From Sulfurisphaera javensis (GTDB lineage Archaea > Thermoproteota > Thermoprotei_A > Sulfolobales > Sulfolobaceae), in assembly GCF_041154675.1 (NCBI RefSeq), contig NZ_AP031322.1:1054001-1118000 (forward strand): a DNA stretch of 64,000 nt, read 5' to 3'. Under the pieces are notes generated by a model. That model did no database searches. It worked only from the letters and a program-made list of their open reading frames with translations, and was not told where the DNA came from. Shown piece by piece: positions 1-64,000 of the stretch (its first letter is position 1; the number at the start of each line of letters is the position of its first letter). Made by a program: the position numbers and the translations under genes.

Positions 1-288
1 CCTAGGCTCCTTTATGAAGAATTAAGAAAAAGAGGATGGAATGAGTTAAAGGTTGCTGAAAACGTCATGGCAGAAATTTTAGGTGTAATAAGTAGCGAGG
101 CTAAAGAATATTTTACAAAAGTTTGCGAAATTAACGTAACTAACCGAAAGCCTGAAGAAGTAGTAGAGCGCGTTTTAAAAGAGCAATGTGAAGAGATCGA
201 TTGGTTATCTATAGAGGAGATAGGTGATTTATTAATCTCATTAGATAAGATTATTAGCTCTTATGAAGATAGTATAAGTGATGAGTAG
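1..288 (+). CDS. AK6/Fap7-like adenylate kinase, C-terminal part (5' end outside window)
   Basis: The reading frame is open from the first base of the window, so this is the last 95 residues of a longer gene. The visible part begins with RLLYEELRKRGWNELKVAEN, followed by EAEI-like and EINVTN-like segments. This is the lid and C-terminal pattern of the small archaeal adenylate kinases related to eukaryotic AK6/Fap7. The family phosphorylates AMP or other NMPs and has a role in small-subunit ribosome maturation. The P-loop half lies upstream and cannot be seen. The stop codon overlaps the start of the Mrp-type ATPase, which suggests co-transcription. Family assignment is from the C-terminal pattern only. 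Confidence 0.7.
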   Translation, partial: PRLLYEELRKRGWNELKVAENVMAEILGVISSEAKEYFTKVCEINVTNRKPEEVVERVLKEQCEEIDWLSIEEIGDLLISLDKIISSYEDSISDE

Positions 289-1177
289 TAATAATCCATT
301 CAGAATATCATCACCACAACCATCCTCAAGGCAACCGAGAGATTTAAGAAAAGTTAATCAACAAATTCAAGCTGCAGATTTAAAAATACAAATGAAAATG
401 AAAATGGTAAAATATAAAATAGCTGTTTTGAGCGGAAAAGGAGGAGTAGGCAAGTCTTTTGTATCCTCAAATCTGGCTATGGCCTTAGCAGCTGCAGGAA
501 GAAGTGTTGGAATTGTTGACGTGGATTTTCATGGTCCATCAGTACCAAAAATGCTTGGAGTTAGAGGACAATATTTGACTGCAGATGATAAAGGAGGAAT
601 TAACCCAGTAGTTGGTCCTTTTGGGATTAAAGTTGTTTCAATTGATTTTCTCTTACCAAGAGATGATACTCCAGTTGTATGGAGAGGGGCAATAAAGCAT
701 ACAGCTATTAAACAGTTTTTAGGTGACGTTAATTGGGGAGAATTAGATTATTTAGTTATTGATATGCCACCAGGTACTGGAGATGAAGCTTTGTCTGTAG
801 CACAACTAGTTCCCAATTTAACTGGAATGGTTATTGTAACTATACCTTCTGAAGTTTCTACTCTCGCCGTTAAGAAATCTATTAATTTCGCGAAAACAAT
901 AAATGCTAAAATCTTAGGTGTGATAGAAAATATGAGTTACTTCATTTGCCCTTCTGATGGTAAACCATATTACATTTTTGGTGAAGGAAAAGGAAAGCAA
1001 ATGGCTGAAGAAATGGGAGTACCATTATTAGGCCAAATACCCTTAGATCCTATTGTCGCTCAGGCTAATGATTTAGGTGAACCATTCTTCTTAAAATATC
1101 CAGATAATCCGGCCTCAAAAGAATTTATGAAAATTGCTGATCAAATTATTCATATTATTGAGAACTCTAACCAATAG
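281..1177 (+). CDS. Mrp/Nbp35-family P-loop ATPase (iron-sulfur cluster carrier type)
   Basis: A 298-residue protein of the MinD/Mrp class. Residues 1-45 are a Gln/Met-rich lead with no clear domain. The deviant Walker A GKGGVGKS follows at about residue 53, then the switch-like DVDFHGPSVPKMLG and the Walker B region DYLVIDMPPGTGDEAL, all diagnostic of ApbC/Mrp proteins that assemble and hand over Fe-S clusters. The usual CPxC cluster motif is incomplete: ENMSYFICPSDGK has one Cys, with Asp where the second is expected. A GTG three bases upstream at 278 is an alternative start; ATG 281 is preferred. The start overlaps the kinase stop, and the 3' end overlaps the convergent small gene by 11 bases. 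Confidence 0.9.
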   Translation: MSSNNPFRISSPQPSSRQPRDLRKVNQQIQAADLKIQMKMKMVKYKIAVLSGKGGVGKSFVSSNLAMALAAAGRSVGIVDVDFHGPSVPKMLGVRGQYLTADDKGGINPVVGPFGIKVVSIDFLLPRDDTPVVWRGAIKHTAIKQFLGDVNWGELDYLVIDMPPGTGDEALSVAQLVPNLTGMVIVTIPSEVSTLAVKKSINFAKTINAKILGVIENMSYFICPSDGKPYYIFGEGKGKQMAEEMGVPLLGQIPLDPIVAQANDLGEPFFLKYPDNPASKEFMKIADQIIHIIENSNQ

Positions 1178-1385
1178 CAATAGAAAATAAAAACTTCTTC
1201 TTTTCATAATCTGGCTCTTTCTTTACTTTTCCTTCCCTCACTAAATCAGCTAATGCTTCCCTAAATTCTACCATATCGAACTCTAATCCTTTTTCTAATA
1301 GTATGTCTCTTATTTCAGTAGATGTTTTAGGACCTTCTTTACTTAATAAATCTATAATAACTTTTTTTAATTCATCCTTATTCAT
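1167..1385 (-). CDS. Small winged-helix-like protein, 72 aa
   Basis: A 72-residue protein that reads as a single winged helix-turn-helix: helix 1 with DELKKVIIDLLSKEG, helix 2 with TSTEIRDILLEKG, a recognition-like helix FREALADLVREGK, and a wing KVKKEPDYEKKKFLFS. No ligand or multimerisation domain is present. The fold suggests nucleic-acid binding, but neither target nor role can be named. It is convergent with the Mrp ATPase, overlapping it by 11 bases, and divergent from the regulator at 1493, with which it shares a short A+T-rich promoter interval. Confidence 0.65.
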   Translation of the reverse strand: MNKDELKKVIIDLLSKEGPKTSTEIRDILLEKGLEFDMVEFREALADLVREGKVKKEPDYEKKKFLFSIAIG

Positions 1386-1492
1386 GTTTAGTATAATACA
1401 ATACGAATAAAGTATAAAAAAGTTATTAGTCAGAATAGTAGTTAAATTTAAAAAATAGTTTATTTAATATTAAAGATGATAGGTGGTATAAA

Positions 1493-1843
1493 ATGAGTAT
1501 TGAAATTACTGAAAAAAGCGTAATTTTCAAAAGGTTCCTTGCTGTTGCTTATGGGCTTTCTGAGGCCGAAATTGAAGCTTTTCTGAAAATAATGGAGAGT
1601 AAAGAAGGAAAGAATGTTGATACAATTTCTAGTGAATTAGGAATTAGCAAAAGTAGAGCGAGTTTAATTCTTAAAAAACTTTCAGATGCGGGACTAATTG
1701 AAAAAGAGAAAAGTGGTAATAATAAAGGAGGAAGACCAAAGTTCATGTATTATGTTAACAGAGATGAAATAAGAGCCAAATTAGAGAAAAAAGCTAATGA
1801 ATTATGTAATGAATTAAAACAGCTTATATCCTCTCTGAGCTAA
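1493..1843 (+). CDS. MarR/TrmB-like helix-turn-helix transcriptional regulator
   Basis: A 116-residue protein. After a lead helix ([15 protein letters not shown]) comes a canonical winged helix-turn-helix: [22 protein letters not shown] as the helix-turn-recognition helix, then GLIEKE and a GRPKFMYYV wing at residues 70-88. The C-terminal helix from about residue 92 (charged, heptad-like) probably dimerises. The architecture matches small archaeal DNA-binding regulators of the TrmB/MarR group. An AGGTGGT ribosome site lies at about 1481-1487, just before ATG 1493. The 3' end overlaps the convergent folate gene by 30 bases. The regulated genes are unknown. Confidence 0.75.
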
Positions 1844-2533
1844 ATACTTCTTTAAAAATGGAGTTTCTTCTATTTTCTCCTTAGTTAAATATTCAAGGTA
1901 AATTCCTTTAGGTTTTTCTCTTGATCTTTTTGTATATATAACTTTAGTCGGAGTAGTTATTATATCAACTGGTACATCATAAGGCTCAGCAGGAATAAAA
2001 TCAACAATTTGAACATCATGAACAGTAGTAGCAATAGGAGTATACTCATCAACTTTACCTAATTCTCTTAATATAGCAAACTCTAATTCACTATATCCTT
2101 CCCCCTTTCCAACTCTATCCCCAGTTAAAGTAACTGCTACAGATCCAGCAACTATCAAATCAACTTTTGGTATAGAGTATAAGTCGACAACTTCTCCGTA
2201 CTTGAAAAATCCACTTATTTTTGTTGCGTCTTTAATGTTGTCAATTTTATTAGGATCTAACAAATAAAATTCTCCTTTTAACCTAGGGGTTGGAACAATA
2301 AGTAACTTACCACTCTTTAATACTAACTCTCTGACTGGTCTTTGAGGAGAATCTGGATTTACTTTAACTATTTTTGCCTTTGTAAATTCTTTAGTCTCGG
2401 CTAGTTTTCTTGCAGCTTCATCTGCTCCTTTAAAGTTAGGAATTCTACTAAAAACAGGTCTAGGAAAAGAAGCAATATTGGTTTCTTCAAGTAATTTCCA
2501 AATCTTTTCCCTTATTTCAGATTTTGATTGCAT
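1814..2533 (-). CDS. 5-formyltetrahydrofolate cyclo-ligase family protein
   Basis: A 239-residue protein matching archaeal members of the 5-formyltetrahydrofolate cyclo-ligase (MTHFS) family. The family's typical reaction is ATP-dependent conversion of 5-formyl-THF to 5,10-methenyl-THF. The N-terminal [13 protein letters not shown] helix, the central [29 protein letters not shown] glycine-rich loop (quoted in part: [15 protein letters not shown]) and the late [11 protein letters not shown] strand are the family signature. Sulfolobales use a modified folate, so the true substrate may differ. It overlaps the LysE-type transporter gene by 17 bases and is probably its downstream operon partner. 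Confidence 0.85.
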
Positions 2534-3083
2534 GAATACCTTGGTATAATATATAAATACCGAAAGCTAAAAGCACTACGAATGAGAACATTTTAACAGC
2601 AACTACGTAATTCTCTCCAATTTTATTAATTAACTTTGGAAATAAAAATATCCAAATTATTATTCCAGTAAAGAATCCTGGAGCTATAAAAATCGAAAAC
2701 TGTTGAAGCATAGGAATTCCAAAAGCTATCCACCAACTAATCTGATATGGATTTACTAAAGCAGTAGTTAGTCCTTTTATATAACTCCCCTTAATAGTAG
2801 TTTTAAATCCTTTAATCTTTAAAACACCATAAGCCAAATATAACATATAAGCTCCTCCTATAAAATAGAATATTACTAAAATAGATTGAGGAATTAAACT
2901 TTTAAAAAAGAGAGATACCCAGAAAAATATAAAATCAGCTGTCATTGCTCCAGCTCCAACTGCAGTTCCATGAAAAGATGACTTTACTGACTCATGAGCC
3001 ATCATTGCATTAATTGGACCAGGAGGAGCAGCTATTGATAACCCCATTATTATACCAAGTGCATAATCATAAAAAATATTCAT
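2517..3083 (-). CDS. LysE/RhtB-family membrane exporter
   Basis: A 188-residue, very hydrophobic protein with about six predicted membrane segments. The first loop has the LysE-family pattern [20 protein letters not shown] (residues 14-33), and an [15 protein letters not shown] segment follows near residue 108. Members export amino acids or small metabolites across the cytoplasmic membrane; the substrate here is unknown. The ATG overlaps the stop of the DUF72 gene upstream by four bases, and its own 3' end overlaps the folate enzyme, giving a three-gene minus-strand operon. Confidence 0.85.
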
Positions 3084-3799
3084 TGCATATTTAAGTCTTT
3101 TATCAATTTTTTAAATCTTAAGGCATCGTCAAAAGAGTAGATATTGTTAAATAAAACATATACATCTTCTTTTTCTTGCATTACAATTTCAGCTAGTTTT
3201 TTCAGATCTTCATCAGTATATTTATATGAGTAGTTCACTTCACCTTTTCCTATTCCATGAAGCCTATAATATTTCTTTTTAGTAAGTGAGATATGTCTAA
3301 AAGGATCAACAACATGAATAATATTTAATTCACTAAATATTTTTGATAACAAATCACCCTTATACCATTCCTCTCCTCGAGGCTCCCAACCGTAAATGAA
3401 GGAAGGATCAGTAGAGCTAAAGAAATTTTTCAAATTTTTTACATTTTCTTCAGTAGGCAAAAAGGAAGAAGGGGTTTGAAATATTATAACTTTAGCGTTA
3501 AGTATTTTTGCTTCTTTTAAGGTGACTTCGTAAGCTTCAAAAACCTCTTTCGTTGGTTTGAAAAAACCGAAATTCTCTTTATTACCAAAATCGCTCTTCA
3601 TCTTCTTATATGTAGTTCTGTTATATTCATGAGTTATAACTTGTAAAGCTTTTATAGTAAATTCTATATTTTTGCCTTGTTTTCTCCATTTATTTAATGT
3701 CTCTTCACTTACAACATCATAAAAAGTTTGTTGAACTTCAACAACATCAAAATAATTGAAATGCTTATAAGTAAATCCACAAGTTCCAATCTTTATCAT
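3080..3799 (-). CDS. DUF72 family protein (TIM-barrel fold)
   Basis: A 239-residue member of the DUF72 family. The N-terminus MIKIGTCGFTY and the VEVQQTFYDV strand are typical of the family, followed by the EWYKGDLLSKI and YYRLHG segments. DUF72 proteins adopt a TIM-barrel-like fold and have no firmly established reaction. The gene heads the minus-strand group DUF72 - LysE - MTHFS with four-base and 17-base overlaps, so co-expression is likely. The start is close to the promoter of the divergent triple-HTH gene at 3850. Confidence 0.85.
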   Translation of the reverse strand: MIKIGTCGFTYKHFNYFDVVEVQQTFYDVVSEETLNKWRKQGKNIEFTIKALQVITHEYNRTTYKKMKSDFGNKENFGFFKPTKEVFEAYEVTLKEAKILNAKVIIFQTPSSFLPTEENVKNLKNFFSSTDPSFIYGWEPRGEEWYKGDLLSKIFSELNIIHVVDPFRHISLTKKKYYRLHGIGKGEVNYSYKYTDEDLKKLAEIVMQEKEDVYVLFNNIYSFDDALRFKKLIKDLNMQ

Positions 3800-4261
3800 A
3801 ACTGAATATGGAAAAAAGTTTATTTTTAAGCTTTAAGTGATTTTAAAATGTGACTGAAAAAGAAGTTATAGAAAGAATTGTCGAAATGTATAATTCCGGC
3901 CGTACTATCAGAGAAATCTCAAATGAGTTAAAGATGAGTTACGGAAAAGTGAGGAATATATTAATTAAAGAGGGAGTAAGGATGAGAAATAAAGTCCCAA
4001 AGGAAACTGTGGAAAAAATAATAGAACTAGCAAAACAAGGATATAGTGCAAGAAAAATCAGCAAAGAACTAAACATGAATGAAACTACAGTACTCAGAAT
4101 CTTAAAAGAACATAACTTAGGTAAAAGAATAAAAAGAATTACCAAAGAAGAAATAGAAGAAATCCTGAGAATGTATAGAGAAAATAAATCAATCTACGAA
4201 ATCGCAAAGAAATTAAACAGATCTACGAATCTGATAGTTTATTATCTCAAAAAATATAAAG

Positions 4262-5407
<1,146 letters not shown>

Positions 5408-5453
5408 AATATAAAAAAGAAAAATGAGAAATTTAAAAATGTGGGAAGAAAGT

Positions 5454-6077
<624 letters not shown>

Positions 6078-6168
6078 GGGCAATTTATATCTTGGCACGT
6101 TAGTCTTATAAAGCGGTTTTACCCGTAATATAGGTTTAAAAATAAGGGTAACCAATAAAATATTTAGT
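6078..6168. promoter_or_regulatory. Divergent promoters for the cdvB paralog and the Hsp20-like gene
   Basis: This 91-base interval serves two leaderless-type genes. On the minus strand a TATA-like CTTTATAAG (complement of 6105-6113) sits about 30 bases before ATG 6077. On the plus strand GTTTAAAAAT (6132-6141) sits about 30 bases before ATG 6169. The two TATA cores are only about 28 bases apart, so the two transcription complexes could hinder each other. Positions are inferred from the usual Sulfolobus spacing. Confidence 0.55.
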
Positions 6169-6429
6169 ATGCCAACCTTTAGTGAAGATCCAGATGTTGA
6201 TATACTTATTACTGATAACCTTTTAAAAGTATTAGTTGACCTTAGAGGAAGGAACATAAAAACAGAAAACTTATTAGTTAAGGCTGATAATCAAGGGATT
6301 TATCTTTTCGATAAAGAGAATAATAACGTAATAAAAGTAATCAAATTACCAAGTCAAGTTGATCCTAACTCAGTATCATTTTCTGAGAATTTTGGTACTT
6401 ACATAATTACGCTTAAAAAATCCTTATGA
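6169..6429 (+). CDS. Small Hsp20/CS-domain-like beta protein
   Basis: An 86-residue protein consisting of one predicted beta-sandwich. Alternating strands ([44 protein letters not shown]) resemble the alpha-crystallin/CS fold of small heat-shock proteins, ending in a strand like the Hsp20 core without the IxI tail. The family call is by strand pattern only. The gene overlaps alaX by four bases (ATGA), so the two are probably co-translated. It is divergent from the cdvB paralog. Confidence 0.55.
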
Positions 6430-7142
6430 AATATTATAGTATGGTTGAAAAGTTATACTTAACTGATTGTTATATTAAGGAATTTAAAGCAAAAATAACC
6501 AAGATTGAAGGAAATCTCGTATTCCTTGATAAGACAGCCTTCTACCCTGGTGGCGGAGGAGTAGAAAATGATAAAGGTTTCTTATCATTTAATGGTGGAA
6601 AAGTAGAAGTTACAAACGTAAAAGAAGTTGACAACGATGTTGCTCATGAAGTCTCATCAATTCCATTCAAAGTTGGTGATGAGATTACTGGAATAATAGA
6701 TTGGGGAAGAAGATATAAAATGATGAGATTACATACAGCCTCTCACATAATAGCTTCAATAGCGTATTCTAAGTATAATGCTAAAGTAACTGGAGGAAAT
6801 ATTTCGCCAGAGTATGCCAAAGATGACTTTGACGTTGATGATAAAAACAAGCTTCTTGAGATAGTGAAAGAGGCTAACGAAATCGCTAAAAAGAGTATAC
6901 CAGTGAAAATATACTTTTTAAAAAGAGAAGAAGCATTAAAAATACCTGGAATTGTGAAGTTAGCTGAGAAGATGCCACCAAATATTGACTTATGGAGAAT
7001 TGTCGAAATAGAAGGAATTGATATCCAAGCAGATGGAGGACCACATGTCTCTAACACTTCTGAAATAGGGGAAATAGTTCCAATAAAGGTTGAAAATAGG
7101 GGAAAAGGAAAGAAGAGAATTTATTATACTGTAAAACCTTAA
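6426..7142 (+). CDS. alaX: Alanyl-tRNA editing protein AlaX
   Basis: A 238-residue stand-alone editing domain that hydrolyses mischarged Ser- or Gly-tRNA(Ala). The N-terminal part has the AlaRS-like FYPGGGG (TAFYPGGGGVENDKG) segment, and the HxxxH zinc motif appears as LHTASHIIA near residue 105. The third zinc-site region reads QADGGPHVSNTSEIG near residue 202, where the usual Cys of C-x3-H is Asp. The length and presence of the FYPGG part fit the AlaX-M class. It overlaps the small Hsp20-like gene. Confidence 0.9.
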   Translation: MKYYSMVEKLYLTDCYIKEFKAKITKIEGNLVFLDKTAFYPGGGGVENDKGFLSFNGGKVEVTNVKEVDNDVAHEVSSIPFKVGDEITGIIDWGRRYKMMRLHTASHIIASIAYSKYNAKVTGGNISPEYAKDDFDVDDKNKLLEIVKEANEIAKKSIPVKIYFLKREEALKIPGIVKLAEKMPPNIDLWRIVEIEGIDIQADGGPHVSNTSEIGEIVPIKVENRGKGKKRIYYTVKP

Positions 7143-7143
7143 T

Positions 7144-7575
7144 CTAACCCCAAACGTATTTTATACTTAAGACAAATCTAACCCCAAAGCCTCCAATTAT
7201 TCCTAGGAAGTTAATTGCTGCTAGATAAATTGAGGATAAATGTAAAGTTGAGAAAAATAATAGGAAGAGTAATTGAGTAATATTACCATAATGAATTAGT
7301 AATACAACTAGCCCTATAACTATTACATATTGAACTATACCACCTACTAAAGAAGACACGTGAAATTTCCACATTCTAGTTACAATCTTTCCTTTTCTCA
7401 TTTCACGGAAAGTCCATACATCATTAAGTATAAAGTTGAAAAGTATTGAGACTTCAATAGCTAAAGCCAAAGATATAGCAATAGGTATATAAGCCTTAGT
7501 TAACAATAATACTCCTTCATTAACTATAGTACCTAAGCCACCAACAATAGTATATTTTATAACTTTTTCTAACAC
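7144..7575 (-). CDS. GtrA-like membrane protein
   Basis: A 143-residue integral membrane protein with four predicted helices. The start YTIVGGLGTIVNEGVLLL (residues 8-25), the FNFILNDVWTFR motif near residue 46 and the C-terminal GGFGVRFVLSIKYVWG match the GtrA family. Those proteins are thought to help flip lipid-linked sugars used in surface polysaccharide or glycoprotein synthesis. It ends one base after alaX on the opposite strand. No glycosyltransferase gene is adjacent here. Confidence 0.8.
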   Translation of the reverse strand: MLEKVIKYTIVGGLGTIVNEGVLLLTKAYIPIAISLALAIEVSILFNFILNDVWTFREMRKGKIVTRMWKFHVSSLVGGIVQYVIVIGLVVLLIHYGNITQLLFLLFFSTLHLSSIYLAAINFLGIIGGFGVRFVLSIKYVWG

Positions 7576-7598
7576 AAATAACTACTAAAAAGTAATGA

Positions 7599-8573
7599 TT
7601 AATAAAGTTTTTCGCACTCGAGAATCTTATCAATCAGTAATAATAAGTCTTTAAAATCATTTTTTAAAGAAATTCTACCATGAGTTTCTCTTAAACCTAA
7701 GAAACCATAAGGCTCCCTTATCTGATATCCATACTTCCTAAGAATTTGATTTACCTTACTTGCCGATATAGGAAATTCAACAAGAAAATATGGTGCAACA
7801 GTATCATAAATTTTAAACTTAACTTTAACATTTTTGAGATCATCTATAAGTCGTTTGACTTCTTTCCTAGATTTTTTTAGAAAATCTTTAACTTCCTTAG
7901 GATTCAAATTAGTGAATACGTAGTATACAACGCTATTTATCCTCCATGGAGGTGCTTTTTCCTCTAACTTTATTGATTCCTTGCCTATTGTAAACCCTAA
8001 TCTTAAACCGGGTATTGAAAGAGATTTTGTAAATGAAGATATAATTAAAAGATTAGCGTAATCTCTTGTATATTTAATAGAACTAGAAACAAGACTAATA
8101 TCGATAAAGGATTCGTCTAGTATCAATTCCCTTCCTAAAGATAGAAAATTTAAGATTTCATTCTCTTTTATAAAACTTCCAGTAGGATTAACTGGATTAC
8201 TAGTTATAACACAATCTCCAGATAAGAAGTACTCAAATGTATTACCTTTTTCAATAGCGAAATAGCTTGACCCTCTTTTATATTCAGAAAAATTTGGTTC
8301 CGGTACATTACATTTTTTGTCAATCAACTTAATAGCTTCAGAAGAACCATTGAAGACTCCAATTAAGTCTATATCGATATTATAAAGCTCTGCTATAAAC
8401 TCCTTTAATTTCCTATAATCCTCTGGAGGATAATATTTGTAAACTTTTTTATGTATGGCTTCACGTATTAGCTCTTCAATTATAGGCAAACTCCCCAAAG
8501 GATTAAGATTAACACTAAAGTCATTAATACTTTCTGGACCTTCTTTATCCCATTTAACTCCTCCATGCTTCAT
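7599..8573 (-). CDS. PLP-dependent aminotransferase, threonine-phosphate decarboxylase (CobD)-like
   Basis: A 324-residue fold-type I PLP enzyme. The N-terminus HGGVKWDKEGPESINDFSVN with NLNPLG matches CobD/CobC of cobalamin synthesis. The PLP Asp lies in LILDESFIDIS and the Schiff-base Lys in SSFTKSLSIPGLRLGF near residue 190. The family product is (R)-1-amino-2-propanol phosphate for the nucleotide loop. Histidinol-phosphate aminotransferase is a close relative, but the HGG start favours CobD. The gene overlaps the Bat-type HTH gene by four bases; no other cobalamin gene is nearby. Confidence 0.75.
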   Translation of the reverse strand: MKHGGVKWDKEGPESINDFSVNLNPLGSLPIIEELIREAIHKKVYKYYPPEDYRKLKEFIAELYNIDIDLIGVFNGSSEAIKLIDKKCNVPEPNFSEYKRGSSYFAIEKGNTFEYFLSGDCVITSNPVNPTGSFIKENEILNFLSLGRELILDESFIDISLVSSSIKYTRDYANLLIISSFTKSLSIPGLRLGFTIGKESIKLEEKAPPWRINSVVYYVFTNLNPKEVKDFLKKSRKEVKRLIDDLKNVKVKFKIYDTVAPYFLVEFPISASKVNQILRKYGYQIREPYGFLGLRETHGRISLKNDFKDLLLLIDKILECEKLY

Positions 8574-9154
8574 AATCCTCTCTCCTTAAAGTAAGCCTCA
8601 ATAATGTTCTTTTCAGCTCTCCTTAAAATTTCAGCTAAAGTAGAAGAGCTAATATTTAACTTCTCAGCTAATTGAGTTAAAGTAATCCTTCTGGGAAAAT
8701 CGTAAAAACCAGCTTCAAGAGCAATTTTAACTATTTGTTCTTGCCTCGCTGTTACAATAGAATCTGTTTTAGCTTTAACAACCTTTAGTACTTTTACATC
8801 GATCTTCATGTCAACAAACTCCTTCAATAGCCTCTTTAATTCTTGATAACCATCAACTATAACAGTCCAAACTATTGAGTCAGGCAAAATGTTCCCTTGA
8901 GTTATAGTATATTTTGAAAGAATCGAAATAATCTTTGAATTAACTTGCATTGTACCTAGATAACTGTTCTTAGAAACCCTAGTGAAAGACGAAAGAAACT
9001 GCTTTTCTTTTCCTTTATATTCAACTAAAATTCTATATCCTTCTCTATCCTGCCTTATATCAAGAATTGTAACAGAACTATTATACCAGTCATTTATAGA
9101 AATCCAATCCTCTAAAGGAGTTTTTAAAGTTACGTGAAGTAACATCCCGAACAT
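8570..9154 (-). CDS. Bat-type helix-turn-helix regulator (HTH_10 domain)
   Basis: A 194-residue protein with an N-terminal beta-rich sensor-like region (residues 1-125) and a C-terminal HTH_10 domain: TARQEQIVKIALEAGFYDFP followed by ITLTQLAEKLNISSSTLAEI and RRAEKNII. This is the layout of the archaeal bacterio-opsin activator (Bat) C-terminal family of regulators. The ligand and targets are unknown. It precedes and overlaps the CobD-like gene (ATGA), so it may control that gene. The start is just upstream of the divergent ferredoxin promoter. Confidence 0.8.
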   Translation of the reverse strand: MFGMLLHVTLKTPLEDWISINDWYNSSVTILDIRQDREGYRILVEYKGKEKQFLSSFTRVSKNSYLGTMQVNSKIISILSKYTITQGNILPDSIVWTVIVDGYQELKRLLKEFVDMKIDVKVLKVVKAKTDSIVTARQEQIVKIALEAGFYDFPRRITLTQLAEKLNISSSTLAEILRRAEKNIIEAYFKERGL

Positions 9155-9522
<368 letters not shown>

Positions 9523-10046
9523 ATTTTTTCTCTTAATTCTAAATCAAATTATAAATTATTTAAAACTTATACTAAAACTTAAAAATAAGTATATTTAGTA
9601 TATATATTATATCGTTATGATAATAAATTCTTTCTATAACTTCTCTATGAATTACGCCTTTCTTGCACTTGCGTATAAATCTTTCCTTTCAACCTTTATA
9701 TATATCTTAATTTTATACCTTGACGATTACTCAGTTATATAAGTATGCAAAATTTTTAACCTAAAGATTTATTAAACGCTCAATTTACATGATCTAAATT
9801 TTATCTATGTAAGTAAATGACTTAAACTGTGATTAGTATAATTTCATACATTTTTAGGAAAAAAGCTAGTATTTACAACATCCTATTTTAGAATTTCTCA
9901 ACAAACATAAACTTAAAAGAAAAAGAAAAAAGAAGTTATATAATCGTAAATAATAAATGAAAAATATCTATTTATAGTTAATTTCCAGAGATGTAAACAT
10001 AAGAAACTAAAATAGGTTTTTATCTTTTTCTTTCCAGTTCTCAATT
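9523..10046. other. A+T-rich gene-free stretch after ferredoxin
   Basis: No convincing reading frame is present. The first bases (T-run ATTTTTTCTC) suit transcription termination of the ferredoxin gene. Between about 9674 and 9782 lies one copy of a degenerate repeat also seen at about 14360-14484. The rest is low-complexity A+T sequence leading into the broken nucleotidyltransferase gene. Confidence 0.5.
9674..9782 (+). repeat. Degenerate direct repeat, copy 1
   Basis: The segment begins TATAAATCTTTCCTTTCAA and ends around CTAAAGATTTATTAAACGCT. It resembles 14360-14484, which begins ATAAATCTTTTCTTTCAAT and ends CGAAAGATTTATTACTGAAC. The best-matching core is TATATAAGTATG(C/A)AAAATTTTT. The two copies have the same orientation and bracket the decayed 10-14 kb region. 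Identity is imperfect, with small insertions. Confidence 0.55.
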
Positions 10047-10560
10047 GTGAAAAAAGGAATTGAAAACTTACCAAAGCCCTATGATGAAGTTGTAAAAAAT
10101 TACTTGATGCACTTTTATCCCTTTATGGTAGTAACTTAGTCTCTCTCTTAATTTACGGAAGCGTAGCAAGAGGAAATCCTAGAAAAGACAGTGATATTGA
10201 CTTATTAGTTGTCTTTGAATCTTTACCATTGAATAGACCTGAAAGGCTTGATAATATTTAACAAAGCTTATGATCTTGTTGATTCTTTACTTCTCTCTCA
10301 TAGATCAAGGATACTATATAACTTTATCGCCAATAACTAAAAGTAAAGACGAAGCAATTCATTTTACTCCCCTTTATCTAGATATGATTGAGGATGCTGT
10401 AATTATTTATGATAAGGATAATTTCATGGAAAAAGTGTTAAATAGAATTTCTGAAGAGCTTAGAAAATTAGGAGCTAAAAGAGTTTGGCTGAGCGATAGA
10501 GCATGGTATTGGGATCTGAAGCCAAATTATAAATTTGGGGACGTGATTGAGATTGAATAA
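10047..10560 (+). pseudogene. Broken MNT-type nucleotidyltransferase (MNT/HEPN pair)
   Basis: Pieces of one minimal nucleotidyltransferase appear in three frames. The start VKKGIENLPKPYDEVV is in one frame. The catalytic core IYGSVARGNPRKDSDIDLLV (GS...DxD motif) with VFESLP is in another. A later piece, LIDQGYYITLSPITKSKDEA through WYWDLKPNYKFGDVIEIE, is in the third and runs to the stop at 10560. At least two, probably three, frameshifts and an in-frame stop separate them, so no full-length product is possible. Intact members act as antitoxin-like NTases that modify the partner HEPN protein. The HEPN gene follows immediately and is also broken. Confidence 0.8.
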
Positions 10561-10567
10561 CCTAGAT

Positions 10568-10977
10568 ATGATTAGATCTTATATTAATCAAGCTAAAGAA
10601 AGAATTGAACATGCAGAAGAGGCTTTGAAAAAAGGTAATTATCCTTATGTGGTTAGACAATGCCAAGAAGCTGTTGAACTTTTACTAAAAGCTTCACTTA
10701 GGTTCGTAGGTATAGAACCTCATGATGTAGGGCCAATATTAAGAAAAGAAAGTGAAAAATTCCCAGAATGGTTTAGAGCTCACAATGATGAATTGGCATC
10801 AATATCAAGAAAATTTTAAGAGAGGAGAGAGAATTCTCTATGTATGGTGATGAAGAAAGAAATATACCACCAGAGCTACTTTATACCAAATATGATGCTG
10901 AAATATACTTATCCCAAACTAAGACTGTTCTCTCTTTAGTTTTAAAACTCATCGAAGAAGGAACTAAAACTAGCTAA
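10568..10977 (+). pseudogene. Broken HEPN-domain protein gene
   Basis: The first part, MIRSYINQAKERIEHAEEAL and YPYVVRQCQEAVELLLKASL, is a clear HEPN domain. Translation stops at 10819 after SISRKF. Shifting frame at about 10812 recovers the rest: LREEREFSMYGDEERN, then ELLYTKYDAEIYLSQT, ending at a stop at 10977. One small indel near the A/T run at 10811-10817 therefore splits the gene. A TTG at 10547 overlapping the NTase stop is an alternative start. HEPN proteins of this type are RNase toxins paired with MNT antitoxins; here both halves are inactive. Confidence 0.8.
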
Positions 10978-11132
10978 TATAAGAAATCAATTACTCACTA
11001 AATGTACCAATACTATTTCTAAACCGAATTCAAATAAATCGACCTAATTGTGAAATTAACTATTTACTTAGCATTACTTCCTTGAGACAACATAATATTT
11101 TCTCTTTCAATAGTTTAGGCAAAAATTAACGC

Positions 11133-11163
11133 TTGCCAATTGCTTATAAATCAAAATTGGCAA
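11133..11163 (+). promoter_or_regulatory. Inverted repeat around the integrase-N promoter
   Basis: Perfect 9-base arms TTGCCAATT (11133-11141) and AATTGGCAA (11155-11163) flank a 13-base spacer, GCTTATAAATCAA, that holds a TATA-like box. The box is about 35 bases before ATG 11184. A symmetric site over a TATA box is what a repressor operator would look like in archaea. The second integrase remnant has a different inverted repeat around a similar box (GCTTAAAAATC). Confidence 0.6.
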
Positions 11164-11183
11164 TCGTTATTTAGGGCGATAAA

Positions 11184-11471
<288 letters not shown>

Positions 11472-11534
11472 TTAGAATTAAGAAGAAGGAGATATTTAAG
11501 GTTAGCGATTAATACTTATTACTATGTAGGATAT

Positions 11535-11770
11535 ATGAAAACAATTATGATTAGAGACGACGTTTATAAAAAGTTAGAGAAATAAAAGGAGATAGAGTTT
11601 TAGTGAAATAATAGATAAATTAATAGAAGAGTCTAAGAGTATAAGAAATAAAAGATAAGAAATCTTTCGGAATTTTAGATGAAAATGAAGCAAAAATATT
11701 AGAGAAAAACGTAGAAGATTTGAGGAAAGAGCTAAATGAAGCTTTTAGTAGAGACATCAGCTCTTATTGA
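11535..11770 (+). pseudogene. Broken VapB-type antitoxin gene
   Basis: The start MKTIMIRDDVYKKLEK is typical of short ribbon-helix VapB antitoxins but hits TAA. Later pieces in other frames continue the same protein: SFSEIIDKLIEESKSIRNKR, then GILDENEAKILEKNVEDLRK. At least two frameshifts are needed. The VapC-like gene begins at 11736, overlapping the antitoxin tail, which is the normal order for this toxin-antitoxin pair. Confidence 0.7.
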
Positions 11771-12074
11771 ATATTTAAGAAGAAATGAGAAGATAAAGGA
11801 AATAGTAGAGGAAGCAGACGAGATATACATAAGCTCTCTATCAGTATTTGAACTTCTGTCTGGAAGAGTTAAGGAAGATGTAATAATTGGATTTTATAAG
11901 GCTGTTTAAGATTATACCCTTCACTCGAATTAATGGATTAATCCTCTAGAATATATAAGAAGTTAAAAGAGGATGGAAAATTCATAAATCTCGTAGATAT
12001 TTTAATATCTTCTCCCGCCAAAAATGGGACTTCCTATACTGACTAAAGATAAAGATTTTGAAAAGATTGATTGA
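11736..12074 (+). pseudogene. Broken VapC-type PIN-domain toxin gene
   Basis: The first 57 codons read MKLLVETSALIEYLRRNEKI and YISSLSVFELLSGRVK, a PIN domain with the first acidic site altered (usual DTS is ETS here) and the conserved SxxxxxEL present. TAA at 11907 ends this frame. The remainder, IYKKLKEDGKFINLVDILIS and GLPILTKDKDFEKID, is found in other frames up to a stop at 12074. The product would have been an RNase toxin; it is now inactive. Confidence 0.75.
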
Positions 12075-12160
12075 TTAAAATAATGCTGATTTAGAGAATG
12101 ACATTAGATACGTAGCATTAGATCTTATACATTGCGTTATCATTAAACTACAGAGTATGT

Positions 12161-12937
12161 CCATAGCGTCGTCATGAAGTTATAATTATTTGTATAATGA
12201 GTATTACTTATGGGTAGGAAGCTTGTTTATAGGGATATTACTTGTCCTTCTTGTGGTAGTAATCATGTTGTTAAGAAGGGTAAGTAGGAGTTTCTTTGTA
12301 GGAGTTGTGGTATGAGGTTTATTGAGGGTTCTAAGCATCGTTATGATAAGAGTGTGAGGAAAAAGCTTTAGATTAGAAATGTATGCTAATGGTATGAGTA
12401 TGATTATTTCTAGAGTTTTGAATGTACCTTTGGGTACTGTTTTTACGTGGATTAAGAGGTATGGTAAGAGGAAGTATGAGAAACTGGTTGATCTTTGGAG
12501 TAAGGCTAGGGATGTTGTTGGTGAGATGTGGACTTACTTGAAGAGGAATAAAGAAGCCTTCTACAAGTAAGTTTTTACTGGTTTTTTATTTTCTAGTAAG
12601 GGTATGTATGTTTCTTTTTCCGTGGGGGATCATGATGAGAGGACATTTAATGAGCTTAGACAGTGAGAAGGGTACTTGGGTAACTGATGACTACAACTTA
12701 TATTTCCATATTGTCGTCCTGTCGGTATAAAATTAAGATGCTTGTATTCTGTATATGAAGGCTAAATTCTATAGGGAAAATTATGTAAATAATTTATACC
12801 TAAAAGATGACAATATGAACACACTCAGAGAAATAGTGAGAATAATTATAATAAAACTCACAAGGAAAATTAAAGGACTTAAACATTCTTATCATTCTTT
12901 ATTTTTGCTAACCTTTTTGTCATTAACCACACTCTAA
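12161..12937 (+). mobile_element. Remnant of an IS1-like insertion sequence
   Basis: The remnant starts with an end-like sequence, CCATAGCGTCGTCATGAAG, at 12161. A similar sequence (CATAGTGTCGTCATGAAG) recurs at 14303 in the same orientation. A transposase frame with a CxxC zinc motif and an InsB-like part follows. No reverse-complement copy of the end sequence is visible near 12937, so the right end seems lost or diverged. The family name rests on the InsA-like zinc segment and HTH layout, not on a search. Confidence 0.65.
12210..12937 (+). pseudogene. IS1-like transposase, broken
   Basis: The start MGRKLVYRDITCPSCGSNHV then CRSCGMRFIEGSKHRYD is a C2C2 zinc ribbon like InsA. An in-frame TAG interrupts KKGK-EFLCRSCG. 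The HTH part (SMIISRVLNVPLGTVFTWIK) and GEMWTYLKRNKEAFYK sit in the frame from 12379 and end at 12570. Later pieces are VSFSVGDHDERTFNEL, VTDDYNLYFH (a possible catalytic Asp) and a C-terminal IIIIKLTRKIKGLKHSYHSL. Several stops and shifts mean no active enzyme. Its codon choice (many GGT, AGG, GTT codons) differs from neighbouring genes. Confidence 0.75.
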
Positions 12938-13826
12938 CCTCACGAGGCGGATGAGTAGAAAATGGAATAATAAAATAGATGAGCTTAGCATAAACACTTA
13001 GACCCGGTGTAATCTTAAGAAATTTAACAGCACCATTCAATGAAATCTCTTTTTCAACACTTATTGAGTAAAGATCGGCCATAATTTCTTCCACGCCCCT
13101 AGAAATTAAGTAGTAATAAAATGAAAGATAAAGAAAAGCAAAAGGGATAGGCTCACTTATTGCAGAAATTAATAAGAAAAACATAAATAGAAAAAAGAAA
13201 GTTTGTAAAGATTTACCATTACTAAAAAATGCAAAGGAAAAAATAAATGGAAGGGAGAAAAACAGAACTACAATAAGGGTCAAAGTGTAATTCTGATTAA
13301 GAGAAATGAATAAAAGAAACAAAGATATTACAAACACATAAAAGAGAAGAAAACTAAAAAGAACATGAAGTTTATACAAATAAGGATGTTTTGTAATTTT
13401 AGCAAGTTCATTTTCTGAAAGTAAACCTAATACTAAGGATATACCAGAAAGAGTATTAACATACCTCCAGTTAGTATAATTTTTCGCATGGCCAATCTCA
13501 TGATATAAGACATAATTATAAATGTCGTAATCACGAAGAATTCTATTCTCTAATATTACAGACCTCTTAATTGCATAAGCATTAACATAACGGAGTTTAG
13601 CAACATAAACGTCTATACCATCAATATTAAATATCTTCTGAAGCTTCCCATAAACAACCTTCAGCGGGACTAAAGATAATAATGCCATTAGAAAAAGAAG
13701 AAAAAATAAAAAGGGGAAATAAAACCAGAGAACTATAAAAGTTAACGAATAAATTATTAATCCAATTATAAATATAAACTTCACGTGATTAACTATAAAA
13801 AAGAAAAAGTTAATATATTTTTTCAT
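12879..13826 (-). CDS. M48-family membrane metalloprotease
   Basis: A 315-residue protein with two membrane segments at residues 15-60 and several more at 155-235. The zinc motif HExxH is in VLYHEIGHAKNY near residue 109; the downstream acidic ligand is in SRGVEEIMADLYS near 247; and STHPPREVRVWLM near 290 is the usual M48 C-terminal mark. HtpX-like relatives sit in the membrane with the active site in the cytosol and cleave membrane proteins. The last 59 bases overlap, antisense, the end of the IS1-like remnant. It is the only intact gene between 9.5 and 14.7 kb. Confidence 0.85.
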   Translation of the reverse strand: MKKYINFFFFIVNHVKFIFIIGLIIYSLTFIVLWFYFPFLFFLLFLMALLSLVPLKVVYGKLQKIFNIDGIDVYVAKLRYVNAYAIKRSVILENRILRDYDIYNYVLYHEIGHAKNYTNWRYVNTLSGISLVLGLLSENELAKITKHPYLYKLHVLFSFLLFYVFVISLFLLFISLNQNYTLTLIVVLFFSLPFIFSFAFFSNGKSLQTFFFLFMFFLLISAISEPIPFAFLYLSFYYYLISRGVEEIMADLYSISVEKEISLNGAVKFLKITPGLSVYAKLIYFIIPFSTHPPREVRVWLMTKRLAKIKNDKNV

Positions 13827-14301
13827 AACTCGGTAAAGAGTAGCTTACGATATTTTTAATTTGAACTAGATGAATTTGGTAATACATTATAGAGAGACAG
13901 GAGGGATTACTTGGGTAAAGCAATACATAAGGTTAATGTTTCCCCGTTCCAAGTTATAAAAGTCTTTTTCTCTTAAATTTTGGGATATTGCTAAGGTTTT
14001 TGCTACTTATTCTTGAATATTCCGAAAAATACGTTACTACTGGAGGAGATTGAATAATCTTACAAATTCTAGTTATTATGCACTTGATTTTACTAGTGAA
14101 TGTGTTAATGTACTACTTGTGTTAATGCTGGCTTTATCTCCTTCTTCATGTTAACAGAAGCGTATCTTGATAGAATAAGTATTTAGAAGTATAAAGCACA
14201 GAATTTCAGTGATAGACTTCCTTGGAATTCAGGCAAAATAAGCTTGTTCGGTGAATTCAATCTTACCGTTTATAAAAGGTGAGAGAAATTGTTGGACATA
14301 C

Positions 14302-14334
14302 TCATAGTGTCGTCATGAAGGTATAAATTATTTC
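14302..14334 (+). repeat. Second copy of the IS1-like end sequence
   Basis: TCATAGTGTCGTCATGAAGG followed by TATAAATTATTTCTA matches 12161-12195 (CCATAGCGTCGTCATGAAGT, TATAATTATTTGTA) with a few differences and the same orientation. No transposase follows, so it is a solo end or a trace of a deleted second copy. Confidence 0.6.
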
Positions 14335-14359
14335 TAGGATATTTTGCAACATAATTATA

Positions 14360-14484
14360 ATAAATCTTTTCTTTCAATCAATCTTCATATAGAGAGCATA
14401 AATATGTTAATTTAATGCTTAAGTAACGACGCTTATATAAGTATGAAAAATTTTTTGACCGAAAGATTTATTACTGAACGCTAT
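14360..14484 (+). repeat. Degenerate direct repeat, copy 2
   Basis: This is the partner of 9674-9782. The cores CTTATATAAGTATGAAAAAT and GACCGAAAGATTTATTACTG correspond to GTTATATAAGTATGCAAAAT and AACCTAAAGATTTATTAAAC in copy 1. The two copies lie 4.7 kb apart in the same orientation. Confidence 0.55.
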
Positions 14485-14654
14485 GCGGTAGGATCTGTTA
14501 AATGTTATTTCTTTTTATTAAATAAAATAGTCTCATCAGAATTTTAATAAAGAAAATATAAATAATATATAGAGACTTAGAAAATATAAAATTAAGATTA
14601 AATGTTACTTCTTTTTTTTTTATTTTGAACTACTATTTACTAATCAAATCTCTT

Positions 14655-14730
14655 CTTATACTATAAATACTAGAAAAGTTTTATTCAACTCAGTGCATTA
14701 TATATACTTAATTTCTTAATTGGTGATAAA
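14655..14730 (+). promoter_or_regulatory. Promoter and ribosome site of the 14731 gene
   Basis: Two TATA-like stretches are visible: ACTATAAATACT near 14660 and CATTATATATACTT near 14696. A GGTGAT ribosome site (14722-14727) lies three bases before ATG 14731. If the upstream box is used, the mRNA has a leader with a ribosome site; if the downstream box is used, the mRNA would be leaderless. Confidence 0.45.
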
Positions 14731-16284
14731 ATGAGTGAACAAGAACAACAAGAAGAAGTATTAATTGGAAAAGAAGAAGATGTACAAGATCTTAGTAAAG
14801 AAGATTTAGACGCATATATATACATAGCTGATCAAACGTCGGAAGTTGTAGGAGATATTATAACTCAATTAGAAATACTTCAGGTTGTAAGTTTTGAAGA
14901 ATATTGTAGAATATGTTTTGGCAGAGGCTTATCTAAAGCTTATGAATTACTGAGAAATCACGATCCTAACGCTTACGCAATAATGCCAGCATTAGGAGTT
15001 TCTGAAAGAGTGGCTCCAGATACAGATGATGTATATCAAGTTATTAGACAAGGAGTATTAATAAGAACAGTAGAAGGAAACTACTATTATATAGGTGGTA
15101 TAAGTGAGAGGTGGAGGGCTGGCAATTTTTACGTTAGCCAAGCTGGTTCTCTTGCCTCAACTAAAATATACTCAGACACGCTTAAATGGTATAAGGAAAA
15201 TAATGTCAAAGTCGGTGTAATACCCCTATATAAAGAAAAAGATATTGAGAATTTTATAAATCCGCCATTACTCTATTGGTGTAGTCAAAATGGCCAACCA
15301 GCAGATATACCCATAGGACTTGATGAATTACTAAATAGTAAGACTACAGTAGCTGGATTATTATCAACATTACAATGGGTTATTATAGGTTATGCTGGCG
15401 ATCCATTTATAAAAAGGCATGGTCAACTACAACTAGAATCTTTATTTTATAGGCATGAATTAGTAGGTTTATCTAGCAAACCACCAACCTTACTTGCTGG
15501 TATGGTATCCTCATTAAATAATATTACATGTTATGCTAAGGCTAATAATATAGCTAATATAAATCAATTACTTAGTAATCCAAGAATTAAGGGAATCATG
15601 ATTTTACCATACAATACTTATGCAGACATGGCATGGTTATGTAGACAGAAAATTCCTAATAAGGGAATATGTAAATGGTATGAAGATAATATGAACAATA
15701 ATAAGTATATATCTTTAAATGAGACTTCAATCGGTGCACCAATATTTTCTAACGTTAATTGCTGTGATAGTTGTGAAGGATTAGTATTGTTAGGTTTTGT
15801 GGGTGAGATAATAAAGTATGATAATCCGAATGGAAATACTTCTGGTATTATTGGTGTTTATCCTTCACCAAAATGTAGTAAATATACTGATGCATGTATT
15901 AACGATTACGTATCATTACTTGGTATTAATGAACCTTTTAATATACAATTAACAGCTGTAAATAACGCGAAAAAAGCTAAGAATAAGCTAATATATTTAG
16001 GTTTCCCAGCCCAAATAGCTGAGACGGCTGTAGAATATGTAGAAAACTGGTTACAACATCCAGATAAGATAGCTGAAGAAGCTAAACCGTATGCTGAAAA
16101 AGCTAATAATGTAGCCAAAAAAATTTGGGAAACAATACAGAAGGATAAACTATATAGATGTTTAAACTATGATTGGATTTACAAATGTCTAGATGAATAT
16201 GACTGGAATGAAAGTGAAGAAGATCTATACAAAAAGACTCTTAATTGTGTTATGGAGATGTGTTATGAATCTGGAAGAGAATAA
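14731..16284 (+). CDS. Unrecognised 517-residue protein with 15 cysteines
   Basis: I do not recognise this protein. The first 30 residues are strongly acidic (EQEQQEEVLIGKEEDVQDLS). There is no signal peptide and no clear membrane segment. Fifteen Cys are spread along the chain, including CRIC near residue 53, NCCDSC near 345 and paired single Cys near the C-terminus (YRCLN, YKCLDE, LNCVMEMC). Gly/Tyr-rich beta-like stretches (NYYYIGGISERWRAGNFYV) suggest a compact domain in the first half; residues 410-480 are helical and Ala-rich (KANNVAKKIWETIQ). The gene is intact, stands alone, follows 5 kb of decayed mobile DNA and stops six bases before the 3' end of a tRNA-Lys gene, so acquisition by integration is possible. 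Confidence 0.75.
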   Translation: MSEQEQQEEVLIGKEEDVQDLSKEDLDAYIYIADQTSEVVGDIITQLEILQVVSFEEYCRICFGRGLSKAYELLRNHDPNAYAIMPALGVSERVAPDTDDVYQVIRQGVLIRTVEGNYYYIGGISERWRAGNFYVSQAGSLASTKIYSDTLKWYKENNVKVGVIPLYKEKDIENFINPPLLYWCSQNGQPADIPIGLDELLNSKTTVAGLLSTLQWVIIGYAGDPFIKRHGQLQLESLFYRHELVGLSSKPPTLLAGMVSSLNNITCYAKANNIANINQLLSNPRIKGIMILPYNTYADMAWLCRQKIPNKGICKWYEDNMNNNKYISLNETSIGAPIFSNVNCCDSCEGLVLLGFVGEIIKYDNPNGNTSGIIGVYPSPKCSKYTDACINDYVSLLGINEPFNIQLTAVNNAKKAKNKLIYLGFPAQIAETAVEYVENWLQHPDKIAEEAKPYAEKANNVAKKIWETIQKDKLYRCLNYDWIYKCLDEYDWNESEEDLYKKTLNCVMEMCYESGRE

Positions 16285-16290
16285 AATACG

Positions 16291-16388
<98 letters not shown>

Positions 16389-16423
16389 CAAAAATCAATA
16401 ATAGGACTAATATTTAAATTAAA

Positions 16424-16651
16424 CTATTTTCTTTTACCAGTACTAAGCATCACATAACCAACATAACCTAAATATCCGAAAACTCCTAAAATAATCAAGA
16501 AATTAAGAACTTTAATAAAATAATCAGATATGTTAATGTTTCCTAACTTTATCTGTAAGCCTATAAATATTATCTCAAAGGCAAGAATAATAACTAAGGC
16601 TGAAAGAATTAACAAACCTAAACCTAATAATCTAATTTTTACGTAATCCAT
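16424..16651 (-). CDS. Small membrane protein with two helices
   Basis: A 75-residue protein with two hydrophobic segments, [20 protein letters not shown] (about residues 8-27) and a second at about 46-68 ([20 protein letters not shown]), ending in KRK. There is no recognisable family. Its start overlaps the 3' end of the epimerase gene by 20 bases, so it is probably the last gene of the minus-strand glycan operon. The function is unknown; a membrane accessory to the glycan enzymes is only a guess from position. Confidence 0.6.
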
Positions 16652-17549
16652 TTAATAAATCCCTCACAGCTTGTTTTACAGCATCTCTTGAACTATATTT
16701 AGGTTTCCATCCTAATTCCTTAATTTTCTTTATGTCCAATAACATAAATCTAACGTCACCTATCCAGCCCCTTCCATCACCAGAGTCAATGTATATATGT
16801 TCTGGTGAAACATTCATTTCTTCCTCTACGATCTTTGCGATTTCATCTACTGTTATCCAATCTTCATTACCTAGGTTATAAACCTCGTATCCTCTATTAA
16901 CCTTTTCAGATAGTAGAATAAAACCCTCAACTGTATCAGAAATGTAAACATAACTTTTCTTTTGTTTTCCATTACCTAGTATTTCTAATTTTTTGTTATT
17001 TTTTAATAGTTTATGCACAAAATCATAAATAACTCCATGAGAAACTCTTCCACCAGTTACGTTAGCTAAACGAACAGAAATACCAGTTATACCATAAACT
17101 CTCGAATAATATTCAACCATTTGTTCTCCAAGAAGTTTATATAAGCCATAATTAGATATAGGCTTTAGTTCTGCATTCTCTGGAGTTGGTATTTTATCAG
17201 TCTCTCCATAAACTGTAGAGGATGATGCAAAAATCACTTTTTTTGCATCATTTTTTCTAGCAATTTCTAATACATTTAAAGTAACTTTAACATCTCTTTC
17301 AAAATGTTCTTCAACATCAATCATAGAAGTCCTTACATCAGGATTAGCAGCTAAATGAAAAATAATTGAATCCTTAGGTATCTTTAAATCATTATGCCTT
17401 CTTAAGTCAATTTTCTCATAAAGGGCTTTCTCATTTATATATTTTCCGTAAGAGAAATCATCAATAACTATTACTTCTCCTTTATCCACAAGATAATCAG
17501 TTAAATGACTTCCAATATACCCAGCACCACCAGTTATTATATAAATCAT
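16632..17549 (-). CDS. NAD-dependent sugar-nucleotide epimerase/dehydratase (GalE-like)
   Basis: A 305-residue extended short-chain dehydrogenase. The NAD-binding [10 protein letters not shown] motif begins at residue 7. The catalytic Ser/Tyr/Lys appear in [11 protein letters not shown] and [12 protein letters not shown] (YxxxK). The [11 protein letters not shown] and [15 protein letters not shown] segments are typical of UDP-glucose 4-epimerase-like enzymes. It would supply an activated sugar for the two neighbouring glycosyltransferases. The substrate cannot be decided: UDP-glucose epimerase and dTDP-glucose dehydratase-like enzymes share these motifs. Confidence 0.88.
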
Positions 17550-17567
17550 GAGTATAGATTATTATGG

Positions 17568-18635
17568 TTACATTAAATAATTACTTATAACCTCGTGTAT
17601 TTTTTTCTTAAATACGTTTTTATGAAATGACATAGCCATCTCATGCATTTCTTTACTTAAATTTGAGACATCTTTTACAAGTATATCCTTTGCTATCCTA
17701 ACTGCATCTTCAATATTTTGATAAGAAAAATCCGGAACTAATTCACTACTTCCACTCTCCTTAGGAACAATAGGAATTACACCAGAAGCCATAGCTTCAA
17801 CAATAGGAATACCAAAATGTTCACCTATAGTAGGGTGAAAATAAATTTTAGCCTTTGATAAATACTTTAAAACTTCTTCCCTTGGTAAATTAGGCAAGAA
17901 TTTTACGTCAACCTTTAATTTCTCTTTAAGTTTGCTTAACTCGTTAAAGTATTTTCTATCATTCAAATTACCAATTATAACTCCTTTAATTCCACTCATA
18001 GACGAAAAAATTAAAGAGTTTTCAATCATCTTTCCCCTTTCAAATCTAGCGATTGTCACGAACATATTTTCTCTATATCCTAAATGGTAAGCCTTTGAAA
18101 AAAATTCAACATCTACTGGCGGGTATATTACTTGTGGTTGAGTAATTTCAAAAGTTTCTGCAATGGCTTTAGCTGAATAAAATGAGTTAGCAATGATTTT
18201 AGCTCTTTTTGCTTCATCCTTTATGTTTGATAGAATTGCTTTGAACGGCAAAAGATAAAGTTTCCAAAATAGAGACCGTGTGTACTTACTAGGAACAGAG
18301 GAAATTGCTGGCGCACCTGCATAGACTATATGAGGAGCTATTTTTGACAAAGGAATAAGAATTCCAGATGCGTTAAAGAACAATTTTGGCTTTACTTTTT
18401 TAGCCGAAAAATAAACAAGAAGTCTCTGATATTTATCGAATCTAGTCAAGTGGAAAGGAATCGAATAAATAGAAGGAATAGAAATATCATAAGGCTTAGA
18501 AAAACTCACAGCAACAAAATCAATATTTCTTTCCTTTAACATCTCAAAAACCGTGTAATAGACATTTCCTTCACCACTATAACCTCTACTCATTCCTAAG
18601 CCGTGAGCTATTACGGCTACCTTTATTTCCTTCAT
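17568..18635 (-). CDS. GT4-family glycosyltransferase
   Basis: A 355-residue GT-B fold glycosyltransferase of family 4. The N-terminal half starts [14 protein letters not shown]. The sugar-nucleotide-binding half has [16 protein letters not shown], the [20 protein letters not shown] signature near residue 278 and [15 protein letters not shown] with the conserved Glu. There is no membrane segment, so it is probably peripheral on the inner face. It lies 18 bases upstream of the epimerase on the same strand and is divergent from the GT2 gene 17 bases away. The role is probably lipid-linked glycan or S-layer glycan assembly. Confidence 0.88.
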
Positions 18636-18652
18636 TATTATTCATTAACTTA

Positions 18653-19561
18653 ATGGAAATTATTATACCAGTTGGTCCTAGTGATAAAATAGAGTGGATA
18701 GAAAAATCAGTTAAATCTGCCTTATCACAAGATGTAAACAAAGTAATAATTTATGATAATAGTGAAAGAGAAGATATTAATAAGTTCTTTAACTTAATTT
18801 CATCTAGTAAACTTATCCATATTAAAGATAGAAGAATGACGAAAGTTAATATGTCAAGATTAAGGAACAAAATGTTATCCTTAGCTGATGAAAAATATGT
18901 AATCTTTCTTGATAGTGATGTAATAATCTTTGAAGGTTATGCTAAAGTAATAGAAAATAAACTTAAAAACAATGTGGCATTTACATGGATGCACTATGCC
19001 TATTCAGAAGATGAAGTGAAAAAACCAATAAATGTTGGAGAACACAATCCTAACCTTGGATGCGCTGGTCTCGATGCTGAAATTGTTAAAAACATAGGTG
19101 GATTTGATGAGAGATATGAGAGAGATGAGGATGTATGGCTTTATGCAAAACTAAGAAAACTAGGGTATAATGCAGAACCGTCTGAAGGAAGATGTTTACA
19201 TTTAAACAAAGTTCATGCTAGGTTGGATTTTCATTCTTCATTAAAAGAGGCAAGAAGAAATTTATGGAGAAGTAAATACGATATAATGCTACTTTTTGAC
19301 GGTTTATCCAACATAACTTTTCTAACTGGTTATTCTTATTATGGTAGCTATTACATATTAGCAATACTGACATCAATCTTTCCATATGTAGGAATACTTT
19401 ATATTCCACTTGTGGGTTATGGAATTTATTATTATGGTGGATTAAAGAAATATTTACTTAACTTAATCCCAGGCTTAGCTCTAGCTCTTTCCTTTCCTTA
19501 TGGTTTATTTTATAATATGTTTAATCGTAAAAAACCTAAAACAACTTTAAATACTTCTTAG
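18653..19561 (+). CDS. GT2-family glycosyltransferase with C-terminal membrane helices
   Basis: A 302-residue GT-A glycosyltransferase. The start [20 protein letters not shown], the metal-binding DSDV in [14 protein letters not shown] near residue 87, and [20 protein letters not shown] with [11 protein letters not shown] near 160 are the GT2 core. Two hydrophobic segments at about 225-290 anchor it in the membrane. The gene starts 17 bases from the divergent GT4 gene and probably has a leaderless mRNA. A TATA-like ACTTTAAATAC inside its 3' end is likely the promoter of the tRNA-Lys downstream. Confidence 0.85.
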
Positions 19562-19576
19562 ATTACTCTTTTTCTG

Positions 19577-19675
<99 letters not shown>

Positions 19676-19679
19676 CGTA

Positions 19680-19955
19680 TTATTTATTTATCTCCTCTAA
19701 GATTTTTTTAATAATCTTATATTTTCCTTCATTTTTATTTACCATAACTAGTCCAGCTATACCTGATGCCGGATGAATTTTATCAGGGAAAGGGATAGGA
19801 TCTAAACCAAGCTTTTTACAAATAGAAACTAGTGTATCAAAATCAATTTTCTTTCCTTCAATTCTTCTAATTTTTCTTCCATATCTTCTACTACTTGCTA
19901 AAAAATAAGCTAGCCAGATAGCGATTTTTTCATCTTTATAATCTCTTAGGCTCAT
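19680..19955 (-). CDS. srp19: Signal recognition particle 19 kDa protein
   Basis: A 91-residue SRP19 homolog, close to the usual archaeal length. The start IAIWLAYFLASSRRYGRKI corresponds to the IWPxYxD..(S/K)R..GR(K/R) RNA-binding signature, with the usual IWP as IWL. KKLGLDPIPFPDKIHP and the late GLVMVNK strand also fit. It binds 7S RNA and prepares it for SRP54. Its ATG overlaps the stop of the S8e gene by four bases, and its 3' end is four bases from tRNA-Lys(CUU). Confidence 0.88.
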   Translation of the reverse strand: MSLRDYKDEKIAIWLAYFLASSRRYGRKIRRIEGKKIDFDTLVSICKKLGLDPIPFPDKIHPASGIAGLVMVNKNEGKYKIIKKILEEINK

Positions 19956-20338
19956 TCTCTAATCAGTACAGCATTTATTGTACCATCCTGACCTGGCCTT
20001 GAAGTGACTTTAGCTTTGCCCAATTCTGTTTGAATTATTGTTCCTTTAACTATAATTCCTCTTCTAGCATATTCTCTGTTTGCAGGGGTTTGAAGAACTG
20101 ATATGATTTTAGTTTTTTTACTTACTTTTTCTTGAGGATCATATACATTAGCAAAAGCTGCATATTTTATTCTAATCTTTTCATTTCCACCCATTACTCT
20201 TTCTTTCTCAATGACTTGCTCATTACTTAACTTCGTTTCTGTAGGTGGTGAACCTAATTCAAATTTCCTTTTATCTCTATGCTTTCCTTTTTTTCCTCCA
20301 GTTATTTTCCTAAAATCATTCCCTTGGAAATATCCCAT
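19952..20338 (-). CDS. rps8e: 30S ribosomal protein S8e
   Basis: A 128-residue S8e protein of the archaeal/eukaryotic small subunit. The start GYFQGNDFRKITGGKKGKHR matches S8e, as do KRKFELGSPPTETKL and the C-terminal KGTIIQTELGKAKVTSRPGQ with DGTINAVLI. It is the archaeal short form without the eukaryotic insertion. It overlaps srp19 by four bases and lies 32 bases downstream of the prenyltransferase gene, so it may end a long minus-strand transcript. Confidence 0.95.
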   Translation of the reverse strand: MGYFQGNDFRKITGGKKGKHRDKRKFELGSPPTETKLSNEQVIEKERVMGGNEKIRIKYAAFANVYDPQEKVSKKTKIISVLQTPANREYARRGIIVKGTIIQTELGKAKVTSRPGQDGTINAVLIRE

Positions 20339-20370
20339 ACGAAAGTTATTTAAGAATGAAGCTTATAAAT

Positions 20371-21159
20371 TTAAGCTCCAAAGTTTCTTTTTCTCTTTTG
20401 ATAGGACCTAATTGCTCTCCATAAGTCTATTTTTCTGAAATCTGGCCAATAAGTATCTACAAAAAATAACTCTGAATATGCAATATGCCATAAGAGAAAG
20501 TTACTTATCCTTACTTCTCCAGAAGAGCGTATGACTAGATCAATGTCTTCTAATTCCTTATCATAAAGATATTGTCTGAATAAATTCTCATTAATTTCAT
20601 TTAATTTTATTTTACCTTTTTGATAATCGACAATTATTTTCTTTGTTGCATCAATAATCTCTTGTCTTCCACCATAGCAAATGGCTAAAGTAAGTTTTCT
20701 CTTATTAAAGTTCTCTGTCTTACTGCTTAATTGGTTTATAATATCTATTAGATCTGGTGGAAGTTTATGTAATAATCCTATTGCTCTTACTTTGACTTCA
20801 TATTTATAAATTATATCCCCATAAAGTAATTCTTCTAATCCTGCCTTGATGTAATTAAATATAGTAGTTAACTCGAGATTAGTTCTTTTATCACAATTTT
20901 CCGTAGATAATGCAAAAACTGTTATATTCTTTATTCCCATTTCTAAAAGCCAAAGCAGAACTTGTTTTAACTTTTTGTAACCATTGTAGTATGCGTCATT
21001 TATGCTAAGGTTATTTGCTCTAGCCCATCTTCTATTTCCGTCAGGAATGATTCCCACGTGTTGTGGAAAAGGCCCGTCTTTTATTTCATCCCACAAGACT
21101 TTTTCATAAACCTTATAAACAGGGTAAAGAATAATTTTAGTTATTTTTTCTTTAAGCAT
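20371..21159 (-). CDS. uppS: Cis-prenyltransferase (polyprenyl diphosphate synthase, UppS family)
   Basis: A 262-residue UPP synthase-family enzyme that adds isopentenyl units in cis to make long polyprenyl diphosphates, the archaeal glycan carriers. The signature [13 protein letters not shown] with catalytic Asp is at about residue 35, FALSTEN near 83, and the C-terminal [17 protein letters not shown] and [12 protein letters not shown] segments complete the family pattern. It overlaps lysK by 19 bases, so it is co-transcribed with the lysine genes though it belongs to another pathway. Confidence 0.93.
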
Positions 21160-22181
21160 AATTCTTCTATCGCGTTGATATAAGTGTTCAAAGCTATAAA
21201 TATTTCATCAATAGAAATCTTTTCATTATCAGTATGCTCTAATGAAGAATTCCCAGGACCATAAGTTGCTATTTCTTGAGTAATATTCTTTAATATATTC
21301 ATATCACTAGTTCCAGCTTTTCTAGCTAATCTAGGTTTATGTCCTTGTTTTATAAGGCCTCTCATCAATGACTTTACTAATTCACTATTAGCACTAACTT
21401 TAACTGGCTCAATATCTTCCACTATAGAAATACTACATTCCCTAAACTTCTCTTTTATTATATTCAAAATCTCATTTTTAGAGTTTTTTACAGAGTATCT
21501 TATATCTAAATGTAAATATGCTTCAGAAGGAGTTACATTAATATAATCACCAGATTTTATTACGGTGGGAACTATAGAGAAATCATCATAATTTATTGGA
21601 GGCCTATAGACTTCTAAAATATTTTTAGCAATGTTTACTATTAAATTATCCTTAGCAGAAGAGGAGTGTTGTGGGACTCCTCTACAAGTAACGTCTAAAT
21701 GAAGAACTCCCCGATATTCAATGATTATATCATAAGTATTGCTAGGTTCCCCTACAATTATATAGTCATATTTCTTTCCAGAGTTAACCAGTTCTCTTGC
21801 ACCTTTACTTTTTCCTTCTTCATCTGAAAGAGCAGCAAATTGAACTTTATAACCTTTTTCGTTTAGTAAATAAGTTGCTAAAAGCATAGCTACTAAAGGT
21901 CCTTTAGCGTCTACTGCACCTCTTCCATATATTATATCTCCCTCAACCTTAGGTTCTAAGAATCCTGGAACCGTATCAATGTGAGAAGCTAATAATATAT
22001 TTCCTTCTCCCAGAAGATAAGAATTAGTTTTTGTTATTTCTAATTTTAAATTAAATTCTTTTGAAATTTTATCAAAAAAGTCTTTAGCTCTTTCTTCTTC
22101 TCCAGAAGGAGTATAAATTGAAACTATTTCAATGAGTAACTCTTTTATTTTCTGTCTCAATAATTCCTTTTCTAGCTGCAT
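21141..22181 (-). CDS. lysK: [LysW]-lysine/[LysW]-ornithine hydrolase LysK
   Basis: A 346-residue M20-family zinc peptidase that releases lysine (or ornithine) from the LysW carrier, the last step of the pathway. The metal sites appear as [11 protein letters not shown] (His, Asp) near residue 75, [23 protein letters not shown] and VGEPSN, with the distal [13 protein letters not shown] near 315. The start at 22181 gives an unusually long 53-base overlap with lysJ. I keep it because the N-terminus [14 protein letters not shown] looks native to the family. Confidence 0.92.
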
Positions 22182-23292
22182 CTGAAGCTTCCTCCATATC
22201 TTTTTGAGTAATCATATAAGGTGCTAGAAATCTTATTACTGTTGTCCCAGCTTTTAGTGCTAAGACACTTTCATCTTGCATTACTTTTAATGCAATAGCT
22301 GGTGGGAATCTTATATCTATTCCTATCATTAATCCTTTTCCTCTTATTTCTCTCAAAGACTTCAAATCACTTAATTTCTCTTGAAGAATTTTCCTAAATA
22401 ATTCGCCTTTTATATGCGCTTGTTCTGGCACATTATCTTCTTTAAGTACTTTAGATGCTGCTGTTACTGCAGCCATAGCTAATGGATTTCCACCATATGT
22501 ACTTCCGTGATCTCCTTCTTCAAGCTTTTCAGCAATCCAATCTGGTAAAAATAATGCACTAACAGGGAATCCTCCTCCAATAGCTTTTCCTGCAGTTAAT
22601 AAATCTGGGACAATTCCATAATGCTGGTATGCCCAAACTTTTCCAGTCCTACCAAATCCAGTCTGTACTTCATCTGCTATTAATAAAGCTCCGACTTTTT
22701 GCGTTTGCTCTCTTAAAGCTTTCATAAATTCTTCATTTGCTGGAATCACTCCAGATTCTCCTTGAATAGGTTCTACTATTACTGCTGCTGTTTGATCGTC
22801 TATGTTCTTTAATTCATCAATGTTATTGTATGTTAAAAATTCTACTGGCGACATTAGTGGTTCGAATGGCTCTCTATATCTTTTATTCCACGTGACTGAG
22901 AGAGATCCAGCAGTTCTTCCATGAAATGAGTTTTTAAAAGCTATAATCTTTTTTCTACCAGTTACTTTTCTTGCCGTTTTTAATGCCGCTTCAACAGCTT
23001 CAGTGCCACTATTGAAAAGAATTAAGTTATCCATTTTGTCAGGTTTTAGGGGGTCTAACTCTTTTAGCATTTCTTCTTTTATTGGCGTAGAAAAAGACGT
23101 TGATAACGTCATTATATTTTCCATTTGTCTAGTAAGATATTCTACTACTCTTTTGTTTCTATGCCCTAAAAAGGCTACACCAATACCAGTGTGTAAGTCT
23201 AAGTATTTTCTGCCATTAATATCCCAAACATATTGACCTTCTCCTTTTACAATAGTTAGACCTCTATCTCCATAAAGTTGAATGAATTTCAT
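22129..23292 (-). CDS. lysJ: [LysW]-aminoadipate/glutamate semialdehyde transaminase LysJ
   Basis: A 387-residue class III PLP aminotransferase that converts LysW-bound semialdehyde to the amine. [16 protein letters not shown] near residue 95, [12 protein letters not shown] near 206 and the Schiff-base Lys in [19 protein letters not shown] near 236 are all present. It overlaps lysX by four bases (ATGA) and lysK by 53 bases, consistent with the lysWXJK transcript. The same enzyme probably also serves arginine synthesis on LysW, as known in Sulfolobus. Confidence 0.94.
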
Positions 23293-24143
23293 TTTTTAAT
23301 CCACTCTTCAAGTTTTTTAAGTAAATATTCTGAGACGTTAAAATTATTTACCCTCACTGTGTTCTTATATTCTGGAACTCCATTTACTTCATTTATAATA
23401 TAACCTCTTTCTGGATCTTCAAAAATATCTATACCCAGGAAAAATCCTCCTACAATATCTTTAACTTTTAAAGCTAAATCCCTCAATTCATCATCTATTT
23501 TTAAAGGCTCAGCTCTAGCCCCTAATGCTGTGTTTGTTTTCCAATTCTTTGAATTTACTCTATAAATTCCTACTGGTGCTTCGTCACCTATTGTAAAAAT
23601 TCTTATATCCCTATCTGGTTTTTTAACAAATTCTTGAACCAAGTATATATATCTATATTGCAATGTAGTATATTCTTGATACTCAAGGAAATTTCTTAAT
23701 GTGTCTTCATCAATAGCCTTAGCAACCATTCTACCCCAGCTACCTTCAATAGGTTTAATTACTACTGGATATCCAAGCTTATTAGAAAGTTCTATGGCTT
23801 TTTCCTTCGAAAAAGCAATAATTGTTTTAGGTACTCTAATTCCATGCTTTGAAAGCAAAGATAAAGTGTATAACTTATTTTCACATTTTATTAAAGTAAA
23901 TGAATCGTTCACAACTTTATAATTTAAGTTTTCAAATATTGATGAAGTTATTACAGCTCTAGAATGAGATGTATTCCTTTGAATTATAACGTCAAAATCT
24001 CCTAAAGATTCATTAGTGTTATTATAAAAATAATAAAAATCTTTTGTATATATAGGAATTACTTTATGACCCAGGCTTCTGGCCTCATATATTAGATTTT
24101 TCTCTTCCCATCTAAGAAGATCATATATTACTCCTAAGATCAC
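23289..24143 (-). CDS. lysX: Alpha-aminoadipate-LysW ligase LysX
   Basis: A 284-residue ATP-grasp ligase of the RimK/LysX group. It joins the amino group of alpha-aminoadipate to the C-terminal Glu of LysW, protecting it for the later steps. [20 protein letters not shown] near residue 125 is the ATP-binding loop. [17 protein letters not shown] and [20 protein letters not shown] with the metal-binding Glu/Asn near 257 complete the fold. It starts at GTG 24143, overlapping the lysW stop (GTGA). An ArgX paralog specific for glutamate is not in this window. Confidence 0.93.
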
Positions 24144-24310
24144 TCTCCCCAGTCCTCTCCCACTTGCTCAGCTAGTCTTAAGGCTAATCTACCATGGTCA
24201 TTATATACTTCTAATTGTGCTCCACATTCATGTTCAATTATTTCTCCTGGTAATGCATCATCTGGTACATTTACATCTCCATTACATACTGGGCATTTTA
24301 AGACTACCAT
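24140..24310 (-). CDS. lysW: Amino-group carrier protein LysW
   Basis: A 56-residue carrier protein. The zinc-knuckle Cys pair is in [11 protein letters not shown]; a second HEC site is in [13 protein letters not shown]. The C-terminus is QVGEDWGE, the EDWGE tail whose terminal Glu carries the growing lysine or ornithine side chain. The acidic body gives an electrostatic handle for the LysX/Z/Y/J/K enzymes. It starts a transcript of its own downstream of lysM; the GTGA overlap couples it to lysX. Confidence 0.95.
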
Positions 24311-24351
24311 TTTTGGATCAAATATAGCATAAGAAGTAAGTAGTTGATAAG

Positions 24352-24385
24352 CTTTTATGAAAATAAATGGTTCGATTTTAGAACC
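24352..24385 (-). promoter_or_regulatory. lysW promoter with palindromic site, probable LysM operator
   Basis: On the minus strand a TATA-like TTCATAAAAG (complement of 24352-24361) lies about 45 bases before the lysW ATG. Immediately upstream is a perfect inverted repeat, GGTTC-N7-GAACC (24369-24385), spanning the lysM stop codon. In Sulfolobus solfataricus LysM is known to bind just upstream of the lysW promoter elements, so this repeat is the best operator candidate. It could instead be part of a lysM terminator. Confidence 0.55.
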
Positions 24386-24800
24386 AAACTCTAAGAACTA
24401 TTGTACTATTAGTACTGATTACTCCTTGAAGACTTCTTATATCATCTATTGTTTTATTAATAGAGGAAATATTTGTTCCTCTAACAACTGTAAGAATATC
24501 ATAATCTCCAGTTGTCTCGTAAACAAATTCAACTCCTTGTATTTTTATGATTTTCTTCGAGATTTCTGGTGTAGGAATTTGAGGGTTAGTTTTTACCATA
24601 ACAATAGCTCTTATTTCATTTTCTAGTTCATAATCTATTGTAAACCTTTTTATGACCCCTATCTTTATTAACTTCTCAATTCTTTTCCTAACTGCAGCTT
24701 CACTTACTTTAAGTTCCTTAGCTATTGTAGTATAAGGAGTTCTAGCATTTTTCCTTAATATTTCTAAAATTTTTAAGTCACTTTCGTCTACATCAGCCAT
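24378..24800 (-). CDS. lysM: Lrp/AsnC-family regulator LysM
   Basis: A 140-residue Lrp-type regulator. The N-terminal HTH is DLKILEILRKNARTPYTTIA with KELKVSEAAVRKRIEKLIK. The C-terminal RAM effector domain has EIRAIVMVKTNPQ and FVYETTGDYDILTVVRGTN. The S. solfataricus ortholog activates lysWXJK when lysine is scarce. Here it lies between lysZ (8-base overlap) and the lysW promoter, as expected for that role. Confidence 0.92.
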   Translation of the reverse strand: MADVDESDLKILEILRKNARTPYTTIAKELKVSEAAVRKRIEKLIKIGVIKRFTIDYELENEIRAIVMVKTNPQIPTPEISKKIIKIQGVEFVYETTGDYDILTVVRGTNISSINKTIDDIRSLQGVISTNSTIVLRVWF

Positions 24801-25584
24801 TGCTAATCACCGTCCCCCTATCTTGTAATGCATTAGATATGGGGTCTTGTACAAGACCCGAGGAAATTATTACTTTTTTCACTCCATTTTCAATAGCATC
24901 TGCCCCCATTAATAGTTTTCTATTCATACCAGGCCCTATCTTTTTAGATAGTTCTTTTGCCTCATTAGGTGTTAATCTTTCGACAACTTTTCCATCTATT
25001 AATACTCCTTCTACATCAGTTAGAAGTACTAATAGATCTGATTTTGTAGCCGTAGCTATCGCAAAAGCCATTTGATCCCCATCAACGTTAAGTAGAGTTT
25101 TTTCAGCTGGATCATAAGCCAATGGAGAAAAAACTAGAAGATCAAAACTCTTTAACAAATCTGATATTAAAGAAGTATTTACTTGTTTTATTTTTCCAGT
25201 AAATCCACCATCAATTATTCTTTTTCTTCCTCTTTCATCGATTATTATTATTTTCTTTTTTCTTTCTGCAATAACTAAATTACCATCAGCTCCAGTTAAA
25301 GAAATTGCTTTTTTCTTATCAGCTAATTTTGATATTATTTGCCTTGATATTAAACTCATAACCATTATAAAGACATCAAGCTCTTCTTTAGTTGTATATC
25401 TACTTCTTATCCCTTCTGGCGATGTTACAAATACTGGTTCTATTCCTAACCTCTTTGAAGTTTCAGTTACTTGATCTCCTCCTCCATGAACGAAAATAAC
25501 TTGCTCTTTAGTATTTGATAGACTTTCAATTATCTTATCTAAATTATTTTTAATTACTCTTCCACCAGCCTTTACTACAATCAT
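24793..25584 (-). CDS. lysZ: [LysW]-aminoadipate/[LysW]-glutamate kinase LysZ
   Basis: A 263-residue amino-acid kinase of the ArgB-like branch that phosphorylates the side chain of LysW-bound aminoadipate or glutamate. The start MIVVKAGGRVIKNNLDKI, VIFVHGGGDQVTETSKRLG near residue 30, and the ATP-site LLVLLTDVEGVLIDGK with GPGMNRKLLMGADAIENGV near 210 are the family motifs. It is one base downstream of lysY and overlaps lysM. Confidence 0.93.
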   Translation of the reverse strand: MIVVKAGGRVIKNNLDKIIESLSNTKEQVIFVHGGGDQVTETSKRLGIEPVFVTSPEGIRSRYTTKEELDVFIMVMSLISRQIISKLADKKKAISLTGADGNLVIAERKKKIIIIDERGRKRIIDGGFTGKIKQVNTSLISDLLKSFDLLVFSPLAYDPAEKTLLNVDGDQMAFAIATATKSDLLVLLTDVEGVLIDGKVVERLTPNEAKELSKKIGPGMNRKLLMGADAIENGVKKVIISSGLVQDPISNALQDRGTVISNG

Positions 25585-25585
25585 T

Positions 25586-26635
25586 TTACGCAGGCCTCAA
25601 AGGAGGTAATCTCAATCCTTCATCTTCATCAAAACCTCTTGAGATATTAAAAGCTTGAACTGCTTGCCCTGCTGCTCCTTTCATTAAATTATCTATAGCT
25701 GAAAACATTGTAACTCTTTGAAGTCTTTTTTCTATTGCAAACCCTACATCTGCAAAGTTACTGCCTATCACAAACTTTGGATCCGGATATGGATGTACAT
25801 TACTTCTTATTATACGTATGAATTTTCTTCCTTTATAAAATTCTATAGTCTTCTTCCATAAATCCATTTCAGAAACTTCTGTATTTAACCAACCATGAAC
25901 TGATGCTAATGCGCCTCTTACACTGCTTACAGCATGTGGAACTAAACTAACTTTTACGCTTCTTTTTGCTATTAGGCTGAGTTCTTGCTCTGCTTCTGCA
26001 GCATGTCTATGTCCATCTGCCTCATAAGGCCTAATTGCATTCTGTCTTTCTGGATGGTGGCTTCCTTCATGAGGTTTTGCTCCTCCTTCACTACTTCCTA
26101 CTTTTACGTCACTAACTATCTTATATGTCTCTAATAAACCAGAGGCAACTAATGGAGCAGCAGCTAAGATTGTTGCTGTTGCATTACATCCAGGAGAAGC
26201 AATTAGCTTAGCGTTTTTAAGTTCTTCATAATGTAACTCTGGTAATCCATAAACTGCCTTATTTAACAGATCTGGATATGGATGCTCATAGCCATACCAA
26301 ATCTTGTATAGATTAGGATCTTTCAATCTGAAATCAGCACTTAGATCTATTATTTGTATGCCCATTTCTAGAATTTTTGGAACGTATTCTAGCGAAACTT
26401 TATGTGGTAACCCTAAAAAAACTACATCAGCCTTGTCACCTAATCTATCAAAAGAAAACTGTGAAAAGTTCATATTGTAGAATCCTCTTAAATTTGGATG
26501 TACTAATGTTATAGGCTTCCCTGCATATTCCCTTGATGTTACATAAGTTACTTCAACTTTTGGATGCACAGCAAGTAATCTAAGTAATTCTCCTCCAGTA
26601 TAACCCGAACCTCCTATTACAGCAACTCTTATCAT
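25586..26635 (-). CDS. lysY: [LysW]-aminoadipyl/glutamyl-phosphate reductase LysY
   Basis: A 349-residue ArgC-like NADPH-dependent reductase. It has AVIGGSGYTGGELLRLLAVH (residues 5-24), HKVSLEYVP, and the catalytic Cys in LIASPGCNATATILAAAPL near 148. The late HGWLNTEVSE and FADVGFAIEKRLQRVTMFSA segments complete the family. ATG 26635 is preferred over an upstream in-frame start at 26677 because MIRVAVIGGSG is the normal N-terminus. It is the first gene of the lysY-lysZ-lysM transcript. Confidence 0.93.
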   Translation of the reverse strand: MIRVAVIGGSGYTGGELLRLLAVHPKVEVTYVTSREYAGKPITLVHPNLRGFYNMNFSQFSFDRLGDKADVVFLGLPHKVSLEYVPKILEMGIQIIDLSADFRLKDPNLYKIWYGYEHPYPDLLNKAVYGLPELHYEELKNAKLIASPGCNATATILAAAPLVASGLLETYKIVSDVKVGSSEGGAKPHEGSHHPERQNAIRPYEADGHRHAAEAEQELSLIAKRSVKVSLVPHAVSSVRGALASVHGWLNTEVSEMDLWKKTIEFYKGRKFIRIIRSNVHPYPDPKFVIGSNFADVGFAIEKRLQRVTMFSAIDNLMKGAAGQAVQAFNISRGFDEDEGLRLPPLRPA

Positions 26636-26692
26636 CTTTTGACCATTAAGCAATAGGATTATAAGTAATTTAAGCATATATAGTATTATATC

Positions 26693-27121
26693 ATGAGCAT
26701 AACAACAGACGAATTAAGGAAATTTTTAGAGGAAAAAATTGCTGATTTAAAGAAAGAGCTTGAATTTTATGAGTATCTGTTAAGTTTAATAGAGGCTGAA
26801 GGATACAAGGGAATTGTCAAAGGAAATAAAGGAAGTATGGACATTCTAAAAAATAATAGAGGAGAAATTCTTGCGGAGATATATTATATGCCTCCAGTAA
26901 TGAAAATTAACATTAAAGGGAAGATAACTATAAATAAGATTTATGCTAATGTGCTGACAAAGATACTAGAAAGTGAAAAAAACAGAAATAAAATAGATTA
27001 TGACATAATGTTGGATAAGGATGAGCTTAGAGAAATAATTATAAAAAATGTAAAGGATGAAATAATTTACAACAAGATAAAAGCAGCTTTACAATCTATA
27101 TTAGAACGTATCTCGTATTAG
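26693..27121 (+). CDS. Unrecognised 142-residue helical protein
   Basis: A 142-residue protein. The N-terminal helix TDELRKFLEEKIADLKKELE (residues 5-24) looks like a short coiled coil. A central beta-like part, GRGEILAEIYY/MKINIKGKITIN, is followed by a helical C-terminus. I do not recognise a family. It is divergent from lysY (57 bases between the starts) and convergent with cedB, overlapping its 3' end by 21 bases. Confidence 0.65.
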   Translation: MSITTDELRKFLEEKIADLKKELEFYEYLLSLIEAEGYKGIVKGNKGSMDILKNNRGEILAEIYYMPPVMKINIKGKITINKIYANVLTKILESEKNRNKIDYDIMLDKDELREIIIKNVKDEIIYNKIKAALQSILERISY

Positions 27122-28918
27122 CGTATCAAGGCTAATTACTACTGGTCTTGGATCAGTTATAAATCTGATTAAAGCTTCTCCTTTACCTAAAAATGTTAAC
27201 TCATTAGTAATCTCTTTATCAGAAACATTAACAAATCTTAGAACTTCTTGCCAGAATTTCTTATCACCATTATTCATAAATGCAATAAGTCCTATATTTT
27301 GTAAATATACATCACTATAGTCTCCTAAGTCTATGATATTCTGTGTCGCCATTAACAACATTATTCCAAATCCTCTTCCTCTTTTAATAAGATCTATTAT
27401 AATTGAATACTCGGAAGAATCCTTTATAATGGTCCATGCTTCATCTATGACAATAGCTAACTTAAGTTGATCATCAGCTACATTATATTTATTATATATT
27501 TTAGTAAGAACAGAAAGAATAATTAACCTTCGAATTTCTTCAGATTTTATTAAAGATAAGTCTATGACATATATGCTTTCACTTTTTATTAAGTCTATCA
27601 ATGATACATCATTATTTCCTTCAAACTCTTTAACTTGGGAAATTATTCTATAAAGATAAGTTTTTAGCTGGTAGGAAATATCTAATTTTTCAATTTCTTC
27701 CAATATCATATCCCAAGTTGGATTTGCATATTTATAGAAGATTTCTTTAATTATTTTATATAATATTGAAGAAGTATACTTATCTAATCGAAAACTTAAA
27801 GATAAAATCTCCTCTAATTGTGATATATAAGACTCTAGGTTTACATCATCTATTTTTAACAATCCTAAACCATAAATTATTGGATTTAATACTTTAAATT
27901 TTATACCATATTTTCTTAATCTAAGCTTAATATCACTCTTTGTATCAAAAAATATTACTGGAATATTTGAGAATGAATTAATCTTATAACCTAAACTTAT
28001 CAAAAATTCAGTTTTTCCAGACCCTGTAGGACCTATTAAAAGAACATGAGGATTTAGCATATTTTTGTAATTCCAGAATACTACTCTATTATTACCTAAC
28101 TCTTTTCCAATATAAATTCCATCATCAAAGAACTCAAATCTAGGAGACTTAGGTAACGAAAATACTGTTAAGAAGGGAATTTGAGTCGGAAAACCCTCAT
28201 GTTTAATCTTGATTTTGTCTTGAAATAACTTTACAATCTCATCCTTTGTTGCTAATCTTGCCTTTACTCCAATACTCTCTAATCCTTTTTTCAGCAATTG
28301 TGCTGAAGCTAAAGCTTTATCCTCAGATGAAGATTTTACGATGAAATATATTAAATATCTAAAAGGAGACTCACCTTCATTTATTTTAGTAATCATTGAT
28401 TGTATTATTTGCAATTCATTTTTTGCTTTCTCATTTGACGGATCTGCTTCAATAATAATTCTAAGATTTTGTGCCCTTAAAAATAAGTTTTCTAAGAATT
28501 TGTTTCGATCTATTGATTGTTTTCTTAGAATTATCTCAATATCTTCTAATACATCCAAGACTTTATGAAATGAAATTATTTTATTTCGTAGACTTTCATC
28601 ACTTAAGTCTCTATAATCGAAAGGTATATCGTCAACTACCAGAACGCTTTTTACGTAGTTATCATACTTTATCAAGCCGTCTTTTATAATGACTTCAGAT
28701 TGATCTTTATCGCTTTTATTTTTTAAATGAAGTAAGCCATTGAAGAATTTTTTTATAGACAAAAATTCCTTTTCTTTTCTATAAACGTAAAGAAATAAAA
28801 CAAATAGAAACGAATCTAAAATAAAAAATATAATATTTCTGCTTATAATTGACAAAATAGTAAGGATTATTACAAGGATTATAAATGACTTAGAGCTTTC
28901 ACCAAAACTTTCATTCAT
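27101..28918 (-). CDS. cedB: HerA/VirB4-like ATPase, CedB of the crenarchaeal DNA-import system
   Basis: A 605-residue protein. Two hydrophobic segments lie in residues 10-46, so it is membrane-anchored. The Walker A LLIGPTGSGKTEF is at about residue 293, with a Walker B region LAIVIDEAWTIIKD near 490 and an arginine-rich IKRGRGFGIMLLMATQN after it, as in HerA/TraC/VirB4 motors. In Sulfolobus acidocaldarius CedB powers import of DNA between UV-stressed cells held together by pili, with CedA as channel. I recall that the S. acidocaldarius cedB also lies near the lysine genes, which supports the call. CedA genes are not in this window. Confidence 0.82.
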   Translation of the reverse strand: MNESFGESSKSFIILVIILTILSIISRNIIFFILDSFLFVLFLYVYRKEKEFLSIKKFFNGLLHLKNKSDKDQSEVIIKDGLIKYDNYVKSVLVVDDIPFDYRDLSDESLRNKIISFHKVLDVLEDIEIILRKQSIDRNKFLENLFLRAQNLRIIIEADPSNEKAKNELQIIQSMITKINEGESPFRYLIYFIVKSSSEDKALASAQLLKKGLESIGVKARLATKDEIVKLFQDKIKIKHEGFPTQIPFLTVFSLPKSPRFEFFDDGIYIGKELGNNRVVFWNYKNMLNPHVLLIGPTGSGKTEFLISLGYKINSFSNIPVIFFDTKSDIKLRLRKYGIKFKVLNPIIYGLGLLKIDDVNLESYISQLEEILSLSFRLDKYTSSILYKIIKEIFYKYANPTWDMILEEIEKLDISYQLKTYLYRIISQVKEFEGNNDVSLIDLIKSESIYVIDLSLIKSEEIRRLIILSVLTKIYNKYNVADDQLKLAIVIDEAWTIIKDSSEYSIIIDLIKRGRGFGIMLLMATQNIIDLGDYSDVYLQNIGLIAFMNNGDKKFWQEVLRFVNVSDKEITNELTFLGKGEALIRFITDPRPVVISLDTLIRDTF

Positions 28919-28956
28919 GTATTAACATTATTATTAAAATATGAGAGAGAAGAGTG

Positions 28957-29589
28957 TTATAATTCGATATTAGCATGTACTTGCCTCAGATCTTCTTCAG
29001 TCTTCTTTAGCCTTAACATAAGTTCCGCAACTATTCCATCTAAGAATATTTGTGTAGTATCCTCAAATAAAGTTCCTAATGGTGCTAAAGGTTCTGTTAT
29101 CCCTAATATTTGCCTAGCAAAATAATCTTCATTTTGAGAATATTTAGTTCTCCCTGGAACTTCAACTACAACATCCGCTATTTTAGCTATTGGGCTATCT
29201 GCATAACTCGTAATAACTATCAGTGTAGCTTTAGCTTCTTTAGCCGCCTCTGCAGCAGTTAAAATTAGCTTGGTTCTACCAGAACCAGAAATAGCTATTG
29301 CTATGTCTTTTTCACCAATAGCCGGAACTATAGTTTCACCTAATACATATGCATTATAACCTAAATGAAGAAGACGCATTGCAAAAGCTCTTCCAACCAA
29401 ACCACTTCTACCAGCACCCATCACTAATACTTTTCCATTTCTATTATTATAATAAAAATTAGTTAAAACATCTACCATTTTATTTACTTGTTCGGGTTTT
29501 ATCATTTGCGCGGATCTTATAATAAATTCTGCAATATCAAACATGGTTTTGATACTAAGTGGGGCTTGAAGAAGTGAAGATGAGGACAA
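28957..29589 (-). CDS. 6-phospho-3-hexuloisomerase (SIS domain)
   Basis: A 210-residue single SIS-domain protein. [20 protein letters not shown] near residue 53, [20 protein letters not shown] near 97 and [20 protein letters not shown] near 164 match archaeal PHI. It interconverts 3-hexulose 6-phosphate and fructose 6-phosphate. Partnered with hexulose-phosphate synthase, it provides ribulose 5-phosphate in archaea that lack the oxidative pentose pathway. The synthase gene is not adjacent. It lies 38 bases upstream of cedB on the same strand. Confidence 0.88.
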
Positions 29590-29688
29590 ATTATTTCTCC
29601 AATTAAATTATATCTTGATTGCTTTAAAACATTATTGCTATAAAGTAGCAATTAAAGTTTAATATTTTACATGATAAATAACACTATT

Positions 29689-29991
29689 ATGTCATCAACC
29701 ACAAGATGGATCCCAAAATGGAACATAATAAACATAGAAATTGAAGGAAAGCAAATAGAGGTTTGCTATGATGAAATCACTAAACTTTATGCTTGTCCAT
29801 ATTGTACTCCAATATGTAAAAAAGGAGGAATACCAGAACAAGGAAGTTATTTCTTTAATGTAGACGATTTGAAAGAACACATAAAAGCACACAAATTAAG
29901 TTTATGGATTAAATCAAAGAAAGTAGAGGAAGAAGAGGAAGAAGAAAAGATAAAAGTGGGAGAAGAAGAGGAAGAAGAAGGGGAAGAGTAA
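29689..29991 (+). CDS. Small zinc-finger-like protein with an acidic tail
   Basis: A 100-residue protein. A possible C2H2 zinc site is formed by ACPYCTPICKKGG and LKEHIKAHKLSLW. The C-terminus is a run of Glu broken by KIKVGE (EEEEEEEKIKVGEEEEEEGE). ATG 29689 is preferred over ATG 29671 because a TATA-like GTTTAATATTT near 29662 would place transcription start at the codon. The TAA stop overlaps the next gene's presumed ATA start. The role is unknown; possibly nucleic acid- or protein-binding. Confidence 0.65.
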   Translation: MSSTTRWIPKWNIINIEIEGKQIEVCYDEITKLYACPYCTPICKKGGIPEQGSYFFNVDDLKEHIKAHKLSLWIKSKKVEEEEEEEKIKVGEEEEEEGEE

Positions 29992-30767
29992 TAATTAAAA
30001 TACTTATCGTTGGGAACTTTACTATCGATATAATTAATGAAAAAGAACAAATAGGTGGCCCACCATTATATTCTGGATTTGCAATAAATAAACTAGGTGG
30101 CGAGGCTCACGTTTATACTATATTAGGGAAGGATTTCAATTTTGAAATCCCACATTTTCTAAAAATATATAAAATAGTAGATGATAAATATACTGTAAAA
30201 TTTAGACATATTTTCATAAATAATGAAAGAAAACTTATTCTAGAAAATAAACCTAAAAATAAAATAAAAATATTACCCTTAGACTTAAGTTATTTCTCTG
30301 GAGTAATTATTAATCCAGTATGTAATGAAATAGAAATAGAAGAGCTAAATGAGGTGCCAATTGCTCTTGATATACAAGGTTTTATAAGAAACTGTGAGGT
30401 AAATAAGGAAATTGAATACGTAAAAGCGAACCTAAGTCCTATTTCAAGTTATTTTGTATTCCATAGTAACATTGAGGAATTTGAAAAAAGCGAATTAACT
30501 ATAAATTATCTTTTAGGCCTAGGGTTTAAGGAGTTATTAATATCATATAACGAAGACGGATTTGAGTTATACACTAGAAATTATAAGGAATTTTTCAAAA
30601 CCTCAAAGATAGGTAATTATAAGACTGGGACAGGAGATACGCTGATTGCTTCTTATTTCTATTACAGACTGATTGGATATAATCCAAGAGATTCAGCACT
30701 AAAAGCAAAAGAGTTTGTAGAATGGTTCAGCAATTATGGATATCTTGAACTGTTTCACACAAAGTGA
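29991..30767 (+). CDS. PfkB-family sugar kinase, apparently starting at ATA
   Basis: The frame encodes 258 residues starting IIKILIVGNFTIDI with EQIGGPPLYSGFAINKLGG, the PfkB/ribokinase N-terminus. The C-terminal anion-hole signature is YKTGTGDTLIASYFYYRLIG near residue 215. No ATG, GTG or TTG occurs in this frame before GTG 30354, which would remove half the fold. An ATA at 29991 shares its A with the upstream TAA stop and gives MIKILIVGNF, a normal family start; ATT at 29994 is the alternative. Substrate unknown. The 3' end overlaps the convergent FAD gene by 41 bases. Confidence 0.75.
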   Translation: MIKILIVGNFTIDIINEKEQIGGPPLYSGFAINKLGGEAHVYTILGKDFNFEIPHFLKIYKIVDDKYTVKFRHIFINNERKLILENKPKNKIKILPLDLSYFSGVIINPVCNEIEIEELNEVPIALDIQGFIRNCEVNKEIEYVKANLSPISSYFVFHSNIEEFEKSELTINYLLGLGFKELLISYNEDGFELYTRNYKEFFKTSKIGNYKTGTGDTLIASYFYYRLIGYNPRDSALKAKEFVEWFSNYGYLELFHTK

Positions 30768-31581
30768 GATTCTTCCATTTTCCTAATCTTCCGCATAGTT
30801 TAAACCTTTCTGGCAGATTATTTTCCTCATCCCCTATTAGGATTGCATCCCTTACTATCCTTGATCTTAATCCTATTATTTCATCTTTTGTTAGGATTTT
30901 CTCTCTCTTAAGATCACTAAATATTTTATCCCATATAGGTAAAGAGCCAGAAAATGGGATTATCACATATAATACGTTATATAATTCACTTAACCAATAA
31001 GCATTTATTACATGAGAAAAAGAAACCCCATTATCACCGTTTATATATACATCCCATCCAATATCTCTTTTAGGTATTACAGCAACGATTTCTGCTATCG
31101 AAATGCTTTTTAAATTACTTTTTTTACCGAGAGATTCAAGTATGAATTTTTTCGAAATTGTAACAAATATTTTATTAGCTTTTATAATTCCTTTTGATGT
31201 TATTATATTTTCTTCATTTATTTTCCTTATATTTGAATGAAATACTCTAACTTTTTTTGATAAGGTATCGATTATATCAATTAGATTGTCAACATAATAC
31301 ATTTTTTCTTTAAAAAACAACCATGGTGGTAATTCTTGTATATTAAGCTTTTTTAATAAGTAGTTCTCTTTCTTAGAAAATATCCTTAATCTTACTTCCT
31401 TTACATTAAAAGGAGCACAAGAGGAGTGCAAAAGTGGAGGATGAAAAGGAACTTTAAAATCTAAAATCTCGTCATAACTAAACACTCCACCTAACTTTGG
31501 CTGGTTTTCAATAACAAGAACGTCTTTAAGATTTTGAGCTAATAATAAACCAGTAATGCCTCCGCCTAAAACTACATTCAC
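30727..31581 (-). CDS. FAD-dependent oxidoreductase of the amine-oxidase/protoporphyrinogen-oxidase type
   Basis: A 284-residue flavoprotein. The dinucleotide-binding start NVVLGGGITGLLLAQNLKDV, then VIENQPKLGGVF, is the FAD site; a late LCGRLGKWKNLTLCETVQD resembles the second FAD contact. At 284 residues it is much shorter than typical amine oxidases (430-500), so part of the substrate domain is reduced. Substrate unknown. It follows the 92-residue gene by three bases on the same strand, and its 3' end overlaps the PfkB gene. Confidence 0.7.
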   Translation of the reverse strand: MNVVLGGGITGLLLAQNLKDVLVIENQPKLGGVFSYDEILDFKVPFHPPLLHSSCAPFNVKEVRLRIFSKKENYLLKKLNIQELPPWLFFKEKMYYVDNLIDIIDTLSKKVRVFHSNIRKINEENIITSKGIIKANKIFVTISKKFILESLGKKSNLKSISIAEIVAVIPKRDIGWDVYINGDNGVSFSHVINAYWLSELYNVLYVIIPFSGSLPIWDKIFSDLKREKILTKDEIIGLRSRIVRDAILIGDEENNLPERFKLCGRLGKWKNLTLCETVQDIHNC

Positions 31582-31584
31582 ATT

Positions 31585-31863
31585 TCAGATTATTGCTTTA
31601 TTAGATAAAACATTATTTGATGAATGAGTATAACTACCATTTGTAAAATCATCATCCTTTTTATCATCAATATTATTCAATAACTTCATTAATTCATTTT
31701 CAGATTCTAACACTATAGTCTTGTTATCGAGTTCCACTTCTATGAAAGAATTACTTAATAGGTCTAATTCCAATGTGAATTCAATTCTTCTCTCTTTTAA
31801 GACTTCTAACATTTTAGGTGAAATATAAATACCGCTGTTAGCGCCAATAATAATTTTAAGCAT
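31585..31863 (-). CDS. Unrecognised 92-residue protein
   Basis: Read from ATG 31863 the protein begins MLKIIIGANSGIYISPKMLE and continues with LKERRIEFTLELDLLSNSFI and a hydrophilic tail NIDDKKDDDFTNGSYTHSSN. An upstream start at 31920 would overlap the divergent gene and is less likely. No family is recognised. It is three bases upstream of the FAD protein on the same strand, so the two may act together. Confidence 0.6.
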   Translation of the reverse strand: MLKIIIGANSGIYISPKMLEVLKERRIEFTLELDLLSNSFIEVELDNKTIVLESENELMKLLNNIDDKKDDDFTNGSYTHSSNNVLSNKAII

Positions 31864-31869
31864 CCTATA

Positions 31870-32148
31870 TTGAATGTGTTGACAGTATTGCTTAAAAGAA
31901 ATCACATACAATATTATCAAGTGAAATCCTTTTTAGGTTCAACAATAGCACAAGGAGGAGGAATATTTGCTTATACAACAAGCTATGAAGAAGCAAGAAA
32001 AATTTACGAAAAAACTTGCAAAATATTTACTGAATTTTCAGTAAAGATATTAGATTTAAAGGACACAAAACAGAGACTCGATGCAATTAACCTTGATCCA
32101 GATATTGCAGATTTTAAAGAGGGCTATGTTATAGCTATAGGAGTTTAA
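31870..32148 (+). CDS. Unrecognised 92-residue protein, divergent from 31863
   Basis: An intact small gene with a mixed helix/strand pattern. GGGIFAYTTSYEEARKIYEK near residue 32 and TEFSVKILDLKDTKQRLDAI in the middle suggest a small alpha/beta domain. Start codon choice is open: TTG 31870 or GTG 31876, six to twelve bases from the opposite gene's start, so promoters must overlap coding sequence. The function is unknown. Confidence 0.6.
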   Translation: MNVLTVLLKRNHIQYYQVKSFLGSTIAQGGGIFAYTTSYEEARKIYEKTCKIFTEFSVKILDLKDTKQRLDAINLDPDIADFKEGYVIAIGV

Positions 32149-32172
32149 GCAATGGATTAATTATTTTTAACC

Positions 32173-32330
32173 TTACTCATGATTTATGCTTTGATTAGTC
32201 AACGATTTTGCAAACTCAACTGGAGTTAATACTTCAATCAACTTCATCAGCGTTCCATCACTAATTTCTCTCTTACCAGATTTAATTCGCCATTGAAAAC
32301 AGTTTCCATAATTAGATACTCTTAGTGTAA
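32173..32330 (-). pseudogene. Remnant of an HTH domain, probably from a mobile element
   Basis: On the minus strand an open segment reads SNYGNCFQWRIKSGKREISD then TLMKLIEVLTPVEFAKSL before a TAA at 32173. The RIKSGKR-I-x-(D/E) and L.VLTP.EF pattern resembles the N-terminal DNA-binding part of Sulfolobales recombinases or regulators. There is no start codon in frame and nothing recognisable upstream of it. It lies 630 bases from the integrase-N remnant and may come from the same or an older insertion. Confidence 0.4.
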
Positions 32331-32904
32331 ATTATTTTTAGACTCCGTATACTAGATGTGGATGATAAATACCCAAATAGTGTTGAGAGAAGGAAATTCA
32401 AGATGTATAGGTTTCCCAAGAAAGGGATAGAGAAGAATAATTGAAGAACCACAACTTCGATGAAATCCAAGGGCGAAAATGGATACAAAATCTATGAGAT
32501 TCAATGGGATCCAAATATCATGCCAAGTTACACGATAAATAAGTTCACGTTAACCATAGTTTTTATCTACGTAATCAAAAATTTTCCACTTTCTTGTTCG
32601 ATTTGTTTAAATTTGAATTCGTTGATTTACATTAGAGAAATCTTTAGTTATTCTGGAAGTTTTGAGCTATTTAGGCAATATAGGAATAGATTAAAAACTT
32701 ACCGAAATCGCTAACGTTGCTTGTTTAAGAGCAAAAGGCACTTTTCATCTCCACCCAATAGATGCTTAAGAAAGGTATACTTGAGGTTGATATAGGTATA
32801 AAAAGTCCTGGAATGATGTTTCTTAGACGTTATTTTTTACATTTTTTTCCAATTAGGAACCTTTGCCTTTTTCTTTCAATTTATCGTTAATTGTGATAAC
32901 TTTT
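32331..32904. other. Gene-free stretch before the second integrase remnant
   Basis: About 570 bases with no recognisable gene. Short open segments (such as RKFKMYRFPKKGIEKNN at about 32390, and a frame from 32460 to 32714) match nothing I know and show no neighbouring ribosome site, so I leave them uncalled. The position, between a recombinase-like scrap and int(N), suggests eroded element DNA. Confidence 0.4.
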
Positions 32905-32934
32905 AACGCGTTAACGATGCTTAAAAATCGCGTT
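32905..32934 (+). promoter_or_regulatory. Inverted repeat around the second integrase-N promoter
   Basis: Arms AACGCG (32905-32910) and CGCGTT (32929-32934) flank 18 bases that contain the TATA-like GCTTAAAAATC, about 35 bases before ATG 32961. The layout, a TATA box inside an inverted repeat, is the same as at 11133-11163, but the arm sequence differs. Confidence 0.5.
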
Positions 32935-32960
32935 TTATTAACCATTAATTTAGGACTAAA

Positions 32961-33341
32961 ATGACGCAAAAACAAAAGACTTATACATTTGGTGATATAA
33001 TCATACGTGAAGTTAAAAGTCGGTATTATGTCTATAAATTGGAAACGTTAAATGGTGAGAGAAAGGAATCTTACGTTGGCCCTTTAGATAAGGTCGTAGA
33101 AACTTACAAAAAATTGAAAGAAAGTGGGGGCGTGGGGGCTGTGCCCTCACTATGGGCCCGCGGGGACTTGAACCCCGGATCTCCACCGTGTGAGGGTGGC
33201 GTCCTAACCAGGCTAGACGACGGGCCCTTGATGCATATACACTTAATTCTTTTAACCTTATATAAGTTTCTATTTGTCTTACTTCCTTTGATTTTTCATT
33301 TAATTAGTAGTATAAAAAATCAAAATATGACTGATTTGTAG
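32961..33341 (+). pseudogene. int(N): second SSV-type integrase N-terminal fragment, ending in tRNA-Val
   Basis: The frame begins TQKQKTYTFGDIIIREVKSR and [20 protein letters not shown], then LDKVVETYKKLKESGG. This is the same family as the 11184 fragment and SSV1 integrase. At VPSLWARGDLNPGSPPCEGG the frame enters the complement of a tRNA-Val gene, as expected at an SSV-type attachment site. The rest of the frame to 33341 is read-through of tRNA and flank with no integrase sequence. The catalytic half, int(C), is not in this window. Confidence 0.85.
33153..33227 (-). tRNA. tRNA-Val(CAC)
   Basis: On the minus strand the acceptor is GGGCCCG/CGGGCCC with discriminator A, the anticodon arm is CCACC-CTCACAC-GGTGG (anticodon CAC), and the T loop is TTCAAGT. 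It is 75 nt with no intron and no encoded CCA. Its 3' half lies inside the int(N) frame that ends here, so it was probably the target of integration and was restored by the element's own copy. Confidence 0.93.
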
Positions 33342-34945
33342 TCTGGTTCTATTTTAACGTTAAGAACGTTTAATCTATTTTCAACTAAATTATTTAATTC
33401 TTCTTTCAATTCACTAAAGCTCTGTATTGTTCTCGCTTTTAGACTTCTCTCTAACATTTCATCACTAACCTCAATTGGGGATGGGGTTTTAGTAATTGTT
33501 GGGATATCTGAAGATACAGCATCTATCATGGTGTTGCCATTATCGTTGAGTATAAGAAGAACACCTTTACTTTTAGTTAACCTATTTTCTAATAATGAAA
33601 GGTTTTGCATTACTCCTTGAATATCAGTTATTCCTAAAGTTTTTACATTATTAGATCTAACTATGCCGCTTACACCAATATTCCTTTCTAAAAGGGATTC
33701 GCTAGTTATCCAACTAAATGGTTTTTCTATTGGCAATCTAACGAAGTCTATTGTGGGAGCCGTTAAATCAATAAATATTTTATTAAAATCAAATTGTTGA
33801 ATAACTCTTACTACATCGTAGGGCCATAAACCTCCATGAGAATCTAATATGTAAATTTTCCTATATGCTTTTATTTTTTCAGCAGAGCCTCTCTTAATTG
33901 GTTCCTTAATTTTAGTCTTTAATTGTGCCAGAAGTTCTTTTAAGAATAAGCCAGTATCAGCGACAACTGGTATTTGAGGAATAAACACTTTACCAATGTC
34001 TTCTCCATCAACATTATTATGAACAACATAGCCCTTAAATTTCATTGACCAACCAGCTGTTGATAATTGCGTGAACCTAGTTCCTAAGGCTAAAACAACA
34101 TCAGCTTCATCAAGAACTTTACTACCTTCTTCAGTTGCAAATAAGCCTAGTCCTTCTCCAGCATAGAGAGGATGAGAGGCTGGTAATACTCCTTTGCTTC
34201 TAAAAGTTGCTATCACTGGAGCATCTAATAATTCAGCTAATTCTTTTAATTCGTTAAATGAATTTGAAGCTAAAACACCATAACCCGCAATTATTACTGG
34301 AGTTTTAGCATTAGATAAAACTTCAGCCACCTTAGCTACAGTAGTTTTATCCGGTGTTTTCTTTTCTGGCTTTTGTTCTGCTGGAGATAAAGGATATGCT
34401 TTGAGTTTAAATAGGTCTTCAGCTATTTCTATATAAACTGGTCTATTTCTATTACTTAAGGCCTCTTTGTACCCTTTTTCAATAGTTATTATGATTTCTT
34501 CAATACTTACCACTCTTTCACGCATTTTTGTTATAGGAGATAAAATTGCCATCATATCATCTTGTGTTTTCAACTCAGCTATTCTGCTCCTTCCTACATC
34601 CCTATATGATCTTAAAGTTGAAATAAGTAATAATGGAACTGAATCCATGAAAGCTTGTGCTATTACGTCAATTGCCTCTGTTAAATATACTCCAGGTGAT
34701 TGTATTACAACTCCGAGTGTATTATATTCTCTAGCATATGAATCAGCTAACATTACAGCTTCTCTTGGAGTTGACGTGTAATTTACATTAACCTCATATT
34801 GCTTCAATCTTTCTGCAAGAAATGAAGGAAGAGAGTAAGAGGAGAACACTTCTTTAATTTCTAATTCTTTCAATGTATAAGCAATAGCTTCATCTCCTTT
34901 TGTCTCCCTTCCTATTGTTTCCTCCTTTCTTTTAGGTTGGCTCAC
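33320..34945 (-). CDS. Thiamine-diphosphate enzyme of the acetolactate-synthase type, diverged
   Basis: A 541-residue protein with the three-domain ThDP layout. The Pyr domain has TSTPREAVMLADSYARE (the conserved Glu is kept) and VPLLLISTLRSYRDVGRSRI. The central domain has TPVIIAGYGVLASNSFNELK and VVLALGTRFTQLST. The PP domain is reduced: the usual GDGx(24-27)NN metal motif reads GITDIQGVMQ...LILNDNGNTM, with GDG lost. GTG 34945 (VSQPKRKEE) is preferred to TTG 34960 because a TATA-like element lies about 26 bases upstream. Whether it still binds ThDP is open. The gene stands alone between two tRNA genes. Confidence 0.75.
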   Translation of the reverse strand: MSQPKRKEETIGRETKGDEAIAYTLKELEIKEVFSSYSLPSFLAERLKQYEVNVNYTSTPREAVMLADSYAREYNTLGVVIQSPGVYLTEAIDVIAQAFMDSVPLLLISTLRSYRDVGRSRIAELKTQDDMMAILSPITKMRERVVSIEEIIITIEKGYKEALSNRNRPVYIEIAEDLFKLKAYPLSPAEQKPEKKTPDKTTVAKVAEVLSNAKTPVIIAGYGVLASNSFNELKELAELLDAPVIATFRSKGVLPASHPLYAGEGLGLFATEEGSKVLDEADVVLALGTRFTQLSTAGWSMKFKGYVVHNNVDGEDIGKVFIPQIPVVADTGLFLKELLAQLKTKIKEPIKRGSAEKIKAYRKIYILDSHGGLWPYDVVRVIQQFDFNKIFIDLTAPTIDFVRLPIEKPFSWITSESLLERNIGVSGIVRSNNVKTLGITDIQGVMQNLSLLENRLTKSKGVLLILNDNGNTMIDAVSSDIPTITKTPSPIEVSDEMLERSLKARTIQSFSELKEELNNLVENRLNVLNVKIEPDYKSVIF

Positions 34946-34985
34946 AAGATTATACAACAAAAGTAAAGTATAAATTTTTTAAATA

Positions 34986-35075
34986 AGCCGGGGGCGGGAT
35001 TTGAACCCGCGAAATAACGGGTTTCCATGTTTAAACTCTGCGGCCCGCCGCCTTTGACCGCTCGGCCACCCCGGC
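34986..35075 (-). tRNA. tRNA-Cys(GCA) with a 15-nt intron and C at position 33
   Basis: On the minus strand the acceptor is GCCGGGG/CCCCGGC with discriminator U, the hallmark of tRNA-Cys. The anticodon stem is GCGGG/CCCGT; the loop reads C-C-GCA-G, then a 15-base intron (AGTTTAAACATGGAA), then A. Anticodon GCA fits Cys, but the base before it is C rather than the near-universal U33. The T arm is GCGGG-TTCAAAT-CCCGC. The mature length is 75 nt. Without intron removal the arm can be misread as a Ser or Leu tRNA. Confidence 0.8.
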
Positions 35076-35144
35076 AAATTAACTATATGTTACATCAAAC
35101 TAAAATATTTTAATGTTTATTATAGCATTTAAAAACGTGAGATT

Positions 35145-35705
35145 GTGATTCCTTTTTCAAAAGTAGGAGAAGTACTTTCAGAAATAAAACAACTAACTGA
35201 CTTTGTAATAATTGGAGATACCATAGTTGATATCTCATTAGGTAGAAAGGGAACAGAAAGCGATGTAGATCTTTTCATATTAAGTTTAAGTGTTCTTATA
35301 GACGAAGATAAAATACGTGATTTTGCTTATGATAGAGGATGGGATTTTGGTAAGACACCAATAGATACTCCAAGAATTATAGCTACTGTAGATGATGATC
35401 AGTTGCAAATAGATATGTATGAAAATATCCAAGATTTTTTTGTACCTAAAGAAATTATTAACAGTGCAATAGAGATCAGATTAGGTAAAGAAAAATTCAA
35501 GATAATTAAACTAGAAGATTATATTTTACTTAAAACTAATGCATTTAGAGAAGAAGATGAAGATGAGTTGAAAACTATTACTTATTTATTAGGTGAAGGA
35601 AAATTAAGTATAGATAAAAAATATTTAGAATCTCACATAGACTTGTTTGAAGAAAACGCAAAAAGTATAAGGGATAGACTTGGGTTGATTGGAATAAAAA
35701 TTTAG
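35145..35705 (+). CDS. Nucleotidyltransferase-fold protein
   Basis: A 186-residue protein. DFVIIGDTIVDISLGRKG then TESDVDLFILSLS near residues 18-47 carries a G(D/S)x..DxD pattern typical of the nucleotidyltransferase superfamily. QLQIDMYENIQDFFVPKE may supply a third acidic residue. The C-terminal helices resemble small stand-alone archaeal NTases; the substrate is unknown. It begins at GTG 35145 and ends one base from the convergent L40e gene. Confidence 0.65.
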   Translation: MIPFSKVGEVLSEIKQLTDFVIIGDTIVDISLGRKGTESDVDLFILSLSVLIDEDKIRDFAYDRGWDFGKTPIDTPRIIATVDDDQLQIDMYENIQDFFVPKEIINSAIEIRLGKEKFKIIKLEDYILLKTNAFREEDEDELKTITYLLGEGKLSIDKKYLESHIDLFEENAKSIRDRLGLIGIKI

Positions 35706-35706
35706 G

Positions 35707-35877
35707 TTATCCTTTCTTAGCTGGTAACTCTTTCTTCTTAGGTCTCAGATTTTTACTGTGACATCTTCTACATTTCGTAGCTCTTATTGAGTTTAATGCA
35801 CCACAATCTCTGCATACTTTCTTTAAAAATACTCGTTGTTGCACTATTTGTAACTTTACTGGATCGGTGAGTGGCAT
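35707..35877 (-). CDS. rpl40e: 50S ribosomal protein L40e
   Basis: A 56-residue ribosomal protein. [20 protein letters not shown] leads into a zinc finger formed by [20 protein letters not shown] (two CxxC pairs), then a basic tail [16 protein letters not shown]. This is the archaeal equivalent of the ribosomal part of the ubiquitin-L40 fusion. It is divergent from the NusA-like gene (70 bases between starts). Confidence 0.95.
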
Positions 35878-35947
35878 TTTTAACCCCGATTCAATAATAT
35901 GACTCAGTTCAAAAAAAGTGTTGCGGTAAAAGCGGAGTTGAAAGAGG

Positions 35948-36454
35948 ATGAAGATACCGCTAGACTATATTTGTGTAAAAAGTGGATTATTATGCAACCG
36001 TTGTCAATCTCTGATAGATAGAGGAGAAGTAGAGCATTTTGAAGTAGACGTGATGAAGATACTATTAGATTTAGAAGAGAATCAATTCAAGGAACTTAAA
36101 GATGCTGTATACCATAAAGCCTTCAAAGTAGATAATTTGTTAATATTGCTTGTCACAAGCCCTCCTTCTATGTCTCATCAAAAATGGATAAAAATAGCTA
36201 AGATATTACAAGAAAAACTTGGTATAAAAGTGAGAATATTAGAGAAAAGTAATAATATAAAATCAACTGCGTCCCAACTTTTATCCCCAGCTAGAGTTTT
36301 AGGAGTAAATACTGTATGGCTTCCTGATGGTTCAGTACAGTACGTTATAAGGATCTCTAAGAACGAGAAAAGATTCTTGCCAGCTGATGAAAATTCGTTA
36401 GAGGAAGCACTATCAAAAATTCATGCTATTCCAATTAAAATTAGGGTGGAGTAA
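35948..36454 (+). CDS. NusA-like KH-domain transcription factor
   Basis: A 168-residue archaeal NusA-like protein. The N-terminal [20 protein letters not shown] contains a possible zinc pair. Two KH domains follow: the first around [20 protein letters not shown], the second ending [20 protein letters not shown]. It lacks the S1 and RNA-polymerase-binding parts of bacterial NusA. It would bind RNA during elongation or ribosomal RNA synthesis. It is followed two bases later by aspS, so the two form an operon. Confidence 0.82.
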
Positions 36455-36456
36455 AA

Positions 36457-37742
<1,286 letters not shown>

Positions 37743-37746
<4 letters not shown>

Positions 37747-38825
37747 GTAAATAGACGTGGATCATCCCTAGCTATTTCCCTTATAACGATAGTTGCATAA
37801 ATTCCACGATCTAAAGCGAATGAAATTTTTTTATTTTTAAAGTCAAAATTTCTAACCCTTGTATAAGCTTTTCTTACCATGCTTCTTACGTTAATCTTTA
37901 ATTCTTTAACTTTAAAATCTGCATTAACTATTCCTTCTTCCCTAAATATTTCTTTACATATCTCATCACATTTACTATAAGACGTAGGAATCTCTATCAT
38001 AAGGTTTTCATCGACATTTTTAGGGTCCATGATTCGAGATAAATACTTATTAAATAGATATGATTGATATGCTTCAACAAAGAAAGATAAAGGGGTTTGT
38101 AGACTTTTTAATATATTTAGGTAATTCTCGTTTTTTAATAGAAGTTTTAAGGCTATTCTTTCATCCTTAAACTTCTTTGGAAATAATTCTAATGCTTCTT
38201 TATAATTTCCTTTCATGTATTCACTTCTTGCCTTCTTAAGTATTTCACTCTCACCTTCAAAAGGATATCCTATTAAGAAATCTAATGCATTTTTCCAATC
38301 TCTTAAAACTAGCATTTTCCCTATGACATGGGTTATGGGCCTTCTAGTGCCAAACCTTTGATAACCTACATATGCTGGAAGATACTTAATTTGAGATAAT
38401 TTCTTTATTCGCCTTTCTAGTTCCTCATAATCGTCAGTCTGAAGCTCTATTTCAAATATGTTTCCAGTATGATTGAACTTTGAGTCAGAATATCCAAGAA
38501 AATATAACGAGTATTTTTCATTTTCTATCTTATCCACAATTTTTTTAGTATTTTCAGTATAGATTATTTGTTCAGTGATAGCATTAGTATCCTTTATTCC
38601 TATATAATGGACTTTGCTATGAAGTATTTTAGATATTTCGTTTATTACATTAAAATGATCAATTCCCTGCTTCTTAAGCAAATAAACAGCATATCTGCCC
38701 TTCGATTCGCCCTTCCATTCTGAGGCTGGTTTATATGAAATTTCCTCAATTACTCTAAACCCTAATGGTCTAGGGATTGTAACATTTAACGGTTTCCAAT
38801 CCTCACTAATAAAATATTTTTCCAT
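37743..38825 (-). CDS. truD: tRNA pseudouridine(13) synthase TruD
   Basis: A 360-residue TruD-family enzyme that makes pseudouridine at tRNA position 13 (position 35 in some eukaryotic targets). The catalytic Asp is in [14 protein letters not shown] near residue 80. [20 protein letters not shown] near 150 is the family's second signature, and the inserted TRUD domain occupies about 155-310. The C-terminal [20 protein letters not shown] fits as well. It is convergent with aspS and upstream of nothing on its strand. Confidence 0.93.
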
Positions 38826-38854
38826 TCCTAAAATTATATCAATTGGATGAGGAG

Positions 38855-39220
38855 TTATAGTAATTTCAGATCACCAGTAATTTTATCCACCAAATCTGAA
38901 GGAGCAGGACCTATACCTAAGCATGTGATGGTCCCAGGTTCTAATTGGGTTTTGCCAGCATCTTGGATTATAGTTGCCGGTAAACCTAAACTTATAGCTC
39001 TTTCATATCTCTTGTTTAATTCTTCCAGATTTGGAACTTTTACAACAATTTTTGGTTGCCCTTCATTTAACCAATAATTTAACCACTCTTTCCAGACATT
39101 ATTACTAGAATTTAAAACATCAAGAACTAAAGATACTGCAGCATGAGCAACTTGAGCTGCTATTTTTCCCTTTCCCATATCTAAATCTGTCCTTACGACT
39201 ATAACCATTTTGATATCCAT
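38855..39220 (-). CDS. pth2: Peptidyl-tRNA hydrolase, Pth2 type
   Basis: A 121-residue Pth2 enzyme that recycles peptidyl-tRNA. KMVIVVRTDLDMGKGKIAAQ then VAHAAVSL (residues 4-32) holds the catalytic Asp/Lys/Gln/His region, and LPATIIQDAGKTQLEPGTIT with CLGIGPAPSDLVDKITGDLK is the C-terminal signature. ATG 39220 is used rather than the adjacent TTG 39223. It lies 29 bases upstream of truD on the same strand. Confidence 0.94.
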   Translation of the reverse strand: MDIKMVIVVRTDLDMGKGKIAAQVAHAAVSLVLDVLNSSNNVWKEWLNYWLNEGQPKIVVKVPNLEELNKRYERAISLGLPATIIQDAGKTQLEPGTITCLGIGPAPSDLVDKITGDLKLL

Positions 39221-39264
39221 CAAAAAGAGAGAATTTATAAGCTAATTAAAAACTATGTAATACA

Positions 39265-39468
39265 ATGAGCCTAAATTTCAGATTAAGCTTAAGAGAGGAA
39301 ATTGAACCACCAGTGTGTTCAAGCTGCGGAAAGATAATACATCCTAGAGAGAAAGGCGTAGAATTCTATTGCCCTAACTGCGGAGAAATCTTAATCAGAA
39401 GATGCTATTATTGTAGAAAACACATAGTAACTTATACATGTCCTAAATGTGGATTTGAAGGACCTTGA
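39265..39468 (+). CDS. Small double zinc-ribbon protein (HVO_2753-like)
   Basis: A 67-residue protein with four CxxC pairs: [32 protein letters not shown] and [11 protein letters not shown]. The order and the FYCPNCGE...RRCxxCR...CPKCGFEGP pattern are those of a widespread archaeal two-zinc protein studied in Haloferax. The exact role is unsettled; nucleic-acid binding is inferred. It precedes EF-1beta by nine bases, which suggests translational association. Confidence 0.85.
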
Positions 39469-39477
39469 GGTGAAAAC

Positions 39478-39753
39478 ATGACAGACGTATTAGTAATAGT
39501 TAAAGTGTTCCCAGAAAGTGATGAAGTAAACTTAGATAATCTATATGAAGAAATAGGAAAGAAACTACCTCAAGGATATAAATTAGTTAGAAAAGAAACA
39601 GAGCCTATTGCATATGGCTTAAAAGCGCTAATTGCTTATGTGCAAATGCCTGAAAACGTAGAAGGTGGTACTGACGCACTAGAAGAAATAATAAACGGAA
39701 TCCAAGGAGTTAGTCATGCTGAAGTAGTTGGTGTAACAAGATTAGGTTTTTAA
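39478..39753 (+). CDS. ef1b: Elongation factor 1-beta
   Basis: A 91-residue archaeal EF-1beta, the nucleotide-exchange factor for EF-1alpha. DVLVIVKVFPESDEVNLDNL at the start, the YKLVRKETEPIAYGLKALIA middle and VEGGTDALEEIINGIQGVSH with AEVVGVTRLGF at the end match the family, which consists of the catalytic C-terminal domain only. It lies 48 bases before cdc48 and nine bases after the zinc-ribbon gene. Confidence 0.94.
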   Translation: MTDVLVIVKVFPESDEVNLDNLYEEIGKKLPQGYKLVRKETEPIAYGLKALIAYVQMPENVEGGTDALEEIINGIQGVSHAEVVGVTRLGF

Positions 39754-39758
39754 ATTAA

Positions 39759-42354
<2,596 letters not shown>

Positions 42355-42358
<4 letters not shown>

Positions 42359-43416
42359 GAGTAGATCTTGCTGATCTTGTTGAAGATGTTAAAAGAGAAA
42401 TTTCAATTGCTGAACTTAAGGGAAAAAAAGTTAGTATAGATGCATATAATGCTCTTTATCAGTTTTTAGCTGCAATAAGACAGCCAGATGGAACACCATT
42501 AATGGATAGCCAAGGAAGAGTTACTAGTCATTTAAATGGTTTGTTTTATAGAACCATCAGTATTTTAGAAGAAGGTATTATACCTATTTATGTTTTTGAC
42601 GGAAAACCACCAGAGCAAAAAAGCCAAGAATTAGAACGAAGAAGAAAAATAAAAGAAGAAGCCGAGAAAAAGTTAGAACAAATAAAAACTGAGGAAGGAG
42701 TAGAAAAGAGCGAAGCAAGAAAATATGCTCAAATGAGTATAAGACTCACAAACGAAATGGCAGAAGAAAGTAAAGAGTTATTAAAAGCTATGGGAATTCC
42801 AATAGTTCAAGCGCCTTCTGAAGGAGAAGCAGAAGCTGCTTATATAAATACATTAGGTTTAAGTTGGGCAGCAGCTAGTCAGGATTATGACTCACTTCTC
42901 TTTGGAGCTAAAAGATTAGTAAGAAACCTTACACTAACTGGAAAAAGAAAACTTCCAGGGAAAGATGTGTATGTTGAAATAAAACCAGAATTAATTGAGT
43001 TAGATAATCTCTTGAAAAAGTTAGGTATTACAAGAGAACAGTTAATTGACATAGGTTTAATTATAGGAACTGATTATAACCCTGATGGAATTAAAGGATA
43101 TGGAGTAAAAACTGCATATAGAATCATAAAGAAATATGGAAGTTTAGAAAAAGCCATCGAAAAAGGAGAAATACCTAAAATTAAAGTTAATTTTAACATA
43201 GAAGAAATAAGATCGCTTTTCTTAAAGCCACAAGTGATAGAACCAAAAGAAAACTTAGAATTAAGTGATTGTGACAATAACAGAATCATAGACATTTTAG
43301 TCAAATCCCATGACTTTAATGAGGAGAGAGTTAAAAATGGAATAGAAAGATTATCTAAAGCAAAAAGAGAAGCAAAGGGTGCTTCTCGCCAGACTGGTCT
43401 TGATCAGTGGTTCTGA
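42355..43416 (+). CDS. fen: Flap endonuclease 1, apparently starting at ATA
   Basis: A 353-residue structure-specific nuclease that removes 5' flaps in replication and repair. Read from ATA 42355 the protein begins (M)GVDLADLVEDVKREISIAEL, the normal archaeal FEN-1 N-terminus with the active-site Asp in KKVSIDAYNALYQFL. APSEGEAEAAYINTLGL near 150 and SQDYDSLLFGAKRLV hold further metal ligands, with LIIGTDYNPDGIKGYGVKTA as the helix-two-turn-helix. The C-terminal SRQTGLDQWF is the PCNA-binding PIP box. ATG 42502 would delete 49 residues including an essential Asp. The ATA overlaps the upstream TAG (ATAG) and is preceded by AGGTGA. Confidence 0.9.
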
Positions 43417-43464
43417 TTTAATAATATTTTCATGTACATAGCTTTTAAATTAAATAATTTTATA

Positions 43465-44124
43465 ATGATATTTGTGGACACTGACATTTTCATTCCAATA
43501 TATCTTAATCTAGCTGATTTTAATGTTTTAATTATAGGTGGAGGTAAAGTAGGCACTAAAAGAGCTATTAGCTTTGCTGAACATGGGGCAAAAGTTACAG
43601 TAATTAGCCTTTCATTTAGTGATGAATTACTCAAAAATCAAGATAAAATAAATCTTTTAAATGAAAATGCAAACGAGCTATCAGAGGAGTTATTATCAAG
43701 ATTTGATATCATTGTTACAGCAACAAATGACAAAGTACTTAATAGTAAACTTTGTAGCAAAGCCAAACAACTAAGAAAACTTTGTAATAACCCAACCAAT
43801 CCTGAAGAATCAAACTTTATAGTTCCCATTTATTATACAGATAATAAATTATCAATAGCTGTTACTACTTTTGGTAAGTCTAGTTTAAGTTCAAAATATG
43901 TCCTAGAACTTATAAGGGAAAATATCCTTTCTAATAATGCCATTTACAATCTAATTGAAGCTATGGGAGATGTAAAAGATCTTCTGAAAGACGAGATCAA
44001 AGATCCTAGTAAGAGATTTACATATTATAGTAAAATATTTAATGATGAAATATTTAGAAATTATGTAAACGAAGGAAAAATTGAACAAGCAATAAATAGA
44101 GCAAAGGTGATAATAAATGAGTGA
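43465..44124 (+). CDS. Precorrin-2 dehydrogenase/sirohydrochlorin ferrochelatase-like (CysG-N/Met8 type)
   Basis: A 219-residue NAD-binding protein. FNVLIIGGGKVGTKRAISFA near residue 18 is the Rossmann start, and IIVTATNDKVLNSKLCSKAK then NNPTNPEESNFIVPIYYTDN matches the precorrin-2 dehydrogenase family (siroheme synthase N-terminal domain). It forms sirohydrochlorin, the entry to siroheme and to the archaeal heme route. ATG 43432 and GTG 43474 are alternative starts. The gene heads the tetrapyrrole operon and overlaps hemA by eight bases. Confidence 0.85.
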   Translation: MIFVDTDIFIPIYLNLADFNVLIIGGGKVGTKRAISFAEHGAKVTVISLSFSDELLKNQDKINLLNENANELSEELLSRFDIIVTATNDKVLNSKLCSKAKQLRKLCNNPTNPEESNFIVPIYYTDNKLSIAVTTFGKSSLSSKYVLELIRENILSNNAIYNLIEAMGDVKDLLKDEIKDPSKRFTYYSKIFNDEIFRNYVNEGKIEQAINRAKVIINE

Positions 44125-45352
44125 TAGAGAATCTATTAATATTAACAATTATGCTGCAATAGTATATACATATAAAACGGTAGGATTGAGTAAACTTTAT
44201 GAGCATTATGTAAAGGATCAAGATTTGTTAACATTGAAGAATATTATAGATGGAGAGATAAGTGTTGTTCAGACATGTAATAGAGCTGAAACATATCTTT
44301 ACTTTTATGAGGATAATGGAGTCGATAAATTCCTCAAAAAAATTGACGAGATTCATGGAAAGCCAATAAGTAAAGAGGCAATAGTACTAAAAGGAGAGGA
44401 AGCAGTAAAACATTTATTTGAGGTAGCCGCTGGTTTAGATTCTTTAGCAATAGGAGAATACGAAATTTTAAGACAACTTAGAGAAAGCATAGACAAAAGT
44501 AAGAAGATGGGGTTAAGTGATGAAAAATTAAGTTTCCTTTTTGAAAATGCCATAAAAGTTGGTAGAAGAATAAGGCAAAGCACTGAAATTTCAAAAGGCA
44601 AAACCGGAGTTTATGCTTTAGCGATAGATTACGCAAAGCATATGGCTAACTTTTCAGATTCAAGAATTGCAATTGTAGGTGCAGGAGAAATTGGAGATAA
44701 ATTAGCTTTAATGTTAAAAAATGAAGGAGCTAAAGATGTTGTAATATTTAATAGAACATATGAAAAAGCATTAGAAGTAGCTAAAAAATATGGTTTTGTG
44801 GCAGAATCATTAGATTTTAATAAAGTAAACAACTTCGATATAGTATTTGTAGCAATCTACTATGATAAGAAAATTAATTTGCCCGGACCTAAGTTAGTGG
44901 TTGATTTATCCATCCCTACAGTTGTTGAAGGAAATAATGTAATTACTCTTGAGAATTTGAAAACAATGTCAGAAAAGATATTAGAACTTAAGAAAATAAG
45001 TCTCCAAAAGGCAGAGCAGTTAATTCAAATAGAGATAGAGAATTTTAAGAATGAAATCATAAAATATAATCAAAATAGATTAATATCAAAATTCATGAAA
45101 AGAATAGAAGATATTAGAGAAAGTGAAGCAGAAAGAGCCTATTTAGAGATTTTAAAACATATTGACAACAAAGAAGAAATAAAGAATATAATTGATAGGA
45201 TGACTAACTCTATGCTCAAAAAAATCTTTTCACCACTTTTTGAAAACATTAGAAAAAATGAAGATATGGCAAACTACATTAGTAACATTTTCGAAATATT
45301 AAGCAATGGTAACATTTCCGACCCTAAGACCGAGAAGACTGAGAAAAAGTAA
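44117..45352 (+). CDS. hemA: Glutamyl-tRNA reductase
   Basis: A 411-residue NADPH enzyme that reduces Glu-tRNA to glutamate-1-semialdehyde, the first committed tetrapyrrole step. The catalytic Cys is in VVQTCNRAETYLY near residue 55; AAGLDSLAIGEYEILRQLRE near 110 and the Rossmann IAIVGAGEIGDKLALMLKN near 186 follow. The C-terminal helical dimerisation domain fills 300-400. A GGTGAT ribosome site lies seven bases before ATG 44117. It overlaps the dehydrogenase upstream by eight bases and hemB by 47 bases. Confidence 0.95.
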   Translation: MSDRESININNYAAIVYTYKTVGLSKLYEHYVKDQDLLTLKNIIDGEISVVQTCNRAETYLYFYEDNGVDKFLKKIDEIHGKPISKEAIVLKGEEAVKHLFEVAAGLDSLAIGEYEILRQLRESIDKSKKMGLSDEKLSFLFENAIKVGRRIRQSTEISKGKTGVYALAIDYAKHMANFSDSRIAIVGAGEIGDKLALMLKNEGAKDVVIFNRTYEKALEVAKKYGFVAESLDFNKVNNFDIVFVAIYYDKKINLPGPKLVVDLSIPTVVEGNNVITLENLKTMSEKILELKKISLQKAEQLIQIEIENFKNEIIKYNQNRLISKFMKRIEDIRESEAERAYLEILKHIDNKEEIKNIIDRMTNSMLKKIFSPLFENIRKNEDMANYISNIFEILSNGNISDPKTEKTEKK

Positions 45353-46312
45353 ACTAATAAGAGATCTTGTTGCCGAAACCTCACTATCTATCTCCGGATT
45401 AATACAGCCTATATTTATAAAAGAGACTATCAATGAGCCAGAAAAGATAGATAGCATGCCAGGAGTTTATAGATATCCAGTAAATGAACACCTAATAAAG
45501 TATGTGGAAGATGTTTATTCCACTGGTGTACGCAATTTTATTCTATTCGGAATCCCTTCATATAAAGATGACTTTGCCTCTTCAGCATATGCAAAAAATG
45601 GTGTAATACAGCGTTCATTAAGGTTATTAAGAGAAACTTTTGGTGATAAGATACTTTTAATTACTGACGAATGCACGGATGAATATACTTCTCACGGTCA
45701 TTGTGGTATTATAACTCAAAAAGATGGTAAACTTTGTATTGATAATGATGAAAGCCTAAAAGTACATGCAATGATTGCTGTAAGTCAAGCAGAGGCTGGA
45801 GCTGATATTATTGCACCTTCATCAATGATGGATGGAGTAGTGGGAGCTATAAGAAAAGCGCTTGATGAATCTGGATTCAATGATGTTGCTATAATGTCGT
45901 ATAGCGTTAAATATGCGTCGACTTTCTATTCACCATTTAGAGATGCTGCTTATTCTAAACCTGCTTTTGGGGATAGAAGAGGATATCAAATGGATCCCAG
46001 AAATGCATATGAGGCATTAAAAGAAGCAAGTTTAGATATAGAAGAAGGAGCAGATATACTCATGGTGAAGCCAGCTCATACATATCTTGATGTCATAAGG
46101 TTAGTTAAGACAACTTTTCCTCAATATCCATTAGCTGCTTACCACGTTAGTGGAGAATATAGTATGATAAAAGCAGCAGCCTTAAACGGTTGGATAGATG
46201 AAAAAGTTGCTGTATTAGAAATAACTACAGCAATAAAAAGAGCTGGAGCTGATTTGGTTATTACGTATTATGCAAAAGATATAGCTAATTGGATAAAAGA
46301 AGGTGTACCGTT

Positions 46313-46316
<4 letters not shown>
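45306..46316 (+). CDS. hemB: Delta-aminolevulinic acid dehydratase (porphobilinogen synthase)
   Basis: A 336-residue enzyme that joins two 5-aminolevulinates to porphobilinogen. The zinc-binding Cys stretch is [14 protein letters not shown] near residue 118. The first active-site Lys is in [15 protein letters not shown] near 200, and the Schiff-base Lys is in [14 protein letters not shown] near 256. Start ATG 45306 gives a 47-base overlap with hemA; the N-terminus [20 protein letters not shown] is normal for the family, so the overlap is probably real. Confidence 0.95.
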
Positions 46317-47568
<1,252 letters not shown>

Positions 47569-47572
<4 letters not shown>

Positions 47573-48450
47573 AAGTTAGAATAGCAGCAAGAGGTAGTAA
47601 GTTAAGCAGAATTCAGGTTAGAAAAGTAGAAGAGGCATTAAATAAACTAGGCATTGAAACAGAATTTATTGAGGTTAAAACTAAGGCTGATCTTTTTCAA
47701 AACGAGCCTTTATTAAAATTAGGTAAAGGAGTTTTTGAAAAGGAAGTTAATCAAGCAGTTTTGGAAGAGAAAGCTGATGTTGCTGTTCATAGCATGAAGG
47801 ATATACTTTCGGAAATTTCTCCCGATCTTGAGATATATGCTGTATTACCAAGAGACCCTCCATATGATGTTCTTGTGTCTAAGAAAAATATTTTCGATCT
47901 CGAACCTCAAAGCGTTATAGGAACAAGTAGCATTAGAAGGAAGAATTTTTTAAATTTTTATAGAAAAGATATTACAGTTAAGGATCTAAGAGGAAATATA
48001 GATACTAGGCTGAAAAAGTACTTTTCCGGAGAATATGATGGAATAATAATTGCAGAAGCTTCATTAATTAGGTTAGAGGAAAAGATAAACTACTATAGGT
48101 TAGACCCAAGATTATTTACACCTGAAGCTAATCAAGGAATAATAGTAGTCATAGGGAAAAAGAACAATGATAAATTAAGGAAAATATTCAGTGAGATTAA
48201 TGATTATAATACTTTAGAAGTAGCATTAGCTGAAAGAAAAGCCTTAAGTATAGTTGGTGGGGGATGTCATTCTCCCATTGGAGTTTATTTTGAAAAACAA
48301 GATGAAGTAATGCATGGTATTATAAGTACTTCGATTGGCAAAAAAAAGATTACAGTTGAAGAATATTTTAATAGTTCCTCTCCTAATGTAGGAGAATTAT
48401 TAGGAAGAAAATTCTTAGAGGAAATTAAAAATGAAGGTCTTATTCCTTAG
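47569..48450 (+). CDS. hemC: Hydroxymethylbilane synthase (porphobilinogen deaminase)
   Basis: A 293-residue enzyme that polymerises four porphobilinogens. [20 protein letters not shown] at the start, [10 protein letters not shown] near residue 70 (catalytic Asp), [23 protein letters not shown], and the dipyrromethane-binding Cys in [10 protein letters not shown] near 229 are all present. It begins at TTG 47569, overlapping the hemL stop as TTGA, and overlaps hemD by 20 bases. Confidence 0.95.
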
Positions 48451-49066
48451 ACCAGAAGGTTCTTTTATACCCCCAAACAAAAATTTTATACACATAAGTT
48501 TGCTTAAACCTAAATGCTTACCATATCAAGTCAATTTAGACAATATAGATGGAATAGGTTTTACCAGTATAAATGCAGTTAACTGTTTTAAAGATTTTGA
48601 TAAACTATATGATAAAATCTTATTTGCTGTAGGTCCTACAACAGCAGAGGCTATAAAAAATAAGGGATTAGAAAATGTTATAATACCTTCGGATTTTACT
48701 GTTGAAAATCTTATTAACTTGATGAAAACTAAGGTTAAACAACCATTATTAGTAAGAAGCTTAATTGCAATAGATAAGAGCCTAGGCATAGAACAAATAG
48801 CGGATTATACACTAGAAATTAATGAGGAAAAACTTAAGGAAGCAAAAGAACTGATAGAAAATTGTAAGGTTAATGTTATTGTATTAACAAGTTCTTATAT
48901 TGCTAGCTTGGTAAAAGACTTTATAAGAGATTGTCAAATTATTATAAGTATAGGACCCTCTACATCTAAAGTGCTTGTAAATAAGAAAAATATATATGAA
49001 GCAAAAGAGCATGATATGAAAGGCATCTTAAAATTATTGAAAGAATTGGGTGTAAGTGATGAGTGA
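48431..49066 (+). CDS. hemD: Uroporphyrinogen-III synthase
   Basis: A 211-residue HemD-family protein; the family has little sequence conservation. [15 protein letters not shown] near residue 38, [20 protein letters not shown] near 60, IIVTSSY-like [17 protein letters not shown] near 150 and [17 protein letters not shown] near 175 are the recognisable parts. It closes the ring of hydroxymethylbilane with inversion of ring D. Position straight after hemC, with a 20-base overlap, supports the call. Confidence 0.88.
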
Positions 49067-49319
49067 GGAAATAAAATCATTAACCATTTCTACCTTAAGA
49101 AAGTTAGTAGGAGACTTTGATATAAATTCTCTCGAAATAAAATTTTATCAATCATTTAAGGATAGATATGACATTTACGGGAAATTTCAAAATGATAAAG
49201 GCCTTTATGAATTTGCCATAAGTGTAGATAAAAAAGGAAACATAAAGAGAGATCATATAAATCTCATAATGCCAAGAAAGGTAAGAGACGAAGTAGATAA
49301 AAAAGTACATAGTGAGTAA
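49059..49319 (+). CDS. Unrecognised 86-residue protein in the heme operon
   Basis: A small alpha/beta protein: EIKSLTISTLRKLVGDFDIN, then FYQSFKDRYDIYGKFQNDKG with LYEFAISVDKKGNIKRDHIN. GTG 49056 is an alternative start. It overlaps hemD by eight bases and is two bases before the phosphodiesterase gene, so it is co-transcribed with tetrapyrrole genes. No motif suggests a function. Confidence 0.65.
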   Translation: MSEEIKSLTISTLRKLVGDFDINSLEIKFYQSFKDRYDIYGKFQNDKGLYEFAISVDKKGNIKRDHINLIMPRKVRDEVDKKVHSE

Positions 49320-49321
49320 CT

Positions 49322-50959
49322 TTGAAAGTACTATTGATAGTTATTGACGGGGCATCCTATAAAGTAGTAGAGAAAATAAAAGATAGATTACCTACTATTA
49401 ATAAGTTAATAGAGTCAGGTTTTTATGGAAAACTTGAGTCTGTTTTTCCTTCTCTTACACCTATTGCAATAGCTTCTTTAATTACTGGGAACTTACCAGA
49501 ACATAATGGAATTACAGCACCTAAAATATTTATAAAAGGACGTTCTTTATCAGCTCCACTTTCAGCATTTAGTAGTGAGGGTTTAAAATCAGATCCTATT
49601 TGGGTATATTTAGGAAAGCATGGATACAAAGTGACAGTAACTTCTAATCCTCAAGCATTGCCAGATAAATGGAAAATAAATGATGTTACTTTGTTTGATC
49701 CATATAAAAGTAAGATGAAGAAGTGTAGTGATGCAAAAATAATTACTGAAGGGGAAAATAAAATACTAGGTTTCGTCTGGCTGTCGGAAAAAAGAAATTC
49801 AAAATACTTAATTGTTTATCCTAGCCCTAGTGGAGAAAAAGAAATAGAATTAGAGGAAGGAGAATGGAGTGAACCAATTCAAATAATTGGTAAATGTGGT
49901 AAAGAGGAGTTAAAAGGAGCAGTATTTCTTCACGCTAGAAAAGATAACGTCTATGTTACTCCAATAAGTTTCTTTAATTATAAATGGGGAAATAATATTG
50001 AATTACAGGATAAGGTTTGGAACAATATTGTAACTAAGCATGGTATGATACTTGATGGAGATTATCATTCATTATACAAGGGAATGATTACCTTTGATGA
50101 ATATATTAAAACTATTGAACTTACATACTCATTCTTTCTTAATTATACAATTTTTTTACTTGAGAATACGAACTGGGATTTCGCTATTACATATTTACCC
50201 ATAGTAGATAATTTACAACACTTACTATATGGTGTTAATGACGACAAAGCCTTTGAGTATATAGTTAAAGGCTATCAAATGGCTGATGAGTTTATTAAAA
50301 ATCAATTAGACTATGCAGATATAGTATTTGTTTGTTCTGATCATGGTATAGCACAGATAGAAAAAAGAATTTTTATAAATAAATTCCTAGAAAAAATTAA
50401 TGTATTAAAAATAAACGAAAACGAAGAAATTGACTGGAGTAAAACCAAAGCCTATTATGGTGGAGGTGGACAAATTAGAATAAACTTAAAAAACAGAGAG
50501 AAAAAAGGAATTGTCTCATCAAGAGAATTTCCAAAACTAGTAAGATATATTGTAAGAAATCTCGAGAATCTATCAGATGAGGATACTAATGAAAGAGTTT
50601 TTACATCAATAGTAGCAAAAGAGACACCAGCTAATGATAGAGAGGGTGATATTTATATTACTGGAATAAAGGAAAAATATGGTATAAGTAGCCTTGTTAA
50701 AAAAGACATGAATGTGATCGAGAAAGTTCAATACTATAAAATGACTTCTGGAGAGCACGGTTATTTTAGAAAAGATGATCTTTACGGCATTATTATAGTT
50801 CATGATAAAAAAATGAAAATAAGAAAAACAATACTAAATGCTAAAATAATAGATATAGCACCAACAATTCTTAAACTCTTTAATATAATAAATGTTAAAA
50901 TGGATGGAAAGCCAATTATTACATTAGTAGAAAAGTATGGACATCTCAACAATAGTTAG
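49322..50959 (+). CDS. Alkaline-phosphatase-superfamily phosphodiesterase-like protein
   Basis: A 545-residue protein of the type I phosphodiesterase/nucleotide pyrophosphatase group. The first metal Asp is in VLLIVIDGASYKVVEKI, the nucleophile Thr in SVFPSLTPIAIASLITG near residue 45, metal ligands in YLPIVDNLQHLLYG near 295 and FVCSDHGIAQIEKRI near 338, and SGEHGYFRKDD near 475. It has no signal peptide. Substrate unknown. Start TTG 49322 is two bases after the previous gene; the 3' end overlaps the next gene by 23 bases. Confidence 0.82.
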   Translation: MKVLLIVIDGASYKVVEKIKDRLPTINKLIESGFYGKLESVFPSLTPIAIASLITGNLPEHNGITAPKIFIKGRSLSAPLSAFSSEGLKSDPIWVYLGKHGYKVTVTSNPQALPDKWKINDVTLFDPYKSKMKKCSDAKIITEGENKILGFVWLSEKRNSKYLIVYPSPSGEKEIELEEGEWSEPIQIIGKCGKEELKGAVFLHARKDNVYVTPISFFNYKWGNNIELQDKVWNNIVTKHGMILDGDYHSLYKGMITFDEYIKTIELTYSFFLNYTIFLLENTNWDFAITYLPIVDNLQHLLYGVNDDKAFEYIVKGYQMADEFIKNQLDYADIVFVCSDHGIAQIEKRIFINKFLEKINVLKINENEEIDWSKTKAYYGGGGQIRINLKNREKKGIVSSREFPKLVRYIVRNLENLSDEDTNERVFTSIVAKETPANDREGDIYITGIKEKYGISSLVKKDMNVIEKVQYYKMTSGEHGYFRKDDLYGIIIVHDKKMKIRKTILNAKIIDIAPTILKLFNIINVKMDGKPIITLVEKYGHLNNS

Positions 50960-52301
50960 CAAAAGAAAAAGAAGAGTTATAGGTATCAGTTACATTGAAC
51001 CTGGTTTACCTCATGTTGAAATTATGTTAAATGGAAAAAAGATAAATATAGTAGATACATCACACATTGAAAATTCATACATAAGATTACCATTTAACGT
51101 AAAGTTATTTCACAAAAACTTCATTGTCAGAAAACTTTCTATCACACTATCAAAATTTCAAAAATTACCAGATAGATATATTGAAAATAAGAAGAAGGAG
51201 ATTAAAAGGATAGAAGTAGAAAGATTAATTATAGGTGGAGGAACTTCTGGCTTATCTGCTTTAGATAAGAATTCTTTATTAATAACTCGTGAAATCCTAG
51301 GAGATATTGAATTTGATGAGAGCTTAATACCAGAAATTGAGAGAGAAGAATTACTCTCCAAAATGAAGGAAAAAGTAAAAGAATACGAGAGCAGAATAAT
51401 TAATGGAAATTTTATAGGTAAATTTGATGAAGGATTACTCTTTGAAACTGACTATAATTACTTATTAGTAAATCCTAAAGAGATCATAATTGGCGTAGGT
51501 GGAAGAACATTAAGACCCATTTTTAAGAAAAACTTTATTCAAGGCATAGTTTCTAGGGAGTTGTATTTAAAAAGACTAAAAGATAAGTATAATAATATTA
51601 TAGTTTTAGGATTCACCAATATAACTGCTAGGACTGCATTAAATGCAAAAAAAGCTACGATAATTTATCCTAAAGGAATTAAATTAATTATGTCTAATTT
51701 CTATAAAAAGTTAATAGAAGAAGAAGGGATAGAGATAGTAAATGATGATATTATAGATATAAAGAGAAACAAAGATGGGATAAAAGTAATAACAAAAGAT
51801 GGTAGAACTATTCAAGGACAATTAGTAGTCTTTTCTGTTACTAAACAACCTAGAATTGAAGTTACATACAATATTGGATTAAACTATAAGTTTAATAGAT
51901 CTTTACACATTTACCAACCAGAGAGTAACGAAGCTATAAAGGCAATAGGTGGGACTTTAGGAATTATGGATGAGTATGTGAGTTATCTTAGTGGAATTAA
52001 CTCTCTAGATCAAAGAGTGATAAAGGAATATGAACCAGGATTAATAGACAGTCTTACACAAGAAAAATCTCCATATTTATTTGGAGATTCCGGAATGGTA
52101 TGTGAGTGTGAAGATCTTGATCTAGAAGACGTGTCTTTTGCAATACAATTGGGATTCAATAACGTAGAAGGAATAAAAAGAATAACTGGTTTAGGTACGG
52201 GAGTATGCCAAGGTAAGGTATGCAGTTATTTAGCAGGAAGTCTAACGGAAAGTAATACATTGATTTCATTTAGATCACCTTTGTATCCGGTGAGTTTATG
52301 A
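50937..52301 (+). CDS. FAD/NAD oxidoreductase with a C-terminal Cys cluster (amine dehydrogenase alpha-like)
   Basis: A 454-residue protein. Residues 1-95 form a lead domain that may be a reduced ferredoxin-like part without its Cys. A Rossmann core follows with VERLIIGGGTSGLSALDKNS and IIGVGGRTLRPIF. The C-terminal MVCECEDLDLEDV plus GLGTGVCQGKVCS near 385-430 is the BFD-like CxC...CxxxxC site that binds 2Fe-2S. This is the layout of the alpha subunit of sarcosine oxidase/HcnB/dye-linked proline dehydrogenases. The next gene (four-base ATGA overlap) encodes a matching beta subunit. Confidence 0.78.
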   Translation: MDISTIVSKRKRRVIGISYIEPGLPHVEIMLNGKKINIVDTSHIENSYIRLPFNVKLFHKNFIVRKLSITLSKFQKLPDRYIENKKKEIKRIEVERLIIGGGTSGLSALDKNSLLITREILGDIEFDESLIPEIEREELLSKMKEKVKEYESRIINGNFIGKFDEGLLFETDYNYLLVNPKEIIIGVGGRTLRPIFKKNFIQGIVSRELYLKRLKDKYNNIIVLGFTNITARTALNAKKATIIYPKGIKLIMSNFYKKLIEEEGIEIVNDDIIDIKRNKDGIKVITKDGRTIQGQLVVFSVTKQPRIEVTYNIGLNYKFNRSLHIYQPESNEAIKAIGGTLGIMDEYVSYLSGINSLDQRVIKEYEPGLIDSLTQEKSPYLFGDSGMVCECEDLDLEDVSFAIQLGFNNVEGIKRITGLGTGVCQGKVCSYLAGSLTESNTLISFRSPLYPVSL

Positions 52302-53401
52302 TAGTGATTATAGGAGCCGGTGCTCATGGACTTAGTCTAGCTTACCATTTAAAGAAGAAAGGACTTAAAGACGTAACAATAATTGAAATGAAAAGAATAG
52401 GATATGGGTCAAGTAGTCGTAATGCAGCTAGATTTAGATATCATTTTTACAGTGAAGAAAATGTAAATTATGCACTAAAAGCTATCCCATATCTTATATC
52501 ACAAAGTAAGGTATTATTCTTAAATTCTATTATATACAGAACAGGTTACCTTTGGATATTACGGAATGAGAAGCAAATTTCAGCTTTCAAAAAATTAGAT
52601 TCTTTTTGGAAAAGCAAAGGAGTTGGTGGAAGATTCTTAGACTGTAAAGAATTCCATTACTTGAACGTTGATACTTTATGTTATTATGCTCCACAAGACG
52701 GTGCTTTTCATCATGACTACATTTTATACAGTTATTTTATAGAAATAAAAGACGTATATAAGGTTATTTATGACAAGGTGACAGAGATTTTAACACGTAA
52801 TGGAAAAGTAAAAGGTGTAAAAACAGAATCCGGGAAAACAATTGAAGCAGATATGGTAGTTATTACTGCAGGAGCATGGAGTGGAGAAATCTTACAAAAG
52901 TTAAATTATCCATCATATATTGAACCAGAAAAGAAAGAAATATTCATTACTGAACCTCTTAAATATTTCATAAAACCCCTCATTATAGATAATGAAATTT
53001 ATTTCTCACAAACCCTAAAGGGAGAAATTATTGGTGGAAACGAAAGTAAGACTCAAAGAGGATTCCTACCCTTTACGAATTCTATTTCTGAAATGAGCAA
53101 ATTCATCACTAGTCTTAAAGAACTAGTTAAAGACATTCAAGGGATCGGAATATTAAGAGGATGGAGTGGTTATTATGAAATGACACCAGATCATTCTCAT
53201 ATTATGGGGTTTAGCGAATCATGGCCAGAAGGTTTGTATATCGATGCTGGATACAGTGGACATGGAATGATGTTTGCCCCCTACTCTGGTAAAATAATGG
53301 CTGACCTTATAGCTGATAATAAAAAAGATCCTATGCTTAGTATATTCTCACCAGATAGATTTACCAAGAATAAACTATTAAGTGAAAATTTAGTTATCTA
53401 A
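52298..53401 (+). CDS. FAD-dependent amine/amino-acid dehydrogenase (DAO family, beta subunit-like)
   Basis: A 367-residue DAO-family flavoprotein. The FAD site is IVIIGAGAHGLSLAYHLKKK at residues 2-21 with VTIIEMKRIGYGSSSRNAAR (flavin-contact Ser/Arg) near 40. MVVITAGAWSGEIL near 190 and GYSGHGMMFAPYSGKIMADL near 325 complete the family. It oxidises an amine or amino acid, probably passing electrons through the 2Fe-2S subunit encoded just upstream. The substrate (sarcosine, proline, glycine or another) cannot be decided. Confidence 0.83.
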   Translation: MIVIIGAGAHGLSLAYHLKKKGLKDVTIIEMKRIGYGSSSRNAARFRYHFYSEENVNYALKAIPYLISQSKVLFLNSIIYRTGYLWILRNEKQISAFKKLDSFWKSKGVGGRFLDCKEFHYLNVDTLCYYAPQDGAFHHDYILYSYFIEIKDVYKVIYDKVTEILTRNGKVKGVKTESGKTIEADMVVITAGAWSGEILQKLNYPSYIEPEKKEIFITEPLKYFIKPLIIDNEIYFSQTLKGEIIGGNESKTQRGFLPFTNSISEMSKFITSLKELVKDIQGIGILRGWSGYYEMTPDHSHIMGFSESWPEGLYIDAGYSGHGMMFAPYSGKIMADLIADNKKDPMLSIFSPDRFTKNKLLSENLVI

Positions 53402-54387
53402 ACACTTCTTGGCAAAACTATAAAGGTCTTTTTAGGCAAGTATTTTCTACCAAACTCAAATAAATCTCTTGCAAACTTACTTCTACTTCCATCAATTACA
53501 ATAATATCAGCAGTAGTATTATCAATATAATAAATAGTGTCATCAAAATCTCCGTGACTACTTAAACCTATTATGAATGATTTTTGATCAACTCTTCTAA
53601 TAAAGTCCTTTAGGACCCAACCATCCAACAAAAAATTTGTCGCAGTTTTATCCCTATTTTTAAAGTTTGTGACATGATGAAAAGAAATATACCATCCGTC
53701 TTTCATAATTTCTCTTCCTTCTTTACTTTTCTCTTCAAAAACATTATCAATCCTTATTCCATGCTTTATGGCAACATTAGTTAAATCCTTTATTTTTCCA
53801 GAGACTATAAATGGGGCATCTACGTTAAATTGTCTTAATATCCTCATAGCCTCTTGAATTTTGCCATAATATGCGTATATCCTTACTGGACCTTGTATTA
53901 ATGCATCTCTAATATAATCAGAAAATAGCATTTCTGCCTCTTCTTTATAAGGTCTTTTGTGTAATGGACTCCCATAAGTAGCATCAATCACAAGAACATC
54001 AGGATTCAAAATAGGAGTACCTTTACCGGGATTCTTAAAATCACCAGTATATGCAATTTCTATACCATCAGTATTCACTACTACTTGTGATGCACCCATT
54101 ATATGGTCAGCTTTTTCTAATCTAATCTTTTCATTCACAACATCTAATGTTATACCATACTCTAAGTCTATTCTTTTATGCTTTGGGACAGTATAACCTA
54201 AAACTGATATTGCATCCAACGTAATTGGAGTAGCAATTATGCTTGCACATTCCTTTATACTTTTGTCTAATTCGTTTAAATGATCAGAATGAAAGTGAGT
54301 CAATACTCTAAATAATCTTCTAAAATGACCATCAATAGTGAAATTCTTCCCTAATAAAATTGCACCATTATCTAATATGTCAAACAC
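53398..54387 (-). CDS. Metallo-beta-lactamase-fold protein next to DNA ligase
   Basis: A 329-residue MBL-fold protein. Metal motif HxHxDH is in VLTHFHSDHLNELD near residue 31, with ADHIMGASQVVV, AYTGDFKNPGKGTPIL near 115 and FIIGLSSHGDFDDTIY near 283. The GDF and SSHGDFDD motifs resemble the beta-CASP/SNM1-like nucleic-acid nucleases and the mRNA 3'-end factor group, but it is shorter than full beta-CASP proteins (about 420). It lies 48 bases downstream of lig on the same strand, so a DNA-repair nuclease is a reasonable inference. Its 3' end overlaps the DAO gene by four bases. Confidence 0.8.
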   Translation of the reverse strand: MFDILDNGAILLGKNFTIDGHFRRLFRVLTHFHSDHLNELDKSIKECASIIATPITLDAISVLGYTVPKHKRIDLEYGITLDVVNEKIRLEKADHIMGASQVVVNTDGIEIAYTGDFKNPGKGTPILNPDVLVIDATYGSPLHKRPYKEEAEMLFSDYIRDALIQGPVRIYAYYGKIQEAMRILRQFNVDAPFIVSGKIKDLTNVAIKHGIRIDNVFEEKSKEGREIMKDGWYISFHHVTNFKNRDKTATNFLLDGWVLKDFIRRVDQKSFIIGLSSHGDFDDTIYYIDNTTADIIVIDGSRSKFARDLFEFGRKYLPKKTFIVLPRSV

Positions 54388-54435
54388 TATCTATTTTTGG
54401 AATAATTAGTATATGAAGTTTAGTTTAATAATTCC

Positions 54436-56238
54436 TTAAGCTTCATCACTCTGCGGGGTCTCCTCTTTCTTTTTCAATTTTAATTTATACATCTCATAGA
54501 TTTCTTTAGGTGTTGTGGCATCTTCAATGCTCTTATCATCTCTCCATCTTATGAATCTAGGGAATCTAACCGATAATCCAGCATCCTTAGTTACCATACC
54601 TTTACAGCATGTATGTTCTGGAGATAACGTAATCTCTGCTCCGATAATTTCAGCTACATATTTAGGTTCAACCCATATATCTGGGACTAATTCTGAATCG
54701 ACTCTGGGATCCTTGTTATCCAATTTAATTTCCATTAATTTCTTTTGCAATTCATCTAATTCTGCATCACTAAATCCGGAAGCAACTTTGCAAACTGTTT
54801 TGAAAGTATCAGTCTCTGGGTCATAAGCAGCCATAAGCAATGAACTCAACTTCCCTCCTCTTTTTCCTCTACCATAAAACGCACCAACAACAACTAAATC
54901 AACGCTATCTGCCATCTCGCTTTGATAATCTCTTTTCAGCTTTATCCAAAGGAAGCCTCTTGAACCCGCTTGATATATTGAGTCTTTTGCTATTGACTTT
55001 ACCATTACGCCTTCTGCCCCATTACTTATAGCATCATAGAAGAATTCCGTTAATTTATCTACGTTATTAGTATAAATATGATGAGCGATATGTAACTTAT
55101 CATTAGGTTTTATTACCTCCTCTAACTTCTTTCTTCTTTCGGGTAATGGTTTCATAGTGTAATCTTCATTTTCATAATACATTAAATCGAATAAATATAC
55201 ATTCACTGGATACTCCTTTATAGCTTCTTGTATGTCATTCTTTCTTTTCCTATGCATAAGTTCTTGAAATGGTCTGATTTCATTACTTTCTGGATCAACA
55301 GCTACTATTTCTCCTTCTATAATCACTTCATTGGCGTTTATATATTCTCTAACATATTCCACTACATCTGGATACATTTTAGTAATATTTTCTAATCTTC
55401 TTGAAAAGATATAAATCTCTTTATCCTTCTTATGAATCTGGGCTCTTTCACCATCATATTTATAATCTACTAATGCTTCTCCTCCTACTTTTGCTAAAAT
55501 TTCTGTGGGATCATTTAACCTTTCAGCTAACATTGGTCTAATAGGTATGCCAACTTGTGGTTTAATATCCTTTAAAGCCTCAGCGCCTTGCTGAGCAATA
55601 ATCTTTGCTATATTACCTAAATCAGCCCTTAAATTATATGCTCTTTCAATAAGTGATCTATAAGATACGCTGCCAGTAAATGCAGTAGAAAGCGCATCCA
55701 TTATCGTTGCATCACCAATCCCTACTCTAAGTCTTCCATCAACAAATCTTACTATGTATTTTGCCTCTAAAGGAGAAGCTTTCTTTAATAACCCAGCTAA
55801 AGATCTTATTTTTATATCCCTACTTCCTTCTCCAGAGGCTAAAGCTATTTTTGTCAAAGCATCATAAGTCTCCTCAACAGTTAATCCTTCAGTAGTCTGA
55901 GCCCCAAGAAAACTTAAGATTGATGCGGACTGCGGGGTTTTCTTAAGCCTCATTGCCACTTCTCCTAAATCACCAATAGTCTTAAGTTGTTCTTCTACAA
56001 TTTCTTCCTTAACGTTAGTTGCTATTGAAATAGCTTTAATTAGTAATTTTTCGCCTACCCCTAGCTCTGGATAACCTAAGAAATCTGGCCACAATTTGCC
56101 TTGAATTAGGTATACTACCTTATCAATAACATTCTTGTCAGCCTTCTTAAAAAGGTCAGTTAATAATGCAGTAAGTTGAAGTCGTGAAGATATCTTTTCA
56201 AGTTTATCAAAATATTCAGCAATCAGTTTAAACTCCAT
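54436..56238 (-). CDS. lig: ATP-dependent DNA ligase
   Basis: A 600-residue archaeal/eukaryotic-type DNA ligase I. The N-terminal DNA-binding domain is helical up to about 235. The adenylated Lys is in [18 protein letters not shown] near residue 260, followed by motif [17 protein letters not shown], motif [28 protein letters not shown] and [10 protein letters not shown]. The C-terminal OB domain ends [14 protein letters not shown] near 570, and a charged tail follows. It seals nicks in replication and repair and works with PCNA and FEN-1. Confidence 0.96.
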
Positions 56239-56290
56239 ACATTAAAATATTTTAGCTGAACTTTTATATTTATAGCTTTGACGATATAAT

Positions 56291-56346
56291 ACAGTGATGA
56301 AAACCCGGCAATTCAGAAAGGTGAAGAATCAGAGTTACTCTGATTA
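56291..56346 (+). ncRNA. C/D-box small RNA (2'-O-methylation guide type)
   Basis: The boxes occur in the right order and spacing: C box GTGATGA (56294-56300), D' box CAGA (56314-56317; consensus CTGA), C' box GTGAAGA (56321-56327; one change) and D box CTGA (56340-56343). The two guide segments are 12-13 bases: AAACCCGGCAATT before D' and ATCAGAGTTACT before D. Overall length is about 55 nt, as in Sulfolobus sRNAs. It occupies the 150-base gap between lig and dcd, with a TATA-like GATATAAT a little upstream. Targets are not identified. Confidence 0.7.
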
Positions 56347-56388
56347 GTCCTATTCCTTAAATATTTACGCAATATATATCATATAATA

Positions 56389-56940
<552 letters not shown>

Positions 56941-57635
56941 TTAATCCTTCACTAACTAATCTTTTGAAAAGCTTTGCCTCTTTCTGGTCTAACTTACTTT
57001 CAGCCTCAGCTGGGTCTGGAGTTTTTATTTCTTTTAACTTTTCCAAAAACTTGTTGAAAAATTCTTGTGATAGAGCTATTCTTTCTTTTTCTGTGTAGAT
57101 TATTCTTGCCCCTTCTCTTTCTAACTTATTGAAAAATGCGTCGGCATTCTTAAGCCTTAATTCTGATTCAAATAAAGCTCCTTGCTGATTAAGAATTTCT
57201 ATTGCTGTTTTCTTTTCACCTTCTTTTTTACTTTGCTCATAAGCTGGTTTTTTCTGTGTTTGTATAGGTTTTTGCTCTTCTTTTTCTTTTGAAGATTGAC
57301 CCTCTACTTTGGCTTCAATTTCATCTATTCTCTCAACTACTTCTGCAATTTTTCTCTTTAAATCCTCTATCTGTGCAGTAAATGGATTAATTAAATCTTG
57401 AACTTTTCTTTCTAATCTAGAACTAATTTGAGCCACTAGGTCATTTACATTAATGTTATTTGTTGTTATAGTAGGTGAACCAGAAAGTAATACGGACTTT
57501 ATGTAATCGTTTATTAAAACATAACCTTCTTTCTTAGCTCTTTCCTCTAACTCTTTATACTCTTCATCTGTTAACTTAATGTAAATAATCTTCATTAACT
57601 CATAATTAGAAATAATACGCTAAAAAATTGACCTA

Positions 57636-58337
57636 TTATAACTTTTGCTTTTCCAATAACGAGTTAATGAAATTCTCCTCATATGGTACTCCAATAAATT
57701 CTACTGATTCGTTAATTGCTACAGTTGGTACACTCATAACTTGGTATTTTTCTGCTATATCTTGATTCTCATATGCTTCTACTACATCAGATTCCACATT
57801 ACATTTACCAGCTTTACATGCCTCGTATGCTACCATGTGAGCCATTAATGCCGCATAAGGACAATATGGACAAGAAGGAGTAACTACAGTCTCAATTTTT
57901 ACATAACCATTAAGCTTAGTTTTAATTGCATTTATAGTCTCTTGGCTTAAACCACTCTCACCTAAAGATAACCTAACCACAGTCTCTACTAATGCTCTAA
58001 TTTCTTCACCCAATGGAGCTCCAGTCCACCTTAGATACCCTTTCATAAAAGCTACAGTAGGTACTCTTTCAACTCTGAAGTCTTTAAATAATTCACTGGA
58101 ATTAGGATCAGCTCTATCAACTACATGAACAACAGCTAAACTTTTACCATCAGAGCTCTTAGGAGCAGCATCACTCATGAATTCTAAGAATTTTTTAGTT
58201 ACTTCACAATAATGACAATGCTGATCTTTTGAGTCAATAAACACATAGATATCTACTGGGTTCTTCATATCTTTGAGTGCATCAACAAGAGCTTGCTTAA
58301 CTTCATCTGTAAAAAGTTCTGCAAATTCCTCTTCCAT
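57636..58337 (-). CDS. Protein disulfide oxidoreductase (two glutaredoxin-like domains)
   Basis: A 233-residue PDO-type protein with two thioredoxin folds, each with a CxxC: HCHYCEVTKKF near residue 44 and SCPYCPYAALMAH near 155. VERVPTVAFMKG and YQVMSVPTVAINESVEF carry the cis-Pro after each active site. Such PDOs are typical of hyperthermophiles that stabilise cytosolic proteins with disulfides. ATG 58337 is preferred over 58367 because EEEFAELFTDEVKQAL is the usual start. No signal peptide is present, so it acts in the cytosol. Confidence 0.9.
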   Translation of the reverse strand: MEEEFAELFTDEVKQALVDALKDMKNPVDIYVFIDSKDQHCHYCEVTKKFLEFMSDAAPKSSDGKSLAVVHVVDRADPNSSELFKDFRVERVPTVAFMKGYLRWTGAPLGEEIRALVETVVRLSLGESGLSQETINAIKTKLNGYVKIETVVTPSCPYCPYAALMAHMVAYEACKAGKCNVESDVVEAYENQDIAEKYQVMSVPTVAINESVEFIGVPYEENFINSLLEKQKL

Positions 58338-58388
58338 GCTTTTCACGCTAATATTGATAATTAACACAGTTAAATAAAAATGTATCTA

Positions 58389-59081
58389 TCATAATAATAG
58401 CATTTCTTCTTTCTTACATTTTACTTCACTAGGTTTTATCATAATAATTTTTTCGGATTTAGGCTCTACTTCTCTGAATATAATTCCTTGAAATTTCTTT
58501 ACTTTTACCTTATCATTTAACCAACAATCTGGGTCTAAACCAGCTTTAATGCAAGTTTCGGCTAAAAATGTCTCTTCATCCCAACAATATTCCATAGGAA
58601 CTTGTGGTAAAAGCAGACCGCTATAAAGTATTCCATATTCTACTATTAGTCCATCTTCTCCAACTTTAATATATTTTGGCAGATCCCATCTATTCTCTAC
58701 GTTAATTTCTTGCGGTTTTGTTAATACTGTAACTTCAATAATTATATTATCAAATTCCTCTCTTCTTAAGGGAGGAAACCTAGGATCTGAGAAGGCAGCA
58801 GCAATAGCAGCCTTCGATACTATTTCTTTTAAGGGAGCAACAGCTTCAACATAGCCAATGCATCCCCTTAATGAGGAGGAGCTACCATAATAAGTTTCAA
58901 GCGTAACAAATGCTAAACCTTTTTTATTTAATCTTGATTCTTCAAATGACTTCAAATATTCCTCCAAATTAACTTTAAGTAAACCTAATCTATTAGCTAT
59001 AGAATCTCTTGCTATCTTTATAAGTTGCTTACCAATCTTTTCATCTAATTCATTAACCACTACTAATTGCTCTTGACTCAT
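58389..59081 (-). CDS. AMMECR1-domain protein
   Basis: A 230-residue AMMECR1 family member. [20 protein letters not shown] near residue 70 holds the LRGCIG signature; [20 protein letters not shown] near 95 and [20 protein letters not shown] near 165 complete the pattern. The family is conserved from archaea to humans, but its reaction is not known. It overlaps the Mut7-C gene by 29 bases and lies 51 bases upstream of the PDO gene. Confidence 0.9.
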
Positions 59082-59520
59082 TATTTTTTATTTTACTCCT
59101 TGCCCTAATAAGAATATTCTCTATCGTCCTCCAATGTGAACCCTTCCAATACTCTTTTCCACATTTAGTGCACTTCCATCTGTTTTCATCTATTTTCTCT
59201 AAAACTCCATTGCATTCTGTACACCTGCTAAAATTCGGGTCGGCATTTAAATCAATTTTATATTTAATTGCAAGTTTAGTTAAAATATCTATAAAATCCT
59301 CAGTTGGATATACTAAAAAACATTCTAAACCTTTTTTCCTTGCTCTAACACATAGTCCCCTATCTCTAGTGATAATTATTCTGTCATTCTCCTCAGCAAT
59401 TTTCAATATTTTCCAATCTTCATAGGTGTTACTATATAGTGTATCATATCCTAAGATTCTAAGCCATCTAGCAAGCTTACCTAACATTGCATCTACTATG
59501 AACTTTTGTGATTGCATCAA
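59053..59520 (-). CDS. Mut7-C (PIN-like) RNase-domain protein with a zinc ribbon
   Basis: A 155-residue Mut7-C domain protein. [20 protein letters not shown] near residue 6 has the acidic PIN-like start, [20 protein letters not shown] follows near 47, and the zinc ribbon is [14 protein letters not shown] with [15 protein letters not shown] near 100-132. The fold suggests RNase activity, not shown for archaeal members as far as I know. It overlaps AMMECR1 by 29 bases and the membrane gene upstream by four bases. Confidence 0.87.
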
Positions 59521-59765
59521 ATGTTATATAGTATTAAAAATATTAAAAACCAAGCAGAAAAGAGTATCAATACTCCTCTTCCAAACATATCCCATTTACC
59601 AAATTGATCAAACTTGTATAATTGAAATATAAGAATTGATACTACATAAGCAATTAAAGGTACAATAAAGGCTATAATTTCATTACTTACTAAAATAAAA
59701 GAAATTATACCAGCTATAACTCCTACAATACCCCTAATAACAACGATTTTATCTTCTTTTTGCAC
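59517..59765 (-). CDS. Small three-helix membrane protein
   Basis: An 82-residue protein with three hydrophobic segments: VIRGIVGVIAGIISFILVSN (about 9-28), EIIAFIVPLIAYVVSILIFQ (about 29-48) and [18 protein letters not shown] at the C-terminus. No family is recognised. It overlaps the Mut7-C gene by four bases and starts 29 bases from the divergent NFACT gene. Confidence 0.65.
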   Translation of the reverse strand: MQKEDKIVVIRGIVGVIAGIISFILVSNEIIAFIVPLIAYVVSILIFQLYKFDQFGKWDMFGRGVLILFSAWFLIFLILYNI

Positions 59766-59794
59766 ATGTAGATATTAAGTGAGGGGTTAATAAA

Positions 59795-61582
59795 GTGAAT
59801 AAAAAGACGTCAATGTCATATTTCGATCTTTTAGCATGGCTAATTGAGAATAAGAATGAGTTAAAAGGCTGTAGAATAGACAATATCTATAAGGTTACTG
59901 GCACCCAGGCTTACTTCTTCAGATTACATTGCAAAAACGGAGATAAGAACTTAATAATAGAGCCTGGAAAGAGAATCCATTTTACAAAATACGATAGACA
60001 AAAAGAGATTTCAAATGAAATAAGCTTGTTAAGAGCACACTTAAAAGATAAGATAATTGACGAAGTTAGTATTTTAGGCAAAGAGAGAATACTAAAAATT
60101 ACACTAGGAGACAGACTTTTATACATAGAGTTATTACCAAGAGGATTACTTGTAATAACTGATCTGCAAAATAGAATATTATTTTCAACTGAATACAAGG
60201 AATTCAAAGATAGAATTATAAAACCAAATGTAGAATATACCCCTCCTCCACCACCTCTTCCCTTAACGGAAGAAGAAAAAGATAAACTTCTTAAAAAAAG
60301 GAGTCTTTCTAGAATTTTAGGAGTACCACAAGAAATTATAGAAGCTTTAGGATTTAATATAAGTAATAAAAATGAATTAAATCTAGCTATAAATAAAATA
60401 AGTGAACTGGAAGAAAATATAGTTAAAGGAAACTTCGCTAAATGTTTAATCCCTAACGTTACTGTTATCCCAATAAAAACAGATAATTGCATTGAAAAAG
60501 AGACATATAATGATGCTTTAGACGAATACTTTACTAATGAAGAAAAAAATGTTATTAAGAGCGAAAGTGATAAAAAACTTGAGGAAGAAAAGAAAAAACT
60601 AGAAAAAACAATACAAGAAGTTGAAGAAGAAATAAAAAAATATAAACAAGAAGAAGAAAAATATAGAAGTATTGCTAATATCCTTGTCTCTAATTATGAC
60701 AAAATAGAAGAAGAATTAAAAAAATATCAAGATAAGAATAGCATAAAAATTAACTTCAATGGCCTTGAAATAGAGTTAGATCCTAAATTATCTGTATACA
60801 AAAACGCATCTAAATATTTTGACATAGCAAAAGAATTCGCTGAAAAATCTAGGAAAGCATTAGAAACTTTAGAGAACTTAAAGAAAAAAATAGAGGAACT
60901 TAATAAACAAATAGAAGAAAGGCATGAAGAGATAAGAATCTCTTTAAGAAAAAGAGAATGGTATGAAAAATACAGATGGAGTTTCACTAGGAATGGTTAC
61001 TTAATAATTTCAGGTAGAGACGTTGATCAAAATGAAAGTCTCGTTAAAAAGTTCCTTGAACCAAAAGATATTTTCCTTCATGCAGATATACAAGGGGCAT
61101 CAGCTACAATAATTAAAACACAAGGTAAAGAAATTTCAGAAGATGACATAAAAGATGCAGCAGTTATTGCAGCTTGCTATTCTAAGGCGTGGAAAACAGG
61201 AATGGGAGCAATAGATGTATTCTGGGTTTATGGTGATCAAGTAAGTAAGTCACCACCCAGTGGAGAATACCTAAAGAAAGGATCATTTATGATATATGGT
61301 AAAAAAAATTTTGTAAATAATGTTAAAATGCAGTTAGCTATGGGCGTAACTGAAGACTTTAAGATTATAGTAGGAAGCGAAGAAATAGTAAGAAAAATGA
61401 GTGGATTTAATGTGTATTTAATTTTGGAACCAGGGGATGATGATCCTAGTAAATTATCTCAAAAAATTCTCAAGATCTTTCAAGAAAAATTAAAAATAAA
61501 AGGGTTAAAAGTTTTACAAGAAGATATAATTAGAGCTTTACCTGGAAGGAGCAAAATAGTTACAATAAAGAATAAAACTTAG
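59795..61582 (+). CDS. NFACT-family protein (archaeal Rqc2/RqcH homolog)
   Basis: A 595-residue NFACT protein. The NFACT-N domain starts SYFDLLAWLIENKNELKGCR (about 8-27) with FRLHCKNGDKNLIIEPGKRI. A helix-hairpin-helix-like region follows (LSRILGVPQEIIEALGF), then a long coiled coil at about 250-385 (KKLEEEKKKLEKTIQEVEEE), then the NFACT-R domain from 387 with YEKYRWSFTRNGYLIISGRD and IFLHADIQGASATIIKTQGK. Relatives bind stalled 60S/50S-peptidyl-tRNA and add tails; RqcH does this with Ala in bacteria. The gene is followed by rio2. Confidence 0.9.
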   Translation: MNKKTSMSYFDLLAWLIENKNELKGCRIDNIYKVTGTQAYFFRLHCKNGDKNLIIEPGKRIHFTKYDRQKEISNEISLLRAHLKDKIIDEVSILGKERILKITLGDRLLYIELLPRGLLVITDLQNRILFSTEYKEFKDRIIKPNVEYTPPPPPLPLTEEEKDKLLKKRSLSRILGVPQEIIEALGFNISNKNELNLAINKISELEENIVKGNFAKCLIPNVTVIPIKTDNCIEKETYNDALDEYFTNEEKNVIKSESDKKLEEEKKKLEKTIQEVEEEIKKYKQEEEKYRSIANILVSNYDKIEEELKKYQDKNSIKINFNGLEIELDPKLSVYKNASKYFDIAKEFAEKSRKALETLENLKKKIEELNKQIEERHEEIRISLRKREWYEKYRWSFTRNGYLIISGRDVDQNESLVKKFLEPKDIFLHADIQGASATIIKTQGKEISEDDIKDAAVIAACYSKAWKTGMGAIDVFWVYGDQVSKSPPSGEYLKKGSFMIYGKKNFVNNVKMQLAMGVTEDFKIIVGSEEIVRKMSGFNVYLILEPGDDDPSKLSQKILKIFQEKLKIKGLKVLQEDIIRALPGRSKIVTIKNKT

Positions 61583-61606
61583 CATTCAAAATATTAGATA
61601 ACTGTT

Positions 61607-62470
61607 ATGGTTGTTTTAACTTTAGCTGAAAGAGCATCACTTATAGGACCCTTAGACTATAAAGTTCTAAAAACAGTTTATGAATTAAATTCTAATTACG
61701 AGTACGTTCCTTATTCTGCTATATCTGAAGAATTAGGATTATTAGACAGGGAACTAAAAGAAGTATTACTAAAACTATATGATTTAAGATTATTATCTAA
61801 GGAAAGAATACTTAAAGAAATAGGATATAGATTAACATTTACTGGTCTTGATATACTTGCCATAAAGAAGTTATATGCAACTAAAATACTTAAAAACCTT
61901 GGTATAATCATAGGTGAAGGAAAAGAAAGTAACGTATACTTTGGTTATAATTTTTCAGATGAGACAGTTATAGTTAAGTTTCATAGGATCGGCAAAAATA
62001 GTTATAAAAATATAAGAAAAATTAGAGGCATTAAATACAAGGAAGACTGGATCAAATTAACAGTAAAAAATGCAGAAAGAGAATACAAAGCACTAGATTG
62101 TTTATATAACAACTTTGGTAACGTGCCCAAACCTTATGGACAAGCTTATAACGCAATAGTGATGGAGTACGTACAAGGTACAGAACTATACAGAACTAAT
62201 ATATCAAATCCAGAGGAAGTATTGCAAGATATACTTTCTACATTAAGAATTGCTTACACTTATTGTGATAAGATAGTTCATGGAGATCTTAGTGAATATA
62301 ATGTTTTAATTAGTGAAGAAGGAAAACCATATATTATAGATTGGCCTCAATGGAAAAGAGAAGACGAAGATTTATTGATTAGAGATGTAACTAATATATT
62401 ATATTATTTTAATAAAAAATATGATATATATAAAGATATTAATCAAGTAATAAATTATATAAAGGGGTAA
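61607..62470 (+). CDS. rio2: RIO-type kinase Rio2
   Basis: A 287-residue Rio2 kinase/ATPase of small-subunit ribosome maturation. The N-terminal winged helix covers about 1-90 (YKVLKTVYELNSNYEYVPYS). The kinase has a P-loop-like GEGKESNVYFGY near 103, the Lys in VIVKFHRIGK, an AIVMEYVQGTEL hinge, catalytic IVHGDLSEYNVLI near 223 and the metal loop PYIIDWPQW near 241. The usual activation loop is absent, as in RIO kinases. It lies between the NFACT gene and the DUF460 gene. Confidence 0.95.
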   Translation: MVVLTLAERASLIGPLDYKVLKTVYELNSNYEYVPYSAISEELGLLDRELKEVLLKLYDLRLLSKERILKEIGYRLTFTGLDILAIKKLYATKILKNLGIIIGEGKESNVYFGYNFSDETVIVKFHRIGKNSYKNIRKIRGIKYKEDWIKLTVKNAEREYKALDCLYNNFGNVPKPYGQAYNAIVMEYVQGTELYRTNISNPEEVLQDILSTLRIAYTYCDKIVHGDLSEYNVLISEEGKPYIIDWPQWKREDEDLLIRDVTNILYYFNKKYDIYKDINQVINYIKG

Positions 62471-62472
62471 TA

Positions 62473-64000
62473 ATGCGAATAATGGGTATTGATATAGAAC
62501 CAGGAAAGAGTCCTAATTCGACCCAACCCCCTTCATATGCAGTCATAATTATAAATGATAAAGGAGAAATTGAAGAGAAATATGAAAATATTCACATTGG
62601 TAAATTAATAAGATTAATCTGGGAAAAGAAACCAGATATCTTGGCTACAGATAACGTTTATGAGCTTGCGTCTAACGAAAGACAATTAGTAAAATTACTC
62701 TCTTTATTGCCAGATAATATTCAGATAATACAGACAACATATGTTAATGGTCAATTTAAAGATATCAGAGAAGTAGCAAAGGAGAATGGAATAGAAGTTC
62801 AAGGTAAAACTAATCCAATAAAAACTGCTTATCTCTCCGCTTTATTAGCCTCCAAAGGTATAGGCACATCAATAAAAGCAATTGAAAATAGGACAAAAAT
62901 AATTGTATCTAGAGGTAGAGCTTTAGGTCCAGGAGGAATGAGTAGCAACAGATATAAAAGACATATAAGAGGATTAGTTCTAAGAGTAATGAAAGAAATT
63001 AAAGAAAAATTAGATAAAAATGGTTTTGATTATGATTATACTATAAAAAGAACTAAAGCCGGAATAGAAAAAGCAGTCTTTGTCGTTTATGCCCCAAGAC
63101 AAAGCTTAAATGGAATAATAAAGAAAATGAAAGGACATGATTTAGTAGTAGATATAAAACCAATTTTTAAAAGCAAGATTGAATTCGTAGATAAAGAGAG
63201 GTATTCAAAAAAACCTGTTATTGTAGGAATAGACCCAGGTATAGAGGTAGGAATATCTATAATAGATCTATATGGTAATCCAGTTTATCTTGATAGAAAA
63301 AGAAATATTGATAGAGAGGAAATTATTAATATAATAAGATTAAATGGAAAACCAGTATTAATTGCTACTGATGTTAATCCAGTACCAGATACAGTAAGAA
63401 AAATCGCTGCTCAGCTAAAATGTAAAATATACGAACCAGATCGTCCTTTATATATTGACGAAAAGATGGAATTAGTTAGCAAATTCTCTGAATTACATGG
63501 AATAAAAATCGATGATCCACACATTAGAGATTCTTTATCAGCTGCTCTTAAAGCTTATTATGATTTTTCACATAAATTAAGGCAAATAGAAGGTTTCCTA
63601 GGAAGATTAGACTTAGAAATAGAAGAAGATAAAATAGTTGAATGTGTAATTGAAGGAAATACAATAAATGAGTGCATTGAGAAAGAAATCGAAAAAGAAA
63701 TAACTACTTCTTCTAGTCAAATAGATAATTCTAAAACAACAGAGAATAAGCAATTTGCAACTCCATCTCAGACAGTAAATAATGAAGTTCTTGAATACAA
63801 GAAAGAAAACGAGAGACTAAAAAGATATATAAAACAATTGCTAAGTTATAAGGACTATTTAGAAAGGAAAATAAATGAAATTAAAATGACAATTAACGTA
63901 GAAGTAGAAAAAGATAGAAGAGTTTACGAATTACATAATATAATAAGCACTCACTTAAAAACTATAAACACTCTTAAAGCTGAAGTTGAAAATAAGGATA
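62473..64000 (+). CDS. DUF460-family RNase H-like protein (3' end outside window)
   Basis: The frame is open from ATG 62473 to the window end, 509 residues so far. The start MRIMGIDIEPGKSPNSTQPP and the second VIVGIDPGIEVGISIIDLYG near 251 are RNase H-fold-like GID(P/E)G strands, with ATDVNPVPDTVRKIAAQLK and DPHIRDSLSAALKAYYDF supplying further acidic residues. This is the DUF460 pattern, related to Holliday-junction resolvase-like folds. From about 430 a coiled coil begins (EYKKENERLKRYIKQLLSYK). Function is unknown. It starts two bases after the rio2 stop. Confidence 0.82.
   Translation, partial: MRIMGIDIEPGKSPNSTQPPSYAVIIINDKGEIEEKYENIHIGKLIRLIWEKKPDILATDNVYELASNERQLVKLLSLLPDNIQIIQTTYVNGQFKDIREVAKENGIEVQGKTNPIKTAYLSALLASKGIGTSIKAIENRTKIIVSRGRALGPGGMSSNRYKRHIRGLVLRVMKEIKEKLDKNGFDYDYTIKRTKAGIEKAVFVVYAPRQSLNGIIKKMKGHDLVVDIKPIFKSKIEFVDKERYSKKPVIVGIDPGIEVGISIIDLYGNPVYLDRKRNIDREEIINIIRLNGKPVLIATDVNPVPDTVRKIAAQLKCKIYEPDRPLYIDEKMELVSKFSELHGIKIDDPHIRDSLSAALKAYYDFSHKLRQIEGFLGRLDLEIEEDKIVECVIEGNTINECIEKEIEKEITTSSSQIDNSKTTENKQFATPSQTVNNEVLEYKKENERLKRYIKQLLSYKDYLERKINEIKMTINVEVEKDRRVYELHNIISTHLKTINTLKAEVENKD

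Follow-up and report, generated by a model that had tools for sequence, protein, structure and literature searches.

How is translation begun in a gene whose first standard start codon lies well inside its conserved coding sequence? This question is raised by a kinase gene in the window, by which we mean the 64,000-nucleotide stretch of DNA analysed here from the thermoacidophilic archaeon Sulfurisphaera javensis. The first in-frame ATG, GTG or TTG of the kinase is the GTG at 30354, codon 122 counting from an ATA at 29991 that is proposed as the start (Table 1). A preliminary description had placed the gene's missing start in this region, and both of its coordinate claims hold: 119 aligned codons before the GTG contain no ATG, GTG or TTG, and the TAA that ends the upstream gene (29989-29991) shares one A with the ATA (29991-29993). 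A second TAA follows directly at 29992-29994, so that the junction reads GAG TAA TAA.

Table 1. Features of the kinase and FEN1 loci and of other genes without a standard start. Positions are those of the window unless a locus label precedes them.
Feature	Position	Strand	Remarks
Kinase reading frame	29913-30767	+	opens after TAA 29910-29912
PfkB/ribokinase-fold kinase, from AUA	29991..30767	+	closest solved relative: archaeal myo-inositol kinase 3w4s
AUA, proposed kinase start codon	29991..29993	+	MIKILIVGNF...
Tandem UAA UAA stop of upstream gene	29989..29994	+	TAATA junction in 4/4 congeneric genomes
Upstream gene, small protein	29689..29991	+	CxxC...HxxxH (zinc-finger-like) core, acidic tail, end GAG TAA
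Purine-rich GGGGAAGAG before junction	29980..29988	+	at best weakly Shine-Dalgarno-like
Flap endonuclease FEN1	42355..43416	+	AUA start 42355-42357; NCBIfam fen_arch: residues 1-353 on profile 1-338
Small ORF upstream of FEN1	42128..42358	+	TAG end overlaps FEN1 start as ATAG
FEN1 Shine-Dalgarno motif GGTGA	42344..42348	+	16S ends CTGGATCACCTCA
NMNAT (nicotinamide-nucleotide adenylyltransferase)	L099:18286-18801 (G000 1196286)	+	CUG start
Nucleotidyltransferase-like gene	L102:11362-12123 (G000 1250123)	-	AUA start
TiaS	L100:5727-7010 (G000 1203727)	+	AUA start in genus, ATAG/ATAA overlap
aTrm56	L101:3756-4310 (G000 1221756)	+	AUU start
PheA, prephenate dehydratase	L099:11799-12626 (G000 1190608)	-	no standard start in g1, g10

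Conservation of the kinase N-terminus

A start-less stretch of such length is not, by itself, very rare in a genome of 31% GC, and the one in the kinase gains its weight from being conserved across genomes. Over the aligned codons before the GTG, comparison of the window species with three congeners gives a dN of ~0.23 and a dS of 1.8-2.4; the resulting dN/dS of ~0.1 is much like that of the whole kinase gene. These codons evolve as coding sequence and are therefore translated.

Orthologues of the kinase were found in 30 of 31 genomes by a family search, a first contig scan with the kinase protein as query having given no match. In these 30 genomes, the gene for the acidic-tail protein lies directly upstream, overlapping or abutting the kinase. 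None of the four genomes of the genus has a standard start near the junction, which reads GAG or GGAG followed by TAATA, while nearly all of the remaining 26 orthologues have an ATG or GTG 9-30 nt before the equivalent of KILIVG, usually within the acidic tail of the upstream gene. The ATA lies a few codons downstream of the ATG of most relatives. Upstream of the junction, the three congeners offer a single standard start, a TTG in the kinase frame that falls far inside the upstream gene, 93 nt before the KILIVG codon. It is missing from the window species, where a stop at -84 shuts the frame and no start follows. The kinase is accordingly a gene in which, in several genomes, no in-frame standard start precedes conserved coding sequence, and a sequencing error near 29991 is ruled out by the occurrence of the same junction in four genomes. 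This comparison of orthologue starts, which had been put forward as a check, leaves AUA at the overlap as the simplest start, one G-to-A step from UAAUG.

The predicted protein is consistent with this position. Its assignment as PfkB is right at the level of the fold, although it falls below the Pfam cut-off: PF00294 does not match the window protein above the gathering score (E 0.32), and of 26 orthologues, two reach E <= 0.01 (best 0.0036). A profile of the kinase matches the Thermococcus kodakarensis myo-inositol kinase 3w4s with an HMM E-value of 3.5e-21, with profile position 2 falling on chain residue 3, so that the two starts agree. The AlphaFold model from the ATA (pLDDT 94.9) has its first strand at residues 3-7 and comprises a complete kinase fold, for which 3w4s is the first Foldseek match (E 1.2e-15, TM 0.75). 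With G213, G215 and D216 invariant, the modelled protein belongs to the ribokinase fold and carries a GTGD-type catalytic motif. Fold and N-terminal register are shared with 3w4s, but identity is only ~20%, and myo-inositol is not implied as the substrate of the window kinase. Since it gives a complete ribokinase fold, AUA 29991 is the best candidate start.

FEN1 as a second and stronger case

The preliminary description had counted the kinase as the second such case in the window, and the other, the flap endonuclease FEN1 at 42355, is much stronger. Of the 29 Sulfolobaceae genomes compared, which represent 10 genera, 25 have ATA, three ATC and one ATT at the position of the universal Met1 of FEN1, whereas the same column is ATG, GTG or TTG in 20 genomes outside the family. 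All 29 Sulfolobaceae genes have a motif resembling a Shine-Dalgarno (SD) sequence and an in-frame stop within 9 nt; in the window species this stop is the TGA at 42346-42348, contained within GGTGA two codons before the ATA. The fen_arch profile aligns to the protein from profile position 1. An ATAG overlap with the upstream gene occurs in most genomes, and the ATC genomes without the overlap keep the start. In the solved Sulfolobus solfataricus FEN1 (PDB 2izo chain A), the first residues are MDLVKDVKREL and the conserved (M)GVDLA start is missing, which would be expected had its start codon gone unrecognised. Initiation at AUA would give FEN1 the N-terminal peptide GVDLGEIVEDVK, with the methionine removed.

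Other genes without a standard start

Stop-to-stop frames were compared across stretches of three genomes, 400 kb each, with 464 kb of the present genome including the window. In this genome's sample, seven of 382 conserved ORFs have a conserved N-terminus but no standard start: PfkB, FEN1, NMNAT, TiaS, aTrm56, PheA and a nucleotidyltransferase-like gene. The resulting ~2% of conserved ORFs is a rough lower bound from a sample covering ~18% of the genome.

Several of these genes vary in their start column among relatives. In NMNAT, the column is CTG in 19 genomes, TTG in six and ATG in five (30 genomes), behind a conserved purine-rich SD (mostly AGGTGATGA) and usually with an in-frame stop one or two codons upstream. 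The nucleotidyltransferase-like protein, to which NCBIfam gives no match, has ATG in seven, ATA in nine, ATT in five, ATC in two and GTG in one of 29 genomes; two more have an ATA one codon off and three are ambiguous, and GGTGA or GGTGT precedes the start in many genomes. In these related genes, columns behind conserved SD motifs exchange ATG with ATA, ATT, ATC or CTG, which is the pattern expected of start codons. An exchange of ATG and ATA within the genus is also seen in an AlaX-like editing protein, which has ATG at window position 6440 (+) and ATA, with TAA one codon upstream, in congener G030 (194405, -).

Of 29 aTrm56 genes, 22 lack a standard start, and these have ATT, ATA or ATC shortly after a GGGA-type (AGGGAT-like) motif at a fairly fixed distance. 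An AUA at a TAATA was rejected for aTrm56 of the window species, as the family alignment points to an AUU 24 nt upstream, behind AAGGGAT; with AUU as its start, the gene is not counted towards a stop-overlap rule. In PheA, the N-terminal DNA GATCCAAATGGAATTTACTAT, which includes an out-of-frame ATG, is nearly invariant, as is GATCCAAATGGAATTTAC, and the start could be ATT or lie further upstream.

TiaS makes agmatidine in tRNA-Ile2 and is needed for the reading of AUA codons. Its gene has ATG in 21 genomes, while eight genes lack a standard start, having ATA, or GTA overlapping the upstream stop. The use of AUA by the TiaS gene of this genus may be a coincidence. In one genome (G021; L174, L175; C1 219852-221071), TiaS is split over two frames, by a frameshift or a sequencing error. 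The cbf5 coding sequence is also interrupted (GHGGTL / insert / DPKV; G000 1294824 (+), L104); we take the insert to be the known archaeal pre-mRNA intron at this site, and cbf5 was dropped from the list of start-codon candidates.

SD placement and tRNA reading

Of random ATA triplets in the window, only 1.2% have GGTG before them, and the duplex energies of the genes with GGTGA (FEN1, the nucleotidyltransferase and NMNAT) are within the best 0.6-2.6% of random ATA sites. These genes can be placed by their SD. In the kinase, the anti-SD duplex of -5.4 kcal/mol is reached by 12% of random ATA sites (-6.5 in congener G030), a weakness that makes restart at the overlapping stop more likely there.

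Among 46 tRNA genes detected by ARAGORN, a few of them without a resolved anticodon, three have the anticodon CAU and none has UAU, which speaks against a special tRNA for AUA. A search with a 13-nt initiator anticodon-stem pattern gave no match, perhaps owing to an intron. With no UAU tRNA seen, the CAU initiator would have to read AUA by a third-position mismatch, unless it is modified.

Where and how kinase translation starts

The interpretation first offered for the locus is supported in part. AUA as the kinase start is well backed by its occurrence in four genomes, by the fold and by precedent across the family. We consider it highly likely, on comparative sequence grounds, that the kinase is an ordinary selected gene starting at AUA 29991 by restart or nearby loading with the CAU initiator, within a wider Sulfolobaceae habit. 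Ribosomes ending the acidic-tail protein at UAA 29989-29991 would restart, or load nearby, at the AUA that overlaps this stop, and the initiator Met-tRNA, with its CAU anticodon, would read this codon with a third-base mismatch to yield MIKILIVGNF; the N-terminal peptide would then contain IKILIVGNFTIDIINEK. The site of the genus ancestor was probably UAAUG, from which one G-to-A change would have given UAAUA. For the kinase, we infer the use of AUA itself, the restart, methionine as first residue and the G-to-A history, and the gene would be one instance of a wider use of AUA, AUU, AUC and CUG starts in Sulfolobaceae, by a few per cent of conserved genes. For the conservation of TAATAA, the tandem stop would be explanation enough. 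The position of the kinase start is less certain than that of the FEN1 start, as the kinase frame stays open upstream of the ATA and two near-cognates, GUA 29988 and AUU 29994, adjoin it.

Initiation at one of these two neighbours rather than at AUA is unlikely. All four genomes have GTA at the junction, and a GTA overlaps the upstream stop in TiaS of three genomes (G019, G023, G024) that have no standard start there. A GUA start would, however, reach into the upstream GAG codon, the ATT at 29994 is not kept in congeners, and AUA has the strongest precedent in the family (FEN1, 25 of 29; nucleotidyltransferase, 9 of 29).

Decidedly improbable is a fusion of the acidic-tail protein with the kinase, joined by an RGRRRGRV linker and made by a -1 frameshift of the ribosome within the upstream gene's A/G-rich tail. 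The geometry would allow it, as upstream of the ATA the kinase frame stays open over 78 nt in the window species and ~90 nt in congeners, the upstream frame is one base off, and the tail contains the A-rich stretches GAAGAAAAGATAAAAG and GAAGAAAAAATAAAAG. Yet neither sequence has an X XXY YYZ heptamer in the right frame, and no conserved zero-frame slippery heptamer of a programmed frameshift was found in the sequences compared between the window species and its congeners. A slip on the GAAGAAG repeats, raised earlier as an alternative, fares poorly against the other genera, nearly all of which have the kinase's own ATG or GTG and most of which differ in the frame relation. The modelled kinase also folds fully without an extension. 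Finally, FEN1, NMNAT and the nucleotidyltransferase are start-less although a close in-frame stop forbids extension, and start-less genes here thus need no fusion. A frameshifted extension is formally ruled out for FEN1 but only improbable for the kinase, with its open frame upstream of the ATA.

Loss of the start, with the gene decaying or read only from the internal GTG 30354, would account for the lack of a standard start upstream but is very improbable: it is already contradicted by the purifying selection seen in the 119 codons that precede 30354, in a comparison of genomes whose synonymous sites are saturated, the frame is open in four genomes, and the GG motif and first strands of the fold would be lost. 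Least credible of all is a far-upstream start joined by pre-mRNA splicing, for although the genome sample does contain an interruption of the cbf5 type (G000 1294824), the kinase N-terminus is complete from the ATA and the region upstream codes for another conserved gene.

Coupling to an upstream stop

The preliminary description had suggested as a rule that AUA is used when coupled to an upstream stop. PfkB (TAATA), FEN1 (ATAG in most genomes) and TiaS (ATAG/ATAA) agree with it. The nucleotidyltransferase-like gene does not, its AUA standing free as GGTGA-6 nt-ATA with no upstream ORF of >60 codons ending at the start, so that not every AUA start overlaps a stop. As AUU, AUC and CUG are used too and the FEN1 genes with ATC keep their start without the overlap, stop coupling is common but not required. 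More accurately, Sulfolobaceae maintain a group of genes whose AUH or CUG starts are positioned by an SD motif or by overlap with the gene before them. Overlap may nevertheless be a route to AUA: the G of ATGA serves both the start and the upstream stop, and a change from TGA to TAA thus turns ATG into ATA. TiaS fits such a route from ATGA to ATAA.

Relation to known initiation systems

In bacteria, the classic AUU start is that of infC, the gene for IF3; we know of no IF3 in archaea. Bacterial AUU, AUA and AUC starts share with the Sulfolobaceae cases a third base other than G, long evolutionary retention and an SD motif. Unlike these bacterial starts, those described here are archaeal, occur in several unrelated genes, drift in one column among AUA, AUU, AUC and ATG, and are not known to be linked to an initiation-fidelity factor. 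Standard archaeal overlap starts with coupled translation (ATGA, TAATG) have the same gene order, overlap geometry and upstream stop, and TiaS genes with ATG in other genera have an ATGA-type overlap; the present cases differ in having another base in place of the start codon's G (TAATA, ATAG, ATAA).

For bacteria, AUU, AUC and AUA are named among the rare starts in a review (PMC4611024), whereas archaeal start codons are given as AUG, GUG and UUG (PMC7531240). The cases described here share the GGTGA motif and its spacing with this archaeal set, but their AUA, AUU, AUC and CUG codons fall outside it. Prodigal excludes ATA, ATT and CTG as starts by design (PMC2848648). Among 61,358 reconstructed ancestral AUG starts, two switches to CUG, one to AUU and none to AUA were counted, a count that rests on annotated starts (PMC5622118). 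Our literature search, which was incomplete and left subscription journals, UniProt and RefSeq notes outside, found no report of AUA/ATA start codons in Sulfolobus.

Implications

Any functional reason for keeping weak starts is speculation. The AUH and CUG starts might conceivably act as a control device of low efficiency, depending on initiation fidelity or on translation of the preceding gene and kept family-wide in FEN1 and aTrm56, TiaS included, but we regard this reading as doubtful. If the starts proposed here are true, the archaeal set of AUG, GUG and UUG falls short for an entire family of model organisms, and genes with AUA, AUU or CUG starts will be truncated or lost by Prodigal, the 2izo FEN1 being one sign of the cost. 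They would also raise the question of why AUA is kept in FEN1 in 25 of 29 genomes though ATG is one step away, and would open to direct experiment the question of how archaeal initiation tolerates codons whose third base is not G.
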